64,000 nt of DNA, taken from NCBI RefSeq assembly GCF_900231835.1, contig NZ_OCTN01000004.1, forward strand, positions 124,001-188,000. Reading direction: 5' to 3'. This DNA comes from Pontivivens marinum. Lineage in GTDB: Bacteria > Pseudomonadota > Alphaproteobacteria > Rhodobacterales > Rhodobacteraceae. A program made the translations under genes and the position numbers. This document shows, in pieces, positions 1 through 64,000 of the stretch; position 1 is the first letter of the stretch, and every line of letters starts with the position of its first letter. Below the pieces are notes generated by a model that saw only the letters and a program-made list of their open reading frames with translations, was not told the DNA's origin and did no database searches.

Positions 1-733
1 CCACACCCTGACCGACAAACCCCGCAACCATCGCATTTGCTGGTTCGTCGTGCAGGATCTCAGGCGGCGCAAATTGCCGGATGCGACCGTCTTGCATCAC
101 GGCGATGCGGTCGGCCAGCGCCATCGCCTCGGCCTGATCGTGGGTCACGTAAACCATAGTCGCGCCGGTTTGCCGGTGCAGATCGCGAAAGGCAGATTGC
201 ATCGTGGCGCGCAGGTGAACGTCCAGATTGGCGAGCGGCTCATCAAACAGAACGGCTTGCGGTTCCATCACCAGGCATCGGGCGAGGGCGACACGTTGCC
301 GCTGTCCCCCCGACAGTTCCGCGGGTTTCCGATTGGCCATTTGCGTCAGGCCAGTGACCTGTAGCGCGGCCTGCAAGCGGGCTTCGCGTTCCTGCTTGGC
401 GATGCGGCGCACCTCCAACGGATAGGCGATATTGCGCGCGACGCTCATATGCGGCCACAGGGCGTAGGACTGAAACACCATGCCCAGATTGCGATCCTCG
501 GGCGGGATGGCGATACCCACCGCCGGATCGGCCAGCGATTGCCCGCCCAGCGCGATACGACCGCTATCGGGTGTTTCAAACCCCGCGATCAGGCGTAGCA
601 GGGTCGTCTTGCCACAGCCGGACGGCCCCAGCAGCGCGATGAACTCACCCACCTTGGCCCGTAGAGAGATGTCATCAACCGCCGTGGTGGTGCCAAACCG
701 CTTGGTGATGTTTTCGAGGATCAGTTTTGCCAT
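1..733 (-). CDS. ABC transporter ATP-binding protein (FbpC/PotA-like), C-terminus cut by window edge
   Basis: This is the nucleotide-binding subunit that drives the importer encoded by the next two genes. Reading leftward from the ATG at 733 the protein begins MAKLILENITKRFG and shows a Walker A motif (GPSGCGKT, about residues 36-43), the signature LSGGQRQR, and a Walker B stretch ending in LFDEP, followed by the H-loop region (VTHDQ). About 244 codons lie inside the window; relatives of the FbpC/PotA type run to about 350, so the C-terminal regulatory domain lies beyond base 1. It overlaps the permease gene by 13 bases, which indicates translational coupling. Confidence 0.9.
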   Translation of the reverse strand, partial: MAKLILENITKRFGTTTAVDDISLRAKVGEFIALLGPSGCGKTTLLRLIAGFETPDSGRIALGGQSLADPAVGIAIPPEDRNLGMVFQSYALWPHMSVARNIAYPLEVRRIAKQEREARLQAALQVTGLTQMANRKPAELSGGQRQRVALARCLVMEPQAVLFDEPLANLDVHLRATMQSAFRDLHRQTGATMVYVTHDQAEAMALADRIAVMQDGRIRQFAPPEILHDEPANAMVAGFVGQGV

Positions 734-2427
734 GGAACGACACCGCTTGGTAACCGCCGCGCGGTCAGTTGCAACAGGCCCATCAGGGCGACGACGACCA
801 GCACGACCATCATGGCGACCGCCGCTGCCATCACGGTTTCACCACTATCGTCGAGGTTGAAGATCACCACCCCCAGTGTTTGCGTGCCCGATGACCACAG
901 CAGCGCCGACACCGTCAGTTCGTTAAACGCAGTCAGAAAAACAAGGATCGCACCGGCAGCAGCGGCGGGCGCGGCCATGGGCAGTAATATCTGGAACAGG
1001 CGGCGCATCGGCCCCGCGCCGACTGCCTGTGCGGCCTCCTCCATCGCGGGATCAATCTGCACGAAGCTGCTTTGAATCGGGCGCAACATCACGACCAGAA
1101 AGCGTGCCAAATAGGCGATGAAGATGATCCAGAACGTACCGTATAGGCTCCAATCCGTACTGGGGATGCGGATGAACAGCAGGATGCAGGCAATTGCCAG
1201 AACCACACCGGGCAGGGCATAGGGCAGATCGGCCAGTAAATCGGCAAGTCGCGTCAGGCGGGTCGGGCGCCGCACGCTCAGCCATGCCAGTGGAATGCAC
1301 AGCATCATCAGGACCAGCGCCGCCGATCCGGCCAATAGGAACGAGTTGCGAAAGGCGCGGATCGTAACGGGCTGACGGAACAGCGCCTCGTACCATGCCT
1401 GCCACGTCATGTTGTCCAAAGTCAGCGGCAGGCCATAGGCGGGGATCAGCGAGGTCGCGGTTAACGCAATCAACGGCAGCACGAGGATCACGGTGATCAC
1501 GGCCCATAATGTCAGCTCAACCACAGGCCGCGCACGCCCTAAATCCAGCGATAGGGCGCGGGTGCCTTGACCGCTCAGCCCAGTGGAAAGACGCGCCAGC
1601 ACGATGCGGTATCCCACGATGCCCAGCAGTGCGACCAGACCGATGAGCAGGGCCAGCACGGATACTTCGGACAGAACCGTCGGCCCAAAACCGGCAAGGC
1701 GTTGATAGATCAGCGTCGGCAATGTCGAATAGCCCGCCGGAATGCCCAGCATGGCCGGAATGCCGAAATTACCCAGCGCAGTGACAAAGGCCAGCGCCGT
1801 TCCCGCCACAAGGCCCGGAATGCATAGGGGCAACACGATTTGCAGCCACATCCGCCCGCCACGCGCACCGGCACCGCGGGCTGCCTCAACCAGATCAGAG
1901 GGGATCGCCCTCAGGTTCGCCCGCAGGGTCAGAAACACAATCGAGGTATGCTGAATCCCCAGCAGCAGCGCGATACCCCATGCGGAATAGAGCGGCTGCG
2001 GCGAACCCAGCGTGGGCGCCAACCCGATGGTTTTCAGCAGAACGGAGGAGGGGCCGGTGACTTGCGTCCATGCCAGCGCCGTAATTTGCGGCGGGATCAT
2101 CATCGGGATCATCAGGCAGAACACCAGTGCCGCCTTGGCGCGGATATTGGTGATCGCGACCAAAAAGGCAAAGGTCCCACCAAGAATGACGGAAATCACG
2201 GTCCCGAAGCCTGCCGTGAACAGGCTGTGCCGCAGGGCGCGCCATGTGCTGTCGCGACCTAAAACCTCACGCAGATGCGACAGGCCGATGCTGTCGCCCA
2301 CACTGATGCTCTCAAATAACAGCCGTCCGATGGGCAGTAGGCTGAGCGCGAGAACGGGAACCAAAACCAGCGGCAACAGCCGATCCTGTAGAGACCGGCT
2401 GTTGCGATTATGTGCGGGCGCGATCAC
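721..2427 (-). CDS. ABC transporter permease, two fused transmembrane domains (FbpB-like)
   Basis: A 568-residue inner-membrane permease with two homologous halves of about six transmembrane helices each, the layout of the FbpB/ThiP iron, thiamine and phosphonate-type permeases. Each half carries an EAA loop that contacts the ATPase: EAARGAGARGG in the first half and EEAAQAVGAGP in the second. The start codon overlaps the stop of the binding-protein gene by four bases (2424-2427), and its own 3' end overlaps the ATPase gene, so the three genes form one transcription unit. The family fixes the role as an importer channel but not the substrate. Confidence 0.9.
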   Translation of the reverse strand: MIAPAHNRNSRSLQDRLLPLVLVPVLALSLLPIGRLLFESISVGDSIGLSHLREVLGRDSTWRALRHSLFTAGFGTVISVILGGTFAFLVAITNIRAKAALVFCLMIPMMIPPQITALAWTQVTGPSSVLLKTIGLAPTLGSPQPLYSAWGIALLLGIQHTSIVFLTLRANLRAIPSDLVEAARGAGARGGRMWLQIVLPLCIPGLVAGTALAFVTALGNFGIPAMLGIPAGYSTLPTLIYQRLAGFGPTVLSEVSVLALLIGLVALLGIVGYRIVLARLSTGLSGQGTRALSLDLGRARPVVELTLWAVITVILVLPLIALTATSLIPAYGLPLTLDNMTWQAWYEALFRQPVTIRAFRNSFLLAGSAALVLMMLCIPLAWLSVRRPTRLTRLADLLADLPYALPGVVLAIACILLFIRIPSTDWSLYGTFWIIFIAYLARFLVVMLRPIQSSFVQIDPAMEEAAQAVGAGPMRRLFQILLPMAAPAAAAGAILVFLTAFNELTVSALLWSSGTQTLGVVIFNLDDSGETVMAAAVAMMVVLVVVALMGLLQLTARRLPSGVVPWQN

Positions 2428-3401
2428 TCGACGCCAAAGGTTTCAGCGAAGCGGGCCTTGTTCGCATCCGCATCTGCCAGCGCCTGTGCTGGATCGAAAT
2501 CCATCAGCACAATCTCATCCCGTGCGGGGAAACCAGCGGGCATCGGCATGCCGTCACGGGCAGGGATGTAGCCCTGATCCAAAACCAGTTGCTGACCTGC
2601 CTCGCTGAGCACGAAATCAACGAAAGCCTGCGCTTGTTCGGTGTTCTCGGCGCCGTTCAGGATCGCAACAGGCTCCGTCACATAGGAAACGCCCTCGGTC
2701 GGGAAGACGAAGGAAACCGGCGATCCATCAGCCGCGCCACGGATAGCGAGGAAATCAACGACCATGCCGTATGGCTTTTCGCCCGAAGCAACCGCACGGA
2801 AGGTGCCGCCATTGCCACCCTCGGCGCGTGCGTCGTTCGTGGCGAGCTGCTGATAGTAATCCCAGCCCAGACCATCGGTGCCGGTCAGCGTGGCAAGGTG
2901 GATCAGCGCAGCACCGGAATAGAGCGGCGAGGGCATAGCAACCATGCCGTCCATCCCGTCACCCACCAGATCGGTCCACGATGTCGGCGCCAGTTCCGCA
3001 CCGGTATTATAGACGATGCCGGTGGTGATCAGCTTGGTCGAGTAATAATACCCCTCGGGGCTGTGCAACGCGGGATCATATGCGCCTGCCTCGGGCGAGT
3101 TATAGGCCATCAACAGGCCCTCTTGCGCCATGCCCTCCAGCGTCACGGTGTCAGCGATCAGCAGAACGTCGGGCTGTGCTGCACCTGCCTCGATCTCCGC
3201 ACGCAGGCGGGTCATCAGCTGGGTGGTGCCGTCGCGCACCCACTCAACCTCAACACCCGGATTGGCGGCCATAAAGGCATCAACCGTCATCTGGGCATCG
3301 GCATTGGGCTGCGATGTGTACAGGGTCAGCGTTTCCGCCTGTGCGGCGATAGGAGCGGCAAATGCGAGGGCGAGCGTGAGGGCAGATGTGGTACGAAGCA
3401 T
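2424..3401 (-). CDS. Periplasmic substrate-binding protein of an ABC importer (family 1, FbpA-like fold)
   Basis: A 325-residue protein with a Sec signal peptide that probably ends at the AQA within residues 18-23. The mature chain begins ETLTLYTSQPNADAQ, typical of ferric-iron, 2-aminoethylphosphonate and related binding proteins. The middle part (GWDYYQQLATND, then GEKPYGMVVDF) aligns by eye with the region where FbpA proteins carry two adjacent tyrosines for iron; here that position reads VVDF. Iron binding in the FbpA manner is therefore doubtful, and an organophosphonate, sulfonate or polyamine ligand is equally possible. It is the first gene of the operon, expected for the most abundant subunit. 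Confidence 0.85.
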   Translation of the reverse strand: MLRTTSALTLALAFAAPIAAQAETLTLYTSQPNADAQMTVDAFMAANPGVEVEWVRDGTTQLMTRLRAEIEAGAAQPDVLLIADTVTLEGMAQEGLLMAYNSPEAGAYDPALHSPEGYYYSTKLITTGIVYNTGAELAPTSWTDLVGDGMDGMVAMPSPLYSGAALIHLATLTGTDGLGWDYYQQLATNDARAEGGNGGTFRAVASGEKPYGMVVDFLAIRGAADGSPVSFVFPTEGVSYVTEPVAILNGAENTEQAQAFVDFVLSEAGQQLVLDQGYIPARDGMPMPAGFPARDEIVLMDFDPAQALADADANKARFAETFGVE

Positions 3402-3582
3402 AGCGTAATCATCCTTGGCTGGTTTGAGTCGGTTGATCGTGGCGGCCCGCTTACAATCCGCTCGACTACAACTTGATGACGGTTGGGGTTTGCGGCTTGC
3501 TTCGGGCGAGGTGGGGATTCACGATTCCTGTGCTGTCGCGGATGAATTGCGCAGCGAAATCAACGTCAGAAGGCGACAGGAC

Positions 3583-4017
3583 ATGGAACAGCGCATATCC
3601 CTTATTACTCTGGCAGTTGATGACCTGAAAAAATCTCGTGATTTTTATCAACGGCTTGGCTGGAAACCGGTGGAAAGCCCGCCAGGGATCGTTGCTTTTG
3701 ACCTGATCGGGCAAACGCTGGGCCTGTTTGCGCGATCCGAAATGTTGGGCGAGGTCGGCTTGCCCGTTGCGCCCATGAATGACGGTTTTTCTGGTGTGAT
3801 CCTCAGCCATAATGTGCGGGACAAGGCGGAAATCGCACCACTGTTGGATCGTGCGCGGGCAGCTGGGGCGCGGATCGTTAAACCCCCGCAGGACACGCCA
3901 TGGGGCGGGCATCACGGCCATTTCGCCGATCCTGACGGGCATATATGGGAGGTGGCCTTTAACCCGTTCTCAACACTTGGCGCAGATGGTGCGTTTCAGT
4001 GGAACGGGATCAGCTAG
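3583..4017 (+). CDS. VOC superfamily protein (glyoxalase/bleomycin-resistance-like)
   Basis: A 144-residue vicinal-oxygen-chelate protein. It begins MEQRISLITLAVDDLKKS, has the LAVDDLKKSRDFYQRLGW motif of the first beta-alpha-beta unit, and ends with the typical DPDGHIWEVAFNP strand. The start at 3583 is preferred over upstream in-frame codons because the family begins here and a purine-rich stretch (AGGCGACAGG) lies just before it. VOC proteins are metal-dependent lyases, dioxygenases or resistance proteins, and the substrate cannot be read from sequence. It is divergent from the ABC importer and 70 bases ahead of an SDR gene on the same strand. Confidence 0.8.
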   Translation: MEQRISLITLAVDDLKKSRDFYQRLGWKPVESPPGIVAFDLIGQTLGLFARSEMLGEVGLPVAPMNDGFSGVILSHNVRDKAEIAPLLDRARAAGARIVKPPQDTPWGGHHGHFADPDGHIWEVAFNPFSTLGADGAFQWNGIS

Positions 4018-4087
4018 GGCGGGTTGCACCTGCGGTGCGGCCCACGCAATATCCGCGAATTGATTTTGCATACCAAAGGCCAGAACT

Positions 4088-4852
4088 ATGACATTGCCCA
4101 TCACCCCGTCCTTCCGCCTTGATGGCCGTCACGCCTTGGTCGCGGGGGGATCGTCGGGCATCGGGCTGGCCTGTGCCGTTGCATTGGCGGAGGCAGGCGC
4201 GCAGGTCACGATCGCCGCACGGAGGGCAGCGCCATTGCAGCAGGCCGTTGACCAGATGCGCGAACGGGGGCTGGACGCCCACGGTGCCGTGCTGGACGTA
4301 ACCGATATTGCTGCGGTACGTGGGCTGTGCACCCGCGAGCAACCCTTTGACATCCTGCTGAATTCCGCCGGTCTGGCCCGCCACAGCCCCGCCGCCGATA
4401 CGACGGAGGAGGATTTTGACGCCGTTTCTGAATTGAACATCAAGGCAGCATATTTCTTGGCGCAATCCGTGGCGAACCCGTTAATCGCTGCCGGAAAACC
4501 CGGTGTGATCCTGCAAATCTCCAGCCAGATGGCCCATGTTGGCGGGGTGGAGCGTGCGGTCTATTCCGCGACAAAGCACGCGGTTGAGGGGATGACGAAA
4601 GGGATGGCGATTGAGTGGGGCAAACACTCCATCCGCGTGAACACGATTTGCCCGACCTTTATCCGCACCCCGCTGAGTGAACCCAGCTTTAACGATCCGG
4701 TGCGTCGCGCATGGATTGAGAGTATGATCAAGCTACCTCGCACCGGTGTGGTCGAGGATATTATGGGCGCTACGACCTTCCTGGCCTCGGACGCGGCGGC
4801 GATGATTACCGGAACCAGCCTGCTGATTGATGGCGGCTGGACGGCGGATTGA
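4088..4852 (+). CDS. SDR-family NAD(P)-dependent oxidoreductase
   Basis: A 254-residue classical short-chain dehydrogenase. The cofactor motif GGSSGIG lies near residue 20, NSAG follows in the middle of the fold, a serine (ISSQ) precedes the catalytic pair YSATK, and the C-terminus has the common IDGGWTAD ending. The basic residues after the second strand (AARRAAP) suggest NADP(H), but this is inference. Sugar-acid and 3-oxoacyl reductases share the layout, so the substrate is unknown. It precedes the nitrile hydratase genes by 84 bases and could share their transcript. Confidence 0.85.
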   Translation: MTLPITPSFRLDGRHALVAGGSSGIGLACAVALAEAGAQVTIAARRAAPLQQAVDQMRERGLDAHGAVLDVTDIAAVRGLCTREQPFDILLNSAGLARHSPAADTTEEDFDAVSELNIKAAYFLAQSVANPLIAAGKPGVILQISSQMAHVGGVERAVYSATKHAVEGMTKGMAIEWGKHSIRVNTICPTFIRTPLSEPSFNDPVRRAWIESMIKLPRTGVVEDIMGATTFLASDAAAMITGTSLLIDGGWTAD

Positions 4853-4936
4853 TCGGCCGACGTCCTCGCCACCCGCTGTGGACAAGCGGCGCGCACAGGC
4901 GGCATGTTCGCATAACAGTTGAGAATGGAGACACCG

Positions 4937-5536
4937 ATGCCCCATGACCATCACGATAATGATCTGGATGAGATGACTGCCCTGACACGTGCGCTGGAAA
5001 CCGTGCTGGTGGAAAAGGGCTTGGTTGATCCTGCTGCGATTGACGCGATTATCGAGACCTATTCCAACGATGTCGGCCCCCGAAATGGTGCCGCCGTCGT
5101 TGCGCGCGCATGGACCGAGCCGGATTTCGCTGCGTGGCTGGAGCAGGATGCAACGGCGGCGATATCCTCGATGGGGTTCACCGGTCGGCAGGGTGAACAT
5201 ATGCGGGCGCTGTTCAACGCGGATGGGGTGCATAACCTCGTCGTGTGTACGCTGTGCTCCTGCTACCCATGGACCGTGCTGGGCCTGCCGCCGGTCTGGT
5301 ACAAATCGCCACCCTATCGGTCACGGTCGGTGCGTGATCCACGTGGCGTGCTTGAGGAGTTCGGCACAAAACTGCCCGAGGATACAGATATCCGCGTCTG
5401 GGATTCCACGGCTGAAATGCGCTATCTGGTGATCCCGCAGCGTCCCGACGGTACTGAGGGGTGGAGCGCGGAGCAGCTTGCCGCCCTCGTCAATCGTGAC
5501 AGCATGATCGGAACAGCCTTGGCGGATGCACCATGA
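4937..5536 (+). CDS. nthA: Nitrile hydratase alpha subunit, cobalt type
   Basis: The metal-carrying subunit of nitrile hydratase, which hydrates nitriles to amides in the cytoplasm. The claw motif [10 protein letters not shown] is present, with cysteines at residues 104, 107 and 109 and serine 108; threonine in the third position is the hallmark of the cobalt-dependent type (iron enzymes have serine). The two outer cysteines are oxidised after translation in characterised enzymes. The start at 4937 is chosen because GGAG lies seven bases upstream and the chain then has 199 residues, the normal length; an upstream TTG at 4919 is in frame. The stop overlaps the beta-subunit start by four bases. 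Confidence 0.93.
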
Positions 5537-6186
5537 ACGGGCCGCATGATCTGGGCGGGCGCATGGGCTTTGGCCCAGTCGCGCCTGAGGAAAACGAGCC
5601 GCTCTTTCACGCCGAATGGGAAAAACGGGCGCTGGGAATTGTGCTGTGCTGCGGCGCACTGGGCTATTGGACCATTGATGAAAGCCGCCATGCGCGTGAA
5701 ACCATCCCGCACACGGATTACCTGCGGTTTTCCTATTATCGCATCTGGCTGACCGCATTGATTGAGCTGCTACAGCGCCATGGTGAGTTGAGCGCGCAGG
5801 AGCTTGCCTCCGGCCACGCGCAGACCGCCGGAAATCGTGCATCGCGTCGCCTGTCGGTCGATGGCGTTGCAGGCGTTTTGGCCAAGGGCGGCCCGACATC
5901 GCGTCCGCTGGAAAATGCCCCGCTATATCCTGTGGGAACACGGGTGCGGGTGCTGAACCTGCAACCAACGGGCCATATCCGCCTTCCGGGCTACCTGCGC
6001 GGGCATATCGGTGTGGTTGAGGCGCATTGCGGCGGCCATGTTTTCCCCGACACCAATGCCGTGCATCAGGGTGAGCAGCCACAGCACCTCTATACCATCG
6101 CGTTCGATGGCGCGGATCTGTGGGGACAGGGTGAGCGCCTCAGCGTGCGTGCCGATTTGTGGGAGAGCTATGTTGAACCTGTCTGA
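5533..6186 (+). CDS. nthB: Nitrile hydratase beta subunit
   Basis: A 217-residue partner of the alpha subunit; the active enzyme is an alpha-beta heterodimer or a higher assembly. It begins [16 protein letters not shown], the conserved opening of the family, continues through a helical region ([24 protein letters not shown]) and ends with an SH3-like barrel containing the run-up [16 protein letters not shown]. The length is normal. The gene is translationally coupled at both ends: it overlaps the alpha stop by four bases and the activator gene by 17 bases. Confidence 0.93.
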
Positions 6187-6496
6187 GTTTCCCGACGCCC
6201 CTCCCTTTGAGGAACCATGGCAGGCGCAGCTATTCGCGCTGACTGTCGCGTTGAACGAGGCTGGACATTTGCCATGGCCCGAATGGGCGCAGGCCTTTGG
6301 CCGCCGTCGGGCGCAGGGGGTTGATGATGCATCCGATTACTGGCCGCATTGGGCCGAAACATTGTCGGATGAGGTAACGCGCCGTGGCATCGCAGGGGCC
6401 GAGGATATCGCTGCCCTTGCCATGGCGTGGACCCGCGCCGCGCATGCAACCCCGCATGGTTTTGCTGTGACGCTGGAAAATGATCCGATGCGTTAA
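6170..6496 (+). CDS. Nitrile hydratase activator / accessory protein (P14K type)
   Basis: A 108-residue protein resembling the N-terminal part of nitrile hydratase beta, as in cobalt-insertion activators that exchange the alpha subunit. Conserved features are FPDAPPFEEPWQAQLFAL and HLPWPEWAQ. The start is the ATG at 6170 inside the end of the beta gene, with GGGAG just upstream; longer in-frame versions from 6011 would run through most of the beta C-terminus and are not credible. Alpha-beta-activator order is the usual arrangement of cobalt-type enzymes. No amidase follows; the next gene runs the other way. Confidence 0.88.
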   Translation: MLNLSEFPDAPPFEEPWQAQLFALTVALNEAGHLPWPEWAQAFGRRRAQGVDDASDYWPHWAETLSDEVTRRGIAGAEDIAALAMAWTRAAHATPHGFAVTLENDPMR

Positions 6497-6502
6497 GCTA
6501 AC

Positions 6503-6534
6503 GTGGCGATCACCCCCGCAGGGCTGATCGCCAA
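6503..6534. terminator. Bidirectional hairpin between convergent genes
   Basis: A perfect 8-base-pair stem, GGCGATCA (6505-6512) with TGATCGCC (6525-6532), and a 12-base loop lie in the 45-base gap between the stop codons of the nitrile hydratase activator and the dipeptidase. There is no long T run on either side, so function is inferred from position and stem. Confidence 0.5.
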
Positions 6535-6541
6535 TCTTCGT

Positions 6542-7921
6542 TTATTTCCCGAGCGCCGCCATTACGCGCACCCAGGAGCGGACACCACCGGTGAAGCTTT
6601 TGACGTTATACTTTTCGTTCGGGGAATGGATTGCATCATCATCGCGAGCAAAGCCGATCAGCATTGAGTCCAGCCCAAGCACTTCCTTGAAATGCCCCGC
6701 AATAGGGATCGAGCCACCGCCGCCAGTGTAAACCGCCTCGTTTGGCCATTCGGTGGCCAGAGCCTTGCGCGCCTTTTCAAAGGCAGGATCGGATGTCGCC
6801 ATCACCGTTGCCTTGTCCGCGCCGTGTCCGATGAACTCAACCTCGCAATCATCGGGCAGCATGTGGCGCACCCGCGCACGGATCGCATCGCGGATGGCGT
6901 GGGGGTCCTGATCCCATACCAATCGGCAGGAAATTTTCGCCCGCGCCTCGGCTGGCAAAACGGTTTTGAAGCCGTCACCGGTATAGCCGCCTGTGATGCC
7001 GTTGAATTCGCAGGTCGGGCGGGCCCAGATCTGATGCAGGGCAGGGATGCCTTGCTCACCTGCGGGGGTGCTCAGGCCGACCTTGCCCAGAAAATCCTTG
7101 GGATCGAATCCGAGGCTCTCCCACTGCTGGGCCAAATTGCCGGGAACATCGTGCACGCCATTATAGAAACCGTCCAACGTGACTCGGCCCTGTTCATCAT
7201 GCAGCGAGGCGAGGATATGGCTGAGAATACGGATCGGGTTCGCCGCAGGGCCGCCATAGCCGCCCGAATGCAGATCGCGATTGGCGGCGCGGATCACGAT
7301 TTCCTCGGCCACCATGCCGCGCAACATTGTGCAGATGGACGGAGTGTTGCCATCCCACATACCAGTGTCGCAAATGAGTGCGATCTCGGTTTTCAGCTCC
7401 TCGGCGTTTTCCTGTAGGAACGGCACCAGCGAGGGTGAGTGGCTTTCCTCCTCGCCCTCAAACAGAATTGTGATACGCACGGGCAGGTCGCCGGTTGTTT
7501 CAACCCATGCACGGCAGGCCTCAACAAAGGTCATCAACTGCCCCTTATCGTCCGACGCACCGCGCGCACGAATCATGGGGCCGTCGGGACCTTCCTCAAT
7601 TTGCGGGTCAAACGGATCGGACTTCCACAACTCTAGCGGGTCGGCGGGCTGTACATCATAGTGGCCGTAGAACAACACATGCGGCGCATCTTTCGGCCCG
7701 CCATGGGCCACAACCATCGGTTTTCCCGGCGTATCCCGACGCGTGGCATCGAATCCCAGGCCGTTCAATTCGGCGACCAGCCAGTCCGCCGTTGCCACAC
7801 AATCGTCATGATATGTGGGATCGGTTGAGATAGAAGGCATGCGGAGCAACGCAAATAGACGCTGCAATGCTGTGTCTGTATTGGCGTCGGCTGCACTTAG
7901 TACGGATTCAAGATTACTCAT
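6542..7921 (-). CDS. M20-family dipeptidase (metallopeptidase)
   Basis: A 459-residue cytoplasmic zinc-dependent peptidase. Metal and catalytic signatures appear in order: YGHYDVQPADP, ASDDKGQ, EGEEE, CDTGMW, a dimerisation-domain stretch LHSGGYGG, and IHSPNEKY near the end. This matches the M20 dipeptidases that cleave small peptides such as Xaa-dipeptides or carnosine-like substrates. The start MSNLESVLS at 7921 is preferred; the frame is open for 48 further codons upstream, but these look non-coding and cysteine-rich. It converges on the nitrile hydratase operon and is divergent from the lipoprotein pair. Confidence 0.9.
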   Translation of the reverse strand: MSNLESVLSAADANTDTALQRLFALLRMPSISTDPTYHDDCVATADWLVAELNGLGFDATRRDTPGKPMVVAHGGPKDAPHVLFYGHYDVQPADPLELWKSDPFDPQIEEGPDGPMIRARGASDDKGQLMTFVEACRAWVETTGDLPVRITILFEGEEESHSPSLVPFLQENAEELKTEIALICDTGMWDGNTPSICTMLRGMVAEEIVIRAANRDLHSGGYGGPAANPIRILSHILASLHDEQGRVTLDGFYNGVHDVPGNLAQQWESLGFDPKDFLGKVGLSTPAGEQGIPALHQIWARPTCEFNGITGGYTGDGFKTVLPAEARAKISCRLVWDQDPHAIRDAIRARVRHMLPDDCEVEFIGHGADKATVMATSDPAFEKARKALATEWPNEAVYTGGGGSIPIAGHFKEVLGLDSMLIGFARDDDAIHSPNEKYNVKSFTGGVRSWVRVMAALGK

Positions 7922-8067
7922 CTGGGTTTGCTCATACACAGTTACGTTACGGTCAAAATTTGTACACTTTTCCATGCCAGAATATGTGGTATTGCGAGGT
8001 GTCTGGCACAGCCAAGGTTCGTATGATGTAATGACACGAACCAACGAAAACTGAAATGGGGGCAAAT

Positions 8068-8334
8068 ATGCCTATTTTGAATAGCTCCGGCATAAAGGGG
8101 CTGGGACTATGCATGGTCGCAGCAGTGCTGAGCGGATGTAACCAGGGCGATTTCTCGTCTGCATCCAGCCGCACTGACGGTGAGGCTTTTGTCGTGGTGC
8201 GTTCCGCGACCTGGGTTGATCCTGACGGATGTGAGCACTGGGTCTTCGATACCGGCGCTGAGGGGTATATGACACCCAAGCTACAGCCAAATGGTCGCCC
8301 GATTTGCGGCCGGACCACTGGCGCGCGTCAGTAG
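8068..8334 (+). CDS. Small lipoprotein with WVDPxGC motif (first of a pair)
   Basis: An 88-residue predicted lipoprotein of unknown function. The signal peptide ends in the lipobox LSGC, with the lipidated cysteine at residue 24, so the protein should be membrane-anchored in the periplasm. The mature part contains WVDPDGCEHW, EGYMTPKL and GRPIC. GGGGG five bases upstream supports the ATG at 8068; another ATG at 8056 is in frame without such a site. The next gene encodes a protein with the same 35-residue motif region, so the two are paralogs. Confidence 0.75.
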   Translation: MPILNSSGIKGLGLCMVAAVLSGCNQGDFSSASSRTDGEAFVVVRSATWVDPDGCEHWVFDTGAEGYMTPKLQPNGRPICGRTTGARQ

Positions 8335-8347
8335 GGGGATTGAGATT

Positions 8348-8686
8348 ATGACTGGACTTACAAAGGGCCTGTTGTTGGCCGCGTTTTTGCCGCTTGCTGC
8401 ATGTCAATCCGGTGGCGGTGTTGGTGTTGGTGGGGCAACAGCAACTCGTTTTGATGACAATGATCCTGACGTGGATCGCGGCATTGATGCACACCGTCTA
8501 TCCGATATGCGGGCGTCGATCTGGGTCGATCCGCTGGGATGTCAGCACTGGTTGATTGATGACGGAATTGAAGGTTATCTATCCAACCGTCTGAATGCAG
8601 ATGGTACGCCACGTTGTGATGGTCCTAGCATCACCGTTGGTCAGGAAATCGGTTCGACACAGCGTCTGATCCGCAACCCTAACTAA
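8348..8686 (+). CDS. Small lipoprotein with WVDPxGC motif (second of a pair)
   Basis: A 112-residue predicted lipoprotein. A signal peptide ends in LAAC (cysteine 19), followed by a glycine-rich linker (GGGVGVGG) and then the same motif as the preceding gene: WVDPLGCQHW, EGYLSNRL and GTPRC. By eye 17 of 35 aligned positions are identical between the two, including both cysteines. A GGGGGA site eight bases before the ATG supports this start. The pair is separated by 13 bases and probably co-transcribed. The conserved cysteines could form an intramolecular disulfide; no function can be assigned. Confidence 0.78.
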   Translation: MTGLTKGLLLAAFLPLAACQSGGGVGVGGATATRFDDNDPDVDRGIDAHRLSDMRASIWVDPLGCQHWLIDDGIEGYLSNRLNADGTPRCDGPSITVGQEIGSTQRLIRNPN

Positions 8687-8697
8687 GCTATGCAAAT

Positions 8698-8718
8698 GGC
8701 CGGGGCAGTGCTCCGGCC
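8698..8718 (+). terminator. Hairpin terminator after the lipoprotein pair
   Basis: GGCCGG (8698-8703) pairs with CCGGCC (8713-8718) across a nine-base loop that can partly pair as well. It sits 12 bases after the second lipoprotein stop and ahead of the stop of the convergent gene. Only two T residues follow, so this is a modest intrinsic terminator candidate. Confidence 0.5.
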
Positions 8719-8736
8719 TTCCGCATCTTGCGCTGA

Positions 8737-9120
8737 CTATGCTGACATGCTGCTGCGCGCAGTGCCTATAATGTTGATATAGGTTTCCGTTACGCTGGCA
8801 TCAAAAACACCTGACAATTTAGTATCATACCGTTCACGCCATGCCGTGTAGGCTGCGTGAAACCGTGGATTTTCCGGAGCATCCTGTGTGTGCAGTGTTA
8901 AATCGCTGCGCTTAAATGCACGAAGTGTTACCGGCATGTGGCCGACAACAGGCCAGCCGCGCTGCTGTGCCTTAGGGTGCGGTGTTACTGTGATCGAGAG
9001 TATGGGTTCGCCCGAGCGGTTATTCTCCGCCGGATCAATAGCTCCGATTGTGCAGACCAGAGGCGGCGTCGTCGCCGTCCTGTTGCTGGTCCACACTTGG
9101 CCGACTTTAATAGTGTCCAT
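8737..9120 (-). CDS. Conserved-looking hypothetical protein, 127 residues
   Basis: A soluble protein of unknown function with no signal peptide or membrane segment. It begins MDTIKVGQVWTSNRT and contains ILSITVTPHP, GHMPVTLRAF and a C-terminal helix-rich part (AYTAWRERYDTKLSGVF). The composition and codon use match its neighbours, which supports a real gene. It lies immediately downstream of mnmA on the same strand, 21 bases from the mnmA stop, so it may be read from the mnmA transcript. The opening resembles small beta-barrel domains, but this is not strong enough to name a family. Confidence 0.6.
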   Translation of the reverse strand: MDTIKVGQVWTSNRTATTPPLVCTIGAIDPAENNRSGEPILSITVTPHPKAQQRGWPVVGHMPVTLRAFKRSDLTLHTQDAPENPRFHAAYTAWRERYDTKLSGVFDASVTETYINIIGTARSSMSA

Positions 9121-9141
9121 TGATGGCTCCCCCTATCGCCA

Positions 9142-10269
9142 TCACGCCGTTGCGATCCACCCTCCGCCAAGTACACGGGACCCCTCCAACGCGTAAAAGA
9201 CACAGGCCTGACCCGGCGCAATTCCCTCTTCAGCCAAGGCCAACTCGACCTCTGCACGGCCATCGGGTAGCGGGCGCAGGATTGCCTCACGCGGTGGGCG
9301 TGTAGAGCGAACCTTGACCATTACCTCGATGCCTTCACTGGGCAGATCCGCGATGGATCCCTCACCCAGCCAGTTAAGCTCCTTGAGCGGAACACGGCGA
9401 ACTGCCAGTGCTTCCTTGGGACCAACTATGACCTGATGGGTATTTGCGTCAAGTTTCACAACGTATAGGGGTTCGCCGCCGCCGATTCCCAATCCGCGAC
9501 GCTGACCGATCGTATAGTGGATCACACCGCGATGCTGACCCAAGACGCGCCCGTCCAGATGCACGATATCGCCAGGCTCGACAGAGCCGGGACGCAGCTT
9601 CTCGATCACCGCTGCGTAGGAGCCGTTGGGCACAAAACAGATATCCTGACTGTCCGGCTTATCGGCCACGCTCAGCCCATGCTTTAAGGCCAGCGCGCGG
9701 GTTTCCGCCTTGGATTTCAAATGGCCTAGGGGGAAGCGTAGATAGTCTAGCTGTTGCTGAGTCGTGGAAAACAGGAAATAGCTCTGGTCCCGCTCCGGAT
9801 CAGCGGCGCGGTGCAGTTCCGCCTTATCCGCCTGTTTGCGCTGAATGTAATGACCGGTGGCCATACAGTCCGCGTCCAGATCCTTGGCCGTTTCCAGCAG
9901 ATCGCGGAATTTCACACGCTCATTGCAGCGAATGCAGGGGATGGGGGTCGCGCCGGCCAGATAGGCGTCGGCGAACTCATCAATCACGCTTTCCTTAAAC
10001 TTGTTCTCATAATCAAGGACGTAGTGCGGGAAGCCCATCACCTCGGCCACGCGGCGCGCATCATGAATATCGCGCCCGGCACAGCATGCGCCCTTCTTGG
10101 CCAAGGCGGCGCCGTGATCGTATAATTGCAGGGTCACGCCAACGACGTCATAGCCCTCAGCCGCAAGCTCTGCTGCAACGACGGAGCTATCAACGCCGCC
10201 GGACATCGCCACGACGACACGGGTGTCTTTGGGGGCTTTTGCGAAGCCTAGGCTGTTGAGAGTGGTCAT
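9142..10269 (-). CDS. mnmA: tRNA-specific 2-thiouridylase MnmA
   Basis: Adds sulfur to C2 of the wobble uridine U34 in tRNA-Lys, -Glu and -Gln, using ATP and a persulfide relay. The 375-residue protein has the PP-loop SGGVDSS at residues 23-29, the first catalytic cysteine in TPIPCIRCN (residue 112), and the second in [10 protein letters not shown], followed by the [18 protein letters not shown] segment of the central domain. It has a short N-terminal extension before the PP-loop, which is usual in alphaproteobacteria. It is divergent from sciP across a 135-base gap. Confidence 0.95.
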
Positions 10270-10404
10270 GTCATTGCCTGCCAGAACATTACGGAAGTCG
10301 CGCGGTATATAATCAAATTAGCACTATAGACAACCAGCGGCTTAACGGTCAGTTCATTGTGCTGCGCGAATGTCTCCTCACAAAAAAGAGCAGTGAGGCA
10401 TATT

Positions 10405-10692
10405 ATGTATCTGAAACGCACCGACCGACCGATCCTTGTTAAGGATCATTCCGGGCGATCTATCGCCCGAAACGACCTGCCACCACCCGAAACAAAACGC
10501 TGGGTTGCCCGGCGCAAGGCGATGGTCGTCGCCGCTGTTGATGGCGGCATGCTTACCTTGCAGGAGGCATGCGAACTATATGATTTATCTGAGGAAGAGC
10601 TGGGCCAATGGCGCGATGCCCTTAGCAAACATGGCCTGAATGCCCTACGGGTTACTGCGATGCAGAGGTACCGAAAAGGCGCTGATACCTGA
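10405..10692 (+). CDS. sciP: SciP-like small DNA-binding protein (DUF1153)
   Basis: A 95-residue helix-turn-helix protein of the DUF1153/SciP family. In Caulobacter, SciP binds CtrA and blocks activation of CtrA-dependent promoters late in the cell cycle. Recognisable parts are PPPETKRWVARRKAMVV and LTLQEACELYDLSEEE, the recognition-helix region. The start at 10405 has a GTGAGG site upstream and matches the family opening MYLKRTDRP. It lies directly upstream of ctrA on the same strand with a 116-base gap, so target and antagonist are neighbours. Confidence 0.9.
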   Translation: MYLKRTDRPILVKDHSGRSIARNDLPPPETKRWVARRKAMVVAAVDGGMLTLQEACELYDLSEEELGQWRDALSKHGLNALRVTAMQRYRKGADT

Positions 10693-10726
10693 GGGATTAG
10701 CGTGGGTCGCGATACGTTTATATGGG

Positions 10727-10742
10727 TTTACCGTTAATTAAC
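10727..10742 (+). promoter_or_regulatory. Candidate CtrA binding site upstream of ctrA
   Basis: TTTA (10727-10730), seven bases, then TTAAC (10738-10742) match the CtrA consensus TTAA-N7-TTAAC with one mismatch in the first half. The site lies 66 bases before the ctrA start and after the sciP stop, where an autoregulatory site would be expected. Binding is inferred from the motif only. Confidence 0.6.
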
Positions 10743-10808
10743 CTTTAGGCGTTGATTGTAGGTATATTAGGTTGGGCAGAACGCTCACCGTGGCCCGGAG
10801 GTCCCCGC

Positions 10809-11519
10809 ATGCGAATACTACTTATCGAGGACGATCCTGCGACCGCCCGCAATATCGAACTGATGCTGTCGAATGCGAACTTTAACGTATACGTCACCGA
10901 TTTGGGGGAGGAGGGCGTCGATCTCGCCCGTCTGTATGATTATGATCTCATTATCCTCGATCTGAACCTGCCGGATATGCACGGGCACGATGTGCTCAAA
11001 CAACTGCGTCTGGCCAAGATCGAAACGCCAATCCTGATTCTCTCGGGTATGGATGATGCGGATAACAAAATCCGCGGTTTCGGTTATGGCGCCGATGATT
11101 ACCTGACAAAACCGTTCCATCGTGAGGAGCTGGTCGCACGCATCCACGCCATTGTTCGGCGGTCAAAGGGGCATGCGCAATCTGTGATCGAAACCGGCAT
11201 GGTCTGCGTTAACCTTGACGCAAAAACAGTCGAGGTTGAGGGCAAAACCGTCCACCTGACCGGCAAAGAATACCAAATGCTTGAGCTGTTGAGCCTGCGT
11301 AAGGGCACAACCCTGACCAAGGAAATGTTCCTTAACCACCTATATGGCGGCATGGACGAGCCTGAGTTGAAGATCATCGACGTGTTCATCTGCAAACTGC
11401 GTAAAAAGCTAAGTCAGGCAACCGGCGGGGAAACCTATATCGAAACCGTTTGGGGCAGGGGCTATGTTTTGCGTGATCCAATCCCCCAGACGATTGAGCA
11501 ACCCGCCCGCCGCGCTTAA
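10809..11519 (+). CDS. ctrA: Cell-cycle response regulator CtrA
   Basis: A 236-residue OmpR/PhoB-type response regulator. The receiver domain has the acidic pair EDD at residues 7-9, phospho-acceptor Asp51 ([10 protein letters not shown]) and the conserved lysine in LTKPF. The C-terminal winged helix contains [14 protein letters not shown] and [10 protein letters not shown], diagnostic of CtrA. In Rhodobacterales CtrA controls motility, gene-transfer-agent production and quorum-linked traits rather than essential cell division, which is known biology and not visible here. GGAGG upstream fixes the start at 10809. ligA follows on the same strand. Confidence 0.95.
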
Positions 11520-11551
11520 ACCATCTGGACCATTGGGCGCTGCGGGCCTAA

Positions 11552-13693
<2,142 letters not shown>

Positions 13694-13720
13694 AATGTTA
13701 ACGGAGCGTAGTTGAAAACA

Positions 13721-15811
13721 ATGGCAGGTCGCCCCGAAATCCTGTTCCCGCTATTCGCGAACCTGACCGCGTTGCCCGGTATCGGGCCGAAAACCGCGCC
13801 TTTATATGAGCGGATCGGCGTGCAAAGCCCTCGTGATTTGCTAATGACATTGCCCACTAGCGGTACGGATCGGCGGCTGAAATCCTCGATTTTGGACGTG
13901 CCTTTGCCGGCCACGGTCACGGTGGAGGTCGAGATCGGCGAACACTCGCCCGCGCGGGTAAAGGGGCGACCCTATCGTGTCAGCGTGCGGGATGCGCAAG
14001 CCGAGTTCCAGATTGTGTTTTTCCACGCCCGCGATGACTGGATGGAACGGCAGTTGCCCACGGGGCAGCGGCGCGTTGTCTCTGGTCGGGTGGAGCTGTT
14101 CGACGGCGTCGCGCAGATGGTTCACCCCGATCATGTGCTAAGCATGGGTGAGGCGGAAACCCTGCCGCCATTCGAGCCGATCTACCCGCTGACCGCTGGC
14201 CTGACCTTGAAGGCTGTGGTTAAGGCACAGCGGGGCGCGTTGGATCGTCTGCCCGATTTGCCGGAGTGGATTTCACCACAAGTCGTAGCAGATCGTGAGT
14301 GGCCGACATGGATCGATGCAATTCGCAGCGCCCATGCCCCTGATTCCGCAGCAGATCTAGTCGAAACAACGCCGGTACGTGAGCGGCTGGCCTATGATGA
14401 ATTGTTTGCGCATCAGGTCACGCTAAACCTTGCCCGTGCACAGGCACGTCGCAAAGCGGGGCGGGTTTCGCAGGGCGATGGCGCATTGCGCGCGCAGGTC
14501 CGCGCCGCTTTACCCTATGATTTGACGGGGGCGCAAAGCCGCGCTGTTGGGGAAATCTCGGCGGACCTTGCCGCGCCGTTGCGGATGAACCGGTTGCTAC
14601 AGGGCGATGTCGGCTCGGGGAAAACCTTGGTTGCGCTGCTGGCTATGCTCACCGTGGTTGAGGCAGGCGGCCAAGCCGCGATGATGGCCCCGACGGAGAT
14701 TTTGGCGCGTCAACATATGGAGGCTTTGGCCCCGCTGGTGACGCCGCTGGGCCTGAAAATCGGGATTCTGACCGGTCGTGACAAGGGCGCAGCCCGTCAG
14801 GAAAAGCTAACCGCGCTGGCTGCGGGTGAGTTGAACATCCTGCTGGGTACCCATGCCCTGTTCCAATCAGATGTCGCCTTTGCCGATTTGCGGCTGGCAA
14901 TAATCGATGAGCAACACCGCTTTGGCGTGCGCGAACGCATGACACTGGGTGATAAGGGGCGGGCGGTGGATATCCTCGTGATGACAGCAACGCCGATCCC
15001 GCGGTCGCTTAGCCTCGCGCAATATGGCGATATGGACCTGAGTGTTCTGGACGAAAAGCCAGCCGGACGGCAGAAGATCGAAACAGCGCTGGTCTCGGCT
15101 GAGCGGATGGAGCAGGTGGTTGAGCGTTTGCGCGCCGCGATACAGGCGGGGCGGCAGGCCTATTGGGTGTGTCCCTTGGTCGAGGAAAGCGAGGTTGTTG
15201 AGGCAACCGCCGCCGAGGAACGCCACCGTGCGCTGCGTGTCGCCTTGGGTGAGGAAAATGTCGGGCTGGTGCACGGGCGGTTAACGCCGGCGGAAAAGGA
15301 CGCCGCCATGGCGGATTTCGTGGCCGGTCGCACGCGCGTTCTGGTGGCCACCACCGTGATTGAGGTCGGCGTGAACGTGCCCGCCGCCACGATCATGGTG
15401 ATCGAGCAGGCGGAACGCTTCGGTCTCGCGCAATTACACCAGTTACGGGGCAGGGTGGGCCGTGGTTCCGAAAAATCGACCTGTTTGTTGATGTATCAAT
15501 CCCCGATGGGCGAAACGGCGCGCGCGCGTTTGGAGATCATGCGTGAGACGGAGGACGGATTCCGTATCGCGGATGAGGATCTGCGCCTGCGCGGTGCTGG
15601 CGATGTCCTGGGAACGGCGCAATCGGGGCTGCCGAAATTCAGAATCGCTGATTTGGAACGGCAGGCTGGCCTGCTGGCGCTGGCGCAAAAGGATGCGCGA
15701 TTGGCGTTGGACCGTGATCCGACGCTAGATTCCCCGCGCGGGCAGGCAATTCGGACTCTTTTATACCTGATGGAACAGGAACGTGCGATCCGTTTGCTTT
15801 CAGTGGGTTAG
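13721..15811 (+). CDS. recG: ATP-dependent DNA helicase RecG
   Basis: Remodels stalled replication forks and branch-migrates Holliday junctions. The 696-residue protein has an N-terminal wedge domain (beginning GRPEILFPLF, with LPGIGPKTAPLYERIGV), Walker A GDVGSGKT, the DEQH box IIDEQHRFG, and motif VI region QLHQLRGRVGRG, with the TRG-like C-terminal part. The ATG at 13721 matches the usual family start; a TTG at 13712 is better spaced from GGAG (13703-13706), so the true start may be three codons earlier. Confidence 0.95.
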   Translation: MAGRPEILFPLFANLTALPGIGPKTAPLYERIGVQSPRDLLMTLPTSGTDRRLKSSILDVPLPATVTVEVEIGEHSPARVKGRPYRVSVRDAQAEFQIVFFHARDDWMERQLPTGQRRVVSGRVELFDGVAQMVHPDHVLSMGEAETLPPFEPIYPLTAGLTLKAVVKAQRGALDRLPDLPEWISPQVVADREWPTWIDAIRSAHAPDSAADLVETTPVRERLAYDELFAHQVTLNLARAQARRKAGRVSQGDGALRAQVRAALPYDLTGAQSRAVGEISADLAAPLRMNRLLQGDVGSGKTLVALLAMLTVVEAGGQAAMMAPTEILARQHMEALAPLVTPLGLKIGILTGRDKGAARQEKLTALAAGELNILLGTHALFQSDVAFADLRLAIIDEQHRFGVRERMTLGDKGRAVDILVMTATPIPRSLSLAQYGDMDLSVLDEKPAGRQKIETALVSAERMEQVVERLRAAIQAGRQAYWVCPLVEESEVVEATAAEERHRALRVALGEENVGLVHGRLTPAEKDAAMADFVAGRTRVLVATTVIEVGVNVPAATIMVIEQAERFGLAQLHQLRGRVGRGSEKSTCLLMYQSPMGETARARLEIMRETEDGFRIADEDLRLRGAGDVLGTAQSGLPKFRIADLERQAGLLALAQKDARLALDRDPTLDSPRGQAIRTLLYLMEQERAIRLLSVG

Positions 15812-15913
15812 CCGCTGAACAGAATTTTTGTTCGCAAATGTTCTCATTTTTTCTTGACTGAACAGGGGTCATTAGGAGAACATTAAGGCAACACGGAACA
15901 GGAGGTTGCCAAA

Positions 15914-16024
15914 ATGATCCCCCACATGCTGCGCACCGCACGCCTTAACAGTTATGAAATGCTAGGCGATGTCATCGGCCTAGCCGCGATATGCGTGATG
16001 ATCGTCACTGCGTTGATGCTGTAA
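15914..16024 (+). CDS. Short membrane peptide, 36 residues
   Basis: A very small gene in the 333-base gap between recG and the Fe-S scaffold gene. A perfect AGGAGG (15900-15905) lies eight bases before the ATG. The product begins MIPHMLRTARLNSYEM and ends with one hydrophobic helix, about residues 18-36 (GDVIGLAAICVMIVTALML), with the stop directly after the helix. It would sit in the inner membrane with a short positive N-terminus inside. A TTGACT at 15854-15859 could be a -35 element. No family recognised. Apart from this gene and GTTC-containing sequence near 15830, the gap holds nothing obvious. Confidence 0.55.
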   Translation: MIPHMLRTARLNSYEMLGDVIGLAAICVMIVTALML

Positions 16025-16144
16025 CCCGTATACGAAGTTTCTGCCGCATTCGGGACGCCCCGCGTTCCAGCTTGTCCCTCAAGATTGTGATCTGTCCCGA
16101 TCACACTGGCCGCGACCCGATGCAACCCAACTCGCCGCACGTCC

Positions 16145-16603
16145 TTAGGACGCTGCGGCGTTTTTTTGCGCGGCCTCCATCGCGGCAACGGTCGCATCCG
16201 GCACCAACAGGATCGAGGCATGGCGATTGCGGTAGGTGCGAGCCGGCTCCAGAACATCATATCCGTCAAAGGGGGCGGCGGGCACAGGCCCCTCATCACG
16301 CAACATCGCGCGCAACGCATCGCGCCCCTCACGCGCCTGTTCCAAGGTTAGGCCAACGGCCTGTTCGGCGAAAATTGCGGCAGATGCTTGGCCCAATGCG
16401 CAGGCTTTTACGTCCTGCCCAAATTGGCTGATCCGGCCGTCCTGCACATCCAGATCGACTGTCACGGTGGACCCGCACAGGGGGGAGCGCTTCATAATCG
16501 TCGCATCGGGCGCATCCAGCCGTTGATGATGCGGAATGGCTGAGGCCAGCGCGAGGATCCGCTGGGAATAGAGCTTCATCATCTCGTCATCGCGTTCGCT
16601 CAT
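16145..16603 (-). CDS. Iron-sulfur cluster assembly scaffold protein (SufU/IscU-like)
   Basis: A 152-residue NifU-N/IscU-fold protein that would hold nascent Fe-S clusters or a zinc ion. The first ligand cysteine lies in SPLCGSTVTVDL and the second in VKACALGQASAAI. The usual third cysteine near the C-terminus is not evident; that region reads ARTYRNRHASILL. Alphaproteobacterial members annotated as scaffold proteins share this reduced set, so the job may be sulfur or cluster transfer rather than classical scaffolding. It stands alone, divergent from hisI by 66 bases, with no suf or isc genes nearby. Confidence 0.75.
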   Translation of the reverse strand: MSERDDEMMKLYSQRILALASAIPHHQRLDAPDATIMKRSPLCGSTVTVDLDVQDGRISQFGQDVKACALGQASAAIFAEQAVGLTLEQAREGRDALRAMLRDEGPVPAAPFDGYDVLEPARTYRNRHASILLVPDATVAAMEAAQKNAAAS

Positions 16604-16669
16604 ACTCTCGCCTTTCGTTGTTCAACTCCCTAAATAGGCTCGGACGCCGCGAACGGAAAGAGGGCAGCT

Positions 16670-17032
16670 ATGACCGTAACATTCGATCCCACAACTTTGT
16701 GCTATACCGCCGACGGCTTGATCCCCGCAATTGCGCAGGATGAGAGCGGAGCCGTGCTGATGATGGCATGGATGAACAAGGAAACGCTTGCAGAAACGCT
16801 GGCCACAGGGCGCGTGACCTATTGGTCGCGGTCGCGGCAGGCATTTTGGCGCAAGGGTGAAAGCTCGGGCCACGTTCAAACCCTGATCGACATGCGTGTG
16901 GATTGTGACCGCGATTGCCTGCTGATGATCGTGGATCAGGCTGGCCCCGCATGTCATACGAATCGCCGCTCATGTTTCTACACAGCGATCCGCGACGGTG
17001 TTGAGGTCGAGCTGATGAAGCCCGAGGTCTAA
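16670..17032 (+). CDS. hisI: Phosphoribosyl-AMP cyclohydrolase HisI
   Basis: Opens the adenine ring of phosphoribosyl-AMP in the third step of histidine synthesis; a cytoplasmic zinc and magnesium enzyme. The 120-residue protein is the stand-alone form, not fused to HisE. Conserved parts are [34 protein letters not shown], the metal ligands DCDRDCLL, and [13 protein letters not shown]. The stop overlaps that of the convergent gluQ gene by four bases, so neither gene has room for a separate terminator. Confidence 0.96.
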
Positions 17033-17880
17033 AGCCCGATTGCGCGCAACACATCACCCTGCGTCCACCCCTCGGCACGCAGGGTGCTTACTGCACGCGC
17101 ATCATCGCGCTTGGCCAAGCGTTTGCCTGCCTCGTCCCGGATTAAACGGTGATGGCGATAGGCGGGCGTGGGCAGGTCCAGCAATGCCTGCAATAGCCGG
17201 TGCAACGGGGTCGCGGGAAACAGATCGCGCCCCCGCGTGACATGAGTGATCCCCTGCGCGGCATCATCCACAACCACTGCAACGTGATAGGACGTGCCGA
17301 TATCGCGGCGCGCCAGAACCACATCACCAATCCCGTTTTGCAGGTGCTCAGCGCTGAGGGCCTGTTGCCCCTGTTCACCGTTATCGCCTGCGTCCAGTTC
17401 GGTGAAGTGCAGCCCTGAGACATCACCCAGATAGGCAATCGCCGTCCGCATATTCAGCCGGATCGCAGCATCCTGCGCGACGTGCCCCGCGTTCCGACAG
17501 GTTCCGGGATAGATCAGGCCGTCCGGCCCATGCATCGGCGCACCCTCCTGCGGGGCGCTCAACGCGGCCTTGATATCGGCACGGGTACAGGTGCAGCGAT
17601 AGGTTAGTCCAGCGGCGGTTAGCTGTGCCACCGCGTCTTGATACAGCGCTAACCGCTGCGATTGGCGTAAAACCGGCTCTTCCCAATGCAGGCCCAACCA
17701 GTGCAGATCGTCGAAAATCTGCGCCTCCCATTCAGGACGGCAGCGGGCGGTGTCGATATCCTCCATCCGCAACAGGAATCGGTCCGCAGTGCGGGCCGCG
17801 ATCAGCGCAGAATAGGCATGGCCCAGATGCAGCGGACCGGTGGGCGAGGGCGCAAACCGCTCAACTCTTTTGCAGGACAT
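17029..17880 (-). CDS. gluQ: Glutamyl-queuosine tRNA(Asp) synthetase GluQ
   Basis: Attaches glutamate to queuosine in the anticodon of tRNA-Asp. It is a paralog of the glutamyl-tRNA synthetase catalytic domain without the anticodon-binding domain. The 283-residue chain begins [20 protein letters not shown], with the HIGH-type motif HLGHAYSA. A zinc-binding cysteine set appears as YRCTCTRAD plus TCRNAGH, and the KMSKS-like region is [13 protein letters not shown]. The start at 17880 is chosen because the family begins there and not 23 codons further upstream; it overlaps the methyltransferase gene by 20 bases. Confidence 0.92.
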
Positions 17881-18463
17881 AAACCGTTGCCCCAATGTCG
17901 CGGGCGGGCATGTGTTCACCATGTTCGCGGTGCAGGCAACGTGCAGCACCGGAATCGGTCCACGCCATCACGCGGCCCTCATATAAATGCTCGGCCAAGG
18001 CGTGATCGTTGAGCGAGAAGACAAAACGCCCGCCGCTGGGCAGCGCCTGTAGCACGGTGTCGATCAGGGTGGCGGGCGCATGGCCGGGGCTGAACAGGCC
18101 GATTGCAGCGACGCTTTGATAATTCTGCCCCTCCATCGCGGAGAGAGCATCACCCACCTGTAGCGTGTGATAGATGTTACGCGCGCGGGCATGCTCGATC
18201 ATTTCGGGCGTTAGGTCCACGCCATCCACAATCTTGAATCCGGCAAGGCGCAGGGCCAAACCGCCCAAGCCTGTGCCGCATCCCAAATCCAGAACCGGTG
18301 CGGTCAAATCCGCCTCTGCCTCGCGCAGCGCGGTCGCGCAACGCTGAGGAGTGACATAGCCGTTTTCGGTGACCTCAGCATCATAGCTGCCCGCCCATTG
18401 CGCGTAGAGCGCCTGCGCGTCACCGTCGAGTTCGTAAACCTCATCGAGGTATTTCTTCGTCAT
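17861..18463 (-). CDS. Class I SAM-dependent methyltransferase
   Basis: A 200-residue Rossmann-fold methyltransferase. The SAM-binding motif I is VLDLGCGTGLGGLAL (about residues 57-71), followed by an acidic residue at the end of strand 2 (VDGVDLTPEM) and later IGLFSPGHAP. The N-terminal part (YLDEVYELDGD ... LYAQWAGSYDAEV) resembles the UbiE/methyltransferase-11 type. Substrate unknown. Its 3' end overlaps gluQ by 20 bases, suggesting coupled translation, although no link to queuosine biology is known to me. Confidence 0.85.
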   Translation of the reverse strand: MTKKYLDEVYELDGDAQALYAQWAGSYDAEVTENGYVTPQRCATALREAEADLTAPVLDLGCGTGLGGLALRLAGFKIVDGVDLTPEMIEHARARNIYHTLQVGDALSAMEGQNYQSVAAIGLFSPGHAPATLIDTVLQALPSGGRFVFSLNDHALAEHLYEGRVMAWTDSGAARCLHREHGEHMPARDIGATVYVLQKS

Positions 18464-18506
18464 TTCTGCCTCCGTACCCTAGGATAGCGCGGTTCGGCGG
18501 GAATGA

Positions 18507-19865
18507 CTATTGCGATGGCAATGCTGCAAGCCAAGCTGCCCAATCCAGTTTTGCACGGTCGGTATAGGCGATCTTGCGATCCTTCTTACCGCGCCGTCCC
18601 TTTTTAGGGGCCTCCAATGGTGGGAACAGGCCAAAATTCACGTTCATCGGCTGGAATGTTTCCGCCTCTGCACCGCCAGTGATGTGACCTAACAGGGCGC
18701 CAATCGCCGTGGTTTGTGGTGGCATTTCGACGGCAACACCCAGCTTTTCATATGCGGCCAAACGACCTGCCAGCAGACCCATCGCCGCGGATTCCACATA
18801 GCCCTCAACACCCGTCACCTGACCGGCAAAGCGCAGATCAGGGCGCGACTTCAGGCGCATTTGCGTGTCAAGCAACCTAGGGGAGTTCAGGAAAGTATTG
18901 CGATGAATACCGCCCAGACGGGCAAATTCGGCGTTTTCCAAGCCGGGAATGCTTTTGAAAACATCCGCTTGCGCGCCGTACTTCATTTTGGTCTGAAAAC
19001 CGACAATGTTGTACAAAGTGCCAAGCGCATTCTCACGACGCAACTGCACAATCGCATGTGCCTTGATATCGGGCTGATGCGGATTGGTCAGGCCAACCGG
19101 CTTCATCGGGCCCCAACGCAGGGTTTCGCGACCACGCTCCGCCATCACCTCAATCGGTAGGCAGGCGTCGAAATAGGGGGTGTCCTTTTCCCACTCCTTG
19201 AACTCGGTCTTGTCCGAGGTCAGCAGTGCGTCGATAAACGCCTCATATTGATCGCGATCCATCGGGCAGTTGAGGTAGGCGGTCCGCTCCTCCTCCGTCT
19301 CGCCCTTATCATAGCGGGATTGGAACCACGCTTTGCTAAGGTCGATGCTGTCCGCATGCACAATCGGCGCGATGGCGTCGAAAAAGGCGAGGCTTTCCTC
19401 ACCCGTTGCCGCGCGCAATGCCTCCGCCATAGCAGGGGAGGTCAGCGGGCCGGTCGCAATGATCGAGATGCCCCATTCCTCGGGCGGTAGGCCTGCAACC
19501 TCACCCCGCGCGATTTCGATCAGCGGATGTGCCTCAATCTTGGCCGTGATCTCGTCTGAGAACGCATCCCGATCCACCGCCAATGCACCGCCCGCAGGCA
19601 GCGAATTGCGATCACCGGTCGAGATTATCAGCCCGCCAGCCTGACGCATTTCCCAATGCAGCAGGCCGACCGCGTTGCTTTCATCATCATCGGATCGGAA
19701 CGAGTTGGAGCAAACCAGCTCGGCCAAGCCCTGCGTTTGATGCGCAAAGGTTTCGACCATAGGCCGCATTTCATGAAGCACGACCGGCACGCCAAGCTCA
19801 GCTGCCTGCCAGGCTGCCTCACATCCGGCCATGCCGCCGCCGATAATATGGATGGGATTTGTCAT
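18507..19865 (-). CDS. trmFO: Folate/FAD-dependent tRNA (uracil-54-C5)-methyltransferase TrmFO
   Basis: Makes ribothymidine at position 54 of tRNA with methylenetetrahydrofolate as carbon donor and FADH2 as reductant. The 452-residue protein starts with the FAD-binding motif [15 protein letters not shown], followed by [14 protein letters not shown] and, near the end, the conserved GLFPPLE stretch. A related GidA-like fold is shared with MnmG, but the length and the early motif fit TrmFO. The family start at 19865 is used; an ATG three codons upstream is an alternative, and neither has a clear ribosome-binding site. Confidence 0.93.
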
Positions 19866-19980
19866 GCGTGCCATGTACGCCGCCGCGTCGGGTTTGAAAA
19901 GCACTCTACCCGATTTTGCCCGTCAAATATGTTTGGGGGCATGCAGGCCGGGCTGAACCCGACCTGCTATTCTTAACGGA

Positions 19981-22731
19981 TCACTCTGCGCTAGGTGCAT
20001 CCGGTGTTGCATCGGGCAGGGCGTCTTCCTCATCAGGTTCCGCAATCCACGCAACGCTTACGACCTTCTCAGCCTCACGGGTGTTGAACACGCGCACGCC
20101 GCCCGCCGAACGGGACCGGAACGAGATATGCTCAACCGGTGTCCGGATCGACTGCCCTGCATCTGTGGCCAGCATGATCTGATCGTGGATTTCGACGGGG
20201 AAGCTGGCAACCAGTTGCCCGCCACGCAGCGCCTTATCCATCGCCATGACACCTTGGCCCCCGCGCCCACGCACAGGATAATCGTGCGAGGAGCTCAACT
20301 TACCCGCGCCATTTTCCGTTAGCGTCAGGATCAGATCCTCGGCTGCGGACATTTCGGCGTAACGTTCTGGGCTGATCGCGCCGGGGGCGACATCATCCTC
20401 ATCGGTTTCATCATCAACCGAACCGGCAACCGCGCGGCGCATTTTCAGATAGGCTGCACGCTCCGCCGGATCCGCCTCGAAGTGGCGAATGACGGACATG
20501 CTGACGACGTTATCGCCCTCGGCCAGTTTGATCCCGCGCACACCGGTCGAGGTGCGAGAGTTAAACACACGCACCGCCGTTGATGGGAAGCGGATCGCGC
20601 GGCCCATCGCCGTGACCAGCATCACGTCGTCTTCCTCGCCACAAATACGGGCGTTAACAAGGCGCGTACCATCGTCGGGCAGGCGCATCGCAATCTTGCC
20701 GTTGCGCATGATATTCGTGAAATCGCTCAGTCGGTTACGACGCACATCACCCGCACTGGTCGAGAAGACGACCTGCAAATCACCCCAATCCTCCTCATCC
20801 CGATCAACGGGCATTGTCGCGGCTATGCCGGTGCCCGGAGTGATCGGCAGGATGTTGACCAAGGCCTTGCCCCGCGCATTGCGTCCACCCTGCGGCAGGC
20901 GCCACGTCTTCAGCTGGAACACCATACCATCGGTGGTGAAGAACAGAATCGCCGTATGCGTGTTGGCAACGAACAGGGTCGTGACGAAGTCCTCGTCCTT
21001 CATGTTCATGCCGCCAATCCCCTTACCGCCGCGCCGCTGCGCGCGGAATTCGTCGAGGGGGGTCCGCTTGATATAGCCGCCATTGGTGATGGTCACGACC
21101 ATCTCCGCCGGTTCGATCAGGTCCTCATCATCCATATCGCCGGCATAGTCGACAATTTCTGAGCGGCGAGGGGTCGCATATTTCTCACGCACTTCTGCGA
21201 TTTCGCTGCGAATGATCGCCATGATCCGATCACGAGAGCGCAGGATATCGAGGAAGTCCGCAATCTTCACGGCCAGCACTTCCAGCTCATCCGTGATTTC
21301 CTTCACGCCAAGCGCAGTCAGGCGTTGCAGACGCAATTCTAGGATCGCATTTGCCTGTTCCAATGACAGGTTATAGGTCCCGTCATCGTTCATCTTATGG
21401 CTGGGATCGTCGATCAGCTGGATATATTCCGCAATCTGTGCGGCGGGCCAGCGACGGGTCATCAGCTTATCCCGTGCCTCACCCCGATCGGCGGAGGACC
21501 GGATGGTCGCGACAACTTCGTCAACGTTTTCAACAGCTACAGCCAGACCGGACAGGATATGTGCCCGCTCACGCGCCTTGTTCAACTCAAAGGCGGTGCG
21601 CCGTGCGACGACTTCCTCACGGAATTTGACGAAGGCGGTCAGGAAACCGCGCAGGGTTAACTGCTCCGGCTTACCATTGTTCAGCGCCAGCATGTTCGCG
21701 GCAAAACTGGTTTGCAGCGGGGTGAACCGGTAAAGCTGGTTCAGCACGACATCGGCTGTCGCGTCCCGCTTTAGCTCGATGACAACGCGCACGCCGAAAC
21801 GGTCAGATTCGTCCTGAACGTGGGCGATGCCCTCAACCTTTTTATCGCGGGCCAGCTCGGCAATCCGCTCAATCATGGTGGATTTGTTCACCTGATAGGG
21901 GATTTCACGTACAACAATGGCATAGCGATCCTTGCGGATTTCCTCGACCTCGGTCTTGGCGCGGATCACGACGGAACCGCGTCCCTCCAGATAGGCTTTA
22001 CGCGCACCCTGACGACCAATGATAATGCCGCCGGTCGGGAAGTCGGGGGCAGGGACGTATTCGATCAGCTCCTCAGAGCTTAGATCAGGATTGTCGATCA
22101 GGGCCGACGCCGCGTCCAGCACTTCACCCAAGTTATGGGGCGGAATGCGCGTGGCCATGCCGACGGCAATACCCTCCGCACCATTCACCAACAGGTTGGG
22201 ATAGCGGGACGGCAGAACCGAGGGCTCAATATCCTTGCCATCATAGTTGGCCTGAAAATCAACGGTATCCTTGTCGATATCGGCCAGCATTGCGTCAGCG
22301 GGGGGCGCCATGCGCACCTCGGTATAACGCATCGCCGCCGGACTATCGCCGTCCATCGAGCCGAAGTTACCCTGACCATCGAGCAGCGGTAGCCGCATCG
22401 AGAAATCCTGCGCCATTCGCACAAGCGCATCATAGATCGCGGTGTCGCCATGGGGGTGATATTTACCGATCACGTCACCAACGGGGCGCGCAGATTTGCG
22501 ATAGCCCTTATCGGCGGTGTTACCGGTTTCGTGCATTGCGTACAGGATGCGCCGGTGAACAGGTTTCAAACCGTCGCGCACATCCGGGATCGCGCGAGAA
22601 ATAATGACGCTCATCGAATAATCGAGGAAGGAGCGTTTCATCTCCTCCTCGATCGTGATGCTGGGCCCGTCATAGACAGGCCGCTGTGGAAGATCGTCTT
22701 CGTTCTCGGGTGTTTCTGGGCTATCGCTCAC
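19981..22731 (-). CDS. gyrA: DNA gyrase subunit A
   Basis: Breaks and rejoins DNA in the gyrase A2B2 complex. The 916-residue protein has the catalytic tyrosine in [10 protein letters not shown] (Tyr136) and an intact quinolone-determining region ([10 protein letters not shown]), with threonine at the place of E. coli Ser83 and aspartate at the place of Asp87; threonine here is probably the natural alphaproteobacterial residue and not a selected mutation. The C-terminal beta-pinwheel contains the GyrA-box stretch [10 protein letters not shown]. The acidic C-terminus is longer than in E. coli. It is the gene after ssb on the same strand, 209 bases away. Confidence 0.97.
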
Positions 22732-22853
22732 TCGTGGTCCTGCCTATCCCGTGCCGCTACATATTGTGTGTATGTTATGCGACAATGGCGGGGTATTGGC
22801 AATCATTCAGCGTGCGAAATCCCCTGTAATTCAACGATGAAGCCGTTGAGGGC

Positions 22854-22890
22854 TGCATTGCCCGACGCGCGGGCGCAATCGGGCAATGCA
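22854..22890. repeat. Perfect 12-bp inverted repeat between ssb and gyrA
   Basis: TGCATTGCCCGA (22854-22865) and TCGGGCAATGCA (22879-22890) are exact reverse complements around a 13-base GC-rich loop. No T run follows in either direction, so it could be a rho-dependent pause, an mRNA-stabilising hairpin at the end of the ssb message, or a protein-binding site. It lies 51 bases after the ssb stop. Confidence 0.55.
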
Positions 22891-22940
22891 AGTTGTGTTT
22901 TCAGGCGGTTTTTTGCCTGTCATATCCGGTGTTGTGCGGA

Positions 22941-23477
22941 TCAGAACGGAATGTCGTCATCCATATCTGCGCCGTAGCCGCCCCCGCCGCCAGCATTGCC
23001 GCCGCCCGATGCGCCGCCACCGCCATAGGAACCGCCATTGCCGCCCCCGCCGCCATAGGAACCGCCGCTGCTGCGTCCACCGCCGCTGCCGCCACCGTAA
23101 TCACCGCCGCCGCCCGACTGGCCGTTTGGCCCGTCCAGCATGGTCAGGGTGCCGTCGAACCCTTGCAGCACAACCTCGGTGCTGTAACGATCCGCGCCGG
23201 ACTGGTCCTGATATTTGCGGGTTTGCAGCTTGCCCTCGATATAAACCTTCGAGCCTTTTTTCAGGTACTGTTCTGCGATGCGCACCAGCCCCTCCTGAAA
23301 AATCGCAACGGAGTGCCATTCGGTCTTCTCGCGCCGCTCACCGGACTGCTTGTCGCGCCATGTTTCGGACGTGGCGATGCGCAGGTTGCATACCTTGCCG
23401 CCATTCTGAAAGGATCGGACCTCGGGGTCGCGGCCCAAATTGCCGATCAAAATGACCTTGTTGACGCTGCCTGCCAT
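22941..23477 (-). CDS. ssb: Single-stranded DNA-binding protein
   Basis: Coats single-stranded DNA in replication, repair and recombination and recruits partners through its C-terminal tip. The 178-residue protein has an N-terminal OB-fold ([39 protein letters not shown]), then a low-complexity linker made of repeated glycine-serine-tyrosine units of the form [10 protein letters not shown], and the acidic tip DMDDDIPF. It is divergent from uvrA, and the 222-base gap between them contains a LexA box, so both may belong to the SOS regulon. Confidence 0.97.
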
Positions 23478-23625
23478 GGGGGCTTCTCCGCTCGTGATTC
23501 TGTTTGAGGGCCGAAGTTAGTGCCGCCTGCGACCCGATGCACCCCCGATATTTACCCTAAGCGGATCGCGCCGCCAAATGGTTGCATCACACCGGTTAAC
23601 AGGCTGTTACGCGCCGCTTCCATAT

Positions 23626-23640
23626 GTTCCACTTCTGTTC
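23626..23640 (+). promoter_or_regulatory. LexA (SOS) box between ssb and uvrA
   Basis: GTTC (23626-23629), seven bases, GTTC (23637-23640) is an exact match to the GTTC-N7-GTTC direct-repeat operator recognised by LexA in alphaproteobacteria. It lies 60 bases before the uvrA start and 149 bases before the divergent ssb start. uvrA is a classical SOS gene, which supports the call. Confidence 0.82.
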
Positions 23641-23699
23641 TATGGTAAATCCCGTTGCGGACGCTAAGTCTAGCCGAACAACATAAACGGAGCGTGGGC

Positions 23700-26561
23700 A
23701 TGGCCGAGCTAAAGACGATTTCGATCCGTGGCGCACGGGAACATAACCTCAAATCTGTCGATGTGGATTTGCCGCGCGACACCCTGATCGTCATTACGGG
23801 ATTGTCAGGTTCGGGGAAATCCTCGCTAGCCTTTGACACGATCTATGCGGAGGGGCAGCGACGTTACGTTGAATCGCTCAGCGCTTATGCGCGGCAATTC
23901 CTCGATATGATGCAAAAGCCGGATGTGGACCACATTACCGGCCTTAGCCCCGCAATTTCGATCGAGCAGAAAACAACCTCGAAAAACCCGCGCTCGACCG
24001 TTGGTACGGTTACAGAAATCTACGACTATATGCGGCTGCTTTTTGCCCGCGTCGGCGTGCCCTATTCCCCTGCCACCGGATTGCCGATTGAGGCGCAGCA
24101 AGTCTCCGAAATGGTGGACCGCGTGATGGCCATGCCCGAGGGCACGCGCGCCTATCTGCTGGCCCCGATCATTCGGGATCGTAAGGGGGAGTACCGCAAG
24201 GAATTTGCCGAGCTAAAAAAGCAGGGCTTCCAGCGGGTAAAGGTAGACGGCGAATTCTACGAGTTGGATGAGCCGCCCACCCTCGACAAAAAATTCCGCC
24301 ACAATATCGATGTGGTCGTGGATCGTCTGGTGGTGAAGGAGGGGCTGGAAACCCGCCTTGCCGATAGTTTCCGCACCGCGCTGGATCTGGCCGACGGCAT
24401 TGCCGTGCTGGAAACCGCCGTGCGCGGGGATGAGGAGCCGGAGCGCACGACTTTCTCCGAGAATTTCGCCTGTCCGGTCAGTGGTTTCACCATTCCGGAA
24501 ATCGAACCACGCCTGTTCTCGTTCAACGCGCCGTTCGGGGCCTGTCCGGTCTGTGATGGTCTGGGGGTTGAGCTGTTCTTTGATGAGCGGCTGGTGATCC
24601 CCGATGAATCCCTCAGCCTGTACAAGGGCGCGGTTGCCCCGTGGTCCAAATCCAAATCCCCATATTTCCGCCAGACCATCGACGCACTGGCGACGCATTA
24701 CGAATTTGATAAACACGCCCCGTGGCACAAATTGCCGCCCCATGTGAAGCAGATCATCCTGCACGGTTCCGGCGAGGAAAAGCTGAAATTCCGCTATGAT
24801 GAGGGCGGTCGTGTCTACGAAATCTCGCGCGTGTTCGAGGGCGTTATTCCGAACATGGAGCGCCGCTATCGTGAGACGGACAGTTCTTGGTCGCGTGAGG
24901 AGATGGAGCGCTACCAGAACAACCGCGCTTGTGGTGCCTGTGATGGTTACCGCCTGAAGCCTGAGGCGCTGGCCGTCAAAATCGACGGCTTCCACGCGGG
25001 GCAGGTGGTGCAGCTTTCCATTCGTGAGGCGCTGGACTGGATCGAGCGTGCGCCCGAAACGCTGACCCATCAGCGGCAGGAAATCGCCCGCGCGATCTTT
25101 AAGGAAATCCGTGAGCGGCTGGGCTTCCTCGTGAATGTTGGTCTGGATTATCTGACGCTCAGCCGGAATTCCGGCACGCTGTCTGGTGGTGAAAGCCAGC
25201 GGATCAGATTGGCCAGCCAGATCGGCTCCGGCCTGACGGGTGTTCTATATGTATTGGACGAACCCTCCATCGGCCTGCACCAACGCGACAATGATCGCCT
25301 GCTGACCACGCTGAAAAACCTGCGCGATGCGGGCAATACCGTGATTGTGGTGGAGCATGACGAGGAGGCAATTCGTGAGGCGGATTACGTCCTCGATATC
25401 GGTCCCGGCGCGGGTGTGCATGGCGGTCAGATCATCGCACGCGGAACACCTGCGGACATCGCCGCATCTCCGGATTCGATCACGGGCCAATACCTGACCG
25501 GCGCCCGCGAAATCGCGATCCCGCGCAAGCGGCGCAAGGGGTCGGGCAAAAAGGTGAAGGTGGTTAAGGCGACAGGCAACAACCTGAAAAACGTCACCGC
25601 CGAATTCCCGCTGGGCCTATTATGCTGTGTGACCGGCGTGTCGGGCGGTGGTAAATCCACGCTGACGATTGAAACGTTGTTCAAGACCGCCTCCATGCGT
25701 CTGAACGGTGCGCGCCAAACCCCTGCGCCCTGCGAACAGATCAAGGGGTTGGAGAATCTGGATAAGGTCATCGACATCGACCAATCCCCGATTGGCCGCA
25801 CGCCACGCTCGAACCCCGCCACCTATACTGGCGCGTTTACGCCGATCCGCGAATGGTTCGCCGGTATGCCCGAGGCAAAGACCCGTGGGTACAAGGCAGG
25901 GCGGTTCTCCTTCAACGTAAAGGGCGGACGGTGCGAGGCCTGTCAGGGTGATGGCCTGATCAAGATCGAAATGCACTTCCTGCCCGATGTCTATGTCACC
26001 TGCGAAACCTGCAACGGCGCGCGCTATAACCGCGAAACGCTGGAGGTGAAGTTCAAGGGCCACTCCATCGCCGACGTGCTGGACATGACGATCGAGGACG
26101 CGGCCGAGCTGTTTCAGGCCGTGCCGTCGATCCGTGACAAGATGGAAACGCTCAAACGGGTGGGCCTCGGCTATATCAAGGTGGGCCAATCCTCGACCAC
26201 GCTATCAGGGGGCGAGGCGCAGCGCGTCAAACTGTCCAAGGAGTTGAGCAAACGCGCCACCGGTCGCACGCTGTATATCCTCGATGAACCAACAACCGGC
26301 CTGCATTTCGAGGATGTGAACAAGCTGCTGGAGGTAATTCAGGAACTGGTGGATCAGGGCAATTCCGTCGTCGTGATCGAGCATAACCTCGACGTCATAA
26401 AATGCGCCGACTGGATCATCGATATCGGACCGGAGGGCGGCGATGGCGGCGGACAGATCGTGGCCGCAGGTACGCCTGAAAAGGTGGCAAAAACCGAGGG
26501 CAGTCATACCGGTCATTACTTGCGCGATATGCTGGCCAAACGCTCGATAGCTGCGGAGTAG
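23700..26561 (+). CDS. uvrA: Excinuclease ABC subunit UvrA
   Basis: Damage-recognition ATPase of nucleotide excision repair. The 953-residue protein has two ABC modules: Walker [15 protein letters not shown] near residue 35 and GVSGGGKST in the second half, each with a signature ([31 protein letters not shown]). Zinc fingers are visible as CPVCDGLG and as CEACQGDG ... [10 protein letters not shown]. The start [11 protein letters not shown] at 23700 follows a GGAG-type site; the frame is open for 15 codons upstream without family similarity. The LexA box upstream suggests damage induction. Confidence 0.97.
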
Positions 26562-26661
26562 CGCCGTCGTGAATCGTATGATTGCGCGTGGAAAATCTAT
26601 GCTGCTTGACGGGTCCAATATACCTGCGTCACAGTTGGAGCTCAGACAGGAGGGTAAAGCC

Positions 26662-27099
26662 ATGCTCGTACAGCACATTCTCGCTTCGAAGCCCGTTGGG
26701 GTCCAAACTGTATCCGCGGATGCGTCAGTTTCCGACGCGACGCAAATGCTATCCAAGCTCAAGATCGGAGCGCTGATTGTGTCCGATGACGGGGGCGCCA
26801 CGATCCGTGGAATCCTGTCAGAGCGTGATATCGTGCGTGAGGTGGGTGCTCGCGGTGCAAAGGCGCTGTCTGACACGGTCATGGACATTATGACGGCCAA
26901 GGTGCAATCTTGCATCCCCGCTGATGAGGCGGTTGAGGTGCTGGCCCGCATGACCCGTGGCCGGTTTCGCCACATGCCCGTTCAGGGCGCCGGTGGTGAG
27001 GTGCTGGGCGTGATTTCCATCGGTGACGTGGTAAAGGCGCGGCTGGGCGAAGTGGAGAATGAAAACTCCGCCCTGGCCGATATGATTCGCGGCTACTGA
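26662..27099 (+). CDS. CBS-domain pair protein
   Basis: A 145-residue protein made almost entirely of two CBS domains, a Bateman module that binds adenine nucleotides or related ligands. The first runs from VQTVSADASVSDATQML to GILSERDIVREV; the second from MTAKVQSCIPADEAV to GVISIGDVVKARL. There is no attached enzyme or channel. AGGAGGG 8 bases before 26662 makes this start clear, though the frame is open 31 codons upstream. It follows uvrA by 100 bases and may have its own promoter. The regulated partner is unknown. Confidence 0.85.
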   Translation: MLVQHILASKPVGVQTVSADASVSDATQMLSKLKIGALIVSDDGGATIRGILSERDIVREVGARGAKALSDTVMDIMTAKVQSCIPADEAVEVLARMTRGRFRHMPVQGAGGEVLGVISIGDVVKARLGEVENENSALADMIRGY

Positions 27100-27104
27100 T
27101 CCGC

Positions 27105-27123
27105 GCGGCGGTTTCGGCCGCCG
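27105..27123. terminator. Bidirectional hairpin between CBS gene and methyltransferase gene
   Basis: CGGCGG (27106-27111) pairs with CCGCCG (27118-27123) in the 27-base gap between two convergent stop codons. No T run is present; the assignment rests on position and a six-pair GC stem. Confidence 0.45.
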
Positions 27124-27126
27124 TGC

Positions 27127-27744
27127 CTACCAGATGACGAAATGCGGGATCGACTGGACCTCTCGCAGGATCTCAACAAATTCCGCAAACGGGATCAGCA
27201 TCAGAAAACTCATCGCATCCACAATGGTGCGGTGAAATGCGCGAACATCCACGGTGACCTCTTGGGTTGAGACATAGGCGAACGGGCTGGGGATGATTTG
27301 TGGCACGCGGGCGGCATATTCATCATAAACCGGCCCGAATTTGGCCCGCAGATGCTTTTCCTCGCGCTGCGCAGTGGATCGCAGGATCAGAAATACAGTT
27401 CCGGTCAGCAGGATTGTCAGCACGACAGATCCCAGCATCATGCCCAGCCCCAGCACCGCCAGCGTCGAAAACATGTAAAGCGGGTGGCGGCTGATCGAGT
27501 AGGGACCGATCTGAACGATCGTCTTATTCTTGCGTCCGCCTGCATATAGGATCGACCACAGTCGCCCGATTACGCCTGCGATCAGCAGCAAAATGCCGAC
27601 ATTCTCAAAGAACTCAAGGGCAAGCGAATCAACGCCCCATGCCGGAGTGCTAAAGATGATAAGCGGAATGACAGCCAGCGCGACAATGCGCAGGGTGATG
27701 ATACGCGCGCGTTGATTTACGGGGCTAGTATCGGTTGCAATCAT
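27127..27744 (-). CDS. Isoprenylcysteine carboxyl methyltransferase-like membrane protein (ICMT/PEMT family)
   Basis: A 205-residue integral membrane protein with about four to five hydrophobic segments. The family signature near the middle, GPYSISRHPLYMF, and the later EEKHLRAKFG ... YDEYAARVP are the SAM-binding elements of the isoprenylcysteine and phospholipid methyltransferase superfamily. Bacterial members methylate unknown small lipids or terpenoids. The ATG at 27744 is chosen because GGAG lies six bases upstream; an earlier ATG at 27756 overlaps that site. It is a single gene, divergent from coaD. Confidence 0.8.
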   Translation of the reverse strand: MIATDTSPVNQRARIITLRIVALAVIPLIIFSTPAWGVDSLALEFFENVGILLLIAGVIGRLWSILYAGGRKNKTIVQIGPYSISRHPLYMFSTLAVLGLGMMLGSVVLTILLTGTVFLILRSTAQREEKHLRAKFGPVYDEYAARVPQIIPSPFAYVSTQEVTVDVRAFHRTIVDAMSFLMLIPFAEFVEILREVQSIPHFVIW

Positions 27745-27945
27745 AGAAATCTCCATAGTGGATAGGGTTTTCGCATATCCGTTGCGGTGAATTGTTGCAA
27801 AAAGGTGTCTGTTCCTAAAAATCGATCAGGTCAACCGAAAATCTCTTGGCGCGCAAATGCTGCAACTGCGCTTGACCTTGGTGGCGCAATAATGTTGCGT
27901 CAGGGTGCCGCCATCGTTGGTGGAACTGATTTGGAGAGCATCCTT

Positions 27946-28437
27946 ATGCGCACAGCCCTATACCCCGGTACGTTCGATCCGGTGACTCTGGGACATCTCG
28001 ACGTTATTCGCCGCGCGATGTCGTTGACCGATAGGCTCGTGATTGGCGTGGCGATAAATCGCGACAAGGGCCCCCTGTTCACGTTGGAGGAGCGGGTCGC
28101 GATGATCGAGGCCGAGGCACGCCCCTATGCCGATGAAATTGGCTGTGAGCTGGTTGTGCACCCGTTTGAAAACCTGCTGATCCACGCTGCGCAGGATGTT
28201 GGTGCTAGCATGATCATTCGCGGCCTGCGCGCCGTGTCCGATTTTGAATATGAATTTCAGATGGTGGGCATGAACCGCGCCATGAATGACGATATCGAAA
28301 CGGTGTTCCTGATGGCCGATGTGCATCATCAGGCAATCGCGTCGCGCTTGGTCAAGGAAATCTGCCGTCTGGGCGGCGATATATCGTCCTTTGTCCCACC
28401 AGCGATCGCAACTGCATTGCAGGAACGCCTTTCCTAG
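27946..28437 (+). CDS. coaD: Phosphopantetheine adenylyltransferase CoaD
   Basis: Joins 4'-phosphopantetheine and ATP to dephospho-CoA, the fourth step of coenzyme A synthesis. The 163-residue protein has the nucleotidyltransferase signature YPGTFDPVTLGHLDVI at the N-terminus, IIRGLRAVSDFEYE in the substrate pocket, and the C-terminal ISSFVPP motif. The start at 27946 follows a GGAG site and is the family start; 53 further codons are open upstream but do not look like coding sequence. A cyclophilin gene follows after 92 bases. Confidence 0.96.
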   Translation: MRTALYPGTFDPVTLGHLDVIRRAMSLTDRLVIGVAINRDKGPLFTLEERVAMIEAEARPYADEIGCELVVHPFENLLIHAAQDVGASMIIRGLRAVSDFEYEFQMVGMNRAMNDDIETVFLMADVHHQAIASRLVKEICRLGGDISSFVPPAIATALQERLS

Positions 28438-28529
28438 GGGAATTGAGTGGACTGCATTGGCCTGACCCTCTGGCCTAACGGCGTCTGCGGCCCTACATAG
28501 ATGGCGAATGAAAACGCGAGGAGATCCAC

Positions 28530-29039
28530 ATGGCCGACGCAACACCCGAGAACACCATGATTATCACGCTGCCCGCTGGTGAGGTGCATATTGCACTGCT
28601 GCCCGATGTGGCGCCAAAGCATGTTGAGCGTATGAAAGCTCTCGTCGCGGCAAAGGCTTATGACGGCGTGGCGTTCCACCGCGTCATCGACGGCTTCATG
28701 GCGCAAACCGGCGATGTTGAGCATGGTAAAGAGGGCGGCGACCCCCGTCGCGCAGGCACCGGCGGTTCCGATCTGCCCGATCTGCCCGCAGAATTTTCCC
28801 GCGTTCCGTTCGAGCGTGGAACAGCAGGCATGGCCCGTTCGCAGAACCCGAACTCCGCCAACTCGCAGTTCTTTATCATGTTCGAGGAAGGCGCGTTCCT
28901 GAACGGCCAGTACACAGTCTTTGGTCAGGTGACCAAGGGCATGGACCACGTTGATCAGATCAAGCGTGGCGCAGGTGGTTCCGGTGCTGTTACCGATCCT
29001 GACCGCATGATCACAGTGCGCATGGGTGACACAGTATGA
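28530..29039 (+). CDS. Cytoplasmic peptidyl-prolyl isomerase, cyclophilin type
   Basis: A 169-residue cyclophilin without a signal peptide, catalysing proline cis-trans isomerisation in the cytoplasm. Conserved active-site parts are VAFHRVIDGFMAQTGD, SQNPNSANSQFFIMF and FLNGQYTVFGQV. Compared with E. coli PpiB it carries an insert (EHGKEGGDPRRAGTGG). It overlaps the next cyclophilin gene by four bases. The two share a 79-base segment with only five differences by eye, so they arose by tandem duplication, one copy having gained a signal peptide or the other having lost it. Confidence 0.92.
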   Translation: MADATPENTMIITLPAGEVHIALLPDVAPKHVERMKALVAAKAYDGVAFHRVIDGFMAQTGDVEHGKEGGDPRRAGTGGSDLPDLPAEFSRVPFERGTAGMARSQNPNSANSQFFIMFEEGAFLNGQYTVFGQVTKGMDHVDQIKRGAGGSGAVTDPDRMITVRMGDTV

Positions 29040-29569
29040 TCGCCCGCCTCGCATTTGTCGCAGCGCTGGCCGCAACGCCACTTGCCGCGCAGGATCTGGT
29101 GCTGGAGCTTGAGTCGGGTGAAATCACCATCGCGCTCAACGCGGATGCGGCACCCCTGCATGTGGAGCGTATCGTAACGCTGGCCAATCAGGGCGCCTAT
29201 GACGGCGTTGCATTCCACCGCGTGATTGAGGGCTTCATGGCCCAAACCGGTGATGTGCGCTGCGGTGTCGAGGGTGCATCCTGCCCCGCAGGCACGGGCG
29301 GTTCCGATCTGGACAACCTGCCAGCGGAATTCTCGGACCTGAACTTCGGTCCGGGCGTTGTTGGCATGGCGCGTTCGCAGAACCCGAATTCGGCGAACTC
29401 GCAGTTCTTCATCATGTTTGAGGAAGGCGCGTTCCTGAACGGCCAGTACACCGTAATTGGTGAAGTGTCCGAGGGCATGGATGTCGTCAACGGCATCACA
29501 CGCGGCGCTGGCAGCAATGGTGCGGTTTCGAACCCTGATCGCATTATCTCGGCCACGATTGCCGAGTAA
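29036..29569 (+). CDS. Periplasmic peptidyl-prolyl isomerase, cyclophilin type
   Basis: A 177-residue cyclophilin with an N-terminal signal peptide (MIARLAFVAALAATPLAAQ) that directs it to the periplasm, where it would assist folding of exported proteins. Active-site segments VAFHRVIEGFMAQTGD and SQNPNSANSQFFIMF match the upstream paralog. Two cysteines (RCGVEGASC) in the insert, absent from the cytoplasmic copy, could form a disulfide in the oxidising periplasm. The start codon overlaps the preceding stop as ATGA, so both isomerases are made from one message. Confidence 0.92.
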   Translation: MIARLAFVAALAATPLAAQDLVLELESGEITIALNADAAPLHVERIVTLANQGAYDGVAFHRVIEGFMAQTGDVRCGVEGASCPAGTGGSDLDNLPAEFSDLNFGPGVVGMARSQNPNSANSQFFIMFEEGAFLNGQYTVIGEVSEGMDVVNGITRGAGSNGAVSNPDRIISATIAE

Positions 29570-29686
29570 TCCTGATCCGCAGTCCGCGCCATGTGCGCGG
29601 GCTGCACCCTGATGTGCAACTGAACTGTTGCGCGGGGCGAGTGTGCTGTCACTGTATCGATGCCCTCAGCATGGATAGGACAGATC

Positions 29687-30085
29687 ATGACAGAACCCGC
29701 CCTGAACGCCATTGCGCTATACGCTGCGTTCAACACCTTCATCCTCATTTGGCTTGCCGTAAATGTTATGAAACGTCGCGGGGCTGGCAAAGTCTCGGTT
29801 GGCGACGGGGGATATGCCCCACTGATCCGCGCGATACGGGGGCAGGCCAACTTCGTCGAATATGTCCCTATGGCGTTGATTATGTTGATGATCATGGCAC
29901 TGCAAGGTGCGCCCGCCATGGCGATCCACATTGCCGGTATCGTGTTGACCATTGGTCGCTTGCTGCACGCAATGCACTTCATTGCTGAGGACGCACCGGG
30001 CTGGCAGCGGATGGTCGGCACCTTGGCCACGCTGATCGTTCTGGTCTTTACCGCTATCGGCCTGATCGGCCACGCGCTGTTCTAA
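29687..30085 (+). CDS. MAPEG-family membrane protein
   Basis: A 132-residue protein with four hydrophobic helices, resembling the membrane-associated eicosanoid and glutathione metabolism family. The typical segment RAIRGQANFVEYVPMALI is present between the first and second helices, and RLLHAMHF in the third. Bacterial members are often glutathione transferases or peroxidases, but activity here is unknown. The start at 29687 follows AGGA. It stands alone between the cyclophilins and the convergent efflux operon. Confidence 0.85.
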   Translation: MTEPALNAIALYAAFNTFILIWLAVNVMKRRGAGKVSVGDGGYAPLIRAIRGQANFVEYVPMALIMLMIMALQGAPAMAIHIAGIVLTIGRLLHAMHFIAEDAPGWQRMVGTLATLIVLVFTAIGLIGHALF

Positions 30086-30103
30086 AGCGGTCTGTAATAG
30101 TGA

Positions 30104-30129
30104 AAAGGGCCGCGTGATGCGGTCCCTTT
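30104..30129. terminator. Bidirectional terminator between MAPEG gene and RND efflux operon
   Basis: AAAGGG followed by CCGC (30104-30113) pairs with GCGG plus TCCCTTT (30119-30129), with one bulged base. A/T-rich arms give a T run in both directions, and the hairpin sits exactly between the two convergent stop codons. Confidence 0.65.
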
Positions 30130-33100
30130 CTATTCTGCGGGACGTGGCTGCTGCGCCGGTCGGAATGGATCAAATGGTTCTGTATCTGTTGGCAGCACGG
30201 CCTGCTCATCCTCGGGCCAATCCCATGCAAAGGCACCGGCCTCGCGCATCGTGCGCCGCCGCTCCGCCTTTAGCCGCATGTCGGCGAGGATGCGTTTGTT
30301 GCCAAGGATACGCCCCCGCACCCAACGCACGATCCATAGGAAGACCACTCCGGCCCACACCCGCGCCGCCAGCATGGCCGGTGTAAAGATCAGTGTCAGA
30401 ACCGTCGCGATACCCAATCCGAACACAACCGCCGTTGCCAACTGCGTCCACCACAGGGCCGTCGGCGCATTGACGGTATAACCGCCCGCCGCGAAATCCA
30501 GGTTAATCCCCAGCGCCATCGGGGCAAGCCCTGCCATTGTCGTGATTGTGGTCAGCAGCACGGGCCGCAGGCGATCCTGTGCAGTGCGCGAAATTGCCTC
30601 TAACCGCGGCATATAGCGGGCATATTCCTGATAGGTGTCGATCAGAACGATGTTGTTGTTCACCACAATCCCCGCCAGCGCGACAATCCCTGTACCGGTC
30701 ATGATGATCGAGAAGGGCTGCTGCATAATCATCATCCCCCACAACGACCCCGCCACCGACATGATGACGGCCAGCAGAACAACGACGGAGTTGAACAGGC
30801 TGTTGAACTGCGCCAACAGGATCACGAACATCAGCCCCAGCGCACCGGCAAAGGCGCTCATCAGGAATGCGCCGCTCTCTGCCTGATCCTCCTGATCGCC
30901 GGTCCACTGCCAATCGACCGAGGCTGGCAGCACGTTTTCGGATTCGAGCCATTGCGTAAGCTCGGCAATCCGCTCGGTCGGGTTCAGCAGAACCAGTTGC
31001 TCGCCCTCGGCCAGTTCCGCATCGGCACCGGCAAAGCGCAGAGTGGTGCCATCGGCGTCAACGATCTTGTACAAATCCGAGGTTACATTGGCCTTAACGT
31101 CGAAATACCGCTCGGAATTATAGCGGTTGATCTCGGCCAGTTTTGGCACAGGCTGGCGCGTGATGAAGTTGGACAATGGCACCAGACCATCGCTGGTGCG
31201 GACCTTCAGGCTGTCCAGCGTGGACAAAATCCGGTCCTCAGCAGGGAAGCGCACGCGGATGTCGATCTCCTCATCCGAGCTATCCACCCGCATCGTGTCC
31301 AGTAAAATGCCGCGCGTGACCAGTTGAACCATTGCGCCAACTGTCGCCACATCCGCGCCGTAGCGGCCAGCGGCCTGCACATGCACGTCGATTTGCCAGT
31401 CGATACCGGGCAGGGGCAGGGTGTCCTCCACATCGATCAGGCCGGGCATTTCGATGAAATGATCGCGCACTGTTGCGGTGGCCTGTTGCAGGTCGCCCCA
31501 ATCCGTGCCGGTCAGGCGCAGATGGACAGGCTTGCCCGAGGCAGGACCCATCGCGGCCTCGGAAATCTCGGCAATGACACCGGGAATTTCGGCAAGGCGT
31601 CCATTGATCTCATCCAGAATATCGTTGCCATCGCGGCGCGTGCCCCATGGCAGCAGTTCGATTTGAACCTGACCGACCGCATCCTTGGGTGCCTGCGCGC
31701 CGCCGGTGTTCTGGTTCAGACCGCCGGAACCGGCAAAGGCAAAGATCGACTCAACGCCGTCCACGCCCATGATCACATCCTCAACCTGCGCGACCAGACG
31801 GTCCTTTTCCTCAAGGCTGAGATTACCGCGCGCCCGCACATAGGCCACGGCGCGCTCCGGCTCCTGCTCGACAAAGAATTCCACGCCGTAATTATTCGAG
31901 CCGAAATAACCGAAGGTGAACCCGACGAAGGCCACAACCCCAATGATCGTTAGCACAGGTGTGATCGGATTCGATGTGTTCGCCCATGTCAGCCAGCCAA
32001 AGGCATTGCGCCGATATCCCGCGCGTGGCGTCTGCATCCGTCCATGGGGTTTCAGCGAGCCACCAACCATCGACACCGCCATAAAGGCGAGCGTGGCCAG
32101 AACCGCCATCACAACAACCGGCGCACCGGCAGGCACTGTCATCATCAGGTACAGCATGGCAACCAGAACGATCCCAGTCACCGCGAACAGCACGACGCGC
32201 ACCATCCAATGCGCCCACGCCCGCAGGCCAGCCGCGCCCCGCTCCAGCAGCCGCGAAACACGTCCCGCGACACCGCCGACAACCGGCAGATAGATCAGGG
32301 ACACCACCAGCGCAGCCGACAGAACAAAGATCAGCGTGACTGGCAACATGCCCATGAACTCACCCGGAATTCCGGGCCAGAACAGCATCGGCAGAAACGC
32401 ACATAGCGTCGTCGCGGTTGAGGAAACGATAGGCCAGAACATCCGCTTGGCGGAATTGGCATAGGCCTGCATCGGCCCCTCACCATCGGAAATCCGCTTA
32501 TCGGCATATTCCACGACCACAATCGCGCCATCCACCAGCATACCTACGGCCAAAATCAGGCCGAACATCACGATGTTGGAAATGGTAAAGCCCAGCACCG
32601 ATAGCAGCGCAAAGGTCAGCAGGAACGAGGTCGGAATGGCAAAGCCAACCAGCAGCGATGACCGCATCCCCAGCGTCGCCAACATCACGATCATCACCAG
32701 TGCGATGGCGGTCAGAACCGATGCCTCAAGCTGGCTAACCATGTCGGCCACATTGGTCGACTCGTCCATCGAGAAATCAACCTGCACCGCATCGCGCAAT
32801 TCCGGCGGCCACAGCGCGACCTGATCCGCAACGGTTTGGCGGATCAGGGCAACGGTGTCGATCAGGTTCACACCCTTACGTTTGACCACCTGTAGGGCGA
32901 CGGTCGTTTCACCGTTATAACGGGCTGTGCCCTGTGCATCCTCGAATGTCAGGCGAATATCGGCCAGATCGCCAAGGGTGATCACGCGGTCGCCGTTCAC
33001 CTTGATCGGCAGGTCGTAAACATCGCTGGGATCGTCAAAGCTGGACGGAACCTTCACGCTGAACGAGGCGCTGTCACTGTCCACGGCCCCCGCATTTACC

Positions 33101-33735
33101 AACTGGTTGTTATTGGTCACCACGGATAGCAATTCCTGCGCGGTGACGTTGTAGGCCTCCAGCCTCAGGGGATCGATTGTGACCTCCAGCATTTCGTCAC
33201 GGTGACCGGCCAGGCCTGCCTCCAGCACCTCGGGCAGGGCCTCCACCTCGGTTTGCAGGTCCTTTACGACGCGCAGCAAAGTACGTTCAGGGACGTTGCC
33301 GGAGAGCGAGACCACGAGGATCGGAAATTCGGAGAAGTTAATCTCAGCAATCGACGGGTCCTCAGCCGCGGCAGGGAAGTCGCCGGTGGCTTGGTCAACC
33401 TTGTCGCGGACCTCGGCGATTGTCGCGGCCTTGTCCCAGCCGAATTCAAATTCCAGCACCACAATGCCGATCCCCTCGGCCGCGGTGGATGACATGTCGG
33501 CCAGACCCTCAAGGTCGCGCAACTCGTTCTCAAGCGGTTGAACTAGCAGGGTTTCCGCGTCCTCTGCACTGACGCCGGGCAGAGGGGCCGTGACGACCAG
33601 AACGGGAATGTCGATGTCGGGCTCACCCTCCTTGGGCAATCCGGCATAGGCCAGAATGCCCGCGGCCAAGGACATGGCAATGAAGGCAAAGATCATCCGG
33701 GCACGGCTGGCGGCCCAATCGATCATTCCGGTCAT
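30130..33735 (-). CDS. RND efflux transporter, inner-membrane pump subunit (AcrB-like)
   Basis: A 1201-residue proton-driven pump of the RND superfamily. Both halves have a large periplasmic domain after the first helix of each half. At the transmembrane-helix-4 position, where AcrB has two aspartates, the sequence reads GMLVDGAIVVVEYAD, so only the first aspartate is kept. The chain is about 150 residues longer than AcrB: two additional hydrophobic segments (VLFAVTGIVLVAMLYLMM and VVVMAVLATLAFMAVSMVGG) lie between the halves, and a charged tail of about 70 residues follows the last helix. Substrate unknown. The start overlaps the adaptor stop by four bases. Confidence 0.9.
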   Translation of the reverse strand: MTGMIDWAASRARMIFAFIAMSLAAGILAYAGLPKEGEPDIDIPVLVVTAPLPGVSAEDAETLLVQPLENELRDLEGLADMSSTAAEGIGIVVLEFEFGWDKAATIAEVRDKVDQATGDFPAAAEDPSIAEINFSEFPILVVSLSGNVPERTLLRVVKDLQTEVEALPEVLEAGLAGHRDEMLEVTIDPLRLEAYNVTAQELLSVVTNNNQLVNAGAVDSDSASFSVKVPSSFDDPSDVYDLPIKVNGDRVITLGDLADIRLTFEDAQGTARYNGETTVALQVVKRKGVNLIDTVALIRQTVADQVALWPPELRDAVQVDFSMDESTNVADMVSQLEASVLTAIALVMIVMLATLGMRSSLLVGFAIPTSFLLTFALLSVLGFTISNIVMFGLILAVGMLVDGAIVVVEYADKRISDGEGPMQAYANSAKRMFWPIVSSTATTLCAFLPMLFWPGIPGEFMGMLPVTLIFVLSAALVVSLIYLPVVGGVAGRVSRLLERGAAGLRAWAHWMVRVVLFAVTGIVLVAMLYLMMTVPAGAPVVVMAVLATLAFMAVSMVGGSLKPHGRMQTPRAGYRRNAFGWLTWANTSNPITPVLTIIGVVAFVGFTFGYFGSNNYGVEFFVEQEPERAVAYVRARGNLSLEEKDRLVAQVEDVIMGVDGVESIFAFAGSGGLNQNTGGAQAPKDAVGQVQIELLPWGTRRDGNDILDEINGRLAEIPGVIAEISEAAMGPASGKPVHLRLTGTDWGDLQQATATVRDHFIEMPGLIDVEDTLPLPGIDWQIDVHVQAAGRYGADVATVGAMVQLVTRGILLDTMRVDSSDEEIDIRVRFPAEDRILSTLDSLKVRTSDGLVPLSNFITRQPVPKLAEINRYNSERYFDVKANVTSDLYKIVDADGTTLRFAGADAELAEGEQLVLLNPTERIAELTQWLESENVLPASVDWQWTGDQEDQAESGAFLMSAFAGALGLMFVILLAQFNSLFNSVVVLLAVIMSVAGSLWGMMIMQQPFSIIMTGTGIVALAGIVVNNNIVLIDTYQEYARYMPRLEAISRTAQDRLRPVLLTTITTMAGLAPMALGINLDFAAGGYTVNAPTALWWTQLATAVVFGLGIATVLTLIFTPAMLAARVWAGVVFLWIVRWVRGRILGNKRILADMRLKAERRRTMREAGAFAWDWPEDEQAVLPTDTEPFDPFRPAQQPRPAE

Positions 33736-34868
33736 TGGGCTGCTCCCGCATCACGCCGCGTGACAGCCACGGCGCGGCCATCGCTGACGAATTCTTGTCC
33801 GACCACGATGATATCAACGCTTTCCGGCAGTCCACCAACCCAGACGCCCGATGCACTGTCGCGGATGACGGAAACGGGGGCGAATTGCGCGGTATCCTCC
33901 ACAACAATCCGCACGCCCAATGCGCCAGTATCATCAAGTGTCAGCGCCGTTTGCGGCAGCAGATGCGCCTGCACACCGGCCAGCGCGATCAGGATTTCAG
34001 CGGTGGACCCGTCGCGCAGAGCACCGGATTCGTTGTCCACCAGAACTTCCACACGGAATGTACGGGTCAGCGGATCGGCGGAGCGTCCGACAAAGGCAAC
34101 CTCGCCAACGACTTCCTCGCCCGAGATCAACCGACCACCTGCCTGCGCACCGACACTGATACGGCCGATATCACGCTCGGACGCGAACCCGACCAGCCGC
34201 ACCGTGCTAAGGTCAAGGATCGTGGCGCAAACCGCACCGGTCTGCATCAGGGTGCCAATCTCGGCTGTGTCGGTTTCCAGAATGCCGGAAAACGGCGCGG
34301 TGATGGTCAGGCGCTCAATCTCGCGCTCGGCGGCCTCAACGGTTGCGATTGCGGCTTCTAGCTGTGCGTGGCGGGAAATTGCGCTGTTTGCTGCGGTCAG
34401 GCCACGTTCCGCCAATTGCGCGGCTGCGGTGTCGTTAGCCTGCGCCTCGCTCAATGCCGCACGGGCCTGTGCCAAGGTGGCGGCGCGAATACCGGGATCG
34501 AGACGGCAAAGCACCTCTCCCTCCTCAATCAAACGTCCCTTGCGTAGCTTTTCGGAAATAACCTGCCCGCTGGTTTCCGCAGCAATGTCTAGGCGACGCG
34601 CTGCCTCAGTCTGTCCACGTAAAACGATACCACTTTGTACATCCTGCTCGGTCGAATGAATCGCAACCACGGCAACGGGGCGGGGCTCCTCTCGTGCCAT
34701 CGGCGATGCGGGGGCGGTTACTGTGTCTACTACAGGTGCCGTTTCAGAGGATTCGCCCTCAATGCCGGGGCGTTGCGGTAAGTAGCTTGTAATCAGCTCG
34801 CGCTCCATCACGAACAAATAAAGCAGTCCACACACGACAATCGCCGTCAGCAAAGGAATGATTTTCAT
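33732..34868 (-). CDS. RND efflux periplasmic adaptor subunit (membrane fusion protein)
   Basis: A 378-residue HlyD/AcrA-type adaptor linking the pump to an outer-membrane channel. An N-terminal anchor helix (IIPLLTAIVVCGLLYLFVM) replaces a lipobox. A lipoyl/biotinyl half-motif (GRLIEEGEVLCRLDPGIRAATL) is followed by a helical hairpin rich in alanine and glutamate, then ITAPFSGILETDTAEIGTL and a beta-barrel domain. The ATG at 34868 has GGAG seven bases upstream; the 27 open codons before it are not family-like. No outer-membrane TolC gene lies in the window, so the pump probably shares one encoded elsewhere. Confidence 0.9.
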   Translation of the reverse strand: MKIIPLLTAIVVCGLLYLFVMERELITSYLPQRPGIEGESSETAPVVDTVTAPASPMAREEPRPVAVVAIHSTEQDVQSGIVLRGQTEAARRLDIAAETSGQVISEKLRKGRLIEEGEVLCRLDPGIRAATLAQARAALSEAQANDTAAAQLAERGLTAANSAISRHAQLEAAIATVEAAEREIERLTITAPFSGILETDTAEIGTLMQTGAVCATILDLSTVRLVGFASERDIGRISVGAQAGGRLISGEEVVGEVAFVGRSADPLTRTFRVEVLVDNESGALRDGSTAEILIALAGVQAHLLPQTALTLDDTGALGVRIVVEDTAQFAPVSVIRDSASGVWVGGLPESVDIIVVGQEFVSDGRAVAVTRRDAGAAQ

Positions 34869-35035
34869 GGTGCGCTCCGGCGTGTTATTATTGCATGGAC
34901 GTTTAATCCAGTTATACGCAGAAATAACGACAGAGTTGCATCGCAACAAGAGTGCTAATGTGATTTAAGTGAACGCCGGTCTCTTTTGTCGCAGGCAATG
35001 TATGCAAGCGCACAAAGATAGATATTTTGAACGGG

Positions 35036-35380
35036 TTACGCGCTCAGCAGGGCCGCCTCAACCGTTGAATCCCAGCCTAGGTGCAGCGAATCCCCGTTCC
35101 GAATAACAGGGCGGACCATTAGTTTCGGCTTGGCCGCCAATTGGTCCTCTGTCTCCGAATGTTTTAGCCAATCGCTTAGCATGCGCCAATCATTTGATTT
35201 GCGATCTACCAAATTATCACCGAACTCCGCGATCAACTCGGCCCATTCCGCCTCAGTCATCGGTTCCTCGCGGATATCGCGGAATGTGACCTGATGGCCT
35301 GCTGCCTCCAGCGTTTTGCGGGCGCGCTGGCTAACTGTGCAGGTGTGCAATCCGTAGATAATCACGGTGGTATCTCCCAT
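35036..35380 (-). CDS. ArsC/Spx-family thioredoxin-fold protein (YffB-like)
   Basis: A 114-residue member of the arsenate reductase/Spx family. The N-terminal active-site region reads GLHTCTVSQRARKTLE with one redox cysteine (residue 14), followed by VTFRDIREEPMT and the conserved LMVRPVI near the end. The short length and the pattern fit the YffB subgroup, whose members may be glutathione-dependent thiol reductases, rather than true arsenate reductase; no arsenic genes are near. It is divergent from the yfgM-bamB-der cluster. Confidence 0.8.
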   Translation of the reverse strand: MGDTTVIIYGLHTCTVSQRARKTLEAAGHQVTFRDIREEPMTEAEWAELIAEFGDNLVDRKSNDWRMLSDWLKHSETEDQLAAKPKLMVRPVIRNGDSLHLGWDSTVEAALLSA

Positions 35381-35495
35381 CTGGTCCGGTTGAAATATCC
35401 GGTATCACGCGCACGTTGGCAAGCACTGGTGAAACGGCTTTGCACCCCGCCGCTACGTCGGATAGGATCGCGCCGAAATTAAAGCGAGGCTTCTG

Positions 35496-36188
35496 GTGAG
35501 CAATACCGATTCATTCCTAGATGAAGTGAGCGAAGAGGTCCGTCGTGACCAGCTCTATAGTTACGCACGCCGCTATGGCTGGATCGCGGTTGCTGCCGTG
35601 GTTCTGATCGTTGGTGGTGCTGCATATAATGAGTATCGCACAGCCGCACAGCGATCCGCGGCTGAGGCGCTCGGCGGTCAGTTGGATGCGGCACAGCAAA
35701 CGACCGATCCTGCCGCGCGCGCCGATCTATATGCAACATTGGCGACGCAGGGCGCGGATGCTGACGTGATTGCAGGCTTTGGGCAGGCGCAGGCCATGGC
35801 AGAGGCAGGCGACGCGGCGGGTGCATCTGCACTGCTGGACGAGTTGCGCAATTCGACCGAGGTATCGCCGCTATATACGGCGCTGGCCACATTGAAATGG
35901 GCCGTTGTGCCGGGGGCCGTGCCGCCCGCGCAGGACCGGATTGATGCGCTGACCACCGTAATTGATGGGGGCAGCCAGATGGGATTGCTCGCACTGGAAC
36001 AACGCGGTTTGGCCTATGTTGAACTGGGCGATATCGAGGCAGCGCATGCCGATTTCGAATTTGCACTGGCAGATCCGTTGACCACAGCGGGATTGCGTGA
36101 TCGTTTAACCCAAATAATAATTGCGACAGGCGGCACCACAGGCGCTGCTGTACTGACTACACCGCAAGTACAGACTAACGGGAACTGA
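35496..36188 (+). CDS. YfgM-like membrane-anchored TPR protein
   Basis: A 230-residue protein with a single N-terminal membrane anchor (about residues 27-46, YGWIAVAAVVLIVGGAAY) and a periplasmic part made of helical repeats (LYATLATQGADADVIAG; LAYVELGDIEAAHADFEFAL). It corresponds by position and layout to YfgM, an ancillary chaperone component at the SecYEG translocon. The start is the GTG at 35496, preceded by GAGG at seven bases. The order yfgM-bamB-der is the same as in E. coli, which supports the assignment although the sequences are diverged. Confidence 0.75.
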   Translation: MSNTDSFLDEVSEEVRRDQLYSYARRYGWIAVAAVVLIVGGAAYNEYRTAAQRSAAEALGGQLDAAQQTTDPAARADLYATLATQGADADVIAGFGQAQAMAEAGDAAGASALLDELRNSTEVSPLYTALATLKWAVVPGAVPPAQDRIDALTTVIDGGSQMGLLALEQRGLAYVELGDIEAAHADFEFALADPLTTAGLRDRLTQIIIATGGTTGAAVLTTPQVQTNGN

Positions 36189-36193
36189 AAATC

Positions 36194-37489
36194 ATGATCC
36201 TTCGTGCATCGTTGATCGCGCTTGGCGCACTGTCGTTGACGGCCTGTGGTCTATTTGGCGAGGACGAGGAACGCATGCCGGGGGATCGTATTCCCGTACG
36301 CCCGCAGGTTGAGCTGAGCACAGGCAGCGGCGACGTTACGCCACTGCCCGTTGCCAGCGTGAATTCCGCGTGGACGCATGAGGGCGGCAGTGCCAGCCAC
36401 CTGATCCCGCATCCTGCATTGCAGCCCACGCTGAGCCGCGCCTTTGCTGTTTCGGTCGGGCAGGGCAGCACTGAGGGCGGGCGGATGACCTCCGGTCCCG
36501 TTGGAAACTCAACTGCGATTTACACTCTGGATGCTGAGGCGCGCGTCACCGCAACTGGCCCAAATGGCCAGCGCCTGTGGTCCCGCTCGCTGATTGCTGA
36601 TGGGCAACCGGCTGAGGAGGGCTTTGGCGGCGGTGTATCGCTGGGGCAGGGCACGCTCTTTGCCACGACCGGATTTGGTGAGATTTACGCGCTGGACGCG
36701 ACAACAGGCGCAGTTCAGTGGCAGCAGCGCGCAGATGCGCCATTCCGAGCCGCGCCAACCGTTGCTGGCCGTCGGGTGATTGCGGTCGCGCGCAATGATG
36801 TTGCAACGGCTTACGATGCTGATTCCGGTCAGATCCTGTGGCGTCTATCCGGCGCACGCGGCGATGCCGGCGTATTGGCAGGATCGCAGGCGGCCACAAA
36901 TGGTGCGCTAATCGTTTTGCCGTTTTCGTCGGGTGAGATGGTCGCAGCCTTTTCCCGCAACGGGCGTCGTGCGTGGGCGGCTGCGATTACCGCGGGCCGC
37001 CGTGGTCTGGCGCGTTCCTCGATCGGGGACGTAACGGGCGATCCTGTGTTTGGCGATGTTGATGTCATTGCTGGCAATCAGTCGGGCAGTCTGGTGTCGC
37101 TGGATGCGCGCTCGGGCCGACGCAACTGGACACATCCTGACGGCGCACAGGATGCAGCGGCCATTGTTGGTCAGGCCGTGTTCTTCGTAACGGATCAGGC
37201 GGAACTGTTGCGCCTGGATCGTGCAACCGGTGCTGTGATCTGGCGAACTCAATTGGCGGAACGTAACGCCGATGATGACGAAATTGCCGCGCGCTATCTC
37301 GGCCCTGTCGTCGCAGGCGGACGCATTTTCGTGGCGAACGGCCATGACGGGATTGAGGTTTTCTCGCCCGAGGATGGGTCCTCTATTACACGGCTTGCGG
37401 TTGCTGGTGGCGTGGCCGGTGCCCCAGCGGTGATCGACAATACACTTTACGTTCTGTCGAATACTGGCACGCTGTACGCCTATCGTTAA
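36194..37489 (+). CDS. bamB: Outer-membrane protein assembly factor BamB (lipoprotein beta-propeller)
   Basis: A 431-residue lipoprotein of the BAM complex that helps insert outer-membrane beta-barrels. A signal peptide ends in the lipobox LTAC (cysteine 18). The mature part is an eight-bladed propeller of PQQ-like repeats, visible as recurrent units such as YALDATTGAVQWQQR, TAYDADSGQILWRL, VSLDARSGRRNWTH and LRLDRATGAVIWRT. It follows the yfgM-like gene by five bases. The end of the message may be marked by an inverted repeat near 37506-37534. Confidence 0.9.
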   Translation: MILRASLIALGALSLTACGLFGEDEERMPGDRIPVRPQVELSTGSGDVTPLPVASVNSAWTHEGGSASHLIPHPALQPTLSRAFAVSVGQGSTEGGRMTSGPVGNSTAIYTLDAEARVTATGPNGQRLWSRSLIADGQPAEEGFGGGVSLGQGTLFATTGFGEIYALDATTGAVQWQQRADAPFRAAPTVAGRRVIAVARNDVATAYDADSGQILWRLSGARGDAGVLAGSQAATNGALIVLPFSSGEMVAAFSRNGRRAWAAAITAGRRGLARSSIGDVTGDPVFGDVDVIAGNQSGSLVSLDARSGRRNWTHPDGAQDAAAIVGQAVFFVTDQAELLRLDRATGAVIWRTQLAERNADDDEIAARYLGPVVAGGRIFVANGHDGIEVFSPEDGSSITRLAVAGGVAGAPAVIDNTLYVLSNTGTLYAYR

Positions 37490-37503
37490 CTACGCCTCAA
37501 GAT

Positions 37504-37534
37504 CATGCAGGTCCGCCACGGCGGGTCTGCATAT
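37504..37534 (+). terminator. Hairpin after bamB, weak terminator candidate
   Basis: ATGCAG-GT-CCGCC is followed two bases later by GGCGG-GT-CTGCAT, forming an imperfect stem with a short internal loop. No T run follows, so it may be an end-stabilising hairpin and not an intrinsic terminator. The rest of the 204-base gap before der shows nothing clear. Confidence 0.35.
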
Positions 37535-37693
37535 GTAGATTAGCATCGCAGGCCGCGCACAGTGACTGCACACTTTCCGTTTGTGCGGTTTGGCCGCGGT
37601 CGTGTCCGCCTTATTGGCGCAGGTGGCGGACTGCCCCTTTCCAACGCGGTGCAAAGGCGTTAAAGCCCACGCTTCGCATCATTGAGTGAGCCC

Positions 37694-39112
37694 ATGTCCT
37701 TTACCCTCGCCATCGTCGGTCGTCCGAATGTCGGCAAATCCACGCTGTTTAACCGGCTCGTCGGAAAGCGCCTCGCGCTGGTCGATGATCAGCCGGGTGT
37801 TACCCGCGACCTGCGGGAGGGTGCTGCGCGCCTCGGCCATCTGCGGTTCAACGTTATGGACACCGCCGGTCTGGAGGAGGCAAGCGACGAAAGCCTACCC
37901 GGCCGTATGCGCGCCCTGACCGAACGCGCCGTGGGTGAGGCCGATCTGTGCCTGTTCATCATCGATGCTCGCACCGGCGTGACGCGCCAAGACCTTGTTT
38001 TCGCGGATATTTTGCGAAAGCGCGCAAATGGCCGTGTGGTCGTTGCTGCAAACAAGGCTGAGGGAAATGCCGGCGATGCGGGCTTCTACGAGGCCTACAC
38101 GCTGGGTCTGGGTGAGCCTGTCGCCATCTCCGCCGAGCATGGTGAGGGCATGGACGAATTGCGCGCCGTGCTGGAACCATGGGCCGAGAAATTCGAAAAT
38201 GAGGTCGCCGAGGTTGAACTGGAGGAGGACGAAGAAGCCACCGATCGTCCCCTGCAAATCGCCGTTGTTGGCCGCCCGAATGCCGGTAAGTCCACGCTGA
38301 TTAACAAGATCATCGGTCAGGATCGCCTGCTAACCGGACCCGAGGCGGGAATCACCCGTGATTCTATCGCCGTCACCACCAAGTGGGGCGAGCGCGATTT
38401 CCGTATCTTCGACACGGCCGGTATGCGGCGTAAGGCGAAGGTACAGGAAAAGCTTGAGAAACTCTCGGTTTCCGATGGCCTGCGCGCCGTAAAATTTGCG
38501 GAGGTTGTGGTCGTCGTCCTCGACACCTCGATCCCGTTCGAAAGCCAGGATTTGCGCATCGCCGATTTGGCGGAGCGTGAGGGCCGCGCCGTGGTCTTTG
38601 CCGCGAACAAATGGGATGCTGAGGATAACCGCGCCGAGAAACTGTCCAGCATGAAGGAGCAGCTCGACCGTTTGCTGCCCCAGCTTTCAGGCACACCCCT
38701 GATCACCGTTTCGGCGCTGACAGGTCGTGGTCTGGACCGTCTGCGTGAGGCGATCGAGAAGCAGCATGAGATCTGGAACAAGCGGATTTCGACTGGCAAG
38801 CTGAACCAATGGCTGATCGATATGGTCGCCAGCCACCCGCCGCCCGCACCGGGTGGTCGCCGTATTCGTCTGCGTTATATGACGCAGGCCAAAACGCGCC
38901 CGCCGACCTTTATCGCGTTCTGTTCCCTGCCTGAGGATTTGCCGACCGCGTATAAGCGTTTCTTGGTCAATGGTTTGCGCCGTGACTTTGACATGCAGGG
39001 CGTGCCGATCCGTCTGGAATTGCGCAAGCGTGAAAACCCCTACGCTGATCGTAAGGTTCACCGCGCGACAAAACTGCGTAAGCGGGCCGGTTTCAAAGAT
39101 AACGAATATTGA
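37694..39112 (+). CDS. der: Ribosome biogenesis GTPase Der (EngA)
   Basis: A 472-residue protein with two tandem GTPase domains, required for late assembly of the 50S subunit. The first domain has [13 protein letters not shown] and NKAE; the second has [16 protein letters not shown] and NKWD. They are joined by an acidic linker ([11 protein letters not shown]) and followed by the KH-like C-terminal domain ([14 protein letters not shown]). The start [12 protein letters not shown] at 37694 is the family start; a TTG four codons earlier is in frame. Confidence 0.96.
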
Positions 39113-39126
39113 GTGGGGTTGCGCTG

Positions 39127-39801
39127 CTATTGCAGCAGCGCAACCAGCTTTTCCGCCTCGGTGCGAATATCTGCGAGGGTATCGCGATTCTCACCGGGGT
39201 GAAAACGTGCACGTACTGCCGTTGCCATTGGCGCGGGGGCGTGCAGGGATACTTTAGGCCCGATTTGCGCAGATTCTGCCTGCCAGCTTTGCCATAGGGC
39301 GCGCTGTGCTGCCTTGGACGCGCCATATCCACCATGATAGGCCGCACCAACCATCGGATCGTCGGGTAAGATTGCGTGGCCGGTATCGGAGGCCTTCAGC
39401 AGCGGCTCCAACATTGTTACCAGCCGTTGTGCAGCGCGCCAGTTTACCGCAATGGATTTGTCCAATTCCTTAACCGCGACATGGGCGGCGGGGGATAGCG
39501 GCGCGGCATAGATTGCCGTGTGAACCCAGCCATCAACCCGGCCCCAACGCTCATGAATTGACAGGCACATACGCTGCAAACCGGCATCGTCGGCAATATC
39601 CAATGGCACCAGCGTGATCTCACCCGGCAACGTGTCCACAACGTCGGCCAGGTCCTCTAACCCGCCGACGGTGCGCGCCAACGCCACCACATGTGCCCCA
39701 CGCGCGGCAGCAACCTCAGCTACGCCGCGCCCCAGCCCGCGAGAGGCCCCTGTGACCAGAACAATTCGTCCGGCCAGATTCTGTGTGATTTCCTGTGTCA
39801 T
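39127..39801 (-). CDS. SDR-family oxidoreductase
   Basis: A 224-residue short-chain dehydrogenase. The cofactor motif is TGASRGLGRG near residue 18, and the catalytic pair appears as YGASKAA. The usual NNAG motif of strand 4 is altered to HTAIYAAPL, and the serine of the triad is not obvious in its normal place (AILPDDPMVGAAYHGG), so catalytic competence is uncertain. It converges with der, whose stop lies 14 bases away, and is divergent from bioY. Substrate unknown. Confidence 0.75.
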   Translation of the reverse strand: MTQEITQNLAGRIVLVTGASRGLGRGVAEVAAARGAHVVALARTVGGLEDLADVVDTLPGEITLVPLDIADDAGLQRMCLSIHERWGRVDGWVHTAIYAAPLSPAAHVAVKELDKSIAVNWRAAQRLVTMLEPLLKASDTGHAILPDDPMVGAAYHGGYGASKAAQRALWQSWQAESAQIGPKVSLHAPAPMATAVRARFHPGENRDTLADIRTEAEKLVALLQ

Positions 39802-39913
39802 GCCCTGCTTTTGCCCCGCATCGCGCAGCGGTGCAAGACGTCGTGCGCGTTGACATCGCGCCGCAACATCGGCAGACCTAATGACAGAAAAAACACAGCC
39901 GAGGAAAACCGTT

Positions 39914-40477
39914 ATGAACCGTCAAACCCCAATGGCTACAGCGATCTGGCAGTCGCCATCCCTGTTGCGTGATGCCGCACTGATCGTCGGTGGCTCCATG
40001 GTTATCGCAATGGCCGCGCAAATTGCCGTGCCGATGTTCCCAGTTCCGATGACACTGCAAACGCTGGCTATTCTGTTTATTGGCCTCAGCCTTGGCGCAT
40101 GGCGCGGTGCTGCTGCGGTTGCTCTGTACCTTGCAGAGGGCGCGATGGGCCTGCCGGTCTTCGCAAATGGCGCGAGCACAGCGGCCCTGTTCGGCCCAAC
40201 CGCCGGCTTCTTGTACGGCTTCGTCGCGATGGCGTTTATCGCCGGTTTGGTGTCCGAGCGTGTAACCGGCCAGTCCTTGTTCGGCCTGATCGCTGCGGGC
40301 GTTGTTGCAAATGTGGCGCTGTATGTTCCCGGCATCCTTTATCTGGACGCTGTGACCGGTCTTGACCTTGGCGGCGCACTGTCCGCTGGCATGACACCGT
40401 TCCTGATTGGTGATGCGGTGAAGCTGGTGATCGCAGCGCTAATCGTGACTGGCGGCTTCAAGCTCGCTCGTCGCTAA
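39914..40477 (+). CDS. bioY: Biotin transporter BioY
   Basis: A 187-residue S-component of an energy-coupling-factor transporter that captures biotin; some BioY proteins work without an ECF module. Six hydrophobic helices are visible. Conserved features are VPMFPVPMTLQTLAILFIG, the substrate-site stretch GAMGLPVFA, PTAGFLYGFVAMAF and a C-terminal FLIGDAVKLVIAALI. GAGG upstream of the ATG at 39914 supports this start. No bioMN genes are adjacent and I saw no BioR palindrome (TTATAGATAA type) in the short upstream gap. Confidence 0.92.
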   Translation: MNRQTPMATAIWQSPSLLRDAALIVGGSMVIAMAAQIAVPMFPVPMTLQTLAILFIGLSLGAWRGAAAVALYLAEGAMGLPVFANGASTAALFGPTAGFLYGFVAMAFIAGLVSERVTGQSLFGLIAAGVVANVALYVPGILYLDAVTGLDLGGALSAGMTPFLIGDAVKLVIAALIVTGGFKLARR

Positions 40478-40496
40478 TCCGACCCTAAGTTAAACG

Positions 40497-40530
40497 AAAC
40501 GCCGCTCCATCCGGGGCGGCGTTTTACGTT
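40497..40530 (+). terminator. Intrinsic terminator after bioY
   Basis: AAACGCCGC (40497-40505) pairs perfectly with GCGGCGTTT (40516-40524), nine pairs with a ten-base loop, followed by TACGTTTT. It lies 20 bases after the bioY stop and just before the stop of the convergent gene, so it may serve both. Confidence 0.75.
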
Positions 40531-40947
40531 TTAGCCTTCGTCCGTGGAATGCAATCGTTCCACCGCGTTCAGGCACATGCCCTGATCTAGCCACGCACAG
40601 CCTGCGCAGATATTGCGCAAAGTGTCAGTGGTGATCTTTTCACGCATACGTTGTTGCGCCTGTGTCCAGCTCAACCGCTCACCGATTTGCAGGCCCAGTG
40701 CATCAGCGTGACGCCGGTCCAACGCCATGATCCGCGTTTGGTTCAGACATGAGGTATCGCGGCGTTTGGGGCACGGGGCGCAGATATCGTCGGTCTGCTC
40801 AACAACCTCGATCATCGTGTCGGGTGCGTCGCGCAGAGCCTCAACGATCGTGGCCATATTGGCCACGAAACGGTTGGAATAGCCCTTACCTTCAAAGCCT
40901 AACGCGCACAGAAAGTGGTGCGCGCGAAAGGCGACGGGATCAGGCAT
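40531..40947 (-). CDS. DUF1284 cysteine-rich protein
   Basis: A 138-residue protein of the DUF1284 family, recognised by the opening RAHHFLCALGFEGKGYSNRF. It has seven cysteines; the pairs CAPCPKRRDTSC and CAGCAWLDQGMC resemble a ligand set for an Fe-S cluster or zinc. Function is unknown. It overlaps the 3' end of purF by eight bases, so it is translated from the purF message, which is the only hint of a role. Confidence 0.8.
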   Translation of the reverse strand: MPDPVAFRAHHFLCALGFEGKGYSNRFVANMATIVEALRDAPDTMIEVVEQTDDICAPCPKRRDTSCLNQTRIMALDRRHADALGLQIGERLSWTQAQQRMREKITTDTLRNICAGCAWLDQGMCLNAVERLHSTDEG

Positions 40948-42415
40948 CCTGCTTTAGCTTAACGCGACCGGCCGCGATAACATCGGTCGGGCGCACAGGA
41001 TAATCGCCGGAGAAGCACGCATCACAGAACTGAGGCTCCGCCGCGCGCTTCTTCTCACCACAGGCGCGGTACATACCGTCTAGCGAGACAAAGGCGAGGC
41101 TGTTCACGCCAAGGTGCTGACGCATTTGCTCAACGGTCATCTGCGCGGCCAACAAGTTCTCACGATCCGGCGTGTCGACACCGTAGAAACACGGCCATTG
41201 CGTGGGGGGCGATGCGATGCGGAAGTGAACCTCCGCCGCGCCAGCGTCGAGGATCATGTCCTTGATCTTCTGACTGGTGGTGCCACGCACGACCGAGTCA
41301 TCGACCAGGATCACCCGCTTGCCCTTAATCAGCGCACGGTTGACGTTCAGCTTTAGTCGCACACCCATATTGCGGATTTCCGCAGTCGGCTCGATAAATG
41401 TTCGGCCCATATATTGGTTGCGGATGATGCCCATCGCGTAGGGAATGCCGCTTTCCTGTGAGAAGCCGATTGCCGCAGGCGTGCCGGAATCAGGGACAGG
41501 GCAGACCAGATCGGCCTCAACCGGATTTTCCTTGGCCAGTTCCACACCGATACGGCGGCGCGTCTCATAAACGCTGTGCCCGCCAATGACCGAGTCAGGG
41601 CGGGAGAAATAGACATATTCAAAGACGCAGAACTTTTTGGGCTTTGCCTCGAACGGGAAGCTCGATTCAATGCCGTCAGCGGTACAGATCACCATCTCAC
41701 CCGGCTGGACCTCACGCACGAATTCGGCGCCGATAATGTCCAATGCGCAGGTTTCGGATGCCAAGCACCAGCCGCCATTCGTCAAACGGCCCAGCATCAG
41801 CGGGCGTACACCGCGTGCATCACGCACGCCGATCAGCTTGGTGCGGGTCATGGCGATAACGCTGAACGCACCCTCAACCCGCCGCAGCGCGTCCTTCATC
41901 CGCTCAGGGATCGAACGCTGGATCGAGCGCGCCATCAGGTGGATGATGCATTCCGTATCGCTGGAGGATTGGAAGATCGAGCCACGGTCGATCAGCTCGG
42001 CCCGCAATGCCTCAGCGTTGGTCAGGTTGCCGTTATGCGCAATCGCACAGCCGCCCATGGCGAATTCGGCAAAGAGGGGCTGCACATCGCGAATGGCCGC
42101 GCCCTTAGACCCCGCAGTGGAGTAGCGCACATGCCCGCAGGCGATCTGGCCCGGCAGTTGCTTCATCACATCAGCGGAGGTGAAATTATCGCGCACATAG
42201 CCAAACCGGCGAACCGAGGAAAACCCGACACCGGGTGCGAAGCTGACGATTCCGCCTGCTTCCTGACCGCGATGCTGTAATGCGTGCAAACCCAGTGCTA
42301 CGAAATTCGCAGCGTCCGGCACACCTGTCGCGCCGAAAATACCGCATTCTTCCCGAGGTTTATCGTCCCCGCGTGCATCAAAGGGATGGGCTGGAAAATC
42401 GGGGATAGCGGACAT
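40940..42415 (-). CDS. purF: Amidophosphoribosyltransferase PurF
   Basis: First committed enzyme of purine synthesis: makes phosphoribosylamine from PRPP and glutamine. The 491-residue protein has the N-terminal nucleophile in REECGIFGATG (Cys24), so a propeptide of about 23 residues is cleaved. The glutaminase segment ALQHRGQEAGGIVS follows, and the PRPP loop is VILVDDSVVRGTTSQ. Cysteines that may hold an Fe-S cluster lie near the end (CDACFSGDYP). The start at 42415 has GGGAG upstream. cvpA precedes it, the classic pairing. Confidence 0.97.
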   Translation of the reverse strand: MSAIPDFPAHPFDARGDDKPREECGIFGATGVPDAANFVALGLHALQHRGQEAGGIVSFAPGVGFSSVRRFGYVRDNFTSADVMKQLPGQIACGHVRYSTAGSKGAAIRDVQPLFAEFAMGGCAIAHNGNLTNAEALRAELIDRGSIFQSSSDTECIIHLMARSIQRSIPERMKDALRRVEGAFSVIAMTRTKLIGVRDARGVRPLMLGRLTNGGWCLASETCALDIIGAEFVREVQPGEMVICTADGIESSFPFEAKPKKFCVFEYVYFSRPDSVIGGHSVYETRRRIGVELAKENPVEADLVCPVPDSGTPAAIGFSQESGIPYAMGIIRNQYMGRTFIEPTAEIRNMGVRLKLNVNRALIKGKRVILVDDSVVRGTTSQKIKDMILDAGAAEVHFRIASPPTQWPCFYGVDTPDRENLLAAQMTVEQMRQHLGVNSLAFVSLDGMYRACGEKKRAAEPQFCDACFSGDYPVRPTDVIAAGRVKLKQDA

Positions 42416-42576
42416 CTTGATGTCTCCCACAAATGCTCTCGAGGATGGCTTCGCCGCCTTGTAGCCCTGTGTCATCAGCTTGTCACCATCTGAGTTTGCT
42501 GCACCGCACATCGGGTGTCGTGCAAAATCTCAAATGCAAGACACCCATATGCAGTGCGGATCACAGGCGACACGGA

Positions 42577-43134
42577 TCAGCCGGAACAGCGGCCCATCAG
42601 GTGGTCATAGCTCTCAACAATCTGAGGCGGAATTTCGGTTGGCAGCAGGTCAGTTACCCGCAAACGCAAGGTTTCCAGCAGGTCGCGCGTCGCTGCATTC
42701 TCAACCATCGAAATCGTTGAATCGCTGACCGGTGTTTGGTCATAGATCACAAAGGCAATCGCAACCAGCAGCAGGCCACGCGCGATACCGAACAGTAGGC
42801 CCAGACCGCTATCAATCGGGCTGAGCGCGGAATTTTGCACCGAGCTGGAAATCAGCGGGCTAAACAGCGAAATAATGATCAGCGTGATGACAAAGACGAT
42901 GCCCGCCGCCGCAATGATCGAAATCTGGCACGAGCCGCCGATAATGTCGGACACAACCGGTAGTTCCGAAATGATCGGCTCTACCTTTGGCGCCAGGAAA
43001 AACGCGGCGACTGCGGCCAGGACCCAACCTGCAATCGACAGAACCTCACGCACGAACCCGCGCGAATAGGCCAATAGGCCAGAGATAAGGACGATGCCCG
43101 CGACACCGGCGTCCACCAGAGTGAATTGATCCAT
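42577..43134 (-). CDS. cvpA: CvpA-family membrane protein
   Basis: A 185-residue inner-membrane protein with four hydrophobic segments. It begins MDQFTLVDAGVAGIVLISGL, followed by the family's YSRGFVREVLSIAGW motif and later FSPLISSSVQNSALSPIDSGLG. CvpA proteins are needed for envelope stress resistance and colicin V export in some bacteria. It sits between radA and purF; the purF link is conserved across proteobacteria. Confidence 0.92.
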   Translation of the reverse strand: MDQFTLVDAGVAGIVLISGLLAYSRGFVREVLSIAGWVLAAVAAFFLAPKVEPIISELPVVSDIIGGSCQISIIAAAGIVFVITLIIISLFSPLISSSVQNSALSPIDSGLGLLFGIARGLLLVAIAFVIYDQTPVSDSTISMVENAATRDLLETLRLRVTDLLPTEIPPQIVESYDHLMGRCSG

Positions 43135-43165
43135 GTGCCAGCGTCCTGTCTGTTATTCTTGCGTA

Positions 43166-44533
43166 TCAGTCGAGTTGTCCGAATACGCTTTCCACAAAGC
43201 CTGTCAAATCGTCAAGAGTTTCTACCTCAATTGGGTCGCTTCCTGTGCGGCGCATGCCTGCGGGAACGATAGCACGGCTGAACCCCAGCTTTGCCGCCTC
43301 ACGCAATCGCGCCTCGGGTTGCGGCACGGGGCGCAATGCACCTGATAGGCTGATTTCGCCGAACAATACGGTCTCGGGCGGCAGGGCGTGATCCTGTCGG
43401 GCGCTGATCAGCGCGGCCGCCACGGCCAAATCCGCTGCCGGTTCCCCGACCCGCAATCCGCCTGCGACGTTCAGGAACACATCCATTCCGCCAAATCCGA
43501 TTCCCGCGCGGGCCTCCAACACGGCGAGGATCATTCCCAACCGTTGCGAATCCCAACCGACCACCGTGCGGCGCGGTGTGGCCAGTGGTGACGCCGCGAC
43601 CAGCGCCTGAATTTCGCATAGCAGGGGGCGCGTCCCCTCAATCCCCGCGAAAACAACGGAGCCGCTAGACGGTTTTCCCCGTTCGCTCAGGAACAGGGCG
43701 GAGGGGTTGGAAACCTCGGACAGCCCCATTCCCGTCATCTCGAACACACCGATTTCATCGGCGGGGCCAAAGCGGTTCTTAACCGCGCGCAGGATACGGA
43801 ACTGGTGGCCGCGCTCACCCTCGAAATACAGCACGGTATCGACCATATGTTCGACAACACGGGGGCCAGCGATCTGTCCGTCCTTGGTCACATGCCCGAC
43901 GAGGATAACGCTGATCCCCTTACGCTTGGCAAAGGTGACAAGCTCATGCGCGGCGGCGCGGACCTGCGAAACCGATCCGGGGGCGCTGTCCACATGATCG
44001 GACCACATTGTCTGGATCGAGTCGATAATGGCCAGCCGTGGCTGCTCTGCCTCCAGCGTCGTCAAAATATCGCGCAGGTTGGTTTCCGCGGCCAGCATAA
44101 CCGGCGCATCGGCTAGGCCAAGCCGTTTGGCCCGCATCCTGATCTGCGCTGCGGCTTCCTCGCCCGAAACATAGACGACCTTGGCCCCGTTGCGCGCATA
44201 GGCGGCAGCGGCCTGTAGCAGCAGCGTCGATTTACCAATGCCCGGATCACCACCGACCAAGGTGGCAGAGGCCGGCACCAGCCCGCCGCCCGTCACACGG
44301 TCCAGTTCCGCAATTCCCGACAGCTCGCGGGGCAGGGCGGCGTCCTCAACGCTCAGATCACTGAGGGGGACCGTGCGCCCGCGTGCCTTGCCTAACGCCT
44401 TGGGCGCGGCGGAGCCTGTGCCTGCATCCTCGACAATGGAATTCCACGCCGAGCACGCATCACAGCGGCCCGCCCATTTTTTATGGGTCGCGCCGCATTC
44501 GGAGCATACGAAGGATGTTGTCTGTTTTGCCAT
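43166..44533 (-). CDS. radA: DNA repair protein RadA (Sms)
   Basis: A 455-residue RecA-like helicase that promotes branch migration in recombinational repair. The N-terminal zinc finger is CSECGATHKKWAGRCDAC, Walker A is GGDPGIGKSTLL, and the RadA-specific KNRFG motif is in AVKNRFGPADEIGVF. The C-terminal Lon-like domain contains GWDSQRLGMILAVLEARAG. Length and order of domains are normal. It is followed by cvpA after 31 bases. Confidence 0.96.
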   Translation of the reverse strand: MAKQTTSFVCSECGATHKKWAGRCDACSAWNSIVEDAGTGSAAPKALGKARGRTVPLSDLSVEDAALPRELSGIAELDRVTGGGLVPASATLVGGDPGIGKSTLLLQAAAAYARNGAKVVYVSGEEAAAQIRMRAKRLGLADAPVMLAAETNLRDILTTLEAEQPRLAIIDSIQTMWSDHVDSAPGSVSQVRAAAHELVTFAKRKGISVILVGHVTKDGQIAGPRVVEHMVDTVLYFEGERGHQFRILRAVKNRFGPADEIGVFEMTGMGLSEVSNPSALFLSERGKPSSGSVVFAGIEGTRPLLCEIQALVAASPLATPRRTVVGWDSQRLGMILAVLEARAGIGFGGMDVFLNVAGGLRVGEPAADLAVAAALISARQDHALPPETVLFGEISLSGALRPVPQPEARLREAAKLGFSRAIVPAGMRRTGSDPIEVETLDDLTGFVESVFGQLD

Positions 44534-44577
44534 AAGAACGGCTTATCGCGTGTGGAACGAAACCGCAACATCGCAGG

Positions 44578-44886
44578 TTAGAACGGCGCGCCTGTAATCA
44601 GCAAAGCACCAAAAATAGCCTGTACCGCTGGCAGAAACCGCTCGCCCCAACGCTCACCCCAGATCAGGCTCAACGCGCAGAAAACCAAGCCGCCACCGGC
44701 AAACATCGCCAAGGGTGGCGAGATCAGCGAAACCGATGCCATGCCCAGCAAGGTAAACGCGACCGCGCCGACATATAGCCAACGCCGAATCCCCCGCGCA
44801 GAAATGACCCGCCACGCGGACCAGAACATCGCCCCGAACGTGCCAAAGCCGATCAGGATGCCGCCCATCAATTCAAAAATCGTCAT
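44578..44886 (-). CDS. Small membrane protein of unknown function
   Basis: A 102-residue protein with three hydrophobic segments: residues about 5-22, 38-58 and 60-76, with a further apolar C-terminus (FGALLITGAPF). No family is recognised. The start overlaps the end of the pqiA-like gene by 14 bases, so it is probably translated from the mlaE-mlaF-pqiA message. A role in envelope lipid handling would fit the neighbours but is only inferred. Confidence 0.6.
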   Translation of the reverse strand: MTIFELMGGILIGFGTFGAMFWSAWRVISARGIRRWLYVGAVAFTLLGMASVSLISPPLAMFAGGGLVFCALSLIWGERWGERFLPAVQAIFGALLITGAPF

Positions 44887-45322
44887 GTTTTACCGTGCTC
44901 AGCCATAGGGATGTCAGGACGCAAATCGTAAACAGCCACAAACCCCAGAGCGGCGTAACACTTGCCCCTGCGATGCCCTTGGCCACCACGACATATAGCG
45001 CGATGAGGAAGATGTCAGCCATGGAGAGGCGTGCAATCCACGGCAATGCGCGCCCGAAACGTGGCGGCAGGCGGTGGGTGAAGCTCAGTTCCGTCGCGAT
45101 AACCTTGCCATAGGGCATGATGATGGCCAGCAGCGCGACCAGCACCGCCAGTGCCTTATCCGACGACCACAATGCGCCCAACCCGCTGAGCATCGAAACC
45201 TGATCGCCGCCCAGAAACCACATCGCGCGCGCCTGCATTAACGGTGCCAGCCATGCGATGGGGTACAGGACCAGCAATGCCAGATTTATCCGGCGTGGCA
45301 GGGGCATGCCGGTCAGTTGCAT
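44873..45322 (-). CDS. PqiA-like membrane protein, single domain
   Basis: A 149-residue membrane protein corresponding to one of the two homologous halves of paraquat-inducible protein A. Recognisable parts are LLVLYPIAWLAPLMQ in the first helix and WIARLSMADIFLIALYVVV in the third. PqiA is the membrane partner of the MCE protein PqiB in lipid transport across the envelope. The start is two bases after the end of mlaF, which strengthens a role in the same lipid transport route. No MCE-domain protein (MlaD or PqiB) lies in the cluster. Confidence 0.75.
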   Translation of the reverse strand: MQLTGMPLPRRINLALLVLYPIAWLAPLMQARAMWFLGGDQVSMLSGLGALWSSDKALAVLVALLAIIMPYGKVIATELSFTHRLPPRFGRALPWIARLSMADIFLIALYVVVAKGIAGASVTPLWGLWLFTICVLTSLWLSTVKHDDF

Positions 45323-45324
45323 GA

Positions 45325-46077
45325 CTAGCGAACAGCCTCAATCGGGCCATCGGCGCTGCCGGTCACGAATTGCTCAACATAGGGATCACCGCAATGGTCC
45401 ATCTCGGCCGCGGGGCCAGTCCAGCGGACCTTGCCGCCATGCAGCATCGCGACCTGATCGGCAATCGCACGAACCGAGGTCATGTCATGGGTGATCGTCA
45501 TGCCGGTTGCGCCAATCTCCGCTGTGATCTCACGGATCAGATCATTGATAACGCCGGACATAATCGGGTCGAGGCCGGTGGTCGGCTCATCAAAGAAAAT
45601 GATCTCGGGGTTGGCGGCAATCGCCCGCGCCAGTCCAACACGTTTCTGCATGCCGCCCGATAGTTCCGCCGGAAACTGGTCCGCAACCTCCGCCGTCAGG
45701 CCAACGCGGCGCAGCTTTTCCACCGCAACATCACGTGCATCGCTGCGGTTCAGCTTTCCCTTCCCCCGTAACAGGCGAAAGGCGACGTTTTCCCAAACGC
45801 TCAGCGAATCGAACAGCGCGCCGCCCTGAAACAGCATCCCGAACCGCGCAAGGAACGCATCCCGATCCCGCCCGATAGCCGCGCTGTCCAGCAGGATTTC
45901 GCCGGCATCAGGCCTTACCAAGCCCAGAATGCATTTCAGAAGCACCGATTTACCGGTGCCCGATCCGCCAATGATAACCGTGTTTTGTCCCGCAGGCGCG
46001 ATCAGATCGACGCCGCGTAGAACATGTTTGGGGCCAAAGGATTTTTGCAGGCCGCTTAGGGTGATTTGCGTGCTCAT
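45325..46077 (-). CDS. mlaF: Lipid-transport ABC ATPase MlaF
   Basis: A 250-residue ATPase of the Mla phospholipid transport system, which keeps the outer membrane asymmetric. Walker A is IGGSGTGKSVLLKCILG (about residues 37-53), the signature is LSGGMQKRVGLARA and Walker B is IIFFDEPTTGLDP. The four-base overlap with mlaE and the family motif KRVGLARA separate it from other importers. MlaB, C and D are not in the window. Confidence 0.88.
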   Translation of the reverse strand: MSTQITLSGLQKSFGPKHVLRGVDLIAPAGQNTVIIGGSGTGKSVLLKCILGLVRPDAGEILLDSAAIGRDRDAFLARFGMLFQGGALFDSLSVWENVAFRLLRGKGKLNRSDARDVAVEKLRRVGLTAEVADQFPAELSGGMQKRVGLARAIAANPEIIFFDEPTTGLDPIMSGVINDLIREITAEIGATGMTITHDMTSVRAIADQVAMLHGGKVRWTGPAAEMDHCGDPYVEQFVTGSADGPIEAVR

Positions 46078-46868
46078 GGCGTAAAGAACACCTCCGTCAG
46101 GATGTAGTTTGCCGCGAAGATCAGGACGGAGGCAGACACAACCGCATTGGTTGTCGCGCGCCCCACACCCTGCGCGCCGCGCTGCGAGTTATAGCCCTGA
46201 TAACAGCCCATTAGCGCCAGAATGAAGCCAAAGACCGCGGCCTTGACCAAGCCGGAAACCACGTCCTGCACCGTCAGGAAATTCACAGTCGTCGTGATAT
46301 AGGTCGCCGCGTTGAAATCCAGCCGACCCACGCCGACCATAAACCCGCCCATAACGCCGATAATATCGCCGATCAGCACCAGCAGGGGCAGCGCGATCAC
46401 CGCCGCGATCAGCCGCGGCACAACCAGATATTTCATCGGATTGGTGCTGAGCGTACTGAGCGCGTCAATCTGTTCCGTCACACGCATCGTGCCGATTTCC
46501 GCCGCGATTGACGCCGAAACCCGCCCGGCAACCATCAGGCCGCCCAGAACGGGGCCAAGCTCACGTACCATGCCGATTGCAACGATAGAAGGGACAACCG
46601 CCTCGGCGTTAAAACGCGCGCCACCGGCAAAGATTTGCAGCGCCAGCGCACCGCCCGTAAACAGCGTGGTCAGGCCCACAACCGGCAAGGAAAACCAGCC
46701 GATCCGCAGCAATTGCCGCCCGATTTCAGCGGGATAAAACGGTGGCCGAACCATGTGACTGATGGCCGAGGCCGCAAACAGCACCAGCGCACCTGTCGCC
46801 GCGCATAGCCCCAGCACCGCAGCACCGATCCCCGCCAGAAAACTCTGCCCATATCTTAGCACGGCCAT
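46074..46868 (-). CDS. mlaE: Lipid-transport ABC permease MlaE
   Basis: A 264-residue permease of the MlaE family with five to six hydrophobic helices. Diagnostic stretches are ELGPVLGGLMVAGRVSASIA and EQIDALSTLSTNPMKYLVVP, the elbow and coupling regions of MlaE. With MlaF it forms the inner-membrane engine for phospholipid movement. It follows alr by 60 bases on the same strand and its stop overlaps the mlaF start by four bases. Confidence 0.9.
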   Translation of the reverse strand: MAVLRYGQSFLAGIGAAVLGLCAATGALVLFAASAISHMVRPPFYPAEIGRQLLRIGWFSLPVVGLTTLFTGGALALQIFAGGARFNAEAVVPSIVAIGMVRELGPVLGGLMVAGRVSASIAAEIGTMRVTEQIDALSTLSTNPMKYLVVPRLIAAVIALPLLVLIGDIIGVMGGFMVGVGRLDFNAATYITTTVNFLTVQDVVSGLVKAAVFGFILALMGCYQGYNSQRGAQGVGRATTNAVVSASVLIFAANYILTEVFFTP

Positions 46869-46928
46869 TTACGCCTCCTATCGCTTGATCGCAGACCTAC
46901 CCTGCGAAGGGGCGCAGGCCAAGGGCTG

Positions 46929-47942
46929 TTAGCCCACGTAATGCCGCGCGTATCGTGTTCCAAGCGAGGTTAATATTTCATATCCAATGGTGCCCGCTGC
47001 GTCTGCCAAGGCATCAATCCCCTGATGCGGCCCCAAAATATCCAGCATTTGCGGCACATGCGGTAGGTCGGTTACATCCACGCCCATCAAATCCATGGAA
47101 ACACGACCGGCCAGCGGGCAGGGCATATCACCGGCCCACAATGTCGCGCCACCGCTCAGGGCGCGGATCAATCCGTCAGCATAGCCCGACGAAACCGTTG
47201 CAATGCGCGATGGCCGCTGCGCAATCCAATGCGCGCCATAGCCGACGCTCTCACCCACTTGCACATCACGTACCTGAATGACGGGCAGCGATAGCGTGAC
47301 CACCGGCTGCGCGGCGGCAAATGGCATGCCGCCATACATCCCGATCCCGGGCCGTGTTATGTCGAAATGGTAATCCGGCCCCAGCAATGTGCCGCCAGTA
47401 GCGGAGAGCGACCGCCGCCCCTGCGGTGCCATCTCCACAAACGCGGCCAGCTGCGCGGCGCTTTGTGGATGGGACGGTTCATCAGAACAGGACAAATGCG
47501 ACATGATCAAACGCGGTGTGCCAAGGTCAGGCAGATGCGCCAGATCCTGCGCCTCCAAACCCAATCTGTTCATCCCGCTATCATATTGCAGGCCAAAGGG
47601 CTGGCCGCCCAGATAAGTTGCAAAATCAACGCATTGCTCGATGGAGTTAAGGCACGGAACCAGTGCGTAATCCCGAAACAGCGCCGCATCCTGCGCCTGC
47701 ATCAGACCAGAAAAAACCGTGATCTCCGGCCCCGCACCCAGGGCCGTGCGCAGGGCAACGCCTTCCTCAACCTGCGCAACGAAGAACGAGGTTGCCCCCC
47801 CACGCGCCAAGGCCTGCGCAACGGGTGTCAGGCCCAACCCGTAGGCATCCGCCTTAACCACAGCACCCGTTTCGGGGGCCACAGATAGTGCACGCCAATT
47901 TGCACGAATTGCGTTCAGGTCAACTTCCAGTACAGCGCGCAT
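46929..47942 (-). CDS. alr: Alanine racemase
   Basis: Makes D-alanine for peptidoglycan with pyridoxal phosphate. The 337-residue protein has the PLP lysine in AVVKADAYGLG (Lys30) and the catalytic tyrosine of the second domain in ESVGYGAHW. Substrate-loop parts MSHLSCSDEP and SMDLMGVDVTDLP are also present. The length is slightly below the usual 355-380. It lies 24 bases after dnaB in the same direction, a common alphaproteobacterial pairing. Confidence 0.94.
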   Translation of the reverse strand: MRAVLEVDLNAIRANWRALSVAPETGAVVKADAYGLGLTPVAQALARGGATSFFVAQVEEGVALRTALGAGPEITVFSGLMQAQDAALFRDYALVPCLNSIEQCVDFATYLGGQPFGLQYDSGMNRLGLEAQDLAHLPDLGTPRLIMSHLSCSDEPSHPQSAAQLAAFVEMAPQGRRSLSATGGTLLGPDYHFDITRPGIGMYGGMPFAAAQPVVTLSLPVIQVRDVQVGESVGYGAHWIAQRPSRIATVSSGYADGLIRALSGGATLWAGDMPCPLAGRVSMDLMGVDVTDLPHVPQMLDILGPHQGIDALADAAGTIGYEILTSLGTRYARHYVG

Positions 47943-47966
47943 CAGGCACCACTCCGCAGTAGGGTC

Positions 47967-49451
47967 TTAATATTCTTCGGGGCGTTCCTGCCAGCTTCGC
48001 GCAAGGTCGGAGAAGCGGGTATAGCGCCCCTCGAACGCCAGCGGGACGGAGCCAATAGGGCCGTGCCGCTGCTTGCCGATCACGACCTCAGCGATGCCGG
48101 AAACCTTCTCCATCTTTTCCTGCCAGCGGGCCGTTGCCTCCAGATCTGTCTCGGATGGCATCTCACGCTCGGTGTAATATTCCTCACGGTATACGAACAT
48201 AACGGCGTCAGCATCCTGCTCGATCGAGCCGGATTCCCGCAAATCGCTGAGCTGAGGGCGCTTATCCTCGCGGTTTTCCACCTGACGTGACAGCTGCGAT
48301 AGGGCGATAACCGGAATTTCCAGCTCCTTCGCGATGGCCTTTAGACCCTGCGTAATTTCCGAAACCTCGTTCACGCGGTTATCGGATTTGGAGTTCGTAC
48401 CCTTGAGCAACTGTAGGTAGTCGATCACCAGCAGGTCGAGGCCGTGCTGTCGCTTCAACCGCCGCGCACGCGCCGCCACGGTCGAGATCTTCAGTGCGGG
48501 CGTATCGTCAATATAAAGCGGAATTCGCTCCAGTGTTTTCGACGCCTCAATAAAGCGGCGGAATTCGTCGGCGTCCAAGCTACCGTCACGGATTTTGTGG
48601 CTGTCCACCTCCGCCTGTTCGGCCAGAATACGCGAGGCCAGCTGATCCGCGCTCATCTCCAGTGAAAAGAACCCGACCACGCCGCCATCCACCGTGCCCT
48701 CGGTCCCGTCAGTGCGCAGACCCTTTTTATAGGCATGCGCCACGTTGAATGCGAGGTTCGTGGCCAGCGCCGTCTTACCCATCGAGGGACGACCGGCGAG
48801 GATCAAAAGGTCGGATTTGTGCAACCCGCCCAGCTTACTGTCCAGATCGCGCAGACCGGTGGACACGCCTGCCAGCTTGCCCTCACGCTGATAGGCGGAG
48901 TTGGCGACATTCACCGCCGTGGTCAGTGAGCGCAGGAAAGACTGGAACCCGCCCTCAACCCGACCCTGTTCGGCCAGTTGGTACAGCTTGGCCTCGGCCT
49001 CAACAATCTGGGCCTTGGGTTCATTATCCACGGTGATTGATTTCGCGGTGCCTGCGATTTCCTCACCAATCTCGATCAAAGCGCGGCGGATCGCCAGATC
49101 ATAGATCATCTGAGCATAGTCACGCGCAGCAAAGATCGAGATAGCAGACCCTGCCAACCGCGCCAGATAGGCCGGTCCGCCCAGCTCCGCCAAGCCCGGA
49201 TCCTCGGCCAAAAATGCCTTGAGCGTTACGGGCGAGGCGAGGGCGTTTTTCTGGATACGCTGCGCCGCCACCTCATAAATCCGCCGGTGGACGGGGTCGA
49301 AGAAGTGCACAGGCTCAATAATCGCCGCGACCTTGTCGTAGATCTCGTTATTGACGAGCAACGCACCCAACAGCGCCTGCTCCGCCTCGATATTATGCGG
49401 CAAAGGGGTCTGATCCGCCTTATCCACCGCCTGATAACCGCCATCCGCCAT
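47967..49451 (-). CDS. dnaB: Replicative DNA helicase DnaB
   Basis: The ring helicase that unwinds DNA ahead of the replisome. The 494-residue protein has the N-terminal collar domain (PHNIEAEQALLGALLVNNE), Walker A LAGRPSMGKTALATN, and the later motifs IDYLQLLKGTNSKS and ALSQLSRQVENREDKRP. Length and order are normal and no intein is present. It is the first gene of a long minus-strand run; upstream lies the AT-rich GHKL gene in divergent orientation. Confidence 0.97.
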   Translation of the reverse strand: MADGGYQAVDKADQTPLPHNIEAEQALLGALLVNNEIYDKVAAIIEPVHFFDPVHRRIYEVAAQRIQKNALASPVTLKAFLAEDPGLAELGGPAYLARLAGSAISIFAARDYAQMIYDLAIRRALIEIGEEIAGTAKSITVDNEPKAQIVEAEAKLYQLAEQGRVEGGFQSFLRSLTTAVNVANSAYQREGKLAGVSTGLRDLDSKLGGLHKSDLLILAGRPSMGKTALATNLAFNVAHAYKKGLRTDGTEGTVDGGVVGFFSLEMSADQLASRILAEQAEVDSHKIRDGSLDADEFRRFIEASKTLERIPLYIDDTPALKISTVAARARRLKRQHGLDLLVIDYLQLLKGTNSKSDNRVNEVSEITQGLKAIAKELEIPVIALSQLSRQVENREDKRPQLSDLRESGSIEQDADAVMFVYREEYYTEREMPSETDLEATARWQEKMEKVSGIAEVVIGKQRHGPIGSVPLAFEGRYTRFSDLARSWQERPEEY

Positions 49452-49647
49452 ACTGCACCCACCTTACCAATTAGCCGACTATCGACCCCGACACACTAAC
49501 ACGCCCACGACAGGAAGGCAGAGATTGAGTTTAGGGGAGTCGCGTTGGGGACATTGTAGCGGATGCAATGTGGGAGCGGTAGCGGTCTTGCTTTTAGATC
49601 TGTAAATGTATTGGGTGTTAGAATATTAATCGTATTAGAGGTTTCCA

Positions 49648-50638
49648 GTGGAAGTAAACGTTCCTACTAAGATGAACGCAAAGTCGATATCAAGGCTATC
49701 GATGAATTTAAGCGCAAATAAGAGTGTCGATAATTTTAGCATAAATCTAGGTGTTAAGCAGCGTCGCTGGACGCCTCTTGCGATGATTTTCACTTCACTC
49801 ATTGCTTTGGAATTTGGGGCAGCGCACTCCACGCCCTGACTGGCAAATGAAGAATACCGAATGTCATGGATACCTAGGAAGTATGGGCTTTTTTAATTCA
49901 CTGGGTATGGATATTGGGCATGCTCACAGTCGAGCGGTTGAATCTGGAAACTTCATTCCCATAACTAAAATTAACAGGGTCGATTTCGAAGAGGAGGCAA
50001 GTGCATGGGGGCGTGCAGTTCCTGAACATGTAGAGGGCCGCGCCGACGCAATTGCACAGACTCTACTTCAAGAATTCGGCAGTAGTAACTTTATTACAGT
50101 TCAGTATGTAATTCGAGAAATTATCAGGAACGTTTTCGAACACAGTCAGTCGAGTGAGATGTGGTACTGCGCTCAAAATTGGCCTACGAAAAATCAAGTT
50201 AATGCAGTGATCTCCGATTTTGGAGTGGGGATAGCCGGAACTTTAAGGTCACGATCAGAATATTCTGAGTTAAGTGATACTGAGGCATTGGATAATGCTC
50301 TACTTAGCGGAGTTACGTCTGCTCCGATGAGGGATAATGGTGCTGATCGATACTTCAATACTGGGTATGGACTATATGCCGCTAAGCGTATTTGCGAAAT
50401 GTCAGGCGTATTGTGCGTTTTTTCTGGCTCGGCGGCAGTGCGCATTGCTAGAGGTTCTTACAAGAAGTTTGAATGCAACATTCCAGGTACTATTGTATCC
50501 ATCACATTGGAACCGAGCAAAATATCGAACTTGAGTGCATTCCTTGCCAGTATTGCAAGTGAGGGGCAGAGGTCCGCATCAATGACTGCGGGCGCCTATA
50601 CTGGAGAAGCATCCAGCGCATCCCGAAACGTAAAATAG
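49648..50638 (+). pseudogene. GHKL-type ATP-binding protein gene with a frameshift, in an AT-rich patch
   Basis: Two overlapping open frames appear to be one gene. The first starts at the GTG at 49648 (GAGG six bases upstream), encodes 63 residues and stops at 49839. The second, open from 49787, carries the GHKL fold: N-box REIIRNVFEHSQS, G1 box ISDFGVGI and G2 box NTGYGLYAAKRI. Removing one G from the GGGG run at 49816-49819 joins them into a protein of about 329 residues whose N-terminal part would resemble the STAS-like lead region of such ATPases (WTPLAMIFTSLIALEFG, then YLGSMGFF). The patch is clearly AT-richer than its neighbours, suggesting transfer. A sequencing error is possible. Confidence 0.65.
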
Positions 50639-50643
50639 AAAAA

Positions 50644-50669
50644 CCCCGCCCAGTTTTCGCTGGACGGGG
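50644..50669 (-). terminator. Terminator of the rpsF-rpsR-rplI operon
   Basis: CCCCG-C-CCAG (50644-50653) pairs with CTGG-A-CGGGG (50660-50669) around a six-base loop. Reading leftward, a run of five T residues follows, as expected for an intrinsic terminator of the ribosomal operon. It lies just after the stop of the convergent GHKL gene and could stop that transcript too. Confidence 0.8.
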
Positions 50670-50695
50670 CTGTAACTCAACCGTTTAGGACGGGA

Positions 50696-51325
50696 TCAGA
50701 CTTGTGGCTGATCGTCGTCTTCTGCGGGTGCGTCCTCGATTGGGGCATCTTCGTCGTCGAAGTCGTTTGCAGCGCCGCCAACATCGTCGAACAGCTCGGC
50801 GATGTCGAATTCAGCTTCGGCGTCTTCCTCGGCGCGGATGTCCGCGATGGATTTACCGGAAGCCTGAATTTCAGCTTCTTCTGCGGAACGAGCAACGTTG
50901 ATCGTGATCGTTGCGGACACTTCGGGGTGCAGAACCACCTCCATGTCGTGCAGGCCCAGTTCCTTGATCGGCTGGTCGAGAACGATCTGACGACGCTCCA
51001 CGGTGAAGCCGTTCTCGGTTGCCGCATCGGCTGCATCGCGCGTGGTGACGGAGCCGTACAGCCCGCCCGCGTCCGAAGCCGAACGGATGGTGACGAAGAT
51101 CTGGCCGTCGAGTTTCGCTGCGAGCGCCTCGGCTTCCTTTTTCGTCTCCAGGTTGGTTGCTTCCAGCTGTGCTTTCTGTGCTTCGAAACGTGCCTTGTTT
51201 GCATCGTTTGCGCGCAGTGCTTTGCCCTGAGGCAGCAAGAAGTTGCGAGCGAATCCGGCTTTCACCGAAACCACTTCGCCCATTTGGCCCAGCTTGGCCA
51301 CGCGCTCAAGAAGAATAACGTCCAT
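50696..51325 (-). CDS. rplI: 50S ribosomal protein L9
   Basis: A 209-residue L9. The N-terminal domain is typical ([36 protein letters not shown]), a long connecting helix follows, then the C-terminal domain. Beyond the usual 150 residues there is an acidic tail of roughly 50 residues (for example [17 protein letters not shown]), common in alphaproteobacteria. It is last in the operon rpsF-rpsR-rplI, ten bases after rpsR. Confidence 0.97.
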
Positions 51326-51335
51326 GTTCAGACCC

Positions 51336-51563
51336 TCACTTCACGGCGTAGGGCAGAAGGGCGAGGAAACGTGCGCGCTTGATGGCTTTCGCCAGTTCGC
51401 GCTGCTTCTTTGCCGAAACTGCGGTGATACGGGAAGGAACGATTTTGCCGCGCTCAGAGATATAACGCTGAAGCAGTTTCACGTCCTTATAGTCGATCGC
51501 AGGAGCGCCCTCACCCGAAAACGGGCAGGATTTCCGACGGCGGAAGAATGGTTTACGTGCCAT
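51336..51563 (-). CDS. rpsR: 30S ribosomal protein S18
   Basis: A 75-residue S18 with the full family pattern: [52 protein letters not shown] and the ending ALLPY. S18 binds next to S6 on the 30S platform, and the two genes are adjacent here. It lies between rpsF (17-base gap) and rplI. Confidence 0.97.
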
Positions 51564-51580
51564 GTGTCAAATACTCCAGA

Positions 51581-51979
51581 TCAATCGCGACGGGGGCGGT
51601 CGCCCCGGTCCGGACGGTCACCACGGTCACGACGGGGACCGCGCTCATCGCGCGAGTTCTTCGCCTGAACCACTGCGGAGGGGCCTTCCTCATGTGCGTC
51701 AACGCGCACGGTGAGGATACGCATAACGTCCTCGTGCAGACCCATCAGACGCTCCATTTCCTGCACAGCGGCAGAAGGCGCATCCGAACGCAGGTAGGCA
51801 TAGTGGCCCTTGCGGTTCTTGTTGATCTTGTAGGCCATCGTCTTGAGGCCCCAGTATTCACTCTCGGAAACGGAACCACCATTGTCGGTCAGAACCTGGG
51901 AGAAGTGCTCGATAAGGCCTTCGGCCTGCGCAGTGGACAGATCCTGCCGCGCGATGAAGGTATGCTCGTACAGAGCCAT
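51581..51979 (-). CDS. rpsF: 30S ribosomal protein S6
   Basis: A 132-residue S6 that forms a heterodimer with S18 on the small subunit. Recognisable parts are MALYEHTFIARQDLS, YWGLKTMAYKINKNRKGHY and MERLMGLHEDVMRILTVRV. The C-terminal tail is rich in arginine and aspartate repeats (RRDRGDRPDRGDRPRRD). It is the first gene of its operon; the 216-base region upstream, before the SMR gene, should hold the promoter, but I see no clear -35/-10 pair. Confidence 0.97.
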   Translation of the reverse strand: MALYEHTFIARQDLSTAQAEGLIEHFSQVLTDNGGSVSESEYWGLKTMAYKINKNRKGHYAYLRSDAPSAAVQEMERLMGLHEDVMRILTVRVDAHEEGPSAVVQAKNSRDERGPRRDRGDRPDRGDRPRRD

Positions 51980-52195
51980 GAATTCACCATTTGCTAGCGC
52001 GCTTCAAAATGTGCCGGAGATAGCCGGGCGGGCACATACGAGGGGCGTCGCGATTCATAAAAATGCACCGGATGGGGCGTTATACATAGGTGAGCCTGTG
52101 TGGCAAGGGGATTGCCCCTATTCTATGTTCAGGTCAGATTGCGCCACCGGTTCTGCCGGCGTGTATCTACTGATTTGCAGAGTGAGGGATTGTTT

Positions 52196-52525
52196 ATGCC
52201 GTGGTTTTTTCTGGCGCTAGCCATCGCGGGTGAGATTGTGGGAACAACCGCCCTCAAAATGTCTGACGGATTTACGAAGCCTCTGCCGGGGATTGTTGCC
52301 GTTCTTGGCTACGGCGTTGCGTTCTATTTTCTGGCGATTGTCCTGCGCACGATTCCCATCGGCGTGACCTATGCGATCTGGTCCGGCGCAGGTGTGGCCG
52401 CGATGGCGGTGCTGGGCCTTGTCCTGTTCGGGCAAAAGCTGGACTTGGCCGGCATGATCGGTATCGGGCTGATCGTGGCAGGTGTGGTTGTGCTGAACAC
52501 CCTATCGGGCAGCGGCGGGCATTAA
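52196..52525 (+). CDS. SMR-family multidrug efflux protein (EmrE-like)
   Basis: A 109-residue protein with four transmembrane helices, an antiparallel dimer in its family. The essential glutamate is in the first helix (FLALAIAGEIVGTTALK), followed by the family's TYAIWSGAGVAAMA in the third. It exchanges protons for cationic drugs or guanidinium-type compounds. The ATG at 52196 has GAGGGA upstream. Its stop overlaps that of the convergent DMT transporter by four bases. Confidence 0.9.
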   Translation: MPWFFLALAIAGEIVGTTALKMSDGFTKPLPGIVAVLGYGVAFYFLAIVLRTIPIGVTYAIWSGAGVAAMAVLGLVLFGQKLDLAGMIGIGLIVAGVVVLNTLSGSGGH

Positions 52526-53388
52526 CGCTGAGCCAGCTTTGCCTCGCGCCAGATCACAAACAAACCGGCCGCCACGATGATGCCCGCGCCGAAATAGGTG
52601 GCGGCCATGGGCAATTCATCGAAAAACAGCCAGCCGGTAAAGCTGGCCCATATCAGCGCCGTGTAATCGAATGGCGCAACAATGGCGGCGGGGGCCATGC
52701 GGAACGCTTGGGTAATTAACGTGATCCCGAATGTTCCGCAGATCGCCATCGCCGCGAATAGGGTTAGGTCGGCAAGTGTCATAACTGGCCAGTCCAGCAG
52801 CAACGTCCACGAACTCAGCACCAGCGGCAGCAGCGTCAGGTAAAACATCACCGTGCGCAGGCTGTCGCCCTCGTGAATCCAGCGGGCCGCAATCATCACC
52901 AGCGCGTAGCAAAGCGCCGTGCCCAGTGCCAGCAGAGCGGCGGGTTGCAGAGTGTCCGCACCGGGTTGCACGATCACCAGCGCACCGCCAAATCCGACGA
53001 CCAGCGCGCCCCACCGCAGGCGGCCGACTTTTTCGCCCAGCAATGGCACTGATAAAGCTGTCACAAATAGTGGGGCGGTCAGGGCCAGCGCGGTTGATCC
53101 GGCCAGTGGCAGAGTGCGCAGCGAAGTAAAAAACGTATAGGTCGCGCCCAAGGTCAGGATCGCACGCAGCAGGTGAATGCTAGGCCGCTTGGACCGCAAT
53201 GCGCCCCAACCCTCGGCCCGCACAACGATTGCCATCACGAGGGGCAGGGCGATGCAGGACCGTACAAACATGATTTGCAGGGCCTCATAGCGGTCTACCA
53301 GCTCATTCGCGGCAGTATCGCTCATCACGAGGCCCAGAATACCTAGACACATAACGCCGATTGCCCGCCCGTTCTGCCCCTGTGTCAT
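52522..53388 (-). CDS. DMT-superfamily transporter (EamA type)
   Basis: A 288-residue inner-membrane protein with ten hydrophobic helices arranged as two EamA repeats. Typical parts are AILTLGATYTFFTSLRTLPLA in the first repeat and TQAFRMAPAAIVAPFDYTAL in the second, with GWLFFDELP afterwards. Members export amino acids or other metabolites; the cargo cannot be told. It is convergent with the SMR gene and divergent from phnC, with the Pho box between. Confidence 0.85.
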   Translation of the reverse strand: MTQGQNGRAIGVMCLGILGLVMSDTAANELVDRYEALQIMFVRSCIALPLVMAIVVRAEGWGALRSKRPSIHLLRAILTLGATYTFFTSLRTLPLAGSTALALTAPLFVTALSVPLLGEKVGRLRWGALVVGFGGALVIVQPGADTLQPAALLALGTALCYALVMIAARWIHEGDSLRTVMFYLTLLPLVLSSWTLLLDWPVMTLADLTLFAAMAICGTFGITLITQAFRMAPAAIVAPFDYTALIWASFTGWLFFDELPMAATYFGAGIIVAAGLFVIWREAKLAQR

Positions 53389-53495
53389 TGCGCTATCCCT
53401 GTTTCATCATCACCTACAGTCCCGTGTCATGTTCATGACTGTCGCGCAATCCGCGCGATTGTACCCGCATTCGTACCCCTTTTGGGGTCGTACGC

Positions 53496-53524
53496 TGTCA
53501 CATCATTTACATAAGTCTGACACA
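53496..53524 (+). promoter_or_regulatory. Pho box: three 11-bp-spaced repeats upstream of phnC
   Basis: CTGTCAC (53496), TTTACAT (53507) and CTGACAC (53518) are spaced exactly 11 bases apart. The outer two match the PhoB half-site CTGTCAT/C at six or seven of seven positions, the middle one at four. It lies about 75 bases upstream of phnC, the position expected for activation of phosphonate genes under phosphate starvation. Confidence 0.8.
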
Positions 53525-53598
53525 TAAGCTTCGCATCTTCGACATTTGACTGAAGCAATCGAGGGGCAATGTCCGCCGCAACCAAGGGACATTGTCGC

Positions 53599-54405
53599 AT
53601 GCTCGAAATAACGAATCTTACCAAATCCTTCGGGTCAAACTTCGCGGTGCGAGATGTGACCTTACATGTGGACCGTCCCATGATGATCGGCATTATCGGC
53701 CGATCCGGTGCGGGCAAATCCACGCTGTTGCGGATGCTGAACCGCCTGACAGACGCATCCTCGGGCGAGGTGCTGTTTGAGGGGCGCGATGTGACCGGCC
53801 TGACCGGTGCTGCGCGCCGCACATGGCAGTCGCAATGCGCGATGATCTTTCAGCAGTTCAATCTGGTGCCACGGATGGACGTGGTGTCGAACGTGCTGCA
53901 CGGCACGCTGAACCGCCGCTCGACGCTGGCCACTATGTTCAACCTGTTTCCTGAGGGCGACATCGTTCAGGCGATCAATATCCTCGACCGGTTGGGCATT
54001 GCGGAACATGCGCCGAAACGGGCCGAGGCCCTGTCCGGTGGTCAGCAACAGCGCGTCGCCATTGCGCGCGCCCTGATGCAGGACCCCAAGATTATTCTGG
54101 CGGACGAACCTATCGCCTCGCTCGACCCGATGAACGCACAGGTGGTTATGCAATCCCTGCGCGATATTCACGAGCAGGACGGCCGGACCGTTATTGCCAA
54201 CCTTCATACCCTCGACACCGCACGCCGCTATTGCGACCGCGTTGTCGGGATGCGCGACGGGCGGGTCGTTTTTGACGGCACGCCACAACAGCTCACCGCA
54301 GGTGCTGCGCGCGATATCTACGGCGCGGATGACACGTTCTCCGAAGCCGCAACCTCGACACAGATCGAGACACTCGACGCGGGTTCGCCGCGCATACCAG
54401 CTTAA
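53599..54405 (+). CDS. phnC: Phosphonate ABC transporter ATPase PhnC
   Basis: A 268-residue ATPase of the phosphonate importer. Walker A is [18 protein letters not shown], the signature is [15 protein letters not shown] and Walker B is [13 protein letters not shown]. The stretch [19 protein letters not shown] and the Leu-Phe-Pro insert ([12 protein letters not shown]) are typical of PhnC. The start at 53599 has AAGGGA upstream. It leads the operon phnCDE1E2, which is headed by a Pho box. Confidence 0.94.
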
Positions 54406-54433
54406 AAAACTCCCCTCACAGAAAGTATTCACC

Positions 54434-55339
54434 ATGATCCGTTCCATCATGATCGCCGCTCTTGCGACGACCGCTCTGACTGCCCCGCTGCACGCACAGG
54501 AAATCACCGAATTCCGTATCGGTATCCTCGGCGGTGAGAACGCTCAGGATCGCATGAACTCCAACGAGTGTCTGCGCGCCTATACCGAGGAAGCACTGGG
54601 CGTTGAGACACGTCTGTTCGCTCCAGCCGACTATAACGGCGTGATTCAGGGCCTGCTGGGCGGTTCGCTCGACATGGCATGGCTGGGCGCATCTGCCTAT
54701 GCAGCCGTTTACATGCAGGACCCGGAAGTTGTTGAGCCTATTCTGGTCAAGATCAACGTGGACGGTTCCTTCGGCTACCACTCCATCGGTTTTGCCCGCG
54801 CAGATAGCGGCATCACATCGCTGGACGATATGGAAGGCAAAGTGTTCGGCTTTGGCGATCCTAACTCCACATCCGGCTACTTGATCCCGTCCATCGAGAT
54901 CCCGCAGGCAACTGGCCACACAATGGAAAGCGGCGACTATTTCGGCGAAGTTACCTTCGTTGGCGGTCACGAGCAGACCATCGTTGCTGTGAACAATGGC
55001 GACGTTGACGCAGGCGTGACCTGGGCTGACGGTCAGGGCAACTGGGAAGACGGCTATAACAGCGGCGCCCTGCGCAAGGCTGTTGATGCGGGCATCGTTG
55101 ATATGAACGATCTGGTTGAAATCTGGCGCTCCAACCCGATCCCCGAGGGTCCGATTGTCCTGCGCAGCGATCTGCCACAGGACGTTAAGGACGCGATGAC
55201 CGCGCTGATGGATGGCCTGCATGAAGCAGATGCCGATTGCGCCTATGGCGTTGCAGCGGGCGAGAGCCTCGGCTTCGATCCGATCACGCATGATGCATAT
55301 CTGTCCATCATCGCGGCACGCGAAAGCGTCTCGAACTAA
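54434..55339 (+). CDS. phnD: Phosphonate-binding protein PhnD
   Basis: A 301-residue periplasmic binding protein with a signal peptide (IAALATTALTAPLHAQ). The mature part shows family features: FRIGILGGENAQDRM, LGGSLDMAWLGASAYAAVY, the FGDPNSTSGYLIPS loop that contacts the phosphonate group, and NNGDVDAGVTWADG. The gene follows phnC by 28 bases. A strong terminator directly after it implies that much of the message ends here, so the binding protein outnumbers the permeases. Confidence 0.95.
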   Translation: MIRSIMIAALATTALTAPLHAQEITEFRIGILGGENAQDRMNSNECLRAYTEEALGVETRLFAPADYNGVIQGLLGGSLDMAWLGASAYAAVYMQDPEVVEPILVKINVDGSFGYHSIGFARADSGITSLDDMEGKVFGFGDPNSTSGYLIPSIEIPQATGHTMESGDYFGEVTFVGGHEQTIVAVNNGDVDAGVTWADGQGNWEDGYNSGALRKAVDAGIVDMNDLVEIWRSNPIPEGPIVLRSDLPQDVKDAMTALMDGLHEADADCAYGVAAGESLGFDPITHDAYLSIIAARESVSN

Positions 55340-55356
55340 TCCAGTGATGATCTAAC

Positions 55357-55391
55357 GAGCGCCCCGGCAATTTGTCGGGGCGCTCTTTTTT
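55357..55391 (+). terminator. Strong intrinsic terminator between phnD and phnE
   Basis: GAGCGCCCCG (55357-55366) pairs perfectly with CGGGGCGCTC (55376-55385), ten pairs with a nine-base loop, followed by six T residues. It lies inside the operon, 17 bases after the phnD stop, so it probably works as a partial terminator. Confidence 0.88.
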
Positions 55392-55405
55392 AAGGCGGGA
55401 CCACA

Positions 55406-56290
55406 ATGGCAGACCTCACCGGCACACAGGGCGCGACGGATGAAATCCGTGCGCAGTACCTTGCCCACGCTCGCAGCAAACGGGTTATGAACCTGATCCT
55501 GATTTTGCTGTTCGTCGCCATGTTGGGCGCCGGTTTTGTAACTGCGGATGACCGCAACGCTGGCGGGTTCTTCGAGGGCCTTCCCAACATCCTTGATTTC
55601 CCCGCCGATGTGCTGTCCGAGGCATATGAACGCGGGCATCTGCTGCCGGGATATCTGGTCAAATATTTCCCATCGCTGATCGAGACTGTGAATATCGCGG
55701 CTGTGGCCACGCTGATCGGTGGCTTGATCGGCCTGATGGTCTCGCTGCTGGTGACACGGGGCCTTGCCCCTGTGCCGTTCCTGATCGGGCCACTACGCCG
55801 CGTTCTGGATATCCTGCGCGCCATTCCCGAAATCGTTGTTGCGCTGGTGCTGATCTATCTGCTGGGTGGCGGCCCGATTCCCGCAATGATCGCGATTGCG
55901 CTGCATACAGTCGGCGCGCTGGGCAAATTGTTTTCCGAGGTGAACGAGAACGCCTCCCTCAAACCGCTCGAAGGTCTGGAATCCGTTGGCGCCACATGGC
56001 CACAGCGGATGTGGCTGGGCGTTATTCCGCAGGTCGCGCCGAATTACCTCAGCTACGCATTGCTGCGGTTCGAGATCAACATCCGCGCCTCCGCCATCCT
56101 CGGCTTCGTCGGGGCCGGTGGCATTGGCTATGACCTGCGCAACACGATGACATGGGGGCAGGGCAAGTTCGACGAAGCAGCCGCGATTTTCCTGCTGTTG
56201 TTCCTGACCATCGTTGCTGTCGATCAACTGTCCAGCGTCGTGCGTAACCGCCTGACCCATGGCGCAAAACTTCAGGAAGTGCACCCATGA
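55406..56290 (+). CDS. phnE: Phosphonate ABC transporter permease PhnE (first)
   Basis: A 294-residue permease with an N-terminal soluble part and five to six helices. The coupling-loop region is EVNENASLKPLEGLESVGA, followed by VIPQVAPNYLSYALLRFEIN and ASAILGFVGAGGIG, typical of PhnE. It follows the internal terminator by 14 bases and its stop overlaps the second permease gene by four bases. The two permeases probably form a heterodimer, as in other two-permease phosphonate importers. Confidence 0.94.
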   Translation: MADLTGTQGATDEIRAQYLAHARSKRVMNLILILLFVAMLGAGFVTADDRNAGGFFEGLPNILDFPADVLSEAYERGHLLPGYLVKYFPSLIETVNIAAVATLIGGLIGLMVSLLVTRGLAPVPFLIGPLRRVLDILRAIPEIVVALVLIYLLGGGPIPAMIAIALHTVGALGKLFSEVNENASLKPLEGLESVGATWPQRMWLGVIPQVAPNYLSYALLRFEINIRASAILGFVGAGGIGYDLRNTMTWGQGKFDEAAAIFLLLFLTIVAVDQLSSVVRNRLTHGAKLQEVHP

Positions 56291-57576
56291 CAACCCTTGC
56301 CATGCAAACCGTCAGCGGGTTCCGGCGTAAGCGCCTGACCGCATTGGCCCTACCGTTGCTGATCCTGTTGTACCTGACCTATGCCTTCTTCGCATTCGAT
56401 GTGCCGGGGTTGACGGACCGGGTCAATGTAGGCAATGCCCGCACGCTGGTTGCAGATACCTATAGCTATAAAACCCACGTGACCCGCGACAACCGCAACG
56501 GCTCCGTCCAGATCGCGATCGAGGGTGAGCGTAAGGGCCGCTATCCTGAGGGCACATCCCCTGATTGGGTTGCGCTGGGCGCAGATACAGTGATTGATCT
56601 GGGAGAGGGCCACGTCGTGACCTTCGGCCAGAACGTGACCTATGACGTGCCGGGCTATGGCCTGATTGTGACCGATCCGGGCAATACCGGCGTGAACGCG
56701 GAGCTGCCCGACGGCCCCGTGCCCGAGTGGATTAACGCCTCAGGCAACCGTCTGACCGTGACCACCGATGCAGGGCGCCTGACCGTGACCCGCAACCGGT
56801 CCGAGGTGTTCCGCTACGCACCGGGTTGGGAGCTGTTCTTCTTTACCCTCGAAAGCCCCTATCACGATATGAGCTGGGGTCAGATCGCCTCACGCGCCTT
56901 TAGTGGCGAGGCTGGCGCGATCTGGAGCGACTTCTGGAATAATGCGATGTGGCGTCACGGTGATGTTGCATGGGCGCTGGTTGAAACGGTGCTGATGGCG
57001 TTCCTCGGCACATTTGGCGCGGCAATCATCGCGTTGCCACTGGCCTTCCTCGCGGCAAAGAACTTCACCCCGCTGGGTAGCCTCCGGTTCGCGGCGCGGC
57101 GTGTGTTCGACTTCCTGCGCGGTGTTGATGGCCTGATCTGGACCATTGTGCTCAGCCGTGCCTTCGGCCCTGGCCCGCTGACCGGTTCGATTGCGATCCT
57201 GCTGACGGATACGGGTTCGTTTGGTAAGATGTTCTCGGAAGCGCTGGAAAACGTGGACGAAAAGCAGATCGAGGGTGTTTCCTCGACCGGTGCGAAACCA
57301 ATGCAGCGCTACCGCTTTGGCGTCATCCCGCAAATCACGCCTGTGCTGCTCAGCCAAGTCCTGTACTATCTGGAGAGTAACACGCGCTCTGCCACCATTA
57401 TCGGTGCGATCACCGGCGGCGGTATCGGTTTGATGCTGACGCAGGCGATCATCACCCAGAAGGATTGGGAGGAAGTGTCCTATTACATCGTCCTGATCAT
57501 CCTGTTGGTGATGGCGATGGACACGTTCTCTGGCTGGTTGCGGCGCAAGCTGATCAAGGGCGGAGGGGACGTATGA
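56287..57576 (+). CDS. phnE: Phosphonate ABC transporter permease PhnE (second, with large periplasmic insert)
   Basis: A 429-residue permease, about 150 residues longer than the first. After the first helix (LALPLLILLYLTYAFFAF) comes a hydrophilic segment rich in beta-type sequence (residues about 45-190, with VTRDNRNGSVQIAIEGERKG and VTTDAGRLTVTRNRSEV), then the usual helices with EALENVDEKQIEGVSSTGA and FGVIPQITPVLLSQ. Long PhnE2 proteins occur in alphaproteobacteria; the role of the insert is unknown. The stop overlaps the SDR start. Confidence 0.92.
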   Translation: MTTLAMQTVSGFRRKRLTALALPLLILLYLTYAFFAFDVPGLTDRVNVGNARTLVADTYSYKTHVTRDNRNGSVQIAIEGERKGRYPEGTSPDWVALGADTVIDLGEGHVVTFGQNVTYDVPGYGLIVTDPGNTGVNAELPDGPVPEWINASGNRLTVTTDAGRLTVTRNRSEVFRYAPGWELFFFTLESPYHDMSWGQIASRAFSGEAGAIWSDFWNNAMWRHGDVAWALVETVLMAFLGTFGAAIIALPLAFLAAKNFTPLGSLRFAARRVFDFLRGVDGLIWTIVLSRAFGPGPLTGSIAILLTDTGSFGKMFSEALENVDEKQIEGVSSTGAKPMQRYRFGVIPQITPVLLSQVLYYLESNTRSATIIGAITGGGIGLMLTQAIITQKDWEEVSYYIVLIILLVMAMDTFSGWLRRKLIKGGGDV

Positions 57577-58217
57577 CCCGAATTCTAATCACCGGTGCAA
57601 ATCGTGGCATCGGGGCCGCGATGGCCGCCAATGCGGAGGCACGCGGCTGGCAGGTCATCCGCGCCACGCGCGCAGGGCAGGGCGGCGATGTCACGATGGA
57701 TGTAACAGATATCGCTTCCATTCAGGCGGCCGCTGATGCGCTGGACGGCCCGATTGATATCCTGATCAACAATGCAGGGATCATCGGGCCAGAACGGCAA
57801 AGCACGCTGGACATGGATTTTGACGGCATGGCCAAAACCTTTGCCGTAAATGTCGCGGGTCCGTTGGCCGTATCGCAGGCGTTTCTGTCCCACCTGCGCG
57901 ACAGTGACAGCCCGCGCATCCTGACGATCTCCAGCCAGATGTCCGGAATGGGCTATGCTAAATCCGACCGGATCGCCTATCGCGCGTCGAAATCCGCGGT
58001 GAACAAGGTGATGCAGGGGCTGGCCACCGATCTGGCGGACGTGGATATCCCCGTCGCGCTGATCGATCCGGGGTGGGTGCGCACCGATATGGGCGGCGAT
58101 GAAGCGGACCTGAACGCCGATGATGTGGCGGCTGGTATCCTCGATCTGGCCGCACGGCTGACCCCAACAGAAACCGGCAAGTTCTTTATTTGGAACGGCG
58201 AGGAACGAGACTTTTAA
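57573..58217 (+). CDS. SDR oxidoreductase inside the phosphonate operon
   Basis: A 214-residue short-chain dehydrogenase with TGANRGIGAAMA at the N-terminus, NNAGIIGPE in the middle, TISSQMSGMG and the catalytic pair YRASKSAVNK. The C-terminus ends in ETGKFFIWNGEERDF, like the YciK/CsgA-type small SDRs. The start at 57573 overlaps the phnE2 stop by four bases with CGGAGGGG upstream, and its own stop overlaps the next gene by one base, so it is firmly part of the operon. An SDR is not part of the canonical C-P lyase pathway; a role in phosphonate side-chain handling is speculative. Confidence 0.88.
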   Translation: MTRILITGANRGIGAAMAANAEARGWQVIRATRAGQGGDVTMDVTDIASIQAAADALDGPIDILINNAGIIGPERQSTLDMDFDGMAKTFAVNVAGPLAVSQAFLSHLRDSDSPRILTISSQMSGMGYAKSDRIAYRASKSAVNKVMQGLATDLADVDIPVALIDPGWVRTDMGGDEADLNADDVAAGILDLAARLTPTETGKFFIWNGEERDF

Positions 58218-58831
58218 TGGCACGCCTGACAGCGGATGCGCCCTATGTGCATCCTGAATGCGAGATCATCGACACCACCTTTGGCCGCTATGTTGAGATT
58301 GGGCGGGCCACGCGCCTCGCCCATTCGCATATCGGGGATTATTCCTATTGCGACCGAATGGCCGATATTGCGAATGCGCAGATCGGGAAGTTCGCCAACA
58401 TCGCGTCCTGCGTGCGGATCGGTGCGACGGATCACCCGATGGACAAGGCGAGCTTGCACCATTTCCATTACCGCTCGGCTGATTATTTCGATGATGCGAC
58501 CCATGACGAGGATTGGTTCGCCCATCGCCGCACACGCCGCGCAGTGATCGGCCATGACACGTGGATCGGCCACGGCGCGCAAATCCGGCCCGAGGTCACA
58601 CTAGGCAATGGTTGCGTCGTTGCCGGTGGGGCCATCGTGACCAAGGATGTCGCCCCCTACACCATCGTTGCGGGTTTGCCAGCGACACCGATGCGGATGC
58701 GTTATCCGCAGGAGGTGGCCGACCGGATGATCGCGCTGGCATGGTGGGATTGGGATCACGATCGCCTGCACGCCACGCTGGATGATTTCCGAACGCTGAG
58801 GGCCGAGGCGTTTCTAGAGAAATACGAATAG
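58217..58831 (+). CDS. Phosphonate-operon hexapeptide-repeat transferase
   Basis: A 204-residue left-handed beta-helix acyltransferase-like protein. Hexapeptide repeats run through the middle (HSHIGDYSYCDRMADI, AQIGKFANIASCVRIG, AVIGHDTWIGHGAQIRP, VTLGNGCVVAGGAIVTKDV), with the trimer ending PATPMRMRYPQEVADR. It fits the family of acetyltransferase-like proteins repeatedly found in C-P lyase operons; the acceptor may be an aminoalkylphosphonate or a pathway intermediate. The ATG at 58217 overlaps the SDR stop. Confidence 0.88.
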   Translation: MARLTADAPYVHPECEIIDTTFGRYVEIGRATRLAHSHIGDYSYCDRMADIANAQIGKFANIASCVRIGATDHPMDKASLHHFHYRSADYFDDATHDEDWFAHRRTRRAVIGHDTWIGHGAQIRPEVTLGNGCVVAGGAIVTKDVAPYTIVAGLPATPMRMRYPQEVADRMIALAWWDWDHDRLHATLDDFRTLRAEAFLEKYE

Positions 58832-58840
58832 GGTAAGGGT

Positions 58841-58866
58841 CGGGGGCACAACGCCCCCGTCTTTCT
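58841..58866. terminator. Terminator at the end of the phnC operon
   Basis: CGGGGGC (58841-58847) pairs perfectly with GCCCCCG (58853-58859) around five bases, followed by TCTTTCT. It lies ten bases after the transferase stop and before the stop of the convergent phnM gene. Confidence 0.78.
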
Positions 58867-58876
58867 ATTCGGCTTT

Positions 58877-60049
58877 TTATTCAGCGGCGATGCTGAGCTG
58901 CGGCATACAGGACAAACGCCCCGCCAGATCACCGGCCAGATGCGACCAGCGACCGCCGGACAGGGTGCCCTCAATCGTGCGGGTTTCCATGTTCACAATC
59001 GCCAGATCGGCCCGCTGACCAGCTGCAATCCGACCACGATCCGACATCGACATAATGTCCGCAGGATTGGTTGAGATCATCTGCCACGCTTGGCCAAGAG
59101 GCATCGCCCCCCGATCCGCCAGCGCGAACGCCGCCAGCGGCATCGACGCATAGTGGTAATCCGATACCAATGCATCACATAGGCCAGCGCGTACCAGATC
59201 CTCCGCTGCGATATTGCCGGATTGCGACCCGCCACGGGCCACATTTGGCGCACCCATCAGGATCGGATCGCCCAGCTCCTTGGCCCGTTGCGCGGGTTCA
59301 ACTGCGGTCGGGAATTCGCAGGTGCGTGCGCCCAGCGCGTGAAAGCGGTCACGAGCGTCGGCGGTTGCATCATCATGGCTGCCGGACCGCACGCCATGAT
59401 CGTTGAATACCTGCATCAGGGCTTCGAGATAGGGCTGTACCTCGGCCTGACGCGATAGGCGTTCCTCGACCAGCTCCATATGCTGCGCCACGGTGCGCCC
59501 TGCGCGGGCGGCCCAGCCGATCAGCTCATCAGGGCGGTTGTCGCCCAGCCACTTTGCCTCCCACAGGTGATCGTTGAACACCACGTAATCGACGCCAAAT
59601 CGGCGGATCGCGTGGGTCATCATCTCCAGCGTGTCGAATGTATATGTCTCGCACCGCAACTGAACCCGTAGATCGGTCAGGGCGTTTGGACGATAGCCCT
59701 CGAATGTCTCAAGGAAATTCAGCGCCGCCGCAGGGCCGCGTGATCCCCCCTCCCATGACCAGCTTTGCGCCATCCATGCCGTTGTAACACCGCAGGTCGC
59801 CGCATCCAGATCGGTGGAGGTCAGCGCGACCTGAGGCGAAAACGGAGCCGAGGGGCGCGGAGCCATGTGACGCTCAAACGCATCGCCGTGCAGATCGATG
59901 ATGCCGGGCAGCAGCCAGTATCCGCTCAGGTCCAGATTGCGCCCGCCCGTATTGTGCAGCGTACCGTCCGCAACGGTAATCGCACCGTCGGTAAAGGTGC
60001 CATCGTGCAGGATTTGCGCGCCGGTCAGGCGTAGGTGGGGCAGTGTCAT
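58877..60049 (-). CDS. phnM: PhnM: ribose 1-methylphosphonate 5-triphosphate diphosphohydrolase
   Basis: A 390-residue amidohydrolase-fold enzyme that removes pyrophosphate from alkylphosphonate-ribose triphosphate, giving the substrate of C-P lyase. Metal-binding signatures are LPGIIDLHGDAFERH near the N-terminus, SHDDATADAR in the middle, and SDYHYASMPLAAF near the end. The start at 60049 begins MTLPHLRLTGAQILHDG as in the family. It follows phnF by 46 bases on the same strand and converges on the phnC operon. Confidence 0.95.
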   Translation of the reverse strand: MTLPHLRLTGAQILHDGTFTDGAITVADGTLHNTGGRNLDLSGYWLLPGIIDLHGDAFERHMAPRPSAPFSPQVALTSTDLDAATCGVTTAWMAQSWSWEGGSRGPAAALNFLETFEGYRPNALTDLRVQLRCETYTFDTLEMMTHAIRRFGVDYVVFNDHLWEAKWLGDNRPDELIGWAARAGRTVAQHMELVEERLSRQAEVQPYLEALMQVFNDHGVRSGSHDDATADARDRFHALGARTCEFPTAVEPAQRAKELGDPILMGAPNVARGGSQSGNIAAEDLVRAGLCDALVSDYHYASMPLAAFALADRGAMPLGQAWQMISTNPADIMSMSDRGRIAAGQRADLAIVNMETRTIEGTLSGGRWSHLAGDLAGRLSCMPQLSIAAE

Positions 60050-60095
60050 CGGGTAGCCTTTCTGATCTTTGCGACACATATGCCGCCAAGCTGTT

Positions 60096-60821
60096 TCAGC
60101 TATGTGACAGTTCGCCCTCGCCAATGGTTAATGTGATGCGATCCCCTGCGAACCAAGTATGTCCGTATTCAATCGGAATGCCGTCTGGATCCACGTTCAG
60201 GGCAACGGTGCGCAGGATTGGTGCACCCTCGGCAATGCGTAGATGCAATGCTTGGGTGGCCGTGGCCAGCTTTGCTGTCAGGCGGGTACTGGCGCGGGTG
60301 TAGTCAGGTATGCCCTCGGCGGCTAAAACCAGTGTGACAGATTGCTGTTCCTGCAACGCGGCGATCATTCCAGGTAGGCGGGCGGCGGGAAAGACGCTGC
60401 GAAACAGTGCAAGAGGTTGCCCATCGGACAGGGATAGCCCCTCATAAACATGCACTTGTGCTCCCTTTGGCAGGTCGAGATTTTCCGCTTCTCTTGGGTC
60501 GGCAATGCGTGTTTCCAAATGCAGGGCTTGCCTCGTAGGGGTGCGTCCGGCGGCGGCTAGATTTTGATGAAACCGCACACGCCGCCCGATGGGGTAATCG
60601 GTGGGGGTGGTGGTTACGAATACTCCGGCCCCGCGACGTGCATGCACTGTCCCCTCATCGCCCAACACCTTTAACGCATGGCGCACCGTGTGGCGGTTCA
60701 CGCCAAAGCGGGCGGACAGGGATGCCTCCGTCGGCAGCTTGTCACCAGCCGTGTAATGCCCCGCCGCGATTTCATGGCGCAGGGTTTCAGCGATGGAGGT
60801 CCAGAGCGGTGTGCGTGCCAT
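60096..60821 (-). CDS. phnF: GntR-family regulator PhnF
   Basis: A 241-residue regulator with an N-terminal winged helix (LWTSIAETLRHEI, LPTEASLSARFGVNRHTVRHAL) and a C-terminal UTRA ligand-binding domain (HVYEGLSLSDGQPLALFRS, IEYGHTWFAGDRITLTI). PhnF proteins repress phosphonate genes until an inducer is present. It is divergent from phnG; the 98-base gap contains a cluster of TCTAG/TATAG elements that may be its operator. Confidence 0.93.
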   Translation of the reverse strand: MARTPLWTSIAETLRHEIAAGHYTAGDKLPTEASLSARFGVNRHTVRHALKVLGDEGTVHARRGAGVFVTTTPTDYPIGRRVRFHQNLAAAGRTPTRQALHLETRIADPREAENLDLPKGAQVHVYEGLSLSDGQPLALFRSVFPAARLPGMIAALQEQQSVTLVLAAEGIPDYTRASTRLTAKLATATQALHLRIAEGAPILRTVALNVDPDGIPIEYGHTWFAGDRITLTIGEGELSHS

Positions 60822-60870
60822 TGTTACGAAACCTTCACAGAAAGCGGGATTGCGGGAATCGCGGCTCGGT

Positions 60871-60915
60871 TCTAGTATTTGTCTAGTTGTATAGTAAACA
60901 TCAAAAGGTGTCTAG
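60871..60915. promoter_or_regulatory. Possible PhnF operator in the phnF-phnG gap
   Basis: TCTAG at 60871, TCTAG at 60882, TATAG at 60890 and TCTAG at 60911 are clustered in the gap between divergent phnF and phnG. The first two are 11 bases apart, one helical turn. CTA and TAG around 60883-60894 give a partial dyad. Binding by PhnF is a guess from position. Confidence 0.4.
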
Positions 60916-60919
60916 ATAG

Positions 60920-61369
60920 ATGGATGGCTCCGATCCGAATGCAGCGCGCAAGGCGTGGATGAGCATGCTCGCCAAATCCCCTGCGACGCTATTGGCGCAA
61001 TTGTGGGGGGCGTTCGTGCCGCCGCAGCACAGTGTTTTGCGCGCCCCTGAAATCGGCGGCGTCATGGTGCGCGGTCGGGCAGGGGCGGTTGGCGCGGCCT
61101 TTAATCTGGGTGAGATGACGGTGACCCGCGCCTCGATCAAGCTGTCCGACGGCACGGTTGGTCACGGTTATGTACAGGGTCGGGACAAGGCGCAGGCGCT
61201 GACCGCCGCCCTGATCGACGCGATGATGCAAACCGATGTGGCCCCCCGGGTGCAGGCGGAAATCCTGACGCCGCTGGGCAACGCAATGGACCAGATGAAA
61301 TCCACCCGCGCGGCCAAGGCGGCAGCGACCAAGGTTGATTTCTTCACAATGGTACGGGGTGAGGATTGA
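60920..61369 (+). CDS. phnG: C-P lyase subunit PhnG
   Basis: A 149-residue subunit of the PhnGHIJ core complex, which with PhnI attaches the phosphonate to ribose triphosphate. Family features are RKAWMSMLAKSPATLL, PEIGGVMVRGRAGAVGAAFNL and LSDGTVGHGYVQGRDKAQA. The length is normal. The message runs into phnH with a TGATG junction. Confidence 0.95.
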   Translation: MDGSDPNAARKAWMSMLAKSPATLLAQLWGAFVPPQHSVLRAPEIGGVMVRGRAGAVGAAFNLGEMTVTRASIKLSDGTVGHGYVQGRDKAQALTAALIDAMMQTDVAPRVQAEILTPLGNAMDQMKSTRAAKAAATKVDFFTMVRGED

Positions 61370-61929
61370 TGGATATGCATGCTCTTGAGGGCGGCTTTGC
61401 CAATGCGCCGATTGATGCGGCCCATGCCTTTCGCGCGGTGATGAATGTCACGGCCCGCCCCGGTGTGATCGAGGCTGTTCAGGGTGCCACGCCCCCCGCT
61501 CCGCTCTCCATCGCGGCGGGTGTGGTTGTGCTGACGCTGTGCGACCCCGAAACGCCGATTTTCCTGACGCCCCGCTATGACACGCCCGCGGTGCGCGACT
61601 GGATCGCATTCCACACCGGCGCGCCGATCTGCGCGCCTGCTGACGCCGCCTTTGCGCTGGGCGAATGGGATCAAATGCCGGTGGGGGAATTCCCGCTGGG
61701 CACATCGGAATATCCTGACCGCTCAACCACGCTGATTGTGGAACTGCCTGAGCTGAGCACAGATGGCGCGACGCTGCGCGGTCCGGGGATTGAGCACACG
61801 GCCACGCTGTCCCTGCCAGAGATCGAAACCTTCCAGTCCAATGCGCAGCATTTCCCGCGCGGTCTGGATTTTCTGTTCACCTGCGCTGACCGCCTAGCCG
61901 GTTTGCCGCGCACAACGAAGGTGTCCTGA
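61369..61929 (+). CDS. phnH: C-P lyase subunit PhnH
   Basis: A 186-residue subunit of the C-P lyase core. Conserved parts are ALEGGFANAPIDAAHAFRAV and MNVTARPGVIEAVQG near the start, FHTGAPICAPADAAFALG in the middle, and the ending FPRGLDFLFTCADRLAGLPRTT. GAGG four bases upstream supports the ATG at 61369, which shares a base with the phnG stop. Confidence 0.95.
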   Translation: MDMHALEGGFANAPIDAAHAFRAVMNVTARPGVIEAVQGATPPAPLSIAAGVVVLTLCDPETPIFLTPRYDTPAVRDWIAFHTGAPICAPADAAFALGEWDQMPVGEFPLGTSEYPDRSTTLIVELPELSTDGATLRGPGIEHTATLSLPEIETFQSNAQHFPRGLDFLFTCADRLAGLPRTTKVS

Positions 61930-63011
61930 TGTATGTTGCCGTAAAGGGTGGCGAGCGCGCCATCGACAATGCCCATGCATGGCTGGCTGAGGAGCGGCGC
62001 GGCGATTCCGCCGTAGCCGAGCTGAGCGTACCACAAATCCGCGAACAACTGGCGCTGGCCGTAAACCGTGTGATGGCGGAGGGGTCGCTATATGATCCTG
62101 ACCTCGCGGCCCTCGCCATCAAGCAGTCGCGCGGGGATTTGATCGAGGCGATCTTCCTGATCCGCGCCTATCGCACCACCTTGCCCCGATTGGGCGCCAG
62201 CCTACCGGTAGAGACGGAGCAGATGTCCTGCGACCGCCGTGTCTCTGCGACGTTCAAGGATGCACCGGGGGGGCAAATTCTAGGCCCGACCTTTGATTAC
62301 ACACACCGCCTGCTGGACTTTAAGCTGGCCGCGGATGGTGAGGTGCCACAGGCCGCCCAAACCACAGGGCGTGAGGAGCAGACACCCCATATCATGTCCT
62401 TCCTCGACCGTGAGGATTTGATACAGGTTGAAGGTGAGGGCGCTGACGTGCCCGACGATTTGACCCGCGCGCCGATGGAGCTACCCGCCAGCCGCGCCCT
62501 GCGATTGCAGGCGTTAACGCGAGGGGATGAGGGCTTTATCCTCGGCATGGCCTATTCCACGCAGCGCGGTCATGCACGCAACCACGCCTTTGTCGCGGAA
62601 CTGCGCATCGGTGCGGTGCCTGTGGAAATGGACATCCCCGAACTGGGCTTCGCCATCGAGATCGGAGAGGTCACGCTGACCGAATGCGAAACGGTGAACC
62701 AGTTCAAGGGATCGAAAACAGAACCGCCGCAATTCACCCGTGGCTACGGCCTCGTCTTTGGTATGACAGAGCGTAAGGCGATTTCCATGGCGCTGGTCGA
62801 TCGTGCGCTGCGCTGGGCGGAACTGGGCGAGGATAATGTCGGCGCCCCTGCGCAGGACGAGGAATTCGTGCTGTATCACTGCGACAATATTCAGGCGACC
62901 GGATTTCTGGAGCATATCAAACTGCCCCATTACGTCGATTTCCAGTCCGAGCTGGAGTTGATCCGGAAATTGCGGCGCGAGGCGACGGCTTTGCAGCAGG
63001 TGGCGGAATGA
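61929..63011 (+). CDS. phnI: C-P lyase subunit PhnI
   Basis: A 360-residue subunit that provides the nucleosidase activity, swapping adenine on ATP for the phosphonate. Conserved stretches are MYVAVKGGERAIDNAHAWL, TFDYTHRLLDFKLA, LGMAYSTQRGHARNHAFV, and VLYHCDNIQATGFLEHIKLP. The start shares one base with the phnH stop. In most C-P lyase operons phnJ follows at once; here a 306-base gap intervenes. Confidence 0.95.
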   Translation: MYVAVKGGERAIDNAHAWLAEERRGDSAVAELSVPQIREQLALAVNRVMAEGSLYDPDLAALAIKQSRGDLIEAIFLIRAYRTTLPRLGASLPVETEQMSCDRRVSATFKDAPGGQILGPTFDYTHRLLDFKLAADGEVPQAAQTTGREEQTPHIMSFLDREDLIQVEGEGADVPDDLTRAPMELPASRALRLQALTRGDEGFILGMAYSTQRGHARNHAFVAELRIGAVPVEMDIPELGFAIEIGEVTLTECETVNQFKGSKTEPPQFTRGYGLVFGMTERKAISMALVDRALRWAELGEDNVGAPAQDEEFVLYHCDNIQATGFLEHIKLPHYVDFQSELELIRKLRREATALQQVAE

Positions 63012-63020
63012 CCCGTGTGC

Positions 63021-63203
63021 TTACCTACGCCGCGATGGTGCCTTGTTGTGGGCCTGCTGCTGGGCTGCTGCCTCGTCAAACAGACGCTGCGCGCGGGCCT
63101 CTGGTTTGTTCATCATCAGCAAAGTTAGCTCGGCACGGTTTTTCTGGACGATATACCCGACAAGGGCGATCAGGGCGAAAGCGGCCGCTACAAACTCAAT
63201 CAT
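63021..63203 (-). CDS. Small membrane protein on the opposite strand between phnI and phnJ
   Basis: A 60-residue protein with one N-terminal hydrophobic helix (IEFVAAAFALIALVGYIV) and a charged C-terminal tail (EARAQRLFDEAAAQQQAHNK). GTGGAG lies about nine bases before the ATG at 63203. It fills much of the 306-base gap between phnI and phnJ and runs against the phn operon, so transcription of the operon passes antisense to it. No family recognised; the plausible protein features support a real gene, but an accidental frame cannot be excluded. Confidence 0.5.
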   Translation of the reverse strand: MIEFVAAAFALIALVGYIVQKNRAELTLLMMNKPEARAQRLFDEAAAQQQAHNKAPSRRR

Positions 63204-63317
63204 TACTTTTTACTCCACACCATGCAGCGTGCATGAGCACTGCGTCTGGTTCGACATGGGGGGCGCTGTCTGTATCACTTCGCACGTTCCCCCGTTCTTT
63301 TCGGGAGGATACCTGCA

Positions 63318-64000
63318 ATGTCTGACTACAATTTCGCATATCTGGATGAGCAGACAAAGCGGATGATCCGCCGCGCGATCCTGAAGGGATTGGCCATTCC
63401 TGGGTATCAGGTGCCCTTTGCTAGCCGTGAAATGCCTATGCCCTATGGGTGGGGAACGGGCGGCGTACAGGTTTCCGCCGCCGTTCTAACACCGGATGAT
63501 ACGTTCAAGGTGATCGATCAGGGCGCGGATGACACGACCAACGCGGTCAGCATTCGGCGCTTTTTCCAGAAAACCGCCGATGTTGCCGTGACCGAGGCAA
63601 CCGCCGAGGCCAGCGTGATCCAGACCCGCCACCGTATCCCTGAGGAGCAAATGAATGCGGGCCAGATCCTCGTCTATCAGGTGCCGATTCCTGAGCCGCT
63701 GCGCTTCCTCGAACCATCCGAGGTTGAGACGCGCAAGATGCACGCGCTGGAGGAATACGGCCTGATGCATGTGAAGCTATACGAGGATATCAGCCAGCAC
63801 GGCGCGATCGCCACCGCCTATGCCTATCCGGTGAAGGTTGAGGACCGCTATGTCATGGACCCCTCGCCAATTCCGAAATTCGACAACCCCAAACTGTCCA
63901 TGCCGGCAATCCAGTTGTTCGGCGCTGGGCGCGAACAGCGCATCTACGCGCTGCCCCCGTTTACCAAGGTCGTCAGTCTGGATTTCGACGATTATCCGTT
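63318..64000 (+). CDS. phnJ: C-P lyase catalytic subunit PhnJ, 3' part beyond the window
   Basis: The radical-SAM enzyme that breaks the carbon-phosphorus bond. The first 227 codons are present: MSDYNFAYLDEQTKRMIRRA, AIPGYQVPFASREMPMPYGW, TGGVQVSAAVL, and later ALEEYGLMHVKLYEDIS and FGAGREQRIYALPPFT. The cysteines that hold the Fe-S cluster lie past base 64000. A strong GGGAGGA site upstream fixes the start. Because of the gap after phnI, a separate promoter is possible. Confidence 0.95.
   Translation, partial: MSDYNFAYLDEQTKRMIRRAILKGLAIPGYQVPFASREMPMPYGWGTGGVQVSAAVLTPDDTFKVIDQGADDTTNAVSIRRFFQKTADVAVTEATAEASVIQTRHRIPEEQMNAGQILVYQVPIPEPLRFLEPSEVETRKMHALEEYGLMHVKLYEDISQHGAIATAYAYPVKVEDRYVMDPSPIPKFDNPKLSMPAIQLFGAGREQRIYALPPFTKVVSLDFDDYP

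What the first reader, a model, noticed from the sequence alone, without database searches (positions are those of the whole stretch)
49540..50640. Frameshifted GHKL ATPase in an AT-rich patch between dnaB and the ribosomal operon
The patch is visibly AT-richer than its flanks and sits between two housekeeping loci. It holds one gene whose two parts lie in different frames; deleting one G in the GGGG run at 49816-49819 would give a continuous protein of about 329 residues with N-, G1- and G2-boxes of the GHKL fold. It could be a decayed signalling or defence-associated ATPase, a phase-variable gene switched by the homopolymer, or an assembly error.
Basis: partly seen in the sequence, partly recalled or inferred. 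Interest (0 to 1): 0.68.

Follow-up and report, generated by a model that had tools for sequence, protein, structure and literature searches.

The report
Frameshifted STAS-GHKL kinase gene
A horizontally acquired, AT-rich gene for a sensor-type protein kinase, related in design to recently described regulators of bacterial anti-virus defences, sits broken by a one-base reading-frame shift between two housekeeping loci of a marine bacterium; intact relatives exist widely, so it is a clear but modest case of a recently disabled accessory gene.

Summary
Two overlapping + strand frames (49648-49839 and 49787-50638) lie in an AT-rich patch (GC 0.45 against about 0.60) between dnaB and the rplI operon. 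Reading through the GGGG run gives 329 residues that align, without a gap at the joint, with a family of about 335-residue proteins. In 96 of 97 related loci from bacteria and viruses the family is one intact frame, so the window copy is broken, not two natural genes. The family is an N-terminal STAS-like domain (the frameshift falls inside it) plus a GHKL ATPase/kinase. AlphaFold is confident (pLDDT 90), and the best solved match is the anti-sigma serine kinase SpoIIAB. It equals PHROG 3364 (unknown function). Its design resembles CapK/VapK, STAS-GHKL kinases published in 2026 that control immune operons or a toxin, but no STAS partner was found beside it or, by a limited test, beside other members. 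The gene is sporadic, AT-rich, and found on plasmids, phages and beside some defence genes. All 16 invariant residues survive, so the lesion is recent, an assembly error, or tolerated. Phase variation and programmed frameshifting are not supported. Unexplained: all four broken copies in the genome samples break at profile positions about 55-62.

The parts
49637..49641 (+). AGAGG, candidate ribosome-binding site 6 nt before the GTG start
   Evidence: sequence; not tested experimentally
49648..49839 (+). ORF1: GTG start, first ~57 residues of the STAS-like domain (beta1-alpha1-beta2-alpha2), then out of frame to a TGA stop
   Evidence: aligns with family profile positions 2-51 and with the family's initiator Met
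49787..49839 (+). overlap of the two frames in which the frame must change; holds GGGG at 49816-49819; falls at profile positions about 52-60, between alpha2 and beta3 of the STAS-like domain
49802..50638 (+). ORF2: rest of the STAS-like domain and the complete GHKL ATPase/kinase domain with C-terminal tail
   Evidence: Pfam HATPase_c 5.6e-6, PHROG 3364 for all 64 members including this one, family profile 257.8 bits
50117..50143 (+). N-box (E I I R N V F E H)
   Evidence: invariant E, R, N, E, H of A4
50216..50230 (+). G1 box (D F G V G)
   Evidence: invariant D, G, G
50357..50377 (+). G2 box (N T G Y G L Y)
   Evidence: invariant N, G, G, L
50486..50491 (+). GT motif of the GHKL fold
   Evidence: invariant G, T
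50642..50671 (-). intrinsic terminator of the rplI operon, met head-on by the gene, whose stop codon lies 3 nt away

Best explanation
The patch is a single horizontally acquired accessory gene for a STAS-GHKL protein (PHROG 3364 family), disabled in this genome by a frameshift inside the N-terminal STAS-like domain. The intact protein most likely works as a small signal-gated serine/threonine kinase of the SpoIIAB/CapK/VapK kind. The STAS-like domain and the groove it forms with the GHKL domain would sense a stress or invasion signal, and the GHKL domain would phosphorylate a partner protein and so release a response. In the window copy the two halves are out of frame, so full-length protein is not made except by rare frameshifting. 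Shown: frameshift, family, active-site residues, mobility of the gene; predicted: fold. Inferred: kinase activity, signal, partner, link to defence.
For: 96 of 97 related loci (genome and viral collections) have one intact frame over the whole profile. ORF1 and ORF2 together cover profile positions 2-328 of 334, and the read-through aligns with 29 homologs without a gap at the joint. AlphaFold model of an intact member: pLDDT 90.3, order E-H-E-H-E-H (STAS-like) followed by a GHKL fold. Best PDB match is SpoIIAB, 1tid_C, probability 1.00, E 8e-3, TM 0.66 over the target. CapK and VapK have the same STAS-GHKL layout; CapK phosphorylates its STAS partner (PMC13373217). Horizontal origin: gene GC is lower than its flanks in 97 of 106 loci, median -7 points, p 9e-18. 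No match in three genomes of the same genus, and only 15 of 395 in the family. Members lie on plasmids and phages. Some neighbours are defence genes: DrmB, Mrr-type PDC-S02, methyltransferase, DEAD helicase, Swt1-like HEPN.
Against: There are no reads, so an assembly error is open. No neighbour partner gene has been found in the window or consistently in homologs. Pfam does not call the N-terminal domain STAS in any of 64 members; the STAS assignment rests on predicted topology and weak similarity. The two closest solved matches have modest E-values, and no sequence-level match to a solved structure is significant. Six Rhodobacteraceae loci sit in an operon with an AAA protein and DUF6638, which is not an obvious defence context.
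Confidence: 0.72

Rival explanations
1. The frameshift is a sequencing or assembly error and the gene is intact in the organism.
For: All 16 invariant residues are kept and the read-through is otherwise free of stops; the only lesion is a single-base frame change near a G run.
Against: The run is only GGGG, and flanking dnaB, alr and rplI are intact. The genome is 99.8% complete with 0.06% contamination. Other related genomes carry clearly broken copies too, so decay is common.
Confidence: 0.17
2. Programmed recoding: a ribosomal or transcriptional slip at the run makes some full-length kinase, with the short N-terminal product as the main one.
For: Four broken copies, with different lesions, break at the same profile positions 55-62 (window frameshift; L210 frameshift in an A7 run; L074 in-frame TAG; L195 IS insertion); uniform-placement odds 3e-5 for four of four (post hoc).
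Against: 96 of 97 other loci have a continuous frame. The four lesions would need different mechanisms, one being an IS insertion. No conserved slippery motif was found. The odds weaken to 1.5e-3 if lesions are confined to the first 100 positions.
Confidence: 0.05
3. Phase-variable gene switched by the homopolymer.
For: A G run lies at the frame change.
Against: Four G is far below the tract lengths known for slipped-strand phase variation (own knowledge); the window has 201 runs of 4 or more G; homologs are intact.
Confidence: 0.02
4. Split but functional: ORF2 is translated separately, for example by reinitiation at ATG 49847, 7 nt after the ORF1 stop, and gives a constitutive GHKL protein.
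For: The ORF2 active-site residues are fully kept; ATG 49847 follows TGA 49839 closely.
Against: The split cuts the STAS-like domain between alpha2 and beta3; ATG 49847 has no clear ribosome-binding site; no intact homolog starts there.
Confidence: 0.04

Closest known systems
PHROG 3364 (viral protein family, unknown function)
   Same: All 64 family members scanned, window ORF2 included, match it, best E 6.9e-34.
   Different: The window copy is frameshifted; the PHROG has no assigned function.
VapK of VapKSC (STAS-GHKL kinase; PMC13373217)
   Same: Order STAS then GHKL, no HTH; occurs near defence genes; proposed ssDNA site between the two domains.
   Different: VapK lies with vapS (STAS antitoxin) and vapC (PIN toxin). 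Neither is next to the window gene. The own genome has no DUF4325, and its STAS_2 matches lie on other contigs. Direct sequence comparison was not possible (VapK sequence not held).
CapK of CapK-CapS (HTH-STAS-GHKL kinase; PMC13373217)
   Same: STAS-GHKL core with SpoIIAB-like kinase fold.
   Different: No N-terminal HTH, no capS, no downstream immune operon; the gene runs head-on into the rplI terminator.
SpoIIAB/RsbW anti-sigma serine kinases
   Same: Best solved-structure match.
   Different: Extra N-terminal STAS-like domain and C-terminal extension; no partner STAS or sigma gene nearby.
PADLOC DrmA (PDLC02567)
   Same: 54 of 64 members match this model.
   Different: For the two members tabled the match covers only positions 76-265 of 1750; no helicase is present, so it is not DISARM.

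Membership tests
GHKL ATPase/kinase superfamily | N-box, G1 and G2 boxes and GT motif | tested here: met
   all 16 invariant residues kept in the window copy; Pfam HATPase_c above cut-off
PHROG 3364 | match of the profile over most of its length | tested here: met
   64 of 64 members including the window ORF2 match; coverage seen for member 1, profile 21-292 of 304
STAS-like N-terminal domain | beta-alpha-beta-alpha-beta-alpha topology | tested here: met
   AlphaFold model of an intact homolog; the window half aligns with it
STAS-like N-terminal domain | match to a Pfam STAS model | tested here: not met
   only HATPase models and a chance hit in 64 members; STAS_2 0.006 only in the cousin L079
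CapK | N-terminal HTH domain | tested here: not met
   ORF1 begins with the STAS-like beta1; family length about 335 aa
CapK | capS immediately downstream and an immune operon | tested here: not met
   next feature is the rplI terminator and opposite-strand rplI
VapK | vapS and vapC in the same operon | tested here: not met
   no neighbour gene in the window; no DUF4325 in the own genome; no STAS partner at the other members' loci with three STAS queries
VapK | sequence similarity to VapK and its conserved Phe in the ssDNA groove | not tested
   VapK sequence is not held; F at profile position about 55 is a lead only
DISARM DrmA | SF2 helicase core | tested here: not met
   PADLOC match confined to profile 76-251 of 1750
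Sensor histidine kinase | phospho-acceptor His in a DHp dimerisation domain | tested here: not met
   the domain before GHKL is STAS-like; no such Pfam match
Serine/threonine kinase activity | phosphotransfer to a partner | not testable with these tools
   needs biochemistry
Programmed frameshift gene | two-frame arrangement conserved in relatives | tested here: not met
   96 of 97 loci in one frame

The most novel reading that the evidence does not exclude
The PHROG 3364 STAS-GHKL proteins are a widespread, solo (partner-less) branch of the CapK/VapK kinases that gates nearby or distant immune functions, and the repeated breaks at one STAS loop in independent lineages reflect selection to silence or uncouple the sensor half rather than chance decay.
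Probability: 0.07. Interest if true: 0.6.

Novelty: new member of a known kind. Interest (0 to 1): 0.33.

Why it matters
The finding settles that this is one broken accessory gene rather than two genes. It also ties an uncharacterised viral and plasmid protein family (PHROG 3364) to the STAS-GHKL kinase design that was shown in 2026 to control bacterial immune operons. A family that seems to occur without the STAS partner that CapK and VapK have poses a direct question: what does it phosphorylate? The dnaB-rplI gap may also be a site where AT-rich accessory genes land and decay: the nearest species carries a different, deleted ATPase gene there.

Tried and rejected
DNA-level searches for a near copy found nothing in E. 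coli genomes or plasmids, so no recent donor and no selection test (dN/dS) were possible. The first genome-contig scan with the single sequence found nothing; the alignment found 150. The PADLOC DrmA hit was followed and rejected as DISARM membership. A conserved neighbour partner was sought by clustering and by phmmer with STAS and HEPN queries; none is general. Only the AAA and DUF6638 operon (6 loci) and a DEAD helicase downstream (3 loci) recur. Sequence search against solved structures gave only weak histidine-kinase hits. Flanking repeats that would mark a mobile element around the patch were not found. CapK and VapK sequences could not be fetched.

Full report
Observation. The window shows two overlapping + strand frames between dnaB (47967-49451, - strand) and rplI (50696-51325, - strand). 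ORF1 runs from GTG 49648 to TGA 49839. ORF2 is open from 49787 to TAG 50638. GC drops to 0.45 from about 0.60, and third-position GC is 0.41-0.48 against 0.63-0.72 in dnaB, rplI and alr.

Is it one gene? ORF2 matches Pfam HATPase_c above the curated cut-off. Homologs were collected from plasmids and phages, Rhodobacteraceae genomes, the GTDB contig set (150 matches, 80 kept) and IMG/VR (17). In 96 of these last 97 loci a single uninterrupted frame covers nearly the whole family profile; the exception, L180, is itself broken elsewhere. The window's ORF1 aligns with profile positions 2-51 in the right register, better than any of 2000 shuffles, though the best shuffle came close (10.9 against 10.6 bits). 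ORF2 covers 53-328, and the read-through covers 2-328 of 334. In a 30-sequence alignment the read-through shows no gap at the joint. The GTG start, with AGAGG six bases upstream, coincides with the family's initiator Met.

What the family is. The members are about 335 residues. AlphaFold gives an intact member a pLDDT of 90, with strand-helix-strand-helix-strand-helix at the N-terminus (STAS-like) and a GHKL fold after it. The best solved match is SpoIIAB, the serine kinase and anti-sigma factor, probability 1.00. No member matches a Pfam STAS model, so the STAS call rests on topology. All 64 members scanned match PHROG 3364, of unknown function. The frameshift falls at profile position about 56, between helix 2 and strand 3 of the STAS-like domain. 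The window copy is divergent (it matches 56% of well conserved columns, second lowest of 30), yet it keeps all 16 residues that are invariant across 61 members. The lesion is therefore recent, tolerated, or an assembly error.

Mobility and context. The family gene has lower GC than its flanks in 97 of 106 loci (median -7 points, p 9e-18). It is sporadic: 15 of 395 genomes of the bacterial family have a match, none of the three other genomes of the genus. It occurs on conjugative plasmids and phages. Neighbours vary. Some are defence genes: DrmB, an Mrr-type PDC-S02 endonuclease, a type II methyltransferase, a Swt1-like HEPN protein, a DEAD helicase. Six Rhodobacteraceae loci (two of them the same genome region) show an operon with an AAA ATPase and DUF6638. 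The PADLOC DrmA match seen in 54 of 64 members is, in the proteins tabled, to the first 265 of 1750 positions only, and does not make this DISARM.

The site. In the nearest species (G002) the same dnaB-rplI gap holds a different AT-rich gene (GC 0.40-0.42), a STAND-like/AAA_16 ATPase that survives as two pieces of 94 and 202 residues. A plasmid homolog is 419 residues long, so that copy has probably lost its middle. Both inserted genes end within a few bases of the rplI operon terminator. Other relatives have gaps of 0.4 to 7 kb with unrelated content.

How it most likely works. The 2026 study of CapK-CapS and VapK-VapS-VapC (PMC13373217) describes HTH-STAS-GHKL and STAS-GHKL kinases. CapK is activated by ssDNA and phosphorylates a serine in a STAS partner, which releases a repressed immune operon; VapK is thought to release a toxin in the same way. 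The present family has the same STAS-GHKL layout and a SpoIIAB-like catalytic domain, so a signal-gated kinase is the best-supported reading of the intact protein. It does not meet the definition of CapK (no HTH, no capS) or of VapKSC (no vapS or vapC). No STAS partner was found next to other members by a limited phmmer test, and the own genome has no DUF4325 and only distant STAS_2 genes. Kinase activity, signal and partner are inferred.

Unexplained. Among strict family members seen in the genome samples, four copies are broken, and all four break at profile positions about 55-62. These are the window (frameshift), G187/L074 (in-frame TAG), G123/L195 (IS insertion, with the C-terminal piece resuming at 227) and G612/L210 (frameshift in an A7 run). 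Uniform placement gives odds of 3e-5 for four of four, or 1.5e-3 if lesions are confined to the first 100 positions. This is post hoc, and L180 breaks elsewhere. The lesions differ in kind, so one recoding mechanism does not explain them.

Verdict. A real, frameshifted member of a known but uncharacterised STAS-GHKL family, ordinary as a decaying accessory gene and somewhat more interesting for its link to the CapK/VapK kinases.

Noticed in passing
L074 (G187), stop at + coordinates 6058-6060, repeats 294-1350 and 6799-7855: Family member with an in-frame TAG at the same STAS loop as the window frameshift, between two 99.9% identical 1057-bp direct repeats.
   Followed up: partly
L210/L199 (G612), N part 1489-1686 and C part 1548-2474 of L210: Alphaproteobacterial copy with a frameshift in an A7 run at the same profile position.
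   Followed up: partly
L195 1-500 and L193 1-500 (G123): Copy interrupted by an IS3-type element at profile position 59; the C-terminal piece resumes at 227, upstream of ribosomal protein genes.
   Followed up: partly
L051 6444-7377 (G002): In the nearest species the same dnaB-rplI gap holds a different AT-rich ATPase gene (AAA_16/STAND-like), reduced to two pieces and ending at the rplI terminator.
   Followed up: partly
L073, L128, L132, L134, L095, L111: Recurrent Rhodobacteraceae operon: AAA ATPase, STAS-GHKL, DUF6638, small membrane-type proteins, mostly with overlapping start and stop codons.
   Followed up: no
L090, L144, L163: STAS-GHKL gene directly followed by an 860-880 aa DEAD helicase; possibly the split form of the N-terminal GHKL part of PADLOC DrmA model PDLC02567.
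   Followed up: no
L002 7011-8855 and L087: STAS-GHKL gene preceded at 6 bp by a 272-aa protein with a weak HEPN/RES N-terminal match on a small conjugative plasmid.
   Followed up: no
L078 4830-5998, L079 4849-6014: Cousin two-gene cassette: a STAS-GHKL protein of 292-294 aa with a DUF4325 STAS-like partner of 95-98 aa.
   Followed up: no
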